40,862 nt of DNA from Deltaproteobacteria bacterium (GTDB lineage: Bacteria > Desulfobacterota > Binatia > UBA1149 > JAJCZL01). Within the stretch, counting starts at the first letter, position 1. Each line of letters begins with the position of its first letter. The position numbers and the translations under genes were made by a program. Positions 1-40,862 of this stretch are shown here, piece after piece. Below the pieces are notes generated by a model. The model was not told the origin of the DNA and ran no database searches. It saw only the letters and a list, made by a program, of their open reading frames with translations. The stretch is from assembly GCA_029262415.1 (NCBI GenBank), contig JAJCZL010000030.1:1-40862 (forward strand). The letters run 5' to 3'.

Positions 1-1
1 C

Positions 2-2017
2 CGTTGTGGTGACGGTGTCGTATGCACGAGCGGCTGCACTCCGTCACCGTTCCTGAGTGCGTTTGAGCCGTGCGATGATGGAAACGCGAGCAACAACGAT
101 GGGTGTCTTAACACGTGCGTGGTCGCTTCTTGCGGCGATGGATCCGTCCAGACCGGCGTAGAAGGTTGCGATGACGGCAACACAGACAACGCCGACAACT
201 GCCCGAACGATTGCTCGTCGCCGGCCTGCGGTGACGGCATCGTCCAGACCGAGTTCGGTGAGCAGTGCGATGCCGGACTGGCGACATGTAGCGCTGGTGC
301 GGACTCGGGCGGCGATTGTTCGGTTGCCGGTGACTGTCGTGGTGTCTGCGGCGGCACGGTGAACCCGGGCAACGCCTGCACACCGGCTACGGTACTTGAC
401 GATTGCGGTGAGATCACGACCTGTGCCGGATTCGGCAGCTGTTCGGGACCGGGCAACCGCGACGATGTCGCCAACCGTTGCCGGGCTAACTGCCTCACGG
501 CGTTTTGCGGCGATGCAGTGGTCGACGCCGGCGAGAACTGTGATAGCGGCGTAGCCGGAACCTCCGGTGCCTGCCTGATCTCGGACTTCGGTGGCACGGC
601 CTCTGCGGTCGCTCCGCTGAATTGCCGGGCTGCGACCTGCGGTGACGGTATCGTCCACGTGGGTGTCGAGGAATGCGACGACGCCAATGCCTCGGGTAAC
701 GACGACTGCCGTAATAGTTGCATACTGAACGTGTGCGGCGACGGCGTCCTCAACTCGGGAGGAACCAACGTCGAGGCGTGCGACGCCGGCGCTGGAAACT
801 CCGATACGGCGATCAACGCTTGTCGTACCAACTGTGAGCTGGCCGGATGCGGTGACGGTGTCACCGACACGCCCGAGAACTGTGACGACGGCAACGTATC
901 CAACCAGGATACGTGCCTGAACGATTGCACGTTCCCGGCTTGCGGCGATGGCTTCACTTGTAGTGCGGCCGCTTGTACGACCGGACCTGGTGGTGGGCCT
1001 GAGCAATGCGACGACGGCAACGTCGTAAACGGCGACGGATGCCGGTCCTTCTGCAGGCTCGAAGAATGCGGAAACGGCTTCGTTGACGCGGGCGAAGACT
1101 GTGACGCAGCGGGTGAGTCTATTACCTGCGATGTCGATTGCACGTGGATGACGTGCGGCGACGGTCGTACGAACACGACGGGTGGCGAGGTCTGCGACGA
1201 TGGCAACCTTGCCGACTTCGATGGCTGTAACAGCGCCTGTCAGGAAGAGTTCTGCGGTGACGCTGTCGTCAACAATAACCTCGTGCCGCTCACGGAAGTG
1301 TGTGACAACGGCCCGGTGTTTAACTCTGACACGGCTGTCGATTCTTGCCGGACTAACTGTCAGCCCTCGTCTTGCGGTGACGGTGTCAATGACACGGCGG
1401 ACTTCTGCGATGACGGTGGCGAGAGCGCTACCTGCGACGACGACTGCACCACCGCGGCCTGCGGTGACAGCAAGGTCAACGCGACGTCTGGTGAGGAGTG
1501 CGACCTTGGTGGAGCGAACGACAACTCCATCCCCGACCGCTGCCGCCTGACCTGCCTGAACCCGGTTCAGGGTGACGGAGTCACCGATCCTGGCTTTGGC
1601 GAACTCTGTGACGTCGGCCCGGTGGGTGACGACACATGTACGGGCGACGGCTGTCCGACAGGGCTGCTTCCGCGCTCGTACGAGGCGGGAGAAGCCGGTG
1701 GGGTGTGTCAGGTCGCAGCGGTGTTGACCTCCTGCGATCCCGGGGCGTGCCAGCGCAAGGGAGGCCCGATCACTCGTAGTATCGAGCGCTTCGATAAGAA
1801 GCTGGGTCAAGCCGTACTCCGTGCGGACCAAGGTCGGCTCAACTCGGCGGGGCGCAAGGCACGTTCAATCTCGAGAAAGATTGTGCGAGTCATCGAGAAG
1901 CTGCCGCGAAAGTGCGTGACACCGATCGCGTCCCGCGACTGCTTGTCCGACAAGCTCAGCGATCTCTTGTTGATCACGACGTTGCTTGAGGCGAACTACG
2001 GGGCCGATCTGCCCTAA
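2..2017 (+). CDS. Cysteine-rich repeat (DUF4215-like) secreted protein, 5' end outside window
   Basis: The reading frame is open from the first bases of the window, so the true start and any signal peptide lie upstream; an internal GTG at 119 is not needed as a start. It holds about fourteen tandem units of the pattern CGDG-x(n)-E.CD.G-x(n)-C...C, beginning near 5, 131, 227, 508, 641, 735, 849, 945, 1067, 1154, 1253, 1373, 1460 and 1568. The last unit has VQGDG, losing its first Cys. Such units are the Myxococcus-type cysteine-rich repeats found on large extracellular proteins of deltaproteobacterial lineages. The last ~80 residues (from about 1771) change character: basic, helical, with four spaced Cys and no repeat, so probably a C-terminal capping or anchoring domain. 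Function is unknown; a surface or secreted structural role is inferred from disulfide-rich composition only. Confidence 0.88.
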   Translation, partial: RCGDGVVCTSGCTPSPFLSAFEPCDDGNASNNDGCLNTCVVASCGDGSVQTGVEGCDDGNTDNADNCPNDCSSPACGDGIVQTEFGEQCDAGLATCSAGADSGGDCSVAGDCRGVCGGTVNPGNACTPATVLDDCGEITTCAGFGSCSGPGNRDDVANRCRANCLTAFCGDAVVDAGENCDSGVAGTSGACLISDFGGTASAVAPLNCRAATCGDGIVHVGVEECDDANASGNDDCRNSCILNVCGDGVLNSGGTNVEACDAGAGNSDTAINACRTNCELAGCGDGVTDTPENCDDGNVSNQDTCLNDCTFPACGDGFTCSAAACTTGPGGGPEQCDDGNVVNGDGCRSFCRLEECGNGFVDAGEDCDAAGESITCDVDCTWMTCGDGRTNTTGGEVCDDGNLADFDGCNSACQEEFCGDAVVNNNLVPLTEVCDNGPVFNSDTAVDSCRTNCQPSSCGDGVNDTADFCDDGGESATCDDDCTTAACGDSKVNATSGEECDLGGANDNSIPDRCRLTCLNPVQGDGVTDPGFGELCDVGPVGDDTCTGDGCPTGLLPRSYEAGEAGGVCQVAAVLTSCDPGACQRKGGPITRSIERFDKKLGQAVLRADQGRLNSAGRKARSISRKIVRVIEKLPRKCVTPIASRDCLSDKLSDLLLITTLLEANYGADLP

Positions 2018-2041
2018 CAAAGCAGTAGAGCCTCCAGCCTA

Positions 2042-2093
2042 ATGCGGCGCACGCCGGTCCGGTCCACGGACCGGCGTGTGCCGCATTTTTTTT
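2042..2093 (+). terminator. Intrinsic terminator of the cysteine-rich protein gene
   Basis: A long GC-rich stem (atgcggc and cacgccggtccg on the left arm, cggaccggcgtg and gccgcat on the right, with one internal mismatch) is followed directly by an eight-T run. It begins 25 bases after the stop codon at 2017. It is one of the clearest Rho-independent terminators in the window. Confidence 0.93.
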
Positions 2094-2116
2094 GATTGTC
2101 GGAGATGTAATGCTGC

Positions 2117-2152
2117 CGTAAGCTTCACTTCTATTGAGGAAGCAAGCTTACG
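2117..2152. repeat. Inverted repeat downstream of the LuxR-type gene
   Basis: The arms cgtaagctt (2117-2125) and aagcttacg (2144-2152) are perfect inverted repeats with an additional cttc/gaag pairing inside. It lies immediately 3' of the minus-strand regulator gene ending at 2158, so it may be its 3' hairpin. There is no T-run on the minus strand, so intrinsic termination is not certain. Confidence 0.5.
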
Positions 2153-2157
2153 TGGTG

Positions 2158-3366
2158 TCAGCGTGTGACCGCCAGAACGATCGAAACTAGTTCGCCTTGA
2201 TCACGCGCAGACGATTTCTTGAGCAGCCTGCGGATGTGGGTCCGTACCGTGGCGAGCGAGGTCCCGAGTTCTTTGCTGATCTCGGATGCACGCGAGCCAT
2301 TCGCAATCAGTGCTCCCACACCGGCTTCTGCCGCAGTCGCCCCGAAAAGCGCACGGAAGACCCCGGCTGAAACCTGTGCGCGGTAGGGGTTGCTGACGAG
2401 GACCAGGGTTGTCGACGGGTTATTAGCCGGGATGAGGTCCAACGACGCCTCCGGGATGAAACGTGCTGCATATGGCCGCGTTCCCGGCGTGCGGGGCAAC
2501 AGCAAGAAGCCCGAATCGTCATTGCCTGGTGGGCGCCGGCCGGGTTGGGACCGTGCGAGAATCTCGTCGATAGCTAGGTTGGTGGCATGGTCGGGAGCTC
2601 GCAACCGCCGAGCACAAGTGATTTTGAGTGCATCTCCGAGTTCGACGAGTCGTTGTGCACGTTCGTTCATACTCAGCACGCACCCGTTTGCGTCAAGGCG
2701 AAACAGCGCGCGCCCCAGAGCGTCGGCTAATAGATCGGTGGATAGTAAACTCGACTCGGCCTGGAGTAAGCGTCGGTGCAGTGTGATGGATCGTTCCATA
2801 TGCGCAACTACTTTATCGAGAATGCAGGCCTGATCCTGCGTGTAGTCAGGCCGATCCGGTACACGGCTGCAACAGAGTAAGAGGAATTCGTTCTCGTCGC
2901 CGTATATGCAGACCGCCAGTGTCGCGAACAGCGGTCTGTGCTTCGCGAGGAATATCGAGCAGAACGGCGAATTGGCGATCGATGCACCCTTACGGTGGAG
3001 GTTAAGGAACATGGTCCCCGTCGTCACATCGGATGGTACTCGCTGCAGAAGCGCGTCGCGCGACGCCCAGGTTGCGTACTCCCTTTGAGCCGCGTCAGGC
3101 AGCCCGTGCTGCCATAGGCATTCGCCGCTCTCGCCATCGCGGCTTAAGCGATAAACTGCCGCAACATCGCTGGAGGTAACGGTCGCCATTTCTGATAAAA
3201 CGCGCCTCCAGCCACGCGCGTCTAAACCTGCGGTGTAGATGGATTCGACGATCTGCTGTGTGGATTCCCGCGGGCGGTCTAGACGGAATGATACCGCGCC
3301 GCCGGGCGTAGCTCGTGCCCCGCTTGAGCCTCTCGAGTCGATGTTTGGCGTCGCTGTTTGGGACAT
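2158..3366 (-). CDS. LuxR-family helix-turn-helix transcriptional regulator
   Basis: About 402 residues. The last ~60 residues form a LuxR/NarL-type HTH (segments GVGALIANGSRASEISKELG and TSLATVRTHIRRLLKKS), the DNA-binding module that usually closes such regulators. The N-terminal ~200 residues are GAF/autoinducer-like in layout, followed by a PAS-like stretch (FRLDANGCVLSMNERAQRLV). No receiver domain with a phospho-acceptor Asp is apparent, so it is probably a one-component ligand sensor rather than a response regulator. ATG at 3366 is taken as start; a GTG directly upstream at 3369 is equally possible and no good ribosome site separates them. The gene stands alone, 414 bases downstream of the radical SAM gene in the same orientation. 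Its target genes and ligand cannot be read from the sequence. Confidence 0.88.
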   Translation of the reverse strand: MSQTATPNIDSRGSSGARATPGGAVSFRLDRPRESTQQIVESIYTAGLDARGWRRVLSEMATVTSSDVAAVYRLSRDGESGECLWQHGLPDAAQREYATWASRDALLQRVPSDVTTGTMFLNLHRKGASIANSPFCSIFLAKHRPLFATLAVCIYGDENEFLLLCCSRVPDRPDYTQDQACILDKVVAHMERSITLHRRLLQAESSLLSTDLLADALGRALFRLDANGCVLSMNERAQRLVELGDALKITCARRLRAPDHATNLAIDEILARSQPGRRPPGNDDSGFLLLPRTPGTRPYAARFIPEASLDLIPANNPSTTLVLVSNPYRAQVSAGVFRALFGATAAEAGVGALIANGSRASEISKELGTSLATVRTHIRRLLKKSSARDQGELVSIVLAVTR

Positions 3367-3783
3367 CACTTACTACGAGCACCGACGACACCACGATCAG
3401 GGAAACGATTGCTCGTATACCGCGTTGGAAGCTGCGGTATCTGCCCCCCATCTGGGTGTCTGCTTTATGGCATAGTGAACGCCGCAGCCCTTCGAATTCC
3501 AGCGGATCGGACAAACCGTCACCGCGCCCCCCAGGAGACATCCTTCCCAGAGGCGTGTTCCGACTGGTGTTTCGCAGCTCCTCGCGGCGGCTCGGAACTA
3601 TCCCTAAACATTGCTATGCAGTTTGCATGCCAACGAACGCCGGGCACATGGAAAATACGGCTGAGGCGAGGGCGTGTCGACTCGACGGCCGCTATAGAAA
3701 CACCTGCCTGAAACGGTCTCAGGAACCTGGCGAGCGCAACGCGCCTACTAGACTCGAACTCAAAGTCGGCGGGTCCTAAGACT
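3367..3783. other. Non-coding stretch upstream of the LuxR-type gene
   Basis: A 417-base gap between the regulator and the radical SAM gene. Several frames are open on both strands, but none has recognisable protein sequence or a ribosome site. A 90-codon minus-strand frame (3519-3791) begins with an ATG that overlaps the stop of the radical SAM gene; its translation is Arg/Ser-rich and unlike any family I know. The stretch presumably carries the regulator's promoter; I see no convincing -35/-10 pair. Confidence 0.5.
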
Positions 3784-5109
3784 TCAGACATCGGGATTGA
3801 GATGCTGCCACAGCGGACCTCTCAACCCCGAGCGACGGAGCACGTCGAATAGCTTCTCGCCGAAGTTGATACCGAGCGCGGGAACCAACCATCGGGAGTG
3901 CTTTTGCGTGCGGGCGCCCACGAGATCACTCACCTCCCGGCGGAATCCAGCGCGTGAGGCTGCAAGCTTTGGGTTGAGAGCCTCTTCATCGTCTACCCAG
4001 ATACCCATGATCGCGGCGAATGGGTCGAGATTCTCGCAGAAGTCCAGTGTGGCGGTCACATCCTCGAGCGTTTCGCCCGTCGTTCCGACGATGAAACTAT
4101 GGCAATCTTTGAGTCCCGTTTGTACACAATGCTTGTGCAGTGCTTCGATCTTGTCTTTCTTGAAGCCCTTCTTGAGCCGTTCCAGCACGCGATCTACGCC
4201 GGAGTCAGAACCGACGTCGATGCCGCTGCAGCCGGCCTCAACCATGAGTTCGGCAAGTTCACGGTCGAAGCCCGGGGGGTTGGCGCAACAGCTCCAGGAT
4301 ACCGACAACTTCTGGGAGATCATCTCTCGACAGATCGCCTTAGCGTGTCGCGGCGGTAGATTGAACACCGAATCAACGATAAAGAAGTGCTCGATGGCCG
4401 GGTGAGCTTCTTTCTGGGAGACCATTTCGGCTACGACTTGCACGGGGTCGCGCTCACGAATGGTACGTCCTTCCAGCAGCGGGTAGGTGCAGTAGGTGCA
4501 CTCCATCGGGCAGCCGCGTTTGCTTTGCACAGAGTCCACGCCGTGCATCTGGAAATAGCTGGGGCCGGCACACCGCTTGTCGGGAGGGTTGAGTCCGTCC
4601 AGCGCCGGGAAAGTGGCAGCCGCAGGCGTTCTGCGCAGTCGCCTCCGGTCAAAGTAGAGCAGACTCGGAACATCTGTTACTTCGTCACCGGACTCCAGTG
4701 CGGCAAGCAGTTGCACAAAGGCCTGCTCGCCTTCGCCAACGATCCCGTAGTCCGCGCTCAGGTGGCCCATTAGGTGTTCGGCGTCTACGCCGAATCCTCC
4801 ACCTCCGAGAACTATGGGTGCCCGGGTTTGTTTACGGATGGCGGCTATGAGGCGCTGATAGTAGGCGAGGTTTTCGCTAGTGCCGCTGTGGATTGCGCTT
4901 TGCAGATTGCGAATGCCGAGCCCGATGACCTCGGGTTGAAACTCATCGATACCTCGCTGCACGCGAGCAATCGGGTCTGGTTCGAAGCAGAGGTCCCACA
5001 GTTCGCATCGGTGTCGCTCGGGGAGCTGCGCCATCACGTAAAGCACGCCGAGCGGGACCACCGGCTCGGGGAGCTTCTCGCGGTCGGCCGATATGAGCGC
5101 GACCCTCAT
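3784..5109 (-). CDS. B12-binding-domain radical SAM protein
   Basis: 441 residues. The N-terminal ~140 residues have the Rossmann-like layout of a cobalamin-binding domain (PLGVLYVMAQLPE, then PIVLGGGGFGVDAE and GEGEQAF), the usual N-terminus of class B radical SAM enzymes. The canonical DxHxxG cobalamin His motif is not evident, as in many members. The radical SAM cluster motif is CPMECTYC, giving Cys200, Cys204 and Cys207 (CxxxCxxC), followed by the TIM-barrel core with a conserved GSDSG-like segment. Family members carry out methylations and ring or carbon-skeleton rearrangements on lipids and natural products. The substrate is not predictable. The location next to glycosyltransferase and sulfatase-like genes suggests modification of a lipid or polyketide-like surface molecule. 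It begins 148 bases after the sulfatase-like gene on the same strand. Confidence 0.9.
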   Translation of the reverse strand: MRVALISADREKLPEPVVPLGVLYVMAQLPERHRCELWDLCFEPDPIARVQRGIDEFQPEVIGLGIRNLQSAIHSGTSENLAYYQRLIAAIRKQTRAPIVLGGGGFGVDAEHLMGHLSADYGIVGEGEQAFVQLLAALESGDEVTDVPSLLYFDRRRLRRTPAAATFPALDGLNPPDKRCAGPSYFQMHGVDSVQSKRGCPMECTYCTYPLLEGRTIRERDPVQVVAEMVSQKEAHPAIEHFFIVDSVFNLPPRHAKAICREMISQKLSVSWSCCANPPGFDRELAELMVEAGCSGIDVGSDSGVDRVLERLKKGFKKDKIEALHKHCVQTGLKDCHSFIVGTTGETLEDVTATLDFCENLDPFAAIMGIWVDDEEALNPKLAASRAGFRREVSDLVGARTQKHSRWLVPALGINFGEKLFDVLRRSGLRGPLWQHLNPDV

Positions 5110-5257
5110 ACGCTCGGCACTTAAAGCCTAAGTGCTAGGCCTTTTCAATGGCCTGAACCGCCGTCCATTTTCGGAACTCCGCCGCGCGGCCTCGGCTACA
5201 CCCACCTGCCACCCACCTGGGGGGTTGATGGGTAGGGGCGGGGGTCGCAAGCTTCGA

Positions 5258-7138
5258 TCAGTTTAAGTAACCGAGCGCTTCGAGTTTTTCTTGGGCCGCT
5301 TCGTCAAGTAGCGCCTCGCCTCCGGCAAGGCGTTTTGAGCGCGCCGACTCACGTATGGCAGCGAGCTGGTTTTGCCAATCCCGATCTTCGCTGCCGACCA
5401 CCGGGCGGGCTTCGCGCGCGTCGATGTCGAGATCGTAGAGTTCCCGCCGCGGGGAAGCGCCGAGCCCATCGACGATCTCGAGGTACTTGCGACCGTTGCG
5501 GTAGATCATGTAGGTCTCGAGCCCACCTTCACGGATGAGTTCGGCGTAGGCCGTGCGGTCGGCCGGCGCTGCCCCTAGAATGCTTCCCTCCCACAAAGCG
5601 TCGGCCGGCAGTCCGAGCAGGGCTGCGATGGTGGGCAGCACGTCGACGAGCATCGCCGGTCCGGGTGCCGTCACTCCAGCGGCGACGCCGGGACCGCGCA
5701 GCACCAGAGGAACGCGTACGACCTCGTCGTATAGGCTCTTTCCATGACCCCAACGGCCGTGCTCGTGAAACTCCTCGCCGTGGTCGGCGCTGACGATCAG
5801 CACCGATTGATCGAGAATCCCACGAGCGCGCAGCGTGCTCACTATCTCGCCCAGCAGCTGGTCGGCGTAGGCCACCGTTTGGTCGTAGAGCGAAAGCAAC
5901 AGAGCCCGGCGATCGCTCGCAAGCGCGTCGGTTTGCTGCAGGAGCGCGACCTGATCGGCTGCGGCGAAATCGCTTTCTACGCCAGGCGGCTGGTATGGAA
6001 TGTGCGGACTCATCAGGTGGAAGTAGGCGAACCCCGGTTGCTCGGGTCGTGAAGCGAGCCAGCCGGCGAAAGCCTCCACGATCGCACCGTCGCGTTCGCA
6101 GTTCGTCGCACGTGCCGTACGCAGCCCGTACAGGTCTTCCATTCGGCGTATGCCGGTCCGCAGCGCGTGACCCGGCAGCACGCGATCGGCGGCACGCAAG
6201 GCCTGCAGCAGCACGACCAGGCGGCTGAAGGTCTCGGGTTCCGATTGGTAGAAATACTCAACTCCCTGATCGAAGCCGAACGCGGGAGAGATCCACGGGT
6301 TGGCAGAGAACACGGCTGTACGATAGCCGTTGCGGGCCAACAGCTCGGCGATGGTCAGCGGCTCGCCCGAAAGGCGGTCGCGGCGCAGGTTCGCTCCGTG
6401 GCTCGACGGATACAGTGAGGTGAACAGTGAGGCCGCCGACGGTTTGGTCCAGGACGCCTGTGCGTAGGCGCGTTCGAACGCCGTCCCTTCGCCGGCGAGT
6501 CGATCGAGGTTCGGCGTCTTCGATGCTGCCTTCAGGCCGAGCCCGGTGCGGTCGTATCGCAGGGTGTCGATGACGATGACGAAGACGTTGGGTTTGTCGC
6601 TCGCGGCCGCGGTGCCGATTGGTGGCATTGGCGAAGCCCATCCGCGTGCGGCCAACAGGCAGCCGGCGAAGGCCAAACCGGCAACGGCCGCCGCAAGCCG
6701 CCGCGATTCGGCGCAACGCGCGGCGGCGGCGGACCCGGCCAAGAGCCGCCACAGGCCGATTGCCGAGACCACCAGCACAACGTTGGCAACCATCGTCACC
6801 GGTGACGTGATCGACGGAAGGTGTACCACGTTCACATACGTGCCGACCAGCAGCGTACCCCAGCAGACCAGCGCGAGTCCGGCCACCGAGCATGTCGTGG
6901 CGAGCCGGGTCGGAAGCAGTCGGGGAGTGATTGCCGCGAGCAGCGCGCCGCCGAGCAGGCCGAGCATTGCGTAGAGTGATGCGACCATCGCCGCCAGGCG
7001 CAGTAGCTGTTGCCCGCCGGTTGTGACGACGACCTGACTGACGTCGATGCAGCCCCAAAGCAGCGCGGCGGCGAGCGACCAAACGATCACGGCCGGCGCG
7101 TCGAGTGCGCGGATGTGCCGTTCAGTCGAGGTAGCCAA
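5258..7138 (-). CDS. Membrane-anchored sulfatase-superfamily hydrolase/transferase
   Basis: 626 residues with about five N-terminal membrane helices (residues ~15-165) and a periplasmic alkaline-phosphatase-fold domain. Metal and active-site elements visible are VIVIDTLRYD (Asp191), SWTKPSAASLFTSL (Thr231) and SADHGEEFHEHG. Classical sulfatases have CxPSR here with a Cys or Ser that becomes formylglycine. This protein has T-K-P-S-A, so the expected nucleophile is Thr and the Arg is missing. It is therefore more likely a phospho- or glycerophosphotransferase-like, or atypical, hydrolase than an arylsulfatase. The tail LEALGYLN is typical of this subfamily. The longest frame starts with TTG at 7138, overlapping the relic gene upstream; a GTG at 7090 just before the first membrane helix is an alternative. 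Probably co-transcribed with the glycosyltransferases upstream. Confidence 0.88.
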   Translation of the reverse strand: MATSTERHIRALDAPAVIVWSLAAALLWGCIDVSQVVVTTGGQQLLRLAAMVASLYAMLGLLGGALLAAITPRLLPTRLATTCSVAGLALVCWGTLLVGTYVNVVHLPSITSPVTMVANVVLVVSAIGLWRLLAGSAAAARCAESRRLAAAVAGLAFAGCLLAARGWASPMPPIGTAAASDKPNVFVIVIDTLRYDRTGLGLKAASKTPNLDRLAGEGTAFERAYAQASWTKPSAASLFTSLYPSSHGANLRRDRLSGEPLTIAELLARNGYRTAVFSANPWISPAFGFDQGVEYFYQSEPETFSRLVVLLQALRAADRVLPGHALRTGIRRMEDLYGLRTARATNCERDGAIVEAFAGWLASRPEQPGFAYFHLMSPHIPYQPPGVESDFAAADQVALLQQTDALASDRRALLLSLYDQTVAYADQLLGEIVSTLRARGILDQSVLIVSADHGEEFHEHGRWGHGKSLYDEVVRVPLVLRGPGVAAGVTAPGPAMLVDVLPTIAALLGLPADALWEGSILGAAPADRTAYAELIREGGLETYMIYRNGRKYLEIVDGLGASPRRELYDLDIDAREARPVVGSEDRDWQNQLAAIRESARSKRLAGGEALLDEAAQEKLEALGYLN

Positions 7139-7232
7139 GCGCTTCCAGTCCGGCCTTGCCGTCCACTCGGTGCAGCGAAGCCTGCACGTTGAGGTTGCCG
7201 AGGCGATGCCGCCGACAGCAGTGCCGGTTCAT
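7122..7232 (-). pseudogene. 36-codon relic ending in a sulfatase-family C-terminal tail
   Basis: A short frame starts with an ATG overlapping the glycosyltransferase stop (ATGA) and ends in TGA inside the 5' end of the sulfatase-like gene. Its translation ends KAGLEALGYLD. The intact sulfatase-like protein next door ends KLEALGYLN. The shared part differs at the DNA level mostly at synonymous positions, so the two tails are homologous but old, not a recent copy. The first ~25 residues are basic and unrelated to a sulfatase. Best explanation: a second sulfatase-family gene once stood here and was deleted down to its last ~12 codons. A functional translationally coupled leader peptide is the alternative. 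Confidence 0.6.
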
Positions 7233-8299
7233 GGTTTATAGCTCTCCGCAGCGTCTGCGCGCCGACGCTCGCGGTTCAGCGCCGACTTTCCTTCGATCAC
7301 CCAGAGAACCGCGCTCCAGATGAAGCTGGCCGAGTAAATAATATCGCAGCACAAGCCGAGAGGTACGGCTGCGGCCCGTTCGGCCAGGCTCAGATCGGCG
7401 GCCAATCGGCTGTGGTGCCAGCCGCGGGCGACCACAGCGGCCGGCAGCGCAAGGCGGGTAGGCTTCCATAGTAGGCCGGCCGGAATCAGCACCGCGATCA
7501 GCGGTAAAAATGCTACCTGGGTCATGCGATGCAGGGCACGACGCTTGCGATTCGCGTTGGTCCACAGTCCGTCTCGCGAACCGACACCGTAGTTGACCGT
7601 GATGTATGCCTGTCCGCGCGCATACTGTCCTTGCTTGCTGAGCAGCTTGCCCAGCGAGTCTTCTGTACCTCCGAACCCCAGTTCGAACTCCAGTGTGTTG
7701 TCCTGCAGCAGCTTGTAACCCTGACGGTTGATGCGGATCGAAAGATCCTGATCTTCATTGGATCGGAACAAGTCCTCGTTCAAGCCCCCGACTGCGTCGA
7801 GCACGCGCCGTCGAAAACCGTCGCAGCGTACTTCGACGAAATTGACCTGGTGTACACCTGTGTCCGGGTCGTTGATGTCGAGAATGTTGAGCCGCGCAAA
7901 GATGCGCTCGGTGCGTGTTGCGCTTTCGAAGTGCGGGATCACGGCTTTACCGGCGACCGCACCGACGGTCGGCTCGGCGAAGTGACGAACCAGTCGCGCG
8001 AGGTAGTCGCTTGCGATCAGCGAGCAGTCACTGGCCAGCATCAGCACGATCTCACCGTGAGATTCGGCAAGCGCACGGTTGTAGGTCTTGGCAATCCCCG
8101 AGTTGCGCTCGTTGCGAAACGCTCGGAGTCGGCCCTGGTAGCGGGCCAGTACCTCGGCGGTGGCGTCGGTCGAGCAGTCGTCGATAACCACCAGCTCCAT
8201 CTGCGGGTAGTCCTGAGCCAGCACCGAGTCGATGCACCGGGCCAGCGTATCTTGCCCGTTGTAGACGGGGACGAGCACGGAAATGGTCGGCGTCAGCAT
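7229..8299 (-). CDS. Family 2 glycosyltransferase
   Basis: 356 residues with a GT-A fold at the N-terminus: ISVLVPVYNGQDTLARCIDS, VVIDDCSTDATAEVL (nucleotide-binding Asp pair near 40-41), and SDCS at ~90-93 in place of the DxD metal motif. After the catalytic domain (~230 residues) one or two hydrophobic segments (about 270-290 and 325-340) suggest C-terminal anchoring to the inner membrane. These enzymes move sugars from nucleotide-sugar donors to lipid or polysaccharide acceptors. The gene is followed with a 4-base ATGA overlap by the sulfatase-tail relic and then the sulfatase-like gene, implying a polycistronic unit. Donor and acceptor are unknown. Confidence 0.9.
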   Translation of the reverse strand: MLTPTISVLVPVYNGQDTLARCIDSVLAQDYPQMELVVIDDCSTDATAEVLARYQGRLRAFRNERNSGIAKTYNRALAESHGEIVLMLASDCSLIASDYLARLVRHFAEPTVGAVAGKAVIPHFESATRTERIFARLNILDINDPDTGVHQVNFVEVRCDGFRRRVLDAVGGLNEDLFRSNEDQDLSIRINRQGYKLLQDNTLEFELGFGGTEDSLGKLLSKQGQYARGQAYITVNYGVGSRDGLWTNANRKRRALHRMTQVAFLPLIAVLIPAGLLWKPTRLALPAAVVARGWHHSRLAADLSLAERAAAVPLGLCCDIIYSASFIWSAVLWVIEGKSALNRERRRADAAESYKP

Positions 8300-8489
8300 G
8301 GCAGTATTTGAACCCGCGATGGGCCTGCATCGCTCATGGACGGATGCGGCGCTTGGAGCGGTCTCGAAGTATGAAACATCCGCACCCGTTTGTCACCAGA
8401 GCCGCGGCAGACGCCGTTTAGGCGCGGCGCTCGGTCTCGATCCGGTCGCCGTGCCGCCGGCTATCGATTCGCGAAACCGCACGACGGAT

Positions 8490-10166
8490 TCAGCGCGCCG
8501 CGGGTGTGCGACGGTAGATCGTGATCGCTGGGTTGAGGCTGGTGATCAGCTCGCGGCGGATCAGCAAGGGGTGCTCGAAGCGTGCGACCTGCTGGTAGCC
8601 GAGCCGACCCGTTTCCAGCGAGTCGAGCAGCTGACGGTTCTCCTGCGCTTCCAACATCATGCCGCGTCCGTCACGCCAGTCCGGATTCGGGTACATATAG
8701 ATCCCCTCGCGGGCCTTGCTCGACAGCACGACGAAGTCAGGGGCACGTTGCGTCAAACCAGCGACGTTCATCTCCGCGAACGCGGGCCGCGAGACCGTCG
8801 GCAGCGCTTGCCAGCGAGGCAGGTACGTCCACGACTGGTAGACCTCCAGCGTGCGGCCTGCGGCGAGATGGGGGGCCATCCAGGCCTCGGCCCGGTAGCG
8901 CGCGTCATTGGTAAGCATCGGTAGGACCTCGCCCGAGTGCAGCAGGCCGGCGAGCACCAGCACGGTGACGGCGATCCGTGCGCCGCGTGCCCGTTGCCAC
9001 GCGAAAGCGAGTAACACACCGGCCGGCACCGCCAGCAGAGTGGAGATCGGCATCGTGTAACGGATCTCGACTTGTTTGAGCACGCGCAGCGAGACCACGT
9101 AGTAGCCGACCAGCGGCAAGGCGACGCAGACCAGTGCGTAACGATTGCGGAACGCGAGCAGGACCAGACCGCCCAGACCCGCGGCAAAGCCGGGCCATCC
9201 GAGCGACGTAGCGACCGCATGCAGAGCTTTGCCTACGTGTTGTACTTCCTGGACAAGGGTCCAGCTCGTCGAGAAGTCGACCGGAAACTCGTAGTTCGCG
9301 TACAGCGCACGCACTTCGGGGCTGAGGGTGTGGGTGAGAAAACGGTAGCGGTTGAGAAAGCCGGACGGGTTGTAGAAAGCGGCGTTCACCGCGAGCAGCA
9401 CGACCACGGACAAGGCCGCGCCGGCCACGGTTCCGCGCGGCAGCAGACCGGTCGCCGCCTCGGCGCGGGGCCGCCACAGGTGGACCGCCGCGATCAGAAG
9501 GGGCAGCGGAACGACGAAACCGAAGATCTGTTCCTTGGTGGAAACCGCGAGCGCCGCGGATGCACCGAGCAGCCAGAACCATCGCGGCTGGTCGCCCTCG
9601 AGGCCTCGTACCGTGGCGTACAGCGCGGTGAACGCCCAGAACAGGAAGGCAGTCTCGACGTTGCTGGTGTGGGCGTAAAACACCAGAGGATAGCTGCCGG
9701 CGGCGACCAGCGCTGCGAGCACGCCCGCGCGGCGATCACCGCTCAATCGATGCGCGATGCCTGCCACCGCGAGCAGAATGCCCGCCGCCAGCAGGGTGGA
9801 GAGTGCTCGCGTGACCAGTGCGAGCACCGCCAGGTAGAACTCCGGGTCGGAAAATCCGTATGGGTAGTCCGACGAGATCCCGTGGAGCTCGCCTCTCATC
9901 TTTGCGGCGGCCAGCACCGGCGCGGAGGCAGCGGCTAACAGCAACTGGTGCCCGACTGGGTACTTGAAGTAGAAGTATCCTGAGTCGAACCCGTGCTCGG
10001 CGAATACATGGTAGGCGACCGACAGTGGGGTCATCGGCGCGACCGAGTCGGCTGCCCAGGTGGTGTTCCCGTTGGGCAAGCCCCAGTCGATGCCGATTGC
10101 ACCGGCCAGCACGGCAGCGCAGGAGATCGCGGCGAGGGCGCGGAGATAGCGCCGTTCGGACAGCAT
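8490..10166 (-). CDS. GT-C membrane glycosyltransferase (ArnT/PMT, GT39-like)
   Basis: About 558 residues with roughly ten to twelve membrane helices over the first ~420 residues and a soluble C-terminal domain. It has the plan of GT-C enzymes that use polyprenyl-phosphate sugars: an acidic residue in the first periplasmic loop (WAADSVAPMTP), a second loop YFYFKYPVGHQ, then alternating helices. The ATG at 10166 is chosen; a GTG two codons upstream (10172) is the longest start. It lies 64 bases downstream of the FAD oxidoreductase and 190 bases upstream of the family 2 glycosyltransferase, all minus strand. Pairing of a GT2 and a GT-C enzyme is typical of lipid-linked sugar transfer: the GT2 charges the polyprenyl phosphate and the GT-C transfers to a periplasmic acceptor. 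This functional link is an inference. Confidence 0.85.
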   Translation of the reverse strand: MLSERRYLRALAAISCAAVLAGAIGIDWGLPNGNTTWAADSVAPMTPLSVAYHVFAEHGFDSGYFYFKYPVGHQLLLAAASAPVLAAAKMRGELHGISSDYPYGFSDPEFYLAVLALVTRALSTLLAAGILLAVAGIAHRLSGDRRAGVLAALVAAGSYPLVFYAHTSNVETAFLFWAFTALYATVRGLEGDQPRWFWLLGASAALAVSTKEQIFGFVVPLPLLIAAVHLWRPRAEAATGLLPRGTVAGAALSVVVLLAVNAAFYNPSGFLNRYRFLTHTLSPEVRALYANYEFPVDFSTSWTLVQEVQHVGKALHAVATSLGWPGFAAGLGGLVLLAFRNRYALVCVALPLVGYYVVSLRVLKQVEIRYTMPISTLLAVPAGVLLAFAWQRARGARIAVTVLVLAGLLHSGEVLPMLTNDARYRAEAWMAPHLAAGRTLEVYQSWTYLPRWQALPTVSRPAFAEMNVAGLTQRAPDFVVLSSKAREGIYMYPNPDWRDGRGMMLEAQENRQLLDSLETGRLGYQQVARFEHPLLIRRELITSLNPAITIYRRTPAAR

Positions 10167-10229
10167 TATCACGTTAAGGCATTGTCACGAGTCTGGGAGT
10201 CGATCAGCGAAACCATTGAGCCGGGCATC

Positions 10230-11807
10230 CTAGCCCGCGCGTCGTACGGCCGCGACCACGCCGGCCATGCCGGACCCGCCGCGGATAGCGCCGGCTGTAG
10301 CGGCTCCGCTGAACGCCGCGCCGAGAATCCCGTATACGAACGCATCCGAACCGGTCAGATAGAGTCCGCGCACCGGTGTGCGGACGCCCAACCACTGTTG
10401 CGCGGCGCGCTCGGGCACCCACGGCAACCCGTAGACGGCGCCGCCGGCATGAGCGGTAAAGTGCTCCACGCTCAGCGGCGTCGAGACCTCCATATAAGTA
10501 ACGAGTTCGGACAGCCCGGCGCAATGGGGCTCGACGAGATCCAAGAGCGCTTTTCCGATTCGCAGTTTGGCGGCATCGTACTCGGCCGGCCGGTTTTTCC
10601 AGTGGCTGTCGGCCCAATGTGAAAAGGCTCCGGGCTCGACGAAGGTCAAAATTTCAGCCGTGTGCGAACCTGCCGTGGGGGTCTTGAGGGAGGGAAAGGA
10701 AAGGTAGGCGAAGCGTGCTTGCCCGGCCATGAGCGCGGCGGTGTCAATACTGCGCTCGTGATCGTAATCGCTATAGATCCAATAGTTCTCGCCTTGCAGT
10801 CCGAGCTTTGCGGGCGAATCCGCCAGACCCAGATAGACGGTGACGGCAGTGGGCGCACGCTCGGCAAGAGGCCGCAGGCGTTCGGCGTAGGGGGCGCCAA
10901 ACTCGCCCGGCAGCAATCGGCTGTAAGTGGTGTAGGCTCCTGCGCCCGAGACTACCACCGGGGCGTAGTATCGAGTCTCTTTGCCGCTGCGGTCGAGCGC
11001 ACGAACCCCTATCGCATGCCCGTTCTCGACCACGATCTCGCTTACGTCACGGCTTACCAAACAGGCTCCCCCGTGGTCTTCGACTACCTTCTTGACGCAT
11101 TCGGCGATCCGACGTGCGCCGCCCACCGGGTAGTAGGCGCCCTTGGAGTAGTGCTGAGTCAGGGTTGCGTGCACGGCGAAAGCGGCCCGGGATGGAGTGA
11201 GTCCGTAGGTGCCCCATTGCGACGCCAACAGCGCGCGCAGGCGTTGGTCCGATATGTGTTTCCGAAGCACTTCGGCCGTTGTCGACAGGGCCAGGCGTCT
11301 GTGTCTCAGAGCGAGCAGACGCCACGCGCGTGCCACCGCCGCACTCGAAGCCGCGGCCATCGCTTCAAGACGCATCCAACCGGCGGCACGCTTTACGTCG
11401 GCGAAGTAGGCGCGGATCCCTTCTGCCTCGTTCGGGAAACGCTCGGTCAAGTCTTGCTTGAAACGTTCGGGATCACCGACTTGTCCGAAATCGAGGTTCG
11501 GGTACACGAAGCGGTCGAATGGATCAGGCAGTCGCGTCCAGTCGAGTTCGCCGGCCGTGATGAAATCGAAGAGCCTGCGCGGCAGGCTCCCGGGATGGAC
11601 CTCTCCGACGTAGTGAAGGCCGACGTCCCACTCGAAACCGCCAGGTCTTTTAAACATGTGCGTGAAGCCGCCCAGTACGAAGTGGCGTTCGAGCACCAAC
11701 ACCCGGCGGCCCTCGAGCCTGGCCAGCAGCGCGGCGGTGCTGAGCGAGCCCATGCCCGAGCCGACAACGACTACGTCGTAGTCATGATTTTCAAGGTAGT
11801 CATTCAT
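10230..11807 (-). CDS. Carotenoid/retinol-type FAD-dependent oxidoreductase (CrtI/RetSat-like)
   Basis: 525 residues. The N-terminal dinucleotide-binding motif is DVVVVGSGMGSLSTAALLAR with an acidic strand end (VLVLERHFVLGG), followed by the family segment WDVGLHYVGEV near residue 60. The C-terminal FAD-contact segment is GLYLTGSDAFVYGILGAAFSG. This is the layout of phytoene desaturase and all-trans-retinol 13,14-reductase relatives, which desaturate or saturate isoprenoid or other polyene chains. The ATG at 11807 is preceded by a purine-rich ggggaag. It appears to be the first gene of the minus-strand run down to the radical SAM gene, divergent from the dockerin-containing protein; the ~208-base gap to that gene should hold both promoters. 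No other carotenoid genes are in view, so the substrate could be a polyprenyl lipid rather than a carotenoid. Confidence 0.87.
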   Translation of the reverse strand: MNDYLENHDYDVVVVGSGMGSLSTAALLARLEGRRVLVLERHFVLGGFTHMFKRPGGFEWDVGLHYVGEVHPGSLPRRLFDFITAGELDWTRLPDPFDRFVYPNLDFGQVGDPERFKQDLTERFPNEAEGIRAYFADVKRAAGWMRLEAMAAASSAAVARAWRLLALRHRRLALSTTAEVLRKHISDQRLRALLASQWGTYGLTPSRAAFAVHATLTQHYSKGAYYPVGGARRIAECVKKVVEDHGGACLVSRDVSEIVVENGHAIGVRALDRSGKETRYYAPVVVSGAGAYTTYSRLLPGEFGAPYAERLRPLAERAPTAVTVYLGLADSPAKLGLQGENYWIYSDYDHERSIDTAALMAGQARFAYLSFPSLKTPTAGSHTAEILTFVEPGAFSHWADSHWKNRPAEYDAAKLRIGKALLDLVEPHCAGLSELVTYMEVSTPLSVEHFTAHAGGAVYGLPWVPERAAQQWLGVRTPVRGLYLTGSDAFVYGILGAAFSGAATAGAIRGGSGMAGVVAAVRRAG

Positions 11808-12015
11808 GCCCGCTTCCCCCTACGCCGAGCAGTCGATAGTACCGGTTGGGACGGCTCAGGCCAGCCCGCTGGTCAACTGCTGGAGTGTAGCGCGGTGATC
11901 TGCGCGCCGTTACTCAAGTGCTCGTTCGAACGCCTGTCCGTGAGGGAGGATTAACCGCACGCGTTAAGACCTTCGTCCCTGTTGTAGAGTGGTCGGTTGG
12001 GTAGATAAGGTGACC

Positions 12016-15000
12016 ATGAATGCCGAGTTGCTACTTACGACAGTGACACACAACGAGGGCCCCCACATGTCCGGTCACAGCACCTTTAGCGAAGCCCGAA
12101 TCCTTTCACCGACTCATTCCACTCCGTACATATGTGCTCTAGCTGGGCTGGTCTGCCTAGCATTGATGCTGGCCGCGCCCGCTGCACAAGCCGCTGGACC
12201 TGTGGCGGCCACGTTCGCATACGAGCACGATCCCCTACCGCGCGCCGGTTGGTGGACGGAATGCCGTTTCGCCGATGGCAGTGGTGTCCGCCTTGCCGAA
12301 CGCTGCTATCACGGCGACTGCTTCAACGCCGCCGATCTGGTCCTCGAACGCTTCGATGCATCCGGTGCATTGATTGGAGAGCCCGCGGCGGTTACGCAGC
12401 GACGCGCTGCCCAAAAGGGATATCGCGTTCAGTGTCACGACTCGGGATGGATGGTCGCTCAGTGGCGTCAGCGTTCCGACGGCTGCTATCACCACCGAAT
12501 CTTTGCCCCAACCGCCACCGCTACCACCGGGCCGCTGCTGACGATGAACCAGGCAAAGGACGACTGCCGCACACGGGCTTCGCTTGACGTTGGCTCAGAC
12601 GGTGGATTTCTCGCAGTGTGGCAAGCACCGACCGGGGCCTACCGCAACGCAATTGTAGCTCGACGCTACGGAAGCGATGGCGAATCCGTAGGCGAGCTCG
12701 TTGAGATCAGCTCCGATAGCGACGGCCGTAACCGCGCGTCCAAGGTGTCGGTAGCCGCTGACGGGATCGCGCTTGCCGTTTGGATCCAGGATGCGACGGG
12801 ACCCGGTCACATCATGGCGCGGTTCCTCGATTCTTCGCTAGGCTTGATCGGAGACCCCTTCCGCGTAGACGACTTCGCCTTTGGAAACAACACCGACCCG
12901 TTGATCCGGTGGACACCTGAGCGCGGCTTTCTTGTCGGCTGGGTAAACCCTGTATTCGGCGGCCGCGTCGCGCGAAGAGTCGCCACCGATGCTGCCGGAG
13001 CGGTCGATTCGCCCGGGTCGGCGGTAACCCCCAGTTTCGCGGACTTCGGTGCAACCCGAACGGTCGACTCAGTGCTTCGAGAGCCGGGTACTCCCAACGA
13101 CTTGCAAGCGACCGCGGAAGATCCGGGTGTTTGGACGATCTCGCACAGTGCCAATCAAGCGATACGGAGTACCGACGACGGTGCCACCTGGCACGTAGCA
13201 GGAGCTCCCCAACTTTTTCCTGGCTGCGAAGATTGTTCGGGACTGCCCGGTACGGCTTTCACATCTGAGGGCGGAACCCGCGTCGCGGCTTGGGTGGAAC
13301 AAGACGGCACAATCGGAGTGGGGCGTTCGCCCGATGCAGGCATGAGCTGGATGCCTGCGGGGACGGCTTCTCTCGCTAGTGACGATGTTCGCGACATTCG
13401 CGTTGTAGCCGGTGCAAACACAACCTGGGTTCTTGTGTGGATGGACGAGTCGCTTCACTGGGCCCGCTCGACCGACGACGGCCAGACCTGGTCGGCAGCC
13501 GAGACACTCGTCGAAGGCGTCATTTGCACGAAGTGCAAACGCGACCGCCATTACACCCGTATCGGTCTTGCCACTGATGGCGACGGTGCGTGGGGCCTCG
13601 CGTTCTCTTCGGGCGCCTACAACGCTTCCGAACTCGGATTTGACGGCGACATTTTTCTGCTGCGATCGAGCGACAACGCTTCTACTTGGTCCGCACCAGT
13701 CGCCCTCGGCTCTCACGGCATCACCGACGGTGCACGCGATAGCGACCCCAGTCTTGCGATAGACGCCACGGGCCGGTGGATCGCGGCATGGAGCACACAT
13801 ATGCCCGTACCTGGAGCCGACGACCTTGAGAAAGACGTCGTAGTCTCAACTTCGACGAACGGGGGCGTCACGTGGTCGCCGCCCCGTACACTCGCCGATG
13901 GTGCAAGCGGCGATACCGCTTCGGATGGTGCGGCTTCGCTTGCAGCCGGTGGCGGCGGCGAGCTCTTGGCCTCCTGGGTCTCAGTGGCTCTCGTGGCCGG
14001 GCCGCACGGCCTCGTAGAAGCCCGTATCCACGCAGCGTTCGCGGATCCTCGGTGCGGGAACACCGTAGTCGAAACGGGCGAGGAGTGTGAGGACGGGAAT
14101 CGAAACGACGGTGACGGATGCGATTCGAACTGTGCGCGGAGCTGCGGAAACGGGATCTTGAACGACGGCGAAGGTTGCGACGACGGCAACCAACGTCCTG
14201 ATGACGCGTGTACGCTTGGATGTGCGCAGGCCGTGTGCGGGGACGGTGTGCTGTTCACGGGAGTTGAGGACTGTGACGACGGCAACGATTCTGACAGCGA
14301 CGACTGTCCGAGCGGCTGCCGGTTTCCGCGTTGCGGGGACGGCTTCCTGCACGAAGCCACAGAGAGCTGCGACGATGGGAACGGCTCGGATAATGACGGC
14401 TGCCTGTCCACTTGCGTACCCAACGTGTGCGGAGACGGCGTCCGCAACGCGGGCGTCGAGGTCTGCGACGATGGCAATGTGAGCGACTTCGACCGTTGCC
14501 CTTCCGATTGCGGAATCGGCGTCTGCGGTGACGGTTTCACCAGTATGGGGATAGAACCCTGCGACTATGCCGACCCGCTCTACGCGAGAATCTGCGAATC
14601 GGATTGCACCATTAAGGACCGCTGCGGTGACTTCAACGCGGACGGGGCGATCAGCGCAACCGACGCGCGTGGTATCCTCAAAGACGCCGTTGGGCTGAGC
14701 GCGTACTGCACTACGACCAGTTGCGATCTCGATGGAAACGGCCGGATCCAGTCCAGCGATGCACTGTTGGCGCTGCGAAGCAGCGTAGGCCAACAGGTCG
14801 GTCTACGTTGCTCGATCGGCACCGGCCCAATCGTGTTCTGGATAGACGACAGTCGCGATATGCAGGCACTGCAATTCATAGTTCACTACGGACCAACCGG
14901 TGGCAACTTCAGCGGTCATGGCGCGGCCGTCGAATGCAAAGCTCTGCAGCCTAGCTTGTTCGCCGCCAACGACAATGAAGACAAAGAGTTTCTTGTGATG

Positions 15001-15186
15001 GGATTCGTTACCAACAAAACGTTGGGCGGCAAGCGTGACCTTGCACGTTGCAACTTCGAACTGCCCGCAGGGTTCAACGGGCAAGGGTTTACGTTCCGGA
15101 TAGACGACGTTTCGGATGCCGACAGCACGAGGTTGATCCCGGAACCGCGTCTCGGCTATCGCTTGGAGCCCGTGCTGGCCCCGTAA
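12016..15186 (+). CDS. Secreted multidomain protein: sialidase-like repeats, cysteine-rich repeats, dockerin-like pair
   Basis: About 1056 residues. A hydrophobic signal stretch (YICALAGLVCLALML then AAPAAQA) follows a long hydrophilic leader. ATG 12016 has aagg five bases upstream; ATG 12067 gives a shorter n-region and is also plausible. Residues ~50-660 contain BNR/sialidase-type motifs (SxDxGxTW variants such as STDDGATWHV, SPDAGMSW, STDDGQTWSA, SSDNASTWSA, STNGGVTWSP), indicating a beta-propeller. From about 14050 to 14560 come cysteine-rich CGDG...CDDGN repeats, then at 14623-14815 two dockerin-like loops (DFNADGAISATDA and DLDGNGRIQSSDA) and a final ~120-residue beta-rich domain reminiscent of cohesin-associated modules. 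No catalytic sialidase residues can be assigned. Role: extracellular binding protein or scaffold, inferred. Confidence 0.87.
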   Translation: MNAELLLTTVTHNEGPHMSGHSTFSEARILSPTHSTPYICALAGLVCLALMLAAPAAQAAGPVAATFAYEHDPLPRAGWWTECRFADGSGVRLAERCYHGDCFNAADLVLERFDASGALIGEPAAVTQRRAAQKGYRVQCHDSGWMVAQWRQRSDGCYHHRIFAPTATATTGPLLTMNQAKDDCRTRASLDVGSDGGFLAVWQAPTGAYRNAIVARRYGSDGESVGELVEISSDSDGRNRASKVSVAADGIALAVWIQDATGPGHIMARFLDSSLGLIGDPFRVDDFAFGNNTDPLIRWTPERGFLVGWVNPVFGGRVARRVATDAAGAVDSPGSAVTPSFADFGATRTVDSVLREPGTPNDLQATAEDPGVWTISHSANQAIRSTDDGATWHVAGAPQLFPGCEDCSGLPGTAFTSEGGTRVAAWVEQDGTIGVGRSPDAGMSWMPAGTASLASDDVRDIRVVAGANTTWVLVWMDESLHWARSTDDGQTWSAAETLVEGVICTKCKRDRHYTRIGLATDGDGAWGLAFSSGAYNASELGFDGDIFLLRSSDNASTWSAPVALGSHGITDGARDSDPSLAIDATGRWIAAWSTHMPVPGADDLEKDVVVSTSTNGGVTWSPPRTLADGASGDTASDGAASLAAGGGGELLASWVSVALVAGPHGLVEARIHAAFADPRCGNTVVETGEECEDGNRNDGDGCDSNCARSCGNGILNDGEGCDDGNQRPDDACTLGCAQAVCGDGVLFTGVEDCDDGNDSDSDDCPSGCRFPRCGDGFLHEATESCDDGNGSDNDGCLSTCVPNVCGDGVRNAGVEVCDDGNVSDFDRCPSDCGIGVCGDGFTSMGIEPCDYADPLYARICESDCTIKDRCGDFNADGAISATDARGILKDAVGLSAYCTTTSCDLDGNGRIQSSDALLALRSSVGQQVGLRCSIGTGPIVFWIDDSRDMQALQFIVHYGPTGGNFSGHGAAVECKALQPSLFAANDNEDKEFLVMGFVTNKTLGGKRDLARCNFELPAGFNGQGFTFRIDDVSDADSTRLIPEPRLGYRLEPVLAP

Positions 15187-15188
15187 GT

Positions 15189-15226
15189 CGCCGTCGTCCC
15201 CACCCATTTGGGGTGCAAACACGGCG
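15189..15226 (+). terminator. Possible terminator hairpin between the dockerin-like protein and efflux operon
   Basis: Nested inverted repeats: cgccgt (15189-15194) pairs with acggcg (15221-15226), and cccca pairs with tgggg inside. The hairpin starts two bases after the stop at 15186. There is no T-run, so it may stabilise the 3' end or terminate only partially. Confidence 0.4.
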
Positions 15227-15280
15227 GTGCGCGGGACCGCATCTTGCTCTTAGCTTCGACACGAAGGACTCTCGGTACTT

Positions 15281-17698
15281 GTGTCGGTTTTACCTCAATT
15301 AGGCTTCCTTCTGCTGACGCTCGTTTGGTTCGAGATGGGCGTTTCTGTTGGACCGGCCCAGGCCGCGTATCCTGCCCAAGACGGACGAGCCGTCGTGGGA
15401 TTGGTTACCGATGGGCCCGCCGGAGGCTTCGAGACAATCTTCGAGGACATCAAGTTCTATCTGAAAGAGCTCTCAGGCGAGACCTACGAGTTCGAGTTCA
15501 TCGAGGACTACGTCGGAGACTTCACCCCGAGGGGCATTCTGCGCGAACTCGAGCGCGCGCTTGCCGACCCCCGCATCGACGTTGTGTACGCAGGCGGGCC
15601 GATCGCAACGGAATTGGCGGGTGCGTTGCCGTCCGCTGTGCGAACAAAGCCCGTCTTCGGCGGGTTCCCCGAGTTCTCGCAGAGACATCATCTTGCGCTC
15701 ACCCCCGACGGCGCCTCAGCAATCGAGAATTTCACCTACGCCTCGACTAGCAATCGTGTGGTGGCGGACGTCACGGCTCTGGCTCGCTTGTCACACCAGT
15801 CAGAGATCCATGTGGTATTGGATACCGGCATTTACGATTTGTTCAGGGACGACACGACACAAGTTTCGGAGATCGAAGCCCGCATGGGCGTGAAGGTGCA
15901 CTTCTATCCCGCAACCAGCTTCGCTGACGAGGCGCTTTCGATGATGCCGACAGAGGCCGCGGCTGTTTATGTGGCGTTCTTACCGCGGTTCTCAGAGCAC
16001 GAACTCCGCAAGCTGTTCGCAAAGTTGACGGACCGGAAATCGTTCACCATGAGCATGTTCGGGCCCTCCGGCCTGGTCGTGGGCGCAACCGCTTCATTAG
16101 CCCCCGATTTGCGCGATCCCATTGCGCGTCGTTCGGCATTGAATCTACACCTGCTGTTCCTCGGGAGAGGTACAGATGAACTTGCCGTTCATCTACCGAA
16201 CGAAGATCGACTAGTAATCAATATGCCGATAGCAAACGCGATCGGCTGGGCGCCTGATTACGAAACCCACCTGACGGCCGAATTCATCGGTGAATCGCTG
16301 TCATCTGTGAAGGCACCAACACTCACGCTCGATGATGCGATGAACCGTGCGGCTACGAGCAACTCCAACGCACTCGCGAGTCGGCATGCGGCGGGCGTTG
16401 CAAGAGCCGACGAGCGCATCACTGCGAGCGCTGCCAGGCCGGCGCTGGATCTCATCACCGGTCACAGTGTGTTGCGGCGCACCGATCCGATCGATCCCTT
16501 CGCCCCCTCTCATCAGGATTCCGGCAGCTACGGCGTGAGACTTCGACAAGTGCTCTTTGATGACAATCTTTGGAGCGCGATACAGGCACAACGTCACTCA
16601 TCGGAAGCAGCGGAGTTCGATGCGCGCTCGGCCGAGCTGGATGCTCGCGCAGCGGGTGGCACCGGTTTCCTGCAGTGGGTACTGGCCGAGATGCTGTACC
16701 GAATCGAGCAAGAGAACTTAGATCTGACCGAGAGCAATCTAAGGCTCGCGAAACTACGTGTGACGATCGGCACTGCCGAACGCACGGAGGTTTATCGTTG
16801 GGAGTCTGAGGTCGCGGGCGATCGGGCCAATCTCTTTCAACGTGAAAGTGCGCGGCACAATGCGATGGTTACTCTGAATCGTACCATGGCTTCACCGCGT
16901 GCGATGCGTTGGAGGCCGACGGAGATCAGGCTTGGAAAGTCCGAAATATTCTTTATGAACGAAACCCTCTCTCCCTTGATTCAAAACGGAGCGTGGCTCG
17001 AATCACTCGCTTCGTTCTTCGAGCACATCGCGACCGAACTTTCTCCCGAACTCCAGTCGTTCGACAAAACCCTGCGTGCGCAGGGGATCCTACTGAAGCA
17101 GAAAAAGCGTGCTTACTACGTCCCGAGCGTAACCTTTGAGGCCGGCTACGATCGAGTGGCCGCAGGGTCCGAAGGATTGGAGACCGATGCCGAAAACCAG
17201 TGGACCGCGGGCATCGGCCTGGAGCTGCCGCTGTTTGAAGGCGGGCGTCGTCGAGCCGACATCGATCGTCAGCGGTCGTTGATCGCACAAATTGCAGCAC
17301 AACGGCTGTCGGCGGTCGAAGCCATCGAAGAACAGGCACGTACCACATTCAACACAATGGCGGCTGACCATGCGAACATCCGATTGAGTACGCTTGCCTA
17401 CGAAGGCGCGGAAAAGAACTACAAAGCGGTCAGTAACAAATACTCTCAGGGCGTGGCCACGATCTTGGACTTACTCGACGCGCAGTCACGCCTATTGCTC
17501 CAGCGTCAACAGATTGCCGCGGCGACCTATGGGTATTTGATCGACGTTGTTTCGCTGCAACGCGCTATCGGCTGGTTCGAGAAAGCTTCTAGTGAAGAGG
17601 AGAAAGCGAGCATTGCGGAGCGGCTGCAGGAATACGTAAAAACCTGGCCAAAATCCCGGACGGGCGGGCGCGGCAAACAAAGTGCAGGTGTTCAATGA
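15281..17698 (+). CDS. TolC-family outer-membrane channel fused to an N-terminal periplasmic-binding domain
   Basis: 805 residues, nearly twice the usual TolC length. A GTG start gives a signal peptide (LGFLLLTLVWFEMGVSVGP then AQA). Residues ~35-335 resemble ABC_sub_bind-type periplasmic binding proteins: AVVGLVTDGPAGGFE, DVVYAGGPIATELAG, TKPVFGG and near the end LVINMPIANAIGW, which matches the family's closing NxxxAxxxG segment. Residues ~345-780 are an outer-membrane efflux domain with two helical-hairpin halves: TLTLDDAMNRAATSN, then YKAVSNKYSQGVATILDLLD and AQSRLLLQRQQIAAATYGYL. It is the first gene of the operon; its stop overlaps the adaptor start by four bases (ATGA). The binding domain may sense or capture the efflux substrate; that is inference. 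Confidence 0.88.
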   Translation: MSVLPQLGFLLLTLVWFEMGVSVGPAQAAYPAQDGRAVVGLVTDGPAGGFETIFEDIKFYLKELSGETYEFEFIEDYVGDFTPRGILRELERALADPRIDVVYAGGPIATELAGALPSAVRTKPVFGGFPEFSQRHHLALTPDGASAIENFTYASTSNRVVADVTALARLSHQSEIHVVLDTGIYDLFRDDTTQVSEIEARMGVKVHFYPATSFADEALSMMPTEAAAVYVAFLPRFSEHELRKLFAKLTDRKSFTMSMFGPSGLVVGATASLAPDLRDPIARRSALNLHLLFLGRGTDELAVHLPNEDRLVINMPIANAIGWAPDYETHLTAEFIGESLSSVKAPTLTLDDAMNRAATSNSNALASRHAAGVARADERITASAARPALDLITGHSVLRRTDPIDPFAPSHQDSGSYGVRLRQVLFDDNLWSAIQAQRHSSEAAEFDARSAELDARAAGGTGFLQWVLAEMLYRIEQENLDLTESNLRLAKLRVTIGTAERTEVYRWESEVAGDRANLFQRESARHNAMVTLNRTMASPRAMRWRPTEIRLGKSEIFFMNETLSPLIQNGAWLESLASFFEHIATELSPELQSFDKTLRAQGILLKQKKRAYYVPSVTFEAGYDRVAAGSEGLETDAENQWTAGIGLELPLFEGGRRRADIDRQRSLIAQIAAQRLSAVEAIEEQARTTFNTMAADHANIRLSTLAYEGAEKNYKAVSNKYSQGVATILDLLDAQSRLLLQRQQIAAATYGYLIDVVSLQRAIGWFEKASSEEEKASIAERLQEYVKTWPKSRTGGRGKQSAGVQ

Positions 17699-18750
17699 TT
17701 CGGAAGAGGTCGATCAGCGTGTTTGTGGTCATGAGTCTCGCTGCCTGCACACCCGCCGCTCCCGACACCGTCGAGATTGTGCGCCCTGTCTACGCGCACC
17801 GGGTGGCCGCGGGTGGTGAAAACATTGCACGGACGTTCAGTGGGATTGTCGGTGTGGCGGGAGGCGTAGATCTCGGCTTTGACGTGTCCGGGCGGATCAT
17901 AGAACTCAAAGCCCGTACCGGACAAACCTACCAGCAGGGAGCCGTGCTCGCGCGAATGGACGCGAGCGACTATCGCGCCGATGCCAACAATGCAGAAGCG
18001 CAGTTTGCGGTGGCTGAAGCCGATCTGAATAGAACGCTACGCTTGTTCGAAAGCAACACGGCGAGCAAGAGCCAACTCGATGCGGATATGGCCCGGCGCG
18101 AAGCGGCAAAGGCTTCGCTGGCTATCGCGCGCAAGCGACTACGAGATTGCGCGTTGATCATGCCCTACGCCGGTGTGATCGGACGTGTGGTTGCGGATTC
18201 TCAACAAGTGGTGAGTCCCGGCCAGACAGTTGTCACAATTCAGAATCAGGAAGGCTTCGAAATCGAATTCGGTGTGCCGGTCGATATTATCGATCTCATC
18301 GCTATGGGCCAAGAAATCCGGATCAAACTGGGCGCTTATCCGGATCGCGAGTATGCGGGTATCGTACAAGAGATTGCGCCACAGATCAGCGACAACACCA
18401 CATACCCGATAACGGCCCGTTTCGAAGGGGAAGCCGCGGGAATCAAAGAAGGCATGGATGGCGAAGTCTCGATCCAGCTTCCCAACCCGAACGGTGTCGC
18501 AATCGTGGTTCCGGCAGTCGCGATTGCCGGATCGCCGAGTGGCGGTGCGTATGCCTGGATCGTCGAAGGGACGGGCGAACTCGCAACGGTGACAAAGCGC
18601 GAAGTATCAGTCGGACCGCTGCGACGAAACGGGACTCTGGAAGTGTCGGCAGGCTTGGCGGTTGGGGAACTGATTGTATCGCGTGGTGTTCATCGAGTTC
18701 ACGACGGTCAGACAGTCCGAGTCCTCAGCGCGACGCCGGCCGAGTTCTAG
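17695..18750 (+). CDS. RND efflux periplasmic adaptor (membrane fusion protein), lipoprotein
   Basis: 351 residues. An N-terminal lipobox (VVMSLAAC, Cys18) marks a lipid-anchored adaptor, as in AcrA/MexA. The central part has the biotinyl/lipoyl-like halves (GFDVSGRIIELKARTGQTY and ALIMPYAGVIGRVVADSQ) flanking an alpha-helical hairpin (about residues 95-150). It continues with a beta-barrel (GQEIRIKLGAYPDREYAGIV) and a membrane-proximal domain. It bridges the inner-membrane pump to the TolC-type channel. The start codon overlaps the stop of the channel gene, a translationally coupled arrangement. The pump gene follows after 28 bases. Confidence 0.92.
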   Translation: MIRKRSISVFVVMSLAACTPAAPDTVEIVRPVYAHRVAAGGENIARTFSGIVGVAGGVDLGFDVSGRIIELKARTGQTYQQGAVLARMDASDYRADANNAEAQFAVAEADLNRTLRLFESNTASKSQLDADMARREAAKASLAIARKRLRDCALIMPYAGVIGRVVADSQQVVSPGQTVVTIQNQEGFEIEFGVPVDIIDLIAMGQEIRIKLGAYPDREYAGIVQEIAPQISDNTTYPITARFEGEAAGIKEGMDGEVSIQLPNPNGVAIVVPAVAIAGSPSGGAYAWIVEGTGELATVTKREVSVGPLRRNGTLEVSAGLAVGELIVSRGVHRVHDGQTVRVLSATPAEF

Positions 18751-18778
18751 GGCGAGAGGCAAGCTCTTCGGACCAGCC

Positions 18779-21700
18779 ATGTTTAACGCAGCCGATTTTA
18801 CTCTTCGAAACAATCGGACTGTTCTGGTCATGTACGCCATGGCTATGTTGGTCGGAGTGGCCACGTTTCTGACGATTGGTCGTCTCGAGTACCCGGAGTT
18901 CACGATTCGGTCGGCCCAGGTGCTTACCTATTACCCAGGACGCACAACGATTCAGGTCGAAGAAGAAGTTACGGAGCCTCTGGAGCAAGCGATCCGCCAG
19001 ATGGCCGAGGTTGACGAGATTCGATCGACCTCCAAGCCCGGCCTTTCGATCATCACCGTCGAGTTGGAAGAGAAGTATTTCGAACTCGAAACGATCTGGC
19101 AGGACATGCGAAATCGCATCGCGCAGACTCGGCTTCCTGAAGGCGCGGCGCGTCCGGTCGTTAATGACGATTTCGGCGATGTCTTTCCTTACCTGTTCGC
19201 ACTGCGCGGAGACGGATACTCGGATGGCGAACTGATGCACGTCGCCGAAGACGTTCGCGATAGCTTACTAGAAGTAACCGGCGTCGCCAGGGTCAACCTG
19301 CACGGAGAACAAGACGAGCGGATATTCCTCGAGTTTTCCAGCAACGAACTGGCAGCTCAGAAGATATCGCCATCGCTGGTCGCTCAGCGCATCAGTGCTC
19401 AGAACGCTGTCGTATCCAGCGGTGGATTTCGCCTCGGGCCGCAGCGTCTCGATGTAGTGACGCTAGGCGAGTTCGAGACTTTGGAAGAGCTCGCCGCCTA
19501 TCGTCTCACATCGTCCGCAGCCGGCTCCAGTGTGCGAGTCGACGATGTGTTTGATATTCGGCGCGGATACATCGATCCGCCGATATCCGTCTCTCATTTC
19601 AACGGAGAGCGTGTCGTCTGCATCGCGGCGTCGATGATAGCGGGCGGCGTCATCACTGAAATCGGCGACAGCATTCTTGAAACGCTGGCCGACATCCAAT
19701 CGGAACTTCCGATCGGGTTGGACCTCGAGCCGATGTTTTACCAACCTGAATACGTTGGGGCTTCGATTGACGATTTCTTGATCAATCTCGGCCAGGCCTT
19801 CCTGTTCGTTGTTCTTGTCATGTTGGCGTTCGCCGGGGCCCGTATCGCCATGATTGTCGGGGTCCTGGTCCCGTCGGCAATTCTGTTGTGCTTCGCTCTC
19901 ATGCCTGCCTTCGGCGTGCTTTTAGAAATGATGTCGATCGCGGCACTTATTATCGCGCTCGGGTTGTTGGTCGACAATGCGGTGGTCGTAAGCGAACAGA
20001 TCTTGGTACAGATGGATCGTGGCGAGAGTCGCCGTGATGCCGTCGTCGGATCCGTTGATGGATTGAGTATCCCACTACTGGCGGCCAGTGGAACAACGAT
20101 CGCGGCATTTTCCACCATCGCGCTTTCGCCGGGAGAAACGAGTGAATTCACATACAGTTTGTTCGCCGTCGTCACCCTGACCCTGCTCGCAAGTTGGGTC
20201 TTGTCGCTCACGATCATCCCCTTACTTTGTTTCTACTTCCTCAAGCCCCTCGAGCGAGAAACATTGATCGGGCGCGGACTCCAGCGATTGTACGCTCCGT
20301 ATGAACGAACCTTGCGGGAATTGATTCGCCTGCGTTGGGCATACCCGGTTGTCATTCTCTTATTCACGTTCGTGGCCGGTTGGGGGATGCGTTTTGTTCC
20401 AAGCATATTCTTTCCGCCCAATGAGCGAGGCCAATTCATCGTTGACGTCGAACTGCCCTTCGGCACCGATATCAACGAAACGGAATCTCTCGTTTACGAA
20501 TTGGAACAATGGCTGGACACGACCCACGCCGAGGCCGTCAGAAGCATTTCCAGCTGGATCGGTGACGGTGGGCCTCGCTGGTACTTGTCTCTGAATGCAG
20601 AGCCACCCAATCCGAACTACGCATTCTTGACAGTGTTGACCTACCCCGAGGAGCCGGATGAGGTCCGTGCGTTGATTGACAGCGTAAACCTGTTTGCTGC
20701 TGAAGCGTTTCCCGATGCAAGGGTGAATGCGAGGGCTCTGGAGAACGGCCCTGCAGTCGGTGCACCGATTCAGATTCGTCTCTACGGCGACGAACTACCG
20801 ATGCTTTACGAGCTTAGGGATCGTTTACTCAGAAGTCTCGAGCCCATCGACGGTTTATACGATCTGCGCGACGATTGGGGTGCTTGGGTAAAACAAGCGA
20901 CCATCGACCCTGATCCGATTCGAGCGCCGCGTTTAGGCCTGACCACTTCGACGATCGCCGATGCCCTAAAATCCCAGTTTACCGGGATCGAAGTGACGAA
21001 CTTTCGAGAAGGGGAACATTCGATCCCCGTCGTTATTCGTTCTCGAGAAGATTTCCGCACGCGTCCGGAGCGTCTACGAGATTTACCCATCTTCGGTGGC
21101 GACGCGGGTATCGTGCCGCTGGGACAAGTAGCAAGTATCAATATCGATTTTCTGCCCGGTGCTATCCTGCGTGAGGACACGACTCGTGTGATGACCATCA
21201 AGGCCGAGGTTCGTGGGCGTTTCGCGAGCGATGTGCTTGCCGAGGTGCAACCGCTCGTCTACGCGCTGACTGAAACGAAACAATGGCCCAAAGGCTATCA
21301 TGTCGAATTCGGAGGAGAGCAGGAGGAAAGCTCCGAAGCACAATCAAATCTTGCTGCGGCGATGCCGGTTTCGCTGTCTATCTTGGCTTTCATCTTGATC
21401 AGTCAGTTTAACAGCATCCGACGTTTCCTGATCATCGTGCTTACCATTCCACCTATGCTGATCGGCGTAGTGCCCGGCCTTTTGCTCACCGGTTCCTCGT
21501 TCGGTTTTATGACCTTGCTCGGTTTGATCGCGCTTCTCGGCATTATCGTGAACAACGCAATCTTGTTGATCGACGAAACGGATCTTAAGTTGTCGAGCGG
21601 TGAACCTCTGATCGAAGCCGTGGTCAGCGCGGCAAAGAGCCGACTGCGTCCGATCTTGATGACCACCCTGACAACGATCATCGGATTGTTGCCGTTGGCG

Positions 21701-21847
21701 ATCGGTGGGGGCGGCATGTGGAGTTCAATGGCCTTCGCGATGATGTTCGGGCTTGGGTTCGCGACGCTTCTTACGTTGGCGTTATGCCCGGTGCTTTTCG
21801 TTGTTTTCTTTCAACGCGATTACGATGTCGCTCTTACCGAGTCTTGA
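18779..21847 (+). CDS. RND-family inner-membrane efflux pump
   Basis: 1022 residues, the normal size of AcrB-type permeases. ATG 18779 is preferred because it starts the conserved cytoplasmic leader and first helix (FNAADFTLRNNRTVLVMYAM); the frame extends upstream only into the adaptor gene. Two sets of helices (1 + 5, twice) surround large periplasmic loops. In TM4 the motif GLLVDNAVVVSEQI has Asp399-Asn400 where AcrB has Asp407-Asp408. In TM10 the segment GIIVNNAILLIDE has Asn925 where AcrB has Lys940. This VDN/VNN pattern occurs in a separate branch of RND permeases. Substrate range is unknown. Last gene of the tripartite operon. Confidence 0.93.
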   Translation: MFNAADFTLRNNRTVLVMYAMAMLVGVATFLTIGRLEYPEFTIRSAQVLTYYPGRTTIQVEEEVTEPLEQAIRQMAEVDEIRSTSKPGLSIITVELEEKYFELETIWQDMRNRIAQTRLPEGAARPVVNDDFGDVFPYLFALRGDGYSDGELMHVAEDVRDSLLEVTGVARVNLHGEQDERIFLEFSSNELAAQKISPSLVAQRISAQNAVVSSGGFRLGPQRLDVVTLGEFETLEELAAYRLTSSAAGSSVRVDDVFDIRRGYIDPPISVSHFNGERVVCIAASMIAGGVITEIGDSILETLADIQSELPIGLDLEPMFYQPEYVGASIDDFLINLGQAFLFVVLVMLAFAGARIAMIVGVLVPSAILLCFALMPAFGVLLEMMSIAALIIALGLLVDNAVVVSEQILVQMDRGESRRDAVVGSVDGLSIPLLAASGTTIAAFSTIALSPGETSEFTYSLFAVVTLTLLASWVLSLTIIPLLCFYFLKPLERETLIGRGLQRLYAPYERTLRELIRLRWAYPVVILLFTFVAGWGMRFVPSIFFPPNERGQFIVDVELPFGTDINETESLVYELEQWLDTTHAEAVRSISSWIGDGGPRWYLSLNAEPPNPNYAFLTVLTYPEEPDEVRALIDSVNLFAAEAFPDARVNARALENGPAVGAPIQIRLYGDELPMLYELRDRLLRSLEPIDGLYDLRDDWGAWVKQATIDPDPIRAPRLGLTTSTIADALKSQFTGIEVTNFREGEHSIPVVIRSREDFRTRPERLRDLPIFGGDAGIVPLGQVASINIDFLPGAILREDTTRVMTIKAEVRGRFASDVLAEVQPLVYALTETKQWPKGYHVEFGGEQEESSEAQSNLAAAMPVSLSILAFILISQFNSIRRFLIIVLTIPPMLIGVVPGLLLTGSSFGFMTLLGLIALLGIIVNNAILLIDETDLKLSSGEPLIEAVVSAAKSRLRPILMTTLTTIIGLLPLAIGGGGMWSSMAFAMMFGLGFATLLTLALCPVLFVVFFQRDYDVALTES

Positions 21848-22330
21848 GATGGGCCATAAGGCCTACTCAAACCTATTGGTCGTTCGAGAGCGGAATAAGC
21901 CCGTCGGACTGCCGGGAAACCCCAGGGAAGAGGGAATTGACGGTCGCGCGAAGCGGCCGGACGGTTAACGACTGACGGGGAACACTCGGACTTCCTTACT
22001 CGCGCCTGGAACCGCGCACCGAGCGCCGACCGACCCCAAGGGTCTCTGAGATCGTCGCCAACTATGAGAAGCTGAAAGACCATTTCGCGCGGTCGGAGTG
22101 GGCCGGGTTCTTTGACGACGACACTTGATGGGCGCGTTGTTACGCAGCGAGTTTTTATTCATGCACCCCCTCGATCGAGTCTTCTTGAGGAGGAATTGCA
22201 TTGCTAATCCATCATGGGTGCTGCTACGCTCGGCCTGTTGTCTTCGGTTGCCCGCCCGGCCTAACGGTCGGAGCGGCGCGCAGCGTCATCAAGTCTATGA
22301 GGGGAGCATAAGGGAGATCCGCGAGCAGCC
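21848..22330 (+). other. 483-base gap with coding-like debris
   Basis: No convincing intact gene. A 39-codon frame (21849-21968) starts right after the pump stop and matches nothing I recognise. A second frame without a normal start codon runs from 21976 to a TGA at 22126-22128; its end (SEIVANYEKLKDHFARSEW, then AGFFDDDT) has the amphipathic look of a real protein C-terminus, so it may be the remnant of a deleted gene. A strong ribosome-binding-like gaggagga lies at 22187-22194. The promoter of the following secreted protein should be here; none is clear. Confidence 0.45.
22201..22311 (+). CDS. Possible 36-residue small protein with strong ribosome site
   Basis: TTG at 22201 follows gaggagga (22187-22194) with a 6-base spacer, the best Shine-Dalgarno in the vicinity. 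The frame encodes a Cys-containing, mildly basic peptide (LIHHGCCYARPVVFGCPPG and on) and ends 19 bases before the ATG of the large secreted protein. It could be a leader peptide of that gene, or chance. No family resemblance. Confidence 0.18.
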   Translation: MLIHHGCCYARPVVFGCPPGLTVGAARSVIKSMRGA

Positions 22331-25147
22331 ATGCGTACTATCGAGAGTAGAGGTGAAAATCGAGTCTTAGGATTTTTTTATCGAGCGACGCGTCGTGCGC
22401 TAACGTTTCGCGCTTCGCTCTTGATGCGAGCGCTGCTTGCGGTGATGTGCGCATCGTTGGGCTTCGGCGTTAGCGCGGAGGCGGGCATCGCCGACTCGCC
22501 ATTGCCGCAGTTCTCCGACGGCAAAGCCAGTGTATCGGTACTCGAGGTTCCCGGGGTGGTTAGCCGCAATGGCGTAGAAACCGTGTTCTTTTGTACTTCG
22601 CTGAATAGTGCCGACGTCAATGTCGGCGTCGAGTTGTTCGACACCGCGGGCACTTTGCTCAACAGCGTGAACGCCGGCGACGGTGCTCTCCTCAATGTGA
22701 TCCCCGGGGAGACCATAACCTTTAGCACGAGCGCTACCGCGAGCTATCTAGAAAGCCAAGTCATTGTCCTTCCGCCGAATACGCCGATAGCTCAGGGGTC
22801 GGCTCGCATCGTTGCCAGCTCGAGCCAGGTCGAGTGCAATGTGGTTATCGTCGACAAATTGATCACCCCGCCGGTTTCGCTCGCGACCCTCGGCGCCGGG
22901 GTTCAGCCCGAGGCGGCGGCAATCCTACCCGGCTTGGCGCTGCCGACCTTCAGCGACGGCCAGGCGGCGACTCATGCGGCTGTCTTCCCGGGTATCGTTA
23001 GCCGCAACGTCATGGAGACAAGCGTTTTTTGCACATCGTTGGCCGCCGTCAATATCGACATTGGTGTCGAAGTCATCGCTACCGACGGTAGTTCGGCCAA
23101 CTCCATTAACTTGAATAACGGTGCTCTTAAGAACGTTTCTCCCGGTCGCACCGTTACGTTCAGCACGGGTGGCACCTCCGCGTTCTTCGAAAACAGCATC
23201 GTTTCGATCATAGGGTCAGTGGCTCAGGGCTTGATCCGCGTAGTGAGCAACTCGGGTCAACTGATCTGCTCGGCGGTTTCTTTGGACGCGGCGCCGATAC
23301 TCAGTACCGACCCGCCCTCTGCGATGTCAAACCTGCATGGAAGCGCGGCGAGCGCGAGTAGCACCAATGTAGCGTTGACGAGCCCGTTGCCCCTGTTTTC
23401 CGACGGCAAGCAGAGCGTGTCGATTGCAACCGTCTCCGGTGTTCTCAAGCGCGACAGTCTGCAAACGCTGTTCATGTGTACGTCGGTCGATTCAGCACCG
23501 GTCGATATCGGTGTTCAGATCTTTGACGGCACCGGCGTGTTGACCAACGACATAAGCGCCGGCATCGGAGCGGTGTTGAACGTCGCTCCCGGTGCGTCCG
23601 TAACGATCGGCACGAGCACGACCGCAGCGTTTCTGGAAACCGTAGTAATACCGACGCTGAACAAACTACAAGGACTCGGACGAGTCGTCGCCAGTTCGGC
23701 CCAGGTTCGTTGTAATGCCGTGGTGGTTGACGACCTCAGCTCTCCGCCGGCCACGGCTATGGTCATCGGCGACGCCGTGCAGCCGGCTTTAGGGCCGCTG
23801 CCGTCGACGGTTGCGCTCCCGCAGTTTGCCGACGGAAAGCAGGCGACCCACGCCGCCTACTTTCCCGGTATCGTCAAGCGCGGTGATGTAGAGACGGATA
23901 TCTTTTGTACGTCGATCGCGAGCGGAGCGATCAACATAGGCGTCCAGTTTTTTCACACGCACGGGATGTTGGCCAACGACGTAACCCTGGGCAATGGCGC
24001 GATCCTCAATGTGCCTCCGGGTAACACCATTGCGTTCGGGACGACCGGGACCGCCGCGCTCTTTGAGAACCAAGTTGTGACCTTCCCCGGTCTTTCGCAG
24101 AGCTTCGTGCTGAGCCAGGGGCTCGCCCGTGTGGTCAGCAATTCCGATCAACTCATTTGCTCGGCCGTCGTGCTTGACGCTGGCCATGCCGGAGCGCCAC
24201 AGATTGGCGGTAAAACCCCGGGATCGATGTCGGCGTTGGTTGGTTTGGGCGCCGGTGCAGGGATCTGCGGAGACAACATTCTGCAGGCGGGCGAGCAATG
24301 CGACGGCACCGCCGACGCGGCTTGTCCGGGCCAGTGCGACACCGGTTGTCTCTGTCCTCCTGTATGCGGTGACGGATTCGTGCAAGCCGGCGAGCAGTGT
24401 GACGACGGTGGAACCGCCGGCGGCGATTGCTGTTCCGCCACCTGTCAGTTCGAGGCCTCCGGGTCGTCGTGTTTGGACGGTAACGTTTGTAACGGGGCGG
24501 AGGTCTGCAACGGCGCAGGGACATGCACCGTAGGGACGGCGATCGATTGCGACGACGGCAATGCGTGCACGCAAGACAGTTGCGACCCTCCGACCGGCCT
24601 GTGTACCAGCGATCCAGCGCCGGCGACGACCTGTCTGGCAGCGGGAAAGGGTTCTTTGCAGGTAAAAGACCATGCCACCAAGCCGGTCGACCAAATCAAA
24701 TGGAAATGGAGTCGTGGCGCGGCGTTCGTGCAAAGCGCAATCGGTGAGCCGCAGTCGGTTGCGACCTACACGATGTGCGTCTACGACGAAACCGCGGGGG
24801 CGGCTTCGGTTGCAGCTACGCTGACGCTTCCTCCGTCGCCGCTTTGGGTTAGCAAGGCCCCCAAGGGCTGGCAGTACAAAGACAAGCTGGGCAACTCGGA
24901 CGGGATTCAGCAGATCAAGTTCAAGCCGGGGCTGAGCACAAAGACCAAGGTGCAAGTGAAGGCAAAGGGTATCAACCTGCCGACACCGACGCCGTTCGGT
25001 GCTACCGAGTTTTTCGACCAGGATCCGAACGTGACCGTGCAGCTCTTTAACAGCCAGACGTCGACTTGTTGGACCTCGTCATTTGGGACCGGGACCAGCA
25101 AGAAGAACACAGTCAATCAGTTCAAGGCGAAGGCGCCCGCCCCGTAA
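22331..25147 (+). CDS. Secreted protein with A-B-A-B repeats and cysteine-rich repeats
   Basis: 938 residues. A signal peptide lies at about residues 30-55 (LLMRALLAVMCASLGF then SAEAG); ATG 22424 would give a more standard leader than ATG 22331. Four ~145-residue beta-rich modules follow, each opening LP.F.DGK and containing ET.FCTS, GVE-like strands, G.LNV.PG..ITF.T and a closing S.Q..C.AVVVD; modules 1 and 3, and 2 and 4, are the closest pairs. Then come cysteine-rich CGDG...GEQCD repeats (24262-24630) and a C-terminal ~160-residue domain (KGSLQVKDHATKPVDQIKWK near its start, GKxK-like strands) that looks like a carbohydrate- or surface-anchoring beta-sandwich. Function unknown; likely extracellular. 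Confidence 0.87.
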   Translation: MRTIESRGENRVLGFFYRATRRALTFRASLLMRALLAVMCASLGFGVSAEAGIADSPLPQFSDGKASVSVLEVPGVVSRNGVETVFFCTSLNSADVNVGVELFDTAGTLLNSVNAGDGALLNVIPGETITFSTSATASYLESQVIVLPPNTPIAQGSARIVASSSQVECNVVIVDKLITPPVSLATLGAGVQPEAAAILPGLALPTFSDGQAATHAAVFPGIVSRNVMETSVFCTSLAAVNIDIGVEVIATDGSSANSINLNNGALKNVSPGRTVTFSTGGTSAFFENSIVSIIGSVAQGLIRVVSNSGQLICSAVSLDAAPILSTDPPSAMSNLHGSAASASSTNVALTSPLPLFSDGKQSVSIATVSGVLKRDSLQTLFMCTSVDSAPVDIGVQIFDGTGVLTNDISAGIGAVLNVAPGASVTIGTSTTAAFLETVVIPTLNKLQGLGRVVASSAQVRCNAVVVDDLSSPPATAMVIGDAVQPALGPLPSTVALPQFADGKQATHAAYFPGIVKRGDVETDIFCTSIASGAINIGVQFFHTHGMLANDVTLGNGAILNVPPGNTIAFGTTGTAALFENQVVTFPGLSQSFVLSQGLARVVSNSDQLICSAVVLDAGHAGAPQIGGKTPGSMSALVGLGAGAGICGDNILQAGEQCDGTADAACPGQCDTGCLCPPVCGDGFVQAGEQCDDGGTAGGDCCSATCQFEASGSSCLDGNVCNGAEVCNGAGTCTVGTAIDCDDGNACTQDSCDPPTGLCTSDPAPATTCLAAGKGSLQVKDHATKPVDQIKWKWSRGAAFVQSAIGEPQSVATYTMCVYDETAGAASVAATLTLPPSPLWVSKAPKGWQYKDKLGNSDGIQQIKFKPGLSTKTKVQVKAKGINLPTPTPFGATEFFDQDPNVTVQLFNSQTSTCWTSSFGTGTSKKNTVNQFKAKAPAP
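22502..24245 (+). repeat. Four tandem ~145-residue modules in A-B-A-B order
   Basis: Module starts are near 22502 (A1), 22934 (B1), 23388 (A2) and 23811 (B2). A modules share VxGVxxRxxxxTxFxCTS and end in SSAQVxCNxVxVDxL. B modules share ATHAAxFPGIVxRxxxET, FCTS and SNSxQLICSAVxLDA. The order implies duplication of a two-module unit after A and B had already diverged. Confidence 0.85.
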
Positions 25148-25168
25148 GGACGGCGTTCCTAGATTGAC

Positions 25169-25196
25169 AGCGGGCGGGCGGGTTAGCTCGCCCGCT
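25169..25196. terminator. GC-rich inverted repeat between convergent genes
   Basis: agcgggcg (25169-25176) pairs with cgcccgct (25189-25196). It spans the stop of the minus-strand molybdoenzyme gene (25183) and lies 21 bases after the plus-strand stop at 25147, so it could serve both converging transcripts. No T-run. Confidence 0.4.
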
Positions 25197-27945
25197 CGAT
25201 ATCTACGCGCACGGCACGGTCGATCGGCACCGGCTGCCAATGCAGTGCCCTATAGCGCAGGTGCCCATACCCACCCGCGAGGTGGAGCCATTTGACCATC
25301 CCCGGCTCCACGTTCGAGAAGTCCTGCCAGCCCTTGAACTGGTAGGGTTCGAAGCCGTTGTACATGACCAGCTGACCGGGCTGCACGGCGGGTGTAACCC
25401 GCGCCTGAACGACCACTGAGGCGAGATCGTTGAAGACCCGCATGCTCTGCCCATTCTCGATACCACGAGCAGCGGCGTCACCATCGTTGATGTGGGCGAC
25501 GGGCTCGCCGCGAATCGTGCCGAGAATGATGCTGCTGGTAGAGTTCATCGAGTTCACACTCCAGCGAGGGTGACCGCTGGTTATCTGGAAAGGATGGTCG
25601 CCACCCTGGGCCGGTGCCTCCTTGTGTACCGGTAGCTCTTCGCCGGCTTCGAGAAACCACTCGTGATCGATGTAGAACTGCGCCCGTCGGGTCAACGTTG
25701 GGAAAGGTTCCTTCTTTTCCGTCTGCCAACGGAAAGGAGAATGGGTTTCGTTTGGGGACAGGTCCGATGCCTGCGCAAGAGCCATGGGGGAGAGACCCCA
25801 GTCGATGAAGCGAACCCAACCCTTCTCGCGAAGAGACTCCAAGGTTGTGTCGGCCGGAATCGTGCCCATCACGGCCGAATCTCGTATGATTTCGTCGATG
25901 ACGGCGTCGTCGTCGGCCAGAGCGCCGTCGAATGATATTTCCTCGTAGAGTCGGTCGAGCCTCACGCGCTCGCCGTTCCCGTTGCGTATCTCGACGAGGT
26001 CTCGCGCCTTGGCTCGTTCCGTGAGCTTTTTGGCCAGCGCCAGCGTGATTTGCCACTCCGAGCGAGATTCCCCCTGCGGCTCGACGGCCCGATCCGAGAA
26101 CGTGAGGTTCATCACGTCGGGAGTTGTGTAGGGAAAGTTCGGTTTCTCGTAATGCTGAGCCGCCGGCAAGACGATATCCGAATGGAGCCCGGTGGTGCTC
26201 ATTCGCCAGTCGACCGATACTATCATGCGTAGCTTGGGCCACAGGTGTTCCAAGAGCATGCGCTGGCCGCCTCGCTGGCGTCGCAGCAGGTTGCCGCCGA
26301 TTTCAAAGAGGACGCGTGGGGGCGCCTGCGCCGCCTGCGTCGCGCTCCCTTGCCACCAGCCTTTTTCCACCGCTTCATCGACGTACTCGTCGAAGGTGCG
26401 TTTCATCGACGGGTCGCCCCAGCCCGCATTGTTCCAAGCCTCGCGATAGCCGCAGTGGTGATACCAGAAGAAGGCGGACGGGACCGCGTTGATCGGCAAA
26501 GCTCCTGCGTAACTCATCTCCGCGATGATGATCTCCTTGGTGGCGGTGGGATCCTCAGCAAGCATGGCGTCTATCATCGCTTGCTGCCCCGCCACGATTT
26601 CGCGCGTAGCCTCCTGTCCGGATCTCGGCTTGTCGCGGAGGATGAACTGGCCATCGAACATGCCGACCGCCCAGCTTCGAATCCCCGCCCCCTGCTTTCC
26701 CCAATTTCCGGTCAGGGCGAGAAGCAAGCACATCGAGCGCTCCATCAGATCTCCGTGATACGCTTTGCCCGTCGTCCAGCCGAGCAGGATATGCGTGCGC
26801 CGGCTGGCAACCTTGCGCGCCAACTCGCGGATGTTTTCCGGATGAACCCCGCACATGACCGATGCGTCTTCGGGGGAATAGTCCTCGAGCCGGTGCCGCA
26901 GATGCGTGAAGGCCGGCGCCACTTCTACCTCGACACCATCAGCCAACGTAGCCCGAAAGCTGCCGTCCAATGCGGGCGCCAGCGCGCCGAGATCCAGAGT
27001 GCGTGGCGCTTCAACGATTCGGCCGCTGTGCTGATCGAATAGATGGAAGATACTCTCGGAGCCACCCTCTTCGAGGTCGCACTGGCGAAGGAATCGAGCG
27101 TTGTCGGTCCTCACCAGAAGGGCGAGATCGGTCTGCTCACGCACGAATGATTCGTTGACCAGGCCCTCGTCAACAATGACGCGACACATGGACAGAGCCA
27201 GGGCCGCGTCTGAACCGATGCGGACGGGTACAAAGTAATCGCCATGAATAGCCGACGGATTGTAGTCGGGCGCTATGGTCACGACCTCGGCGCCGTTGTA
27301 ACGAGCCTCGGCAACGTAGTGGTAGAAAGGGATGGCGCTATACGCGGGGTTGTTCGCCCAGATAAGCAGCAAGTCGGAGTGAAACCAGTCGTCGTTGCTG
27401 GCAGCCGGGTCGAAGCGGCCGAAGGTGGCGTAGAGTCCGGGGTTGAAGTCGTTGATCTCGGACTGAACGTCCGTCGACGTTACTCCAATACGGTCGAGCA
27501 CACCGCCGGAAAGGGCCATGCTTTGCGTGCCGCCCTCGGCGGGTGTGCCGATGCGGACTATCGATTCGACACCCGATTCTTCAATAGCATCGAGCATGGC
27601 GTCGGCGATATCGGTCAAGGCTTCGTCCCAGGAAATGCGCTCCCAGCGGCCCTCGCCACGTTCACCCGCGCGCCGCAGTGGGTGTAGGACACGCTCTTTT
27701 CCGTAGAGCATCTGGCTCCAGGAGGCACCCTTCTGGCAACCGGCCGGATTCATATCCGGCACGCCCGGTTCTATCGTCTGAAAGTCTCCGGCCGGCTCCT
27801 CGCGAATGACACGGCCGTCGCGAACGTAGACATGGTATGGGCAGTTGCTCGGGTAACAATCCACGCAGTGGGTACCCCAGGTCGTTTTGTCCCACTTCCA
27901 CTTGTCACGGTAGGCGTCTGCCCAGTTTCCTTGGATGCTTGCCAT
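25183..27945 (-). CDS. Type II DMSO-reductase-family molybdoenzyme, catalytic alpha subunit
   Basis: About 920 residues. The N-terminal cluster motif is THCVDCYPSNCPYHVYV with a later NPAGCQKGAS: His, then Cys, Cys and Cys (in the ORF from TTG 27951: His28, Cys32, Cys37, Cys72), the H-x3-C pattern of the nitrate reductase/ethylbenzene dehydrogenase branch. The segment SNDDWFHSDLLLIW aligns with the NarG region carrying the Mo-ligand Asp, and NGAEVVTIAPDYNPSAIHGD matches the ethylbenzene/steroid C25 dehydrogenase group. The ATG at 27945 has a ggggagat ribosome site and is preferred over the TTG at 27951. No twin-arginine signal is visible, unlike exported ethylbenzene dehydrogenase. It follows the beta subunit by 71 bases. 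Likely activity: hydroxylation or dehydrogenation at an activated carbon, or the reverse reduction; substrate unknown. Confidence 0.88.
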   Translation of the reverse strand: MASIQGNWADAYRDKWKWDKTTWGTHCVDCYPSNCPYHVYVRDGRVIREEPAGDFQTIEPGVPDMNPAGCQKGASWSQMLYGKERVLHPLRRAGERGEGRWERISWDEALTDIADAMLDAIEESGVESIVRIGTPAEGGTQSMALSGGVLDRIGVTSTDVQSEINDFNPGLYATFGRFDPAASNDDWFHSDLLLIWANNPAYSAIPFYHYVAEARYNGAEVVTIAPDYNPSAIHGDYFVPVRIGSDAALALSMCRVIVDEGLVNESFVREQTDLALLVRTDNARFLRQCDLEEGGSESIFHLFDQHSGRIVEAPRTLDLGALAPALDGSFRATLADGVEVEVAPAFTHLRHRLEDYSPEDASVMCGVHPENIRELARKVASRRTHILLGWTTGKAYHGDLMERSMCLLLALTGNWGKQGAGIRSWAVGMFDGQFILRDKPRSGQEATREIVAGQQAMIDAMLAEDPTATKEIIIAEMSYAGALPINAVPSAFFWYHHCGYREAWNNAGWGDPSMKRTFDEYVDEAVEKGWWQGSATQAAQAPPRVLFEIGGNLLRRQRGGQRMLLEHLWPKLRMIVSVDWRMSTTGLHSDIVLPAAQHYEKPNFPYTTPDVMNLTFSDRAVEPQGESRSEWQITLALAKKLTERAKARDLVEIRNGNGERVRLDRLYEEISFDGALADDDAVIDEIIRDSAVMGTIPADTTLESLREKGWVRFIDWGLSPMALAQASDLSPNETHSPFRWQTEKKEPFPTLTRRAQFYIDHEWFLEAGEELPVHKEAPAQGGDHPFQITSGHPRWSVNSMNSTSSIILGTIRGEPVAHINDGDAAARGIENGQSMRVFNDLASVVVQARVTPAVQPGQLVMYNGFEPYQFKGWQDFSNVEPGMVKWLHLAGGYGHLRYRALHWQPVPIDRAVRVDIERAS

Positions 27946-28016
27946 GATCAATCTCCCCGGCGTCTACCGCCGCGTGCGCTGCATACTGTTGCGAGCGAGT
28001 ACCATCTATCTTCGGC

Positions 28017-29054
28017 TCAGTTCCAGACGATCTCGGCGGGATCACGATCAAGGTGGCCGAGAGCGTCTTTCCAACGATAGAGTATCAACGTGTCGAGGAC
28101 TTCGGAGTCCAGGCCACGTCGCTTCTTGTCGAGCTCGGCGCGTAGAGACTTCAGCACTGCATGCACGCCGGGACCGAAGAGGGATTCGAGATAGGAAGGT
28201 GGGATGCGGTCTCCACTCTCGTCGAAACTGCCGTCCTCGCGCAACGGCGCGGGCGATAGCGGCGGAACGTAATATACATTGGGCTCCGTGCCCGATTCCG
28301 GGTGAAGGGGGAGCGCCACCTTCCACTTTTTAACCAGCTTTGCTACCGCCGAGTCTTCGTCGTCGAGAAAACCGATGAACGCGGCACGACCGGGGCATTG
28401 GCGCACGCAAGCCGGCGCCACTCGCTGCTCGATGCGGGGAAAGCAGCCTATACAGTGTTGACTGACTCCACGGGCGCTGTTGAAGTAGATCTTCTTATAT
28501 GGACACGCGCTGCTGCACCGCTGTGCGCCCTCGCATCGGTCCTCATCGCGCAGAACCAAACCATCTTCCTCGCGTTTGAAGATCGCATCCTTCGGGCAGG
28601 CCTCTACACATGCGGGCCGCGTGCAGTGATTGCACAGGCGCGGCAGGTAGAAGTAGTACGCGTTTGGAAACTCGCCGGCGCCTTCGTCTTCGTCCCAGTT
28701 CATCCCCCAGCTCTTGGCGCCCGAGGTCTTGTGGAGATGGACGTCGGACCCCCGCCCGCCACGCAACACCTCGTCGTAGTTAAAATCCCACCCGCCGCCG
28801 ATCTCCTCGGGCGTGGGAACCTTGCCGAGCACGAGCTTGCCGTGGGCGTCGTAGCCGCCACCCATCGCCTCCCAATCGCGTGGCGTACCCCGGCCGGGCT
28901 TGGTGTTGACCGTCATCCACCACATCTGTTCGGTGCCCGGATCCTGCTGCGGCCAAAGAACTTTGCAAGCTACCGAGCACGTCTGGCAGCCGATGCATTT
29001 GTTCAAATCAAAGACCCACGCGAGTTGTCGTTTCGACTCGGTGATGGTTCCCAT
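28017..29054 (-). CDS. Iron-sulfur beta subunit of the molybdoenzyme
   Basis: 345 residues, matching the ~350-residue beta subunits of ethylbenzene dehydrogenase, selenate reductase and dimethylsulfide dehydrogenase. It starts QLAWVFDLNKCIGCQTCSVA (Cys20, Cys23, Cys26, Cys30). Then come CNHCTRPACVEACP, CEGAQRCSSACPYKKIYFN and CIGCFPRIEQRVAPACVRQC. This gives four clusters, one of them with a non-Cys position (CEGAQRC), as expected for a [3Fe-4S] cluster in this family. It relays electrons between the Mo site and an acceptor. A good ribosome site (gaaggagc) precedes the ATG. It lies 20 bases after the GRE activase and 71 before the alpha subunit. No gamma heme subunit or NarJ-like chaperone gene is beside it. 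Confidence 0.92.
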   Translation of the reverse strand: MGTITESKRQLAWVFDLNKCIGCQTCSVACKVLWPQQDPGTEQMWWMTVNTKPGRGTPRDWEAMGGGYDAHGKLVLGKVPTPEEIGGGWDFNYDEVLRGGRGSDVHLHKTSGAKSWGMNWDEDEGAGEFPNAYYFYLPRLCNHCTRPACVEACPKDAIFKREEDGLVLRDEDRCEGAQRCSSACPYKKIYFNSARGVSQHCIGCFPRIEQRVAPACVRQCPGRAAFIGFLDDEDSAVAKLVKKWKVALPLHPESGTEPNVYYVPPLSPAPLREDGSFDESGDRIPPSYLESLFGPGVHAVLKSLRAELDKKRRGLDSEVLDTLILYRWKDALGHLDRDPAEIVWN

Positions 29055-29074
29055 GTTGGTTTAGCTCCTTCTCG

Positions 29075-29971
29075 TTATGTTACGTCCAATCCCTTGTCGC
29101 GAAAGAACTTGCCGACGTGTGCGAGCGCGCTCTGTCCATTCACTTCCCCCTGGGACAAGAGAGGCACGATCGGAAAACCCACTCGTGGGAGCTTGGATTC
29201 CCCCATGGAATGGTACTGGAGAAGCCGTATCCTGCCCACGCGACGCTGGTGAAGGAAGGCCGCAACGTCGCGGAGATTCTCCGGCGTATCGGTGTGGCCC
29301 GGTATCACCGGCATCCTGAAGAGCACGGGAGAGCCGGCTTCAAGCAAGCGGTCGGCGTTAGCCAAGATCGTGTGGTTCTCGGCCCCGATAGTGGTCCGAT
29401 GCGCTTGGGGATCCAAGAGCTTGAGATCGAAATGGATAAATTCAAAGAGCCGCAAGTAGGGCTCGAAGGCCTCCCATCGAAAAGCCCCGCAGGTTTGAAG
29501 CCCGACGCCTAGGCCGCTCTTGCGGCAGCTATGCGCAAACGCGCCCATGAACTCCATCTGCATCGTGGCTTCGCCACCAGATAACGTTACTCCTCCTCCC
29601 GAGGAATCGTAGAACGGTCGGTCCCGCAGGACCTCGCGTAGCAGATCGTCGACGGAAACTTTCCTTCCCACTTTCTGGAGGGCACCAAACGGGCAGGCGG
29701 GAACGCAGACACCGCAGGCGTCGCACTGCTCCTGTACTATGCGGTCCGCTCCAGGCTGGACCGCACCGCGAACGCAGGCCGCCGAACAGTCGCCGGTGTT
29801 TCGGCACCGGTCGGCGTAGAAGGCGATTTCAGCGTGTGGCTTGAGCGACTCCGGGTTTTGGCACCAGGGACACCTGAGCGGGCAGCCTTTGAAGAATACC
29901 GTCGTGCGAATCCCGGGGCCGTCGTGCACCGAGAATCGCTGGACGTCGAAAACCAGTCCGTCTCTCGTCAC
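29075..29971 (-). CDS. Glycyl radical enzyme activating enzyme (radical SAM)
   Basis: 298 residues. It opens DVQRFSVHDGPGIRTTVFFK, then GCPLRCPWCQNPES (Cys30, Cys34, Cys37, the CxxxCxxC radical SAM motif). Next comes the ferredoxin-like insert typical of non-PFL activases, and then GGGVTLSGGEATMQ. It makes the glycyl radical on a partner enzyme by H abstraction with 5'-deoxyadenosyl radical. In the insert the second half is complete (Cys83, 86, 89, 93) but the first reads C-R-N-T-G-D-C-S-A-A-C, with Thr59 where the second cluster Cys is expected. The obvious partner is the GRE at 34377-36764. It is the gene directly upstream of the molybdoenzyme beta subunit and probably in the same transcript as the SDR gene upstream (176-base gap). 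Confidence 0.93.
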   Translation of the reverse strand: MTRDGLVFDVQRFSVHDGPGIRTTVFFKGCPLRCPWCQNPESLKPHAEIAFYADRCRNTGDCSAACVRGAVQPGADRIVQEQCDACGVCVPACPFGALQKVGRKVSVDDLLREVLRDRPFYDSSGGGVTLSGGEATMQMEFMGAFAHSCRKSGLGVGLQTCGAFRWEAFEPYLRLFEFIHFDLKLLDPQAHRTTIGAENHTILANADRLLEAGSPVLFRMPVIPGHTDTPENLRDVAAFLHQRRVGRIRLLQYHSMGESKLPRVGFPIVPLLSQGEVNGQSALAHVGKFFRDKGLDVT

Positions 29972-30147
29972 CTATTTCCCCTGAGAAGTCCGCTCTTTCG
30001 AGACGTCTGTGTTTCCTGGGAAGACGCAGCGAGGATAAACCGGCAGGTCGGGCGGATCTTCGACCGTTTGGCCATCTCTGGATTATGATCTGGGAGCGGC
30101 GCCACGGGAAATACGGTACTCATCCCGATTCGTGCGCTAACGCCCCG

Positions 30148-30978
30148 CTATTCCCGAATACCCATGTGCCTGAGCAGTATTGCGTCCCTGAGCCGGAGCG
30201 GAAGCAGCCTGTTGAGCCAAAGAAAGACCGTGCTCATCAAGTCGACCTGACTGCGGACCGGCGGATTATCGGCCTCGAGCACGGCGATGATTTTCTCGGC
30301 TGCTTGAGAAGGCGTTGTAGCCGATTCGATGAGTTGCTCGTCTCTCTCGATGAAGCGGCGCACGCGCTCTCGATAGCTCGACCCCTCGGGGGGGAGTTTG
30401 TGGACCTTGGCCGCAAAGCCGGTGGAGACCTGAGCGGGCTGGATGAGTGCCACTTTGATGCCGAAGGGCTCGACTTCGTAGCGCATCGACAGAACCAACC
30501 CTTCAACGGCGAACTTGCTAGCCGAGTAGATCGATTCGAATGGGAACGGTACCTGGCCGACCAGTGAGGACATGGCGACCAGTTTGCCTTCACGCCGTGC
30601 TCGCATCGTGGGGAGGAATGCTTGGAAGACAGCAGCCATGCCGATGACGTTGATTTCCAGGCAACGCAGCGCCTTATCCAAATCCGCCTCCTCGAAGGGG
30701 CCGAAGAAGGCCACACCTACATTGGAGAGCACGGTATCGACATGCCCGAATCTATCTAGAGCCCTATCGCGGAACTCGAGTACGGCTTTGCGGTCACTTA
30801 TGTCGACGGTCGCGAGCAGATGATCTGACTCTCGGGCGGCGAGCTCTTTCTCGAGCGAGGCGACGCCGACACTGTCGACATCGAACCCTGCTATCGACCA
30901 GCCACGGGCGGCCATGAGCTTGGCGACCTCGCGTCCCATGCCTTGAGCGAGGCCGGCTATAACGATGACTCCAGCCAT
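30148..30978 (-). CDS. Short-chain dehydrogenase/reductase (SDR)
   Basis: 276 residues. Nucleotide-binding GLAQGMG near residues 9-15 (the first residue of the usual TGxxxGxG is changed to Ala), NVG near 86-88, catalytic Ser137/138 (VAMSSLVG), Tyr151 and Lys155 (YSASK). A classical SDR with an extended, partly hydrophobic C-terminus (FLWLNRLLPLRLRDAIL), as in membrane-associated short-chain enzymes. Substrate is probably an alcohol/ketone couple; in this locus it might oxidise an alcohol made by the molybdoenzyme, which is an inference. It is divergent from the MarR gene with a 127-base or longer shared regulatory region and leads the run SDR, GRE activase, molybdoenzyme beta and alpha. Confidence 0.92.
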   Translation of the reverse strand: MAGVIVIAGLAQGMGREVAKLMAARGWSIAGFDVDSVGVASLEKELAARESDHLLATVDISDRKAVLEFRDRALDRFGHVDTVLSNVGVAFFGPFEEADLDKALRCLEINVIGMAAVFQAFLPTMRARREGKLVAMSSLVGQVPFPFESIYSASKFAVEGLVLSMRYEVEPFGIKVALIQPAQVSTGFAAKVHKLPPEGSSYRERVRRFIERDEQLIESATTPSQAAEKIIAVLEADNPPVRSQVDLMSTVFLWLNRLLPLRLRDAILLRHMGIRE

Positions 30979-31007
30979 TGTTTTTATAACCCCCGGTTTA
31001 TCGTGGC

Positions 31008-31036
31008 TTGACGGACCTTTTCGGTTTGCTTAAGAT
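31008..31036 (+). promoter_or_regulatory. Sigma70-like promoter for the MarR operon
   Basis: TTGACG at 31008-31013 (5 of 6 to consensus), a 17-base spacer, then TAAGAT at 31031-31036 (4 of 6). It lies about 94 bases upstream of the likely MarR start and points rightward. Confidence 0.55.
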
Positions 31037-31054
31037 GTCGGATAGTACGAAACC

Positions 31055-31084
31055 TAAATAATCGGAAACCCGAAGGAGTGTCAA
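31055..31084 (-). promoter_or_regulatory. Sigma70-like promoter for the SDR-activase-molybdoenzyme operon
   Basis: On the minus strand a perfect TTGACA (31084-31079) is followed by an 18-base spacer and TATTTA (31060-31055). It faces left, back to back with the MarR promoter; only 18 bases separate the two -10 elements. The motif TTCGG-(G)-TTT appears in both promoters (31020-31029 plus; 31073-31063 minus), a candidate regulator half-site. Confidence 0.45.
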
Positions 31085-31129
31085 TACCCCCCCCGTCGAG
31101 CGTTTGTGGGGAGGTGGGAGTATCTTGTC

Positions 31130-31573
31130 TTGCCCAAGCCGAAGTCGACAATGCCTAGCCGAGTGCATGCTCGTACGCTCATGCGCTTGATCCATGGGGT
31201 CACCGCTGTGCATTCGGAGCGCGCGACCATGGGGCTGAACGTCCGCCAACGCCTAATAGTCCAACGCCTTGGCCTGGAAGGGGATCTCTCAATCGCGGTT
31301 CTCGGCGAGCGCTTGGGCCTTTTGCCCTCAACGATGACCGGTCTCGTCGACCGTCTTGAACAAGAGGGATACGTGCAGCGCAAGGCCCATCCGACCGATC
31401 GAAGAGCCACGCAACTCGCGCTGACGCAAGCGGGCGTTACGGCGTTCCAGGGCGAGGTCGACTTCTACCTCTCGCTCTTGAAGGGAACCGTCTCGGCGCT
31501 TGACGGAGAGGGAAAACGACAAGTTCTCAGGGCACTGGCTATGATCGCCGCCCAGCAAAGCGTTGCCGCTTGA
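31130..31573 (+). CDS. MarR-family transcriptional regulator
   Basis: About 147 residues. A winged HTH of MarR type: LSIAVLGERLGLLPSTMTGL is the recognition region, followed by VDRLEQEGYVQR and the wing HPTDRRATQLALTQAG. Start is uncertain: GTG 31106, TTG 31130 (behind a ggggaggtgggag purine run) or ATG 31151 all leave the first helix intact; TTG 31130 is used for its ribosome site. It precedes the acyl-CoA dehydrogenase by 11 bases and is divergent from the SDR operon. MarR proteins commonly bind aromatic or acyl-CoA ligands and repress the divergent promoter, so this is the likely local switch for the catabolic island. Confidence 0.88.
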   Translation: MPKPKSTMPSRVHARTLMRLIHGVTAVHSERATMGLNVRQRLIVQRLGLEGDLSIAVLGERLGLLPSTMTGLVDRLEQEGYVQRKAHPTDRRATQLALTQAGVTAFQGEVDFYLSLLKGTVSALDGEGKRQVLRALAMIAAQQSVAA

Positions 31574-31584
31574 AGGGGGGGGGC

Positions 31585-32745
31585 ATGAATTTTGCGCTCA
31601 GCGAAGAGCAGCAGCTACTGCAGAGCACCGTGCGCGAGTTTGGCGACCGAGAGCTTGCGCCTTACGCGAGTACTTGGGATCGCGACGAGAGCGTGCCCGA
31701 CGACGGTGTTATAGCCAAGATCGCTGGTCTGGGCCTTCTCGGAATGTGCCTACCGTCTCGCTACGGCGGAGGTGATCAGGATCTTCTCACCGCCGTACTT
31801 TGCATTGAGCAACTCGCGCGCATTTCGCCGCTGTGTGCGGGCTCGGTATTCGAGTCGAACGTCGGCCCCGTGCGCGTCGTGGAGATGTTCGGTAGCGACA
31901 GCCAGAGAGAGAAGTTCTTGCCTCGGGTTTGTCAGGGGAAGCTACAAATCAGCGTCGGTATGACCGAAGCCGAAGCCGGTAGTGCGCTCACCGATTTGCG
32001 GACCAAGGCCGAGAAGGTCGACGGTGGCTACCTGGTCAACGGTGCTAAGTGTTTCTGCACCGGAGGGGGCCATAGCGGGGCCTATCTGGTGTACTGCCGT
32101 TTCGGTGGTGCTCTTGGCGCTAAGGGTATCGGCGGGCTCTTGATCGAGAAGGGAACCCCCGGTTTCAGCTTCGGCAAGCAGGAACGCTACATGGGTCTAC
32201 GCGGCTTCCCGGGTTGCGATCTCATCTTTGAAGAGTGCTTTGTGCCCGACGAAAACCTCATCGTCGAAGCGGGCGGCTTCGCCTCTTTGATGCAGTGCTT
32301 TGACATCGAGCGCTGTGGTAACGCGACCATGGCGCTGGGTATCGCGACCGGCGCTCTCGAGTATGCCACCCAGTATGCTCTGGGCCGCAGTACATTTGGC
32401 AAACCGATCTGCGATCGCCAGGCGATCCAGCTCATGATAGCCGACGCCGCCACACGCGTGGATGCGGCCCGGTTGCTTGTCTACCGTGCGGCCGTCAGCG
32501 CCGACGGCGGTTTCCCGTCGGTAAAGGAGGCCTCGATGGCCAAAGTCTTCGCCAACGAGACCGCCAAGGCGGTTACCGACATGGCAATGGAGATTATGGG
32601 TGGCTACGGCTACAGCGCGCAGTATCCGGTTGAGCGCATGCTGCGCGACAGTCGCGGGTGGGCGTTAGCCGGTGGCACGCTGCAGATCCAGAAAATCATC
32701 ATCGCGTCCACGGTGTTCGGACGGCGCTTCGACCAGCGCGCCTAG
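31585..32745 (+). CDS. Acyl-CoA dehydrogenase with isovaleryl-type catalytic base
   Basis: 386 residues of the flavin acyl-CoA dehydrogenase family: N-terminal helical domain, SVGMTEAEAGSALTDLRTKA (FAD and substrate contacts), YGRSTFG-like ALGRSTFGKPICDRQAIQ, and MGGYGYSAQYPVERMLRDSR. The common C-terminal YEGT carrying the catalytic Glu is replaced by LAGGTLQIQK. A Glu is present at residue 242 in FDIERCGNATMALG, at the position used by isovaleryl-CoA dehydrogenase (Glu254). The base is therefore probably there, favouring branched, long or arylalkyl acyl-CoA substrates. ATG 31585 follows a nine-G run that doubles as the ribosome site; it lies 11 bases after the MarR stop. The ligase gene follows after 46 bases. 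Confidence 0.93.
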   Translation: MNFALSEEQQLLQSTVREFGDRELAPYASTWDRDESVPDDGVIAKIAGLGLLGMCLPSRYGGGDQDLLTAVLCIEQLARISPLCAGSVFESNVGPVRVVEMFGSDSQREKFLPRVCQGKLQISVGMTEAEAGSALTDLRTKAEKVDGGYLVNGAKCFCTGGGHSGAYLVYCRFGGALGAKGIGGLLIEKGTPGFSFGKQERYMGLRGFPGCDLIFEECFVPDENLIVEAGGFASLMQCFDIERCGNATMALGIATGALEYATQYALGRSTFGKPICDRQAIQLMIADAATRVDAARLLVYRAAVSADGGFPSVKEASMAKVFANETAKAVTDMAMEIMGGYGYSAQYPVERMLRDSRGWALAGGTLQIQKIIIASTVFGRRFDQRA

Positions 32746-32791
32746 TCGAGGCATCGGAACCCGACGGAGGTCTGCGACCGGGAGAGTTTTT

Positions 32792-34339
32792 ATGAAGACG
32801 CTTGCCGAACTCATTCGCTGGCGAGCCGCTCAGCATCCCGATTGCATCGCGCTGGAATACGAGCAGCGTAGCACCACCTATGCCGAGTTGGACCGGCGCG
32901 CCAACCGCGTGGCGAACGCGCTTATACAAAACGGCGTTCGCCCTGGAGAGCGCGTGTGCGTGCTCGATCTCGGCCATGACCACTTCTTTGAGACAATCTT
33001 CGGTATCGCCAAGGCCGGTGCGGTGTTCACTCCCGTAAACTGGCGCTTGGCACCAACAGAGATCGCCTACGTGATCGAGGATGCGCGAGCACGGCTATTG
33101 TTCGTGGGTCCGGCGTTCGCCGAAGCTGTCCATACGATCAAGGAACGGCTCAAGAGTCCGCTCACCATCGTCTGTTACGCTGCTTCCCACGACGTATGGC
33201 CAACCTATGAAGCGTGGCGCGACTCTGCCGTTGATAGCGACCCGCACAGTGAGGCCGACGAGCAAGACGCCGTTTGGCAGCTCTATACCAGCGGCACGAC
33301 CGGTAATCCCAAAGGCGTAGAGATTACGCATCACAATCTCTTTTCTGGATTAGCGAGTGGATTGCTGACGGGGGTGAAGCTTACGCCGGGTGATCGGGCG
33401 TTGGTTTGCCTGCCGCTCTACCACATTGGCGGGGCGGGTTATGCGGTGAACCTGGTCTACAGTGGAATGACCATCGTGATCGCGAACCTGTTCGATCCCG
33501 CCGGCGTTTTGCGTTTGATCGAAGAGCGCCAAATCAAGCAGTCGTTCTTGGTCCCGACGATGCTGAATTTCCTACTTCAGGATCCCACCTGTGGCGAAGT
33601 CGATTTCGGTTCGCTCGAAACGATATTTTACGGCGCCTCACCAATGCCGACCGAACTTCTTGAGCGGGCCATCGACCGCTTCGACTGTTCGTTTATACAG
33701 GCCTATGGATTGACTGAGACAACCGGTGCCGTCTGCTTTCTTTCAGCGGAGGATCACGCCGGCGCAGGGGCACGTCTACGCTCTGCGGGTCGCCCGGCGT
33801 TCGGCGTCGACATTCGCGTGGTGGATTCGAGTGGCGACACTTGTCCCACCGGTGAGGTCGGCGAGATTCTCATACGCGGCGGTTCGGTCATGAAGGGCTA
33901 TTGGAACCAACCGGAGGCATCGCGAGAGGCGGTCGTCGATGGTTGGTTTCACAGTGGAGACGCGGGCTACTTTGATACTGACGGATACCTTTATATCCAC
34001 GATCGTATCAAGGACATGATCGTGTCGGGTGCCGAGAACATCTATCCCGCGGAGGTCGAGAGTGTGTTATTCAAGCATCCCGCTGTCCTTGATGCCGCGG
34101 TGGTCGGAGTTCCCGACGAGCGTTGGGGCGAGGCGGTCAAGGCCGTCGTCCAACTGCGACCGGGATCAGCGGCCGACGAGGCCGATCTGATCGAGCATTG
34201 CCGGAGGCATATCGCCGCGTACAAATGTCCCAAGTCGGTTGATTTCGCCGAGTCACTGCCGCGTAATCCCACCGGTAAACTCCTCAAACGGGAACTTCGA
34301 GAGCGCTACTGGGCCGGTTACAGCCGACGGGTGAACTGA
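32792..34339 (+). CDS. AMP-forming acyl-CoA synthetase/ligase
   Basis: 515 residues of the ANL superfamily. P-loop YTSGTTGNPKGVEITH at ~165-180, QAYGLTETTGAVCFLS, SGDAGYFDTDGYLYIHDRIK, MIVSGAENIYPAEVE, and the C-terminal catalytic Lys in PRNPTGKLLKREL. It activates a carboxylic acid to its CoA thioester through an acyl-adenylate. ATG 32792 has ggagag five bases upstream; the frame stays open further upstream only inside the dehydrogenase gene. It is the third gene of the MarR-ACAD-ligase operon and converges on the GRE gene. The acid is unknown; in this context it may be the product of the GRE or molybdoenzyme steps. Confidence 0.94.
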   Translation: MKTLAELIRWRAAQHPDCIALEYEQRSTTYAELDRRANRVANALIQNGVRPGERVCVLDLGHDHFFETIFGIAKAGAVFTPVNWRLAPTEIAYVIEDARARLLFVGPAFAEAVHTIKERLKSPLTIVCYAASHDVWPTYEAWRDSAVDSDPHSEADEQDAVWQLYTSGTTGNPKGVEITHHNLFSGLASGLLTGVKLTPGDRALVCLPLYHIGGAGYAVNLVYSGMTIVIANLFDPAGVLRLIEERQIKQSFLVPTMLNFLLQDPTCGEVDFGSLETIFYGASPMPTELLERAIDRFDCSFIQAYGLTETTGAVCFLSAEDHAGAGARLRSAGRPAFGVDIRVVDSSGDTCPTGEVGEILIRGGSVMKGYWNQPEASREAVVDGWFHSGDAGYFDTDGYLYIHDRIKDMIVSGAENIYPAEVESVLFKHPAVLDAAVVGVPDERWGEAVKAVVQLRPGSAADEADLIEHCRRHIAAYKCPKSVDFAESLPRNPTGKLLKRELRERYWAGYSRRVN

Positions 34340-34380
34340 GCCGCGCGGCGTGAGAGTCAGGCAGTGTACCCTCGGCTCAG
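34336..34380. terminator. Inverted repeat spanning the stops of two convergent genes
   Basis: ctgagccg (34336-34343) and cggctcag (34373-34380) are perfect 8-base inverted repeats. One arm includes the ligase stop and the other the GRE stop. The loop is 29 bases and has no T-run, so efficient intrinsic termination is doubtful; it could act on either transcript. Confidence 0.4.
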
Positions 34381-36764
34381 GCTTCATACTCCATGCGACT
34401 GATGACTTCTTCCTGAGCCTGTGGGCTCAGTTCGGTGAACAGGGCCGAGTATCCGCTGATGCGAACGACGAGGTCGCGATAGTCGTCGGGATTGTCCTGG
34501 GCAGCGCGAAGCGTCTCGGTGTCAATCATATTGAATTGCACTTGTGCGCCCCCGAGCTTGAAGTACGCCTCCATCAGCGACACCAAAGTATCGGGCTGTA
34601 ACCATTTCGGGTTGAACCGCATGTTCAGGTTGGTTCCGTTATAGGCGTGGCCCAGCGGCATGCGCGCAACCGAACTCAGCAAGGCGCTCGGTCCACGGCG
34701 CGCGCGCCCGTTGGTCGGTGTAATACCGTTGCTGAGCACCTCTCCGGAATGACGGCCATCGGCGCTGGCACCCGAGAACACTCCCATGGCGATATGGAAG
34801 CCGACCGAGAACACTCCCGGCCAGAATGAGCCGCCACGGATGTTCTTGTGGCGCAGCACTTGGTCGCAGAAATGGTCCATTACCCGCGACGCCATGTCGT
34901 CGGCCGACGGCTCATCGTTACCATACTTAGGGATCTTGTGGAGAAGGTGAGCGCGGGTAGCTTCGGCGCTTTCCCAGTTGTTGGCAAGGGTCTCTGCCAG
35001 CTTCCCTATGGAAATAAGCTTGTTTTCAAAGACTGCGTGCTTGATTGCCGTCAGACTATCGGCAACGTTGGCAAGGCCGATCATCTGTACGCCGGTGGAG
35101 TTGTAAACGGCCCCGCCACGGGTGAGGTCGATACCCTTGGTCAACGGTCCATCGATCATTGCCGAGGCAAACGGTGACGGAACCAGCTCTGCGATCGCCT
35201 GATCAAGCGCGGCCATCCCCTTGTCTACCTGTCCGAGGAAGTAGCAAAGCTGTCGCTCGTAAGCGCTCCACACATCATCGAAGGACGTGAAGGCGGCGGC
35301 ATTCCCGGTCTTCAGCCCCGAGTCGAAACCGAATGCCGTGTCGACGCCGTCGCTCAAAGCCAGCTCGAGGCACTTGACGCCGTTGACCTGCACCGCGAAC
35401 GTGGAGCCGAAGCTTTTACCCTGGGCATTGGGCTCGAGGCAGCCCACGACGCCGTAGTCGCGCGCATCCTCGAGCGTGTGCCCGCCGCGCACTAGCGAAT
35501 CGACGATGACCTCGTCGTTAAACAGATGCAGCGCCACGCCGTCTTGCGCGTAGGCAACCGCCTTGCTCAGGAAATCCTCGGGAGCTTCCGGGCCCAGTCG
35601 AACTCCGAAGTTGGGCTGAACCGTTCGCAGGTCGGTGTAAGCATCCATGCCGATGTAGCTGAGCGCGCATGTGGTGTCGGATCCGTCCGGTCCGATGCCG
35701 CCTACCGTAACGTTCTGGGTCGTTTTGCCCTCGGTGCCCTCGCCGCCGGGGACAAAAATTTCTTCGAGGATATTCCAGATCTCGTTGGTCTTGAGAAACA
35801 GCAGTGAGAGCAGTTCGCGGGCTTCGCTCTCCGTGATCCTGCCGGCGCGCAAATCTGCCTCGTAGTAGGGCGACAGAATCTGATCTATACGGCCGAGGGA
35901 AATCGAGTTTCCGCCTGACTCGATCTGGGCGAGCAGGTGGATGAAGTAGACGAACTGCACGGCCTCGTGGAAGGTCTCGGCCGGCTGCTCGGGAACGCGT
36001 CGGCATACCCGCGCGATCTCCTCGAGCTCGGCTCGGCGTTGAGGGTCGCTCTCGTCGGCCGCCTGGCGGTCTGCCTCTTCGGCATGACGGTGGGCGAAAC
36101 GAACCGCGGCATCGAGAGAGCGAACGACCGCTTCATAGAAAAAACCTTTGTCGCTGTTTCGTTCATCTGCGCGCAGAACTTTGAGCTTTTGGCGGGCCTC
36201 GGCGATGATTCCGACGAGCCCGCGCTCAAGGGTTCGTCGGTGATTCATAGTGAAGTGACCGATACCGTAGGTGATCTCCAAGACCATGGTGAACACGTAC
36301 TTCTCGAGGTCTTCGGCCACGTCCGGTGGCAGCAGCTCTTGGAACCGCTCTTCGGCGGTTCGCCCGTGCCAGAAGGGCAGGATGTCGTCTTGCAGCTCGC
36401 GTACTTCGGTTTCGCAGGTGAGGGCTCTCTGGACGAGTCGGTCTTTGAGGGTGCCGATGTCTCCCTCTATCCAGCGGGACTTGTTCTCAGGGAAGAAGGG
36501 AGCGCCCTTGAGCTTGCTTGTTCGGCAGCCGACGATCAATTCGTCTCGGCGGATGATGACGCTGATGTTGTCGAGTACATAAGCAAAGGCCTTGCTCATG
36601 CGTGTCAGCGGCGAGTCGTCCCAGTTGGAAGACATCGATTGCGTGAAGTAGCGGGCGCGCTCGATGCACGCCTCTCGCGGAGCGTGAACGATCCGCTCGC
36701 GCAGCCTTAGGACCCTTGCGCTCGGTCCGCTTTCGATGCTGCTCTGTGCCGCCAACTCCGTCAT
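34377..36764 (-). CDS. Glycyl radical enzyme of the lyase/dehydratase/decarboxylase type
   Basis: 795 residues, typical of PFL-like enzymes outside the pyruvate formate-lyase group. The N-terminal PFL domain has AQIESGGNSISLGRIDQ and QNVTVGGIGPDGSD. The thiyl-radical loop is DYGVVGCLEPNAQGKSFGST, giving Cys442 and Glu444. The C-terminal glycyl loop is VVRISGYSALFTEL with Gly771. The G-C-x-E-P signature is shared by glycerol dehydratase, choline lyase and 4-hydroxyphenylacetate decarboxylase, where the Glu acts in proton transfer, and argues against pyruvate formate-lyase (Cys-Cys). The usual Val after Cys is Leu. The enzyme is oxygen-sensitive when activated and needs the activase at 29075-29971. 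The ATG has aagga seven bases upstream. Substrate unknown. Confidence 0.93.
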   Translation of the reverse strand: MTELAAQSSIESGPSARVLRLRERIVHAPREACIERARYFTQSMSSNWDDSPLTRMSKAFAYVLDNISVIIRRDELIVGCRTSKLKGAPFFPENKSRWIEGDIGTLKDRLVQRALTCETEVRELQDDILPFWHGRTAEERFQELLPPDVAEDLEKYVFTMVLEITYGIGHFTMNHRRTLERGLVGIIAEARQKLKVLRADERNSDKGFFYEAVVRSLDAAVRFAHRHAEEADRQAADESDPQRRAELEEIARVCRRVPEQPAETFHEAVQFVYFIHLLAQIESGGNSISLGRIDQILSPYYEADLRAGRITESEARELLSLLFLKTNEIWNILEEIFVPGGEGTEGKTTQNVTVGGIGPDGSDTTCALSYIGMDAYTDLRTVQPNFGVRLGPEAPEDFLSKAVAYAQDGVALHLFNDEVIVDSLVRGGHTLEDARDYGVVGCLEPNAQGKSFGSTFAVQVNGVKCLELALSDGVDTAFGFDSGLKTGNAAAFTSFDDVWSAYERQLCYFLGQVDKGMAALDQAIAELVPSPFASAMIDGPLTKGIDLTRGGAVYNSTGVQMIGLANVADSLTAIKHAVFENKLISIGKLAETLANNWESAEATRAHLLHKIPKYGNDEPSADDMASRVMDHFCDQVLRHKNIRGGSFWPGVFSVGFHIAMGVFSGASADGRHSGEVLSNGITPTNGRARRGPSALLSSVARMPLGHAYNGTNLNMRFNPKWLQPDTLVSLMEAYFKLGGAQVQFNMIDTETLRAAQDNPDDYRDLVVRISGYSALFTELSPQAQEEVISRMEYEA

Positions 36765-36959
36765 GATCGTATTCCTTGCGTAGTGTAGCTGAAGCTAACC
36801 GCGAGGGCACAGTAGATTCAAGCGGGATTGTCGCGTAAACGGTGGAAACTACACCCGGCCGTGGCCCCGGGTTTTCCGGATGCGGTAGGTCAAGAGTGTG
36901 GCGGGGGCTGAGGTTTTGACGAAGTGCAACGCCCGTAAGGAGCGAGCCGCCGACATTGG

Positions 36960-38126
36960 TCAGCGGTGGATGTAATCGCCGACGTCGTCACCACGGATCT
37001 CCCAAGCGTTCGAATCCCGCCGACGATTCGGGCCGAATGAATACACGAATACTCGACGTGCGTCACTGTCGTCGGAGTCGCAGCGGTCTCGGATCCAGTA
37101 GGGGTTGTTCCATGGGTCGAGAAAGAACGAAGCGCGCTCTTCGGCCATTCCTTGCTTTACCAGACCCGCATACTTTCCGCGGTACAGGTACGGCTTGCGG
37201 GAGTTTCGCTCAAAGGTGTAGATACGTTTGTGAAGATCGCAGCTAGTGACGAGTCGGTTGCGATTTGAACGGGCCATTGCAAGAAAATCATCTTTGAGGG
37301 CTTCGGACTCGACCCGTGCCAACTCCCCATACTCCGTCGCGGCGCTGTGCTCTATACGGGCCAGCACGGCGTTGGCGAAGCCGAGGCCGACCACGATGGC
37401 CCAAGCGCCCGCGACGACAGCCGGCTGCCCGAAGCGGGCCGCGTTTGTCTCCCGCGTCGGTGTCCACGCACGCGCGCCGATTATCGCTGCGAATAGAAAA
37501 CCCAAACCCAGCATAAGTTCCACTGTCTCGCCCGTGTATGTCCACGGGTACCATTCATAGAGTCCGTAGGTCGCGGCGAAGGTAGGAACGAGGCCCACGG
37601 TAGGTACAACGACTGCGAGTCTTTCCATCACGTTGCGCACGGGCCCGAGCAGGGCAATCAACGGCAGAACCACCCCATACCCCAGGATCACACCCTTTAA
37701 GACCAGCTTTCGGATGTCCGTGCTGAAGATATTGTGGACGTTGAACTCTTGTTGAAAGTTGTTCTCAAGGAAGTAGGCCGGCGGCCGGTAGCCCAACACC
37801 CGCTGCCCCCACGAGATCTCTTCCATAGCCACAAAGACGCAAAACAGAGCTACTCCGAACGCGAACCAAGGAATCAGCCGCCGGCCGCGCCACTGGCGCG
37901 CCGCGATCACTACGCCGACGCCAGCAGACCCGATGAAGGCCCAGAAAGTTCCCCACTCGAGATATTCGTCTTCCTGCAGGCTGGAATAGTAAAAATCGGG
38001 GAAGAACACCTCCAGGCACGCGACGTAACCCACGACGACCAATACCAGCAGGTTCGCGACTATCGATGCTCTGATGCCGAACGCCCACCCCGGAGCTGTC
38101 TGTGCCTGGTTATGCTCGGTCAACAT
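36960..38126 (-). CDS. Polytopic membrane protein with pseudopilin-like C-terminal domain
   Basis: About 388 residues from ATG 38126 (a TTG lies five codons upstream at 38141). Seven or eight membrane helices fill residues ~10-260. A conserved-looking cytoplasmic or periplasmic loop reads AMEEISWGQRVLGYR...ENNFQQEFNVHN, a signature I know from uncharacterised membrane proteins. The last ~80 residues are soluble and contain FFLDPWNNPYWIRD, VFVYSFGPN and a closing DDV, the arrangement of the calcium-binding C-terminus of GspG-type major pseudopilins. It stands alone, with a ~195-base gap to the GRE and a divergent gap of ~357 bases to the TadE-like gene. Function unknown. Confidence 0.75.
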   Translation of the reverse strand: MLTEHNQAQTAPGWAFGIRASIVANLLVLVVVGYVACLEVFFPDFYYSSLQEDEYLEWGTFWAFIGSAGVGVVIAARQWRGRRLIPWFAFGVALFCVFVAMEEISWGQRVLGYRPPAYFLENNFQQEFNVHNIFSTDIRKLVLKGVILGYGVVLPLIALLGPVRNVMERLAVVVPTVGLVPTFAATYGLYEWYPWTYTGETVELMLGLGFLFAAIIGARAWTPTRETNAARFGQPAVVAGAWAIVVGLGFANAVLARIEHSAATEYGELARVESEALKDDFLAMARSNRNRLVTSCDLHKRIYTFERNSRKPYLYRGKYAGLVKQGMAEERASFFLDPWNNPYWIRDRCDSDDSDARRVFVYSFGPNRRRDSNAWEIRGDDVGDYIHR

Positions 38127-38483
38127 TTTTGTGGTGTACAATCGTGCTCAGGCCCTGTCCAGGGTGTTGTATAAACTTGGGTAGTGCCGATCAGCCGACA
38201 CATAAGCTGCCGGAGCTGACAAAGCCTTCGCTAACTCATTCGAATTGCCGGATCTAAGTTCCGATCGGGATCCTTGAAGACAGCGTTGGTGACAAACCTC
38301 ATTTGTCATCATATCCGACACGGCACTTGCCGGAACTTCGCTACAGGACGCACTTTCTTGCACCGCGATCCGCTATCGGCATGTAAGCTCGGCCTAGAAG
38401 TAAAACGCTGGGGTCCTCGTCCCGTATCCAGTATCCCGCTAACCCTCGGCTCGGAGGCCAGGATACCCACAGCTTGCAACAAC
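38127..38483. other. Divergent intergenic region with a palindrome
   Basis: 357 bases between the membrane protein and the TadE-like gene. It should hold both promoters; I see no clean -35/-10 pair. The frame of the TadE-like gene stays open back to 38274, so a longer N-terminus is possible but would precede the natural basic leader. The perfect inverted repeat at 38290-38308 is the only ordered element. Confidence 0.5.
38290..38308. promoter_or_regulatory. Candidate operator palindrome
   Basis: tgacaaa (38290-38296) and tttgtca (38302-38308) are a perfect 7-base inverted repeat around a 5-base centre. Size and position upstream of the TadE/TadG-like genes fit a dimeric repressor site, but no regulator gene is adjacent. 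Confidence 0.35.
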
Positions 38484-38951
38484 ATGACTTGGCAGCCCAT
38501 TAAAACTTTTTGTCGTTCATTCGCTCGACCGGTCAGCGAGCGTACACGCGTGTTCGCACCGGCCCACAACCGCCAACGTGGCGGAGCGCTGCTCGAGTTT
38601 GCACTGGTAATACCGGTATTCGCGGTGTTCCTCATCGGGATCGTCGAGATCGGCCGGGCCGTCATGGTACAGCAAACTCTAACTGACGTCTCGCATGGGG
38701 CGTGTCGCTTGGCGATCCTTGAGGACAAGACCCTCGGCGATGTGGAGACGCATGTCCAGACCGCAATGTCGGCAGCCAGCTTACCGGCATACAACCTTAT
38801 CGTGGATCCTAATCCACCTTCCGACGCCGCTTCGTTTAACCCTATAACAGTCACCGTTCAGGTTGACTACGATGAAATCGCATTCGGTTTCGTCCCCGGT
38901 TTCTTTCGTCCCGACACACTTCAGGGTGTCACCGTCATGCCCCGCGAGTAA
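38484..38951 (+). CDS. TadE-like pilus assembly protein
   Basis: About 155 residues. After a basic N-terminus comes the TadE signature: QRGGALLEFALVIPVFAVFL then IGIVEIGRAVMVQQTLTDVS, a single membrane helix with the type IV pilin-like Glu (LEF) used for prepilin peptidase recognition in pseudopilins. The remainder is a small periplasmic domain. The start is not certain because no ribosome site stands out before ATG 38484. It precedes the TadG-like gene by 20 bases. TadE and TadG are minor pseudopilins of Flp/Tad pili; no other tad genes are in the window, so it could also serve a different secretion function. Confidence 0.85.
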   Translation: MTWQPIKTFCRSFARPVSERTRVFAPAHNRQRGGALLEFALVIPVFAVFLIGIVEIGRAVMVQQTLTDVSHGACRLAILEDKTLGDVETHVQTAMSAASLPAYNLIVDPNPPSDAASFNPITVTVQVDYDEIAFGFVPGFFRPDTLQGVTVMPRE

Positions 38952-38971
38952 CGAGGGCTAGGAGCGTTCCT

Positions 38972-40492
38972 ATGGATAATTTCACCACTTTTAACAAAGA
39001 CAAACAGCGAGGCTCGATCTCGTTGCTATCCGCTATCGGCTTTGGGCTCTTGCTGGCCTTCTGCGCCCTAGTCGTCGACGTCGGCTACGCTCGTATGACT
39101 CGAAGCCAACTGCAATCGGCGGCCGACTCGGCATCGATGGCCGCAGTCCGGCGCCTTATCGCAAGCGGCGACGGCACGGTCGATGTTGCAGGCGCACGGC
39201 AAGCGGCTTTGCAGTTCGCGGCCAAGCACACGGCCGGAGGCGGCCCGATCGGACTCGACGCCAACGAAGCCAATGCCGCCGACGGTGATGTTGTCGTCGG
39301 TAAGTATAACGAAGCCGGCGAATTCGTGCCCACGACCGATGCTAGCGCTGATTCAGTGCAGGTAGCCGTTCGTCGGACGACCGCTAACGGAAAGCCCGTC
39401 GAATTGTTCTTCGGCAAAATGTTCGGTCGCAATACGATCGACCTTGGAGCCGGTTCGACGGCTTCCTTGGTTGCGGTACAAACGACCCAGGTCGTTCCGT
39501 TGGCGCTTGCAGCTCCTGGATTCGGCCTGGTGGATCCAACTCAGCCCCACAAGGGCGGACCTTCAAGCCCAACCAACGGGGATCATTTCGAAGTTGGAGA
39601 GTCCGTTGCGCTGTACTTCTCGGAGACCGACGAAGACTCGTCCAGTGGGTGTAGCGCCGACGAGGATGACGATTCCGACGGTGATTCCGATGACCACGGC
39701 GATTCTGACGACGACGGTGACTCCGATAGCGACGACGGTGACTCCGATAGCGATGACGGTGATTCCGATAGCGACGACGGTGACTCCGACAACGGCTCGA
39801 GCGGCCATGGAAACTTCACGAGCGGGTTGTTTGGCTTCGCGTCGCACTTCGGCGTTTCCCACTCGTCATCCGGTCACGGTGACTCCGATAGCGACGACGG
39901 TGACTCCGATAGCGACGACGGTGACTCCGACGACGACGGTGACTCCGACGACGGTGACTCCGACGACGACGGTGACTCCGACTCCGACTCCGACAACGAG
40001 GGACACAGCAGCTGCGACGGCTCGTCGGTGCATCTGGTCCTCGATCTTGAACGCAGTGGTCTAGTGGAGAACGCCAAAAACGTCCTCAAGGGAGACAGTG
40101 AGCCTGTAGACGTCTCGATCGACGACGAATACTACGTAACGAGCGACGGTACCGGAGGCGATGACTTCGGCGAGGTTTTGAAGGACAGGATCCGCCGTTA
40201 CAGCGATGACGATGACCACCGCACAGTCATTGTGCCGGTTGTCGATACGGACGGCCACTCCCGCAACTCCAGCGGAAAATTGGTAGGCAAAGTCCGCGTC
40301 GTTGATTTCGTTGCGGTTCACTTGGATGGCATCGAGCGCAAGACAGTTGCCGATCCGGATCGTCCAGGGGAAACCATCGAGATCGAAAAAGTGATGGCGA
40401 CCGTGGTTCGCAAGGTCGTAGGTGCCCCGGTCACACGTGGCAAACACGGCGCAGGTGGCTGCAGTGTTTCGACGGTGCGTCTGTCGTCCTGA
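38972..40492 (+). CDS. TadG-like protein with Ser-Asp-Gly acidic repeats
   Basis: 506 residues. Residues ~10-60 form the Tad/TadG N-terminal helix and following segment (GSISLLSAIGFGLLLAFCAL, then DVGYARMTRSQLQSAADSAS), where putative Flp pilus-assembly proteins carry their anchor. Residues ~225-345 contain two blocks of DSDSDDG-type repeats with a small linker between (GHGNFTSGLFGFASHFG), likely calcium-binding or extended. The C-terminal ~150 residues are a mixed alpha/beta domain ending with a lone Cys. Canonical TadG has a von Willebrand A domain, and none is clear here. A ribosome site aggag (38960-38964) precedes the ATG. Co-transcribed with the TadE-like gene. Confidence 0.85.
   Translation: MDNFTTFNKDKQRGSISLLSAIGFGLLLAFCALVVDVGYARMTRSQLQSAADSASMAAVRRLIASGDGTVDVAGARQAALQFAAKHTAGGGPIGLDANEANAADGDVVVGKYNEAGEFVPTTDASADSVQVAVRRTTANGKPVELFFGKMFGRNTIDLGAGSTASLVAVQTTQVVPLALAAPGFGLVDPTQPHKGGPSSPTNGDHFEVGESVALYFSETDEDSSSGCSADEDDDSDGDSDDHGDSDDDGDSDSDDGDSDSDDGDSDSDDGDSDNGSSGHGNFTSGLFGFASHFGVSHSSSGHGDSDSDDGDSDSDDGDSDDDGDSDDGDSDDDGDSDSDSDNEGHSSCDGSSVHLVLDLERSGLVENAKNVLKGDSEPVDVSIDDEYYVTSDGTGGDDFGEVLKDRIRRYSDDDDHRTVIVPVVDTDGHSRNSSGKLVGKVRVVDFVAVHLDGIERKTVADPDRPGETIEIEKVMATVVRKVVGAPVTRGKHGAGGCSVSTVRLSS
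39665..39796 (+). repeat. Acidic Ser-Asp-Gly repeat block 1
   Basis: Includes three near-identical 21-base units (ggtgactccgatagcgacgac and variants) from 39716 to 39778, encoding GDSDSDD. Units differ mainly at silent positions. Confidence 0.9.
39878..39994 (+). repeat. Acidic Ser-Asp-Gly repeat block 2
   Basis: Two 21-base units identical to block 1, then shortened 15- and 18-base variants and a Ser-Asp run. Units of differing length but the same frame point to slippage or recombination within the repeat. Confidence 0.9.
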
Positions 40493-40511
40493 CGGCCTTG
40501 TCACAAGCGTT

Positions 40512-40542
40512 GACCGAGGGGCGGGTTCGGCCGCCCCCGGTC
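40512..40542 (+). terminator. GC-rich hairpin after the TadG-like gene
   Basis: gaccg-a-ggggcgg pairs with ccgcccccggtc around gttcgg, with one bulged A. It lies 20 bases downstream of the stop at 40492. It is followed by a mixed sequence, not a T-run, so termination would be weak or factor-assisted. Confidence 0.5.
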
Positions 40543-40724
40543 CTCGCTTAGCTTTGGAGATGATGCCCCTCCTTGTCACGCGGTAAGGTGACACCACGGG
40601 CGCCGAGACGTTACCTAGCCCTGCGGTAGGTCGAGAGTTAGGCGTTACACGGGAAGATGCAGGGAACACCACCGGGAGAGGCTATCCCTAACGGCGGCAC
40701 GACGGTGGGCCGAGTAACGGTACA

Positions 40725-40862
40725 CTACGGGTTCGCGAGCGAATCCTTCCAGGGGCGAATCTCCTCAAGAGTTTCCGCAAGTTCTTCCTCGGCGACCTCA
40801 GTGTCGTAGGCCGCCTGAGCACGTAGCCAATAGCCGTTGGAAAGTTCGAAGAAGCGACAGAG
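40725..40862 (-). CDS. higA: HigA-type antitoxin, C-terminal 45 residues (runs off window)
   Basis: The minus-strand frame enters from the right edge and ends at TAG 40725-40727. It reads LCRFFELSNGYWLRAQAAYD then TEVAEEELAETLEEIRPW, the end of the XRE-type HTH and the following helix in HigA/VapI addiction-module antitoxins (FF..S..FWL..Q..YDLEVA). HigA represses its own operon and neutralises the HigB mRNA-interferase. In the usual order higB lies upstream of higA, which here would be beyond the right edge. The start codon is outside the window. Confidence 0.8.
   Translation of the reverse strand, partial: LCRFFELSNGYWLRAQAAYDTEVAEEELAETLEEIRPWKDSLANP

Follow-up and report, generated by a model that had tools for sequence, protein, structure and literature searches.

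The stretch of DNA analysed here (40,862 nucleotides, hereafter the window) carries an operon whose first gene (15281-17698, + strand) reads, in the ORF list and its translation, as a single unbroken frame of 805 amino acids from a GTG start to a stop. In its product a signal peptide precedes a type I periplasmic binding-protein domain, to which a complete TolC/OEP channel is joined; the parts that follow all lie on the + strand. The signal peptide (15281..15364, residues 1-28; cleavage after AQA, assigned by eye) has no lipobox and forms a helix at residues 6-18 in the full-length model, followed by a low-confidence stretch; a lipobox-like motif precedes the binding domain in only 5 of 75 members of the fusion family. 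The ABC_sub_bind-like N-terminal domain (15383..16291, residues 35-337) was delimited by profile comparison with the PDB, PF04392, AlphaFold2 and a fold search. It is followed by a linker of fixed length (16292..16318, residues 338-346; defined by the A333-N361 span across fusions) and by the outer-membrane channel (16319..17593, residues 347-771; PF02321 and TolC superposition). The variable C-terminal tail (17594..17695, residues 772-805; from the alignment of relatives and the model) holds one helix at 772-788, and pLDDT is below 50 from residue 794.

The start of a periplasmic adaptor gene of the MFP kind (17695..18750, +; TIGR01730 RND_mfp 2.3e-59, above the cut-off) overlaps the stop of the fusion by 4 bases (ATGA), and its product carries the lipoprotein signal LAAC, recognised by eye. 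An RND efflux permease follows (18779..21847, +; PF00873 ACR_tran 5.1e-165); its longest frame begins at TTG 18674, and the most likely start, ATG 18779 (MFNAADFT), was picked by likeness to a relative's MINAADISLRNNRTV. One operon hence encodes a tripartite RND set of outer-membrane factor, adaptor and permease, as an earlier note on this DNA had described, and the fusion is predicted to serve a tripartite efflux pump, a putative exporter, as its outer-membrane component. The operon contains no ABC importer permease or ATPase, adaptor and RND genes being found instead, and no sigma-70-like site was found upstream of it. Two large secreted-looking proteins with DUF4215 repeats flank the operon (11989-15186 and 22331-25147); the former, which combines them with BNR-like repeats and a dockerin-like domain, is an unusual neighbour for an efflux operon.

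The C-terminal half is predicted to be a TolC-family outer-membrane channel with the TolC fold. PF02321 (OEP) matches it in two stretches (E 9.9e-47, 159.6 bits against a family cut-off of 22), and model superposition places fusion residues 348-770 on TolC (1ek9) with Z 28.1 and rmsd 3.6 over 401 aligned residues, the match starting at TolC residue 1, immediately past the linker. Both results support the proposal that the rest of the protein is a complete TolC-like channel.

The identity of the N-terminal half was recovered from family profiles and structure. As a single sequence, the domain of the window found no match in Pfam, even at E 10, and nothing useful in the PDB. Among the 23 fused proteins of the family, 13 matched PF04392 ABC_sub_bind (best E 2.4e-6), and one of them (G199) passed the curated cut-off with 26.9 bits against 25.9. 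The family profile of the domain matched 3lkv (3.2e-12), 3lft (1.7e-5) and 6hni (3.4e-5) in the PDB, all aromatic amino-acid binding proteins. An AlphaFold2 model of the window's domain shows a two-lobed alpha/beta fold (pLDDT 89.6, pTM 0.87) whose nearest solved structures in a fold search were the same three proteins (Z 23.9, 23.4 and 22.7, respectively; 282-287 residues aligned, rmsd 3.9-4.4), as compared with Z about 16 for other type I binding proteins. By family profile and fold, the N-terminal domain is assigned to the ABC_sub_bind (TrpX/CD0873) superfamily of type I solute-binding proteins. Profile searches of each half, together with the structural match to a periplasmic binding protein (3lkv), thus uphold the earlier assignment of the N-terminal ~300 residues to an ABC_sub_bind-type binding domain.

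Two separate genes joined in gene calling or assembly would give the same picture, and the genome of the window is a draft of 83 contigs. However, the same fusion occurs in dozens of other genomes and in complete isolate records, which include the Desulfosarcina alkanivorans chromosome and a Sulfuricurvum kujiense plasmid (Campylobacterota; WP_041667226.1). Because independent genomes by the dozen carry the fusion, we regard a chance or assembly artefact as excluded for all practical purposes.

The survey of other genomes that the earlier note had proposed revealed a widespread fusion. A single-sequence search found the N-terminal domain in 6 of 98 related genomes, that of the window included. 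A profile run against 395 genomes of the phylum gave roughly two dozen strong matches; all but a few of these were fused, and the majority lay beside adaptor and RND genes. A locus search across 84,980 species genomes returned 134 related loci, the best 80 of which were fetched; all 80 are fused, which is no frequency, as ranking by a full-length query favours fusions, though the search patterns lie in the N-terminal domain. By their taxon labels, which can err for the metagenome-assembled genomes (MAGs) that supply most loci, the fusions come from Thermodesulfobacteriota, Acidobacteriota, Gammaproteobacteria, Nitrospirota, Gemmatimonadota, Calditrichota, Krumholzibacteriota, Latescibacterota and Ignavibacteriota. 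The fusion thus spans nine or more phyla, with further copies on plasmids in Campylobacterota and Fusobacteriota. A scan of viral contigs gave no relatives. Several long OEP frames (about 680-810 amino acids) in genomes G002, G172, G409 and G427 were considered as further fusions and rejected: they gave no match to the N-terminal domain profile, and four of them, which were read in detail, run over unrelated sequence. At two loci from single MAGs (L148, 449-2876; L082, 6926-9325) the fusion is broken into two frames, probably by frameshift errors.

In 60 of the best 80 loci the fusion shares its strand with an adaptor gene and an RND gene; the three stand in the order fusion-adaptor-RND in 38 of these loci, adaptor-RND-fusion in 18 and irregularly in 4. 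At two loci beyond these 60 (L071 and L118), RND- and adaptor-like genes, recognised by eye, adjoin the fusion on the opposite strand; the remaining loci either run into a contig end or show no recognised pump nearby. In three operons the fusion is found with an HlyD adaptor, an RbbA-type ABC protein and a permease: two from Gammaproteobacteria (L134 and L145, by reading of the sequences) and that of Sulfuricurvum kujiense (as annotated). The same fusion thus accompanies both RND and RbbA-type ABC exporters, and therefore the domain goes with the channel and not with one pump. Fusions with HlyD adaptor, RbbA-type ABC protein and ABC-2 permease, in place of an RND pump, lie at L134 2120-9346, L145 444-7728 and L206 7899-15155.

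In a tree of the channel halves, made by a quick method and with some long branches, 76 fused channels and the channel of locus L199 group into a single clade with support 100, to the exclusion of 18 unfused channels, most of which came from the same genomes. The tree suggests that the fusion has a single origin, and at least ten phyla have kept it since. Within the fused clade, the window protein and L015 fall in an early-branching group. Locus L199 (5821-8214, - strand), from the same order as the window, encodes a channel inside the fused clade that has no binding domain and is, by its place in the tree, one secondary loss of that domain. No adaptor or RND gene was recognised within the 16 kb fetched around it.

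The junction between the halves is nearly constant. The A333-N361 span measures 28 residues in 88 of 98 fusions and 27-29 in 97 of them, and both end residues were invariant in an earlier alignment set. Identities of the domain and of the channel are correlated (r 0.78 over 2850 pairs, which are not independent), and domain dN/dS in close pairs with usable dS is 0.06-0.36, near that of the channel and mostly slightly higher. Judged by these ratios, both halves are under purifying selection. The ratios and the constant span together argue, therefore, for a domain that is under selection and held at a fixed distance from the channel.

TrpX relatives hold their ligand by residues that include T108, A127, T129, D152 and N233 (PMC9382623), and the amino and acid groups are held by a common mechanism (PMC6816091). 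Alignments at about 15-20% identity, on which the comparison of pockets relies, place T at the T108 position in every one of the 18 comparison rows from unfused proteins (some duplicated, about 13 distinct) and V, L, P, I and other residues there in the 76 fusions. The T129 position is mostly I, L or V in the same fusions, the D152 position mostly S, L, F or I, and the N233 position R, Q or H in 68. With these four residues replaced, any ligand would not be bound in the amino-acid manner of the relatives, and ordinary amino-acid binding by the domain was rejected as an explanation. Other residues are nearly invariant, namely D44 (99%), G45 (92%), G106 (99%), P124, G268, R283, N314 and A333; in this fold D44-G45 and G106 lie at C-terminal ends of strands that face the cleft. 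The pocket may have been re-set or it may have been lost, and the alignments allow either reading.

The N-terminal helix of TolC reaches from the equatorial belt as far as the membrane (PMC13082787). When the channel opens, the equatorial domain is the pivot of the entrance helices, and the accessory lipoprotein YbjP binds the belt 3:3 (both PMC13095208). Because the TolC N-terminus lies at the equator and the linker has about ten residues, the three binding domains of a trimeric channel would stand in the periplasm as a rigid three-fold collar round the equatorial belt; this position is taken from the location of the TolC N-terminus, and the full-length model, a monomer with pTM 0.61, does not fix it. 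The two lobes may respond to a small molecule (other than an amino acid held in the usual way of the family) or to an envelope partner and pass the change to the belt that serves the entrance helices as a pivot. The domain would thereby set when the channel opens or which pump docks, as a built-in channel regulator that acts in RND-driven and ABC-driven export alike. Regulation of channel opening or assembly by such a collar is the reading that we favour, tentatively and at somewhat less than even odds. It is supported by both folds, the constant junction, the TolC match from residue 1, purifying selection, the single fused clade, the pairing with both RND and RbbA-type ABC pumps and ligand-site residues that are re-set family-wide. 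Against it counts L199, a close relative that keeps the channel without the domain; the domain is therefore not strictly needed for the channel to persist. In its narrower form, with a periplasmic small molecule as the signal at which the domain opens or arms the TolC channel that it is part of, the reading seems to us unlikely; if true, such ligand-gated ducts would amount to post-translational export control at the outer membrane, by a module common to RND and ABC exporters in many phyla.

Loss of the amino-acid anchoring residues and the rigid junction would also suit a collar that binds no ligand now and is purely structural, fixing the channel to peptidoglycan, outer membrane or adaptor, by analogy with the role thought of for YbjP or for the N-terminal lipid in other TolC proteins. 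Since a lipobox is missing from nearly all members of the family, the domain could stand in for a lipid anchor, and LpoA, an SBP-fold protein among the fold matches, is an envelope regulator. However, the cleft-facing D44-G45 and G106 rank with the best-conserved positions in the domain, beyond what a scaffold would need, and R, Q or H is kept so widely at the N233 position; we consider an assembly or anchoring collar a serious contender, if a doubtful one. A captured binding protein that survives as a passenger without function is very unlikely: the loss in L199 and a copy in L067 with two stop codons in the domain could be read that way, but purifying selection comparable to that on the channel half, the constant junction and retention in ten or more phyla speak against it. 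In that copy (L067, 9659-10564, - strand), the binding domain with its two in-frame stops is followed directly by an intact channel, adaptor and RND gene; the same genome holds a second, intact fusion (L068), and decay, sequencing error and recoding are all candidates.

The metallochaperone CusF feeds the RND pump CusCBA and, like the fusion domain, is a binding unit in the periplasm that is associated with an RND pump; its fold is unlike that of the fusion domain, and it acts at the adaptor and pump end, not at the outer-membrane channel. A comparable role, in which the domain captures a periplasmic compound and passes it to the adaptor or pump for export, would suit the binding-protein fold and the continued presence of the fusion in pump operons in most genomes. 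A linker of about ten residues would, by TolC geometry, hold the domain at the channel equator, far above the periplasmic entrance of the pump, and the same fusion serves RbbA-type ABC exporters; both points make capture and feeding improbable. To our knowledge, no lateral inlet into the TolC channel exists at the equator. The earlier note was right about the domains and the operon, and its functional idea, that the domain gates the channel or feeds it periplasmic substrate, is half supported: direct feeding fits poorly with the short fixed equatorial linker and the RbbA-type ABC partners and is less likely, whereas gating or assembly control by the domain is possible.

The fusion shares with TolC/OprM outer-membrane factors (PF02321) the two OEP repeats, the fold over about 400 residues and the operon partners, and differs from them by about 300 extra N-terminal residues, the binding-protein domain, and by the clade of its own that the fused channels form. 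Its domain resembles ABC_sub_bind/TrpX proteins (PF04392; 3lkv, 3lft, 6hni) in whole-domain fold, in a family-level sequence relation and in the closing motif INxxxAxxxG, but it is not a separate importer lipoprotein, no ABC importer genes adjoin it, and T108, T129, D152 and N233 are replaced. The E. coli TolC-YbjP complex also carries extra periplasmic mass on TolC at the equatorial belt (PMC13082787, PMC13095208), although YbjP is a separate lipoprotein and not an SBP domain, and the position of the fusion domain is inferred, not seen.

In the prevailing view, TolC channels are ducts opened by the adaptor of the pump. A domain that has stayed in fixed geometry ever since a single origin, across at least ten phyla and beside two unrelated pump types, suggests that some outer-membrane ducts possess a sensing or docking part of their own, and the fusion makes a direct test possible, by deletion of the domain or mutation of the cleft with the channel measured. 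Searches of open-access text turned up nothing relevant on such a fusion, in agreement with the earlier note, which knew of no experimentally described example. Each of the two halves is of a known kind, as is the operon, and their combination, single clade and spread appear to be undescribed in the open-access literature. The Sulfuricurvum kujiense fusion is annotated as 'ABC transporter substrate binding protein' and the form on Cetobacterium plasmids as 'TolC family protein'; databases therefore list the fusion under a name that fits one of its two halves. The Cetobacterium (Fusobacteriota) fusions, on plasmid loci L207 (6806-8986) and L208 (6275-8446), are shorter (about 725 amino acids) and diverged, and are accompanied by adaptor and RND genes.
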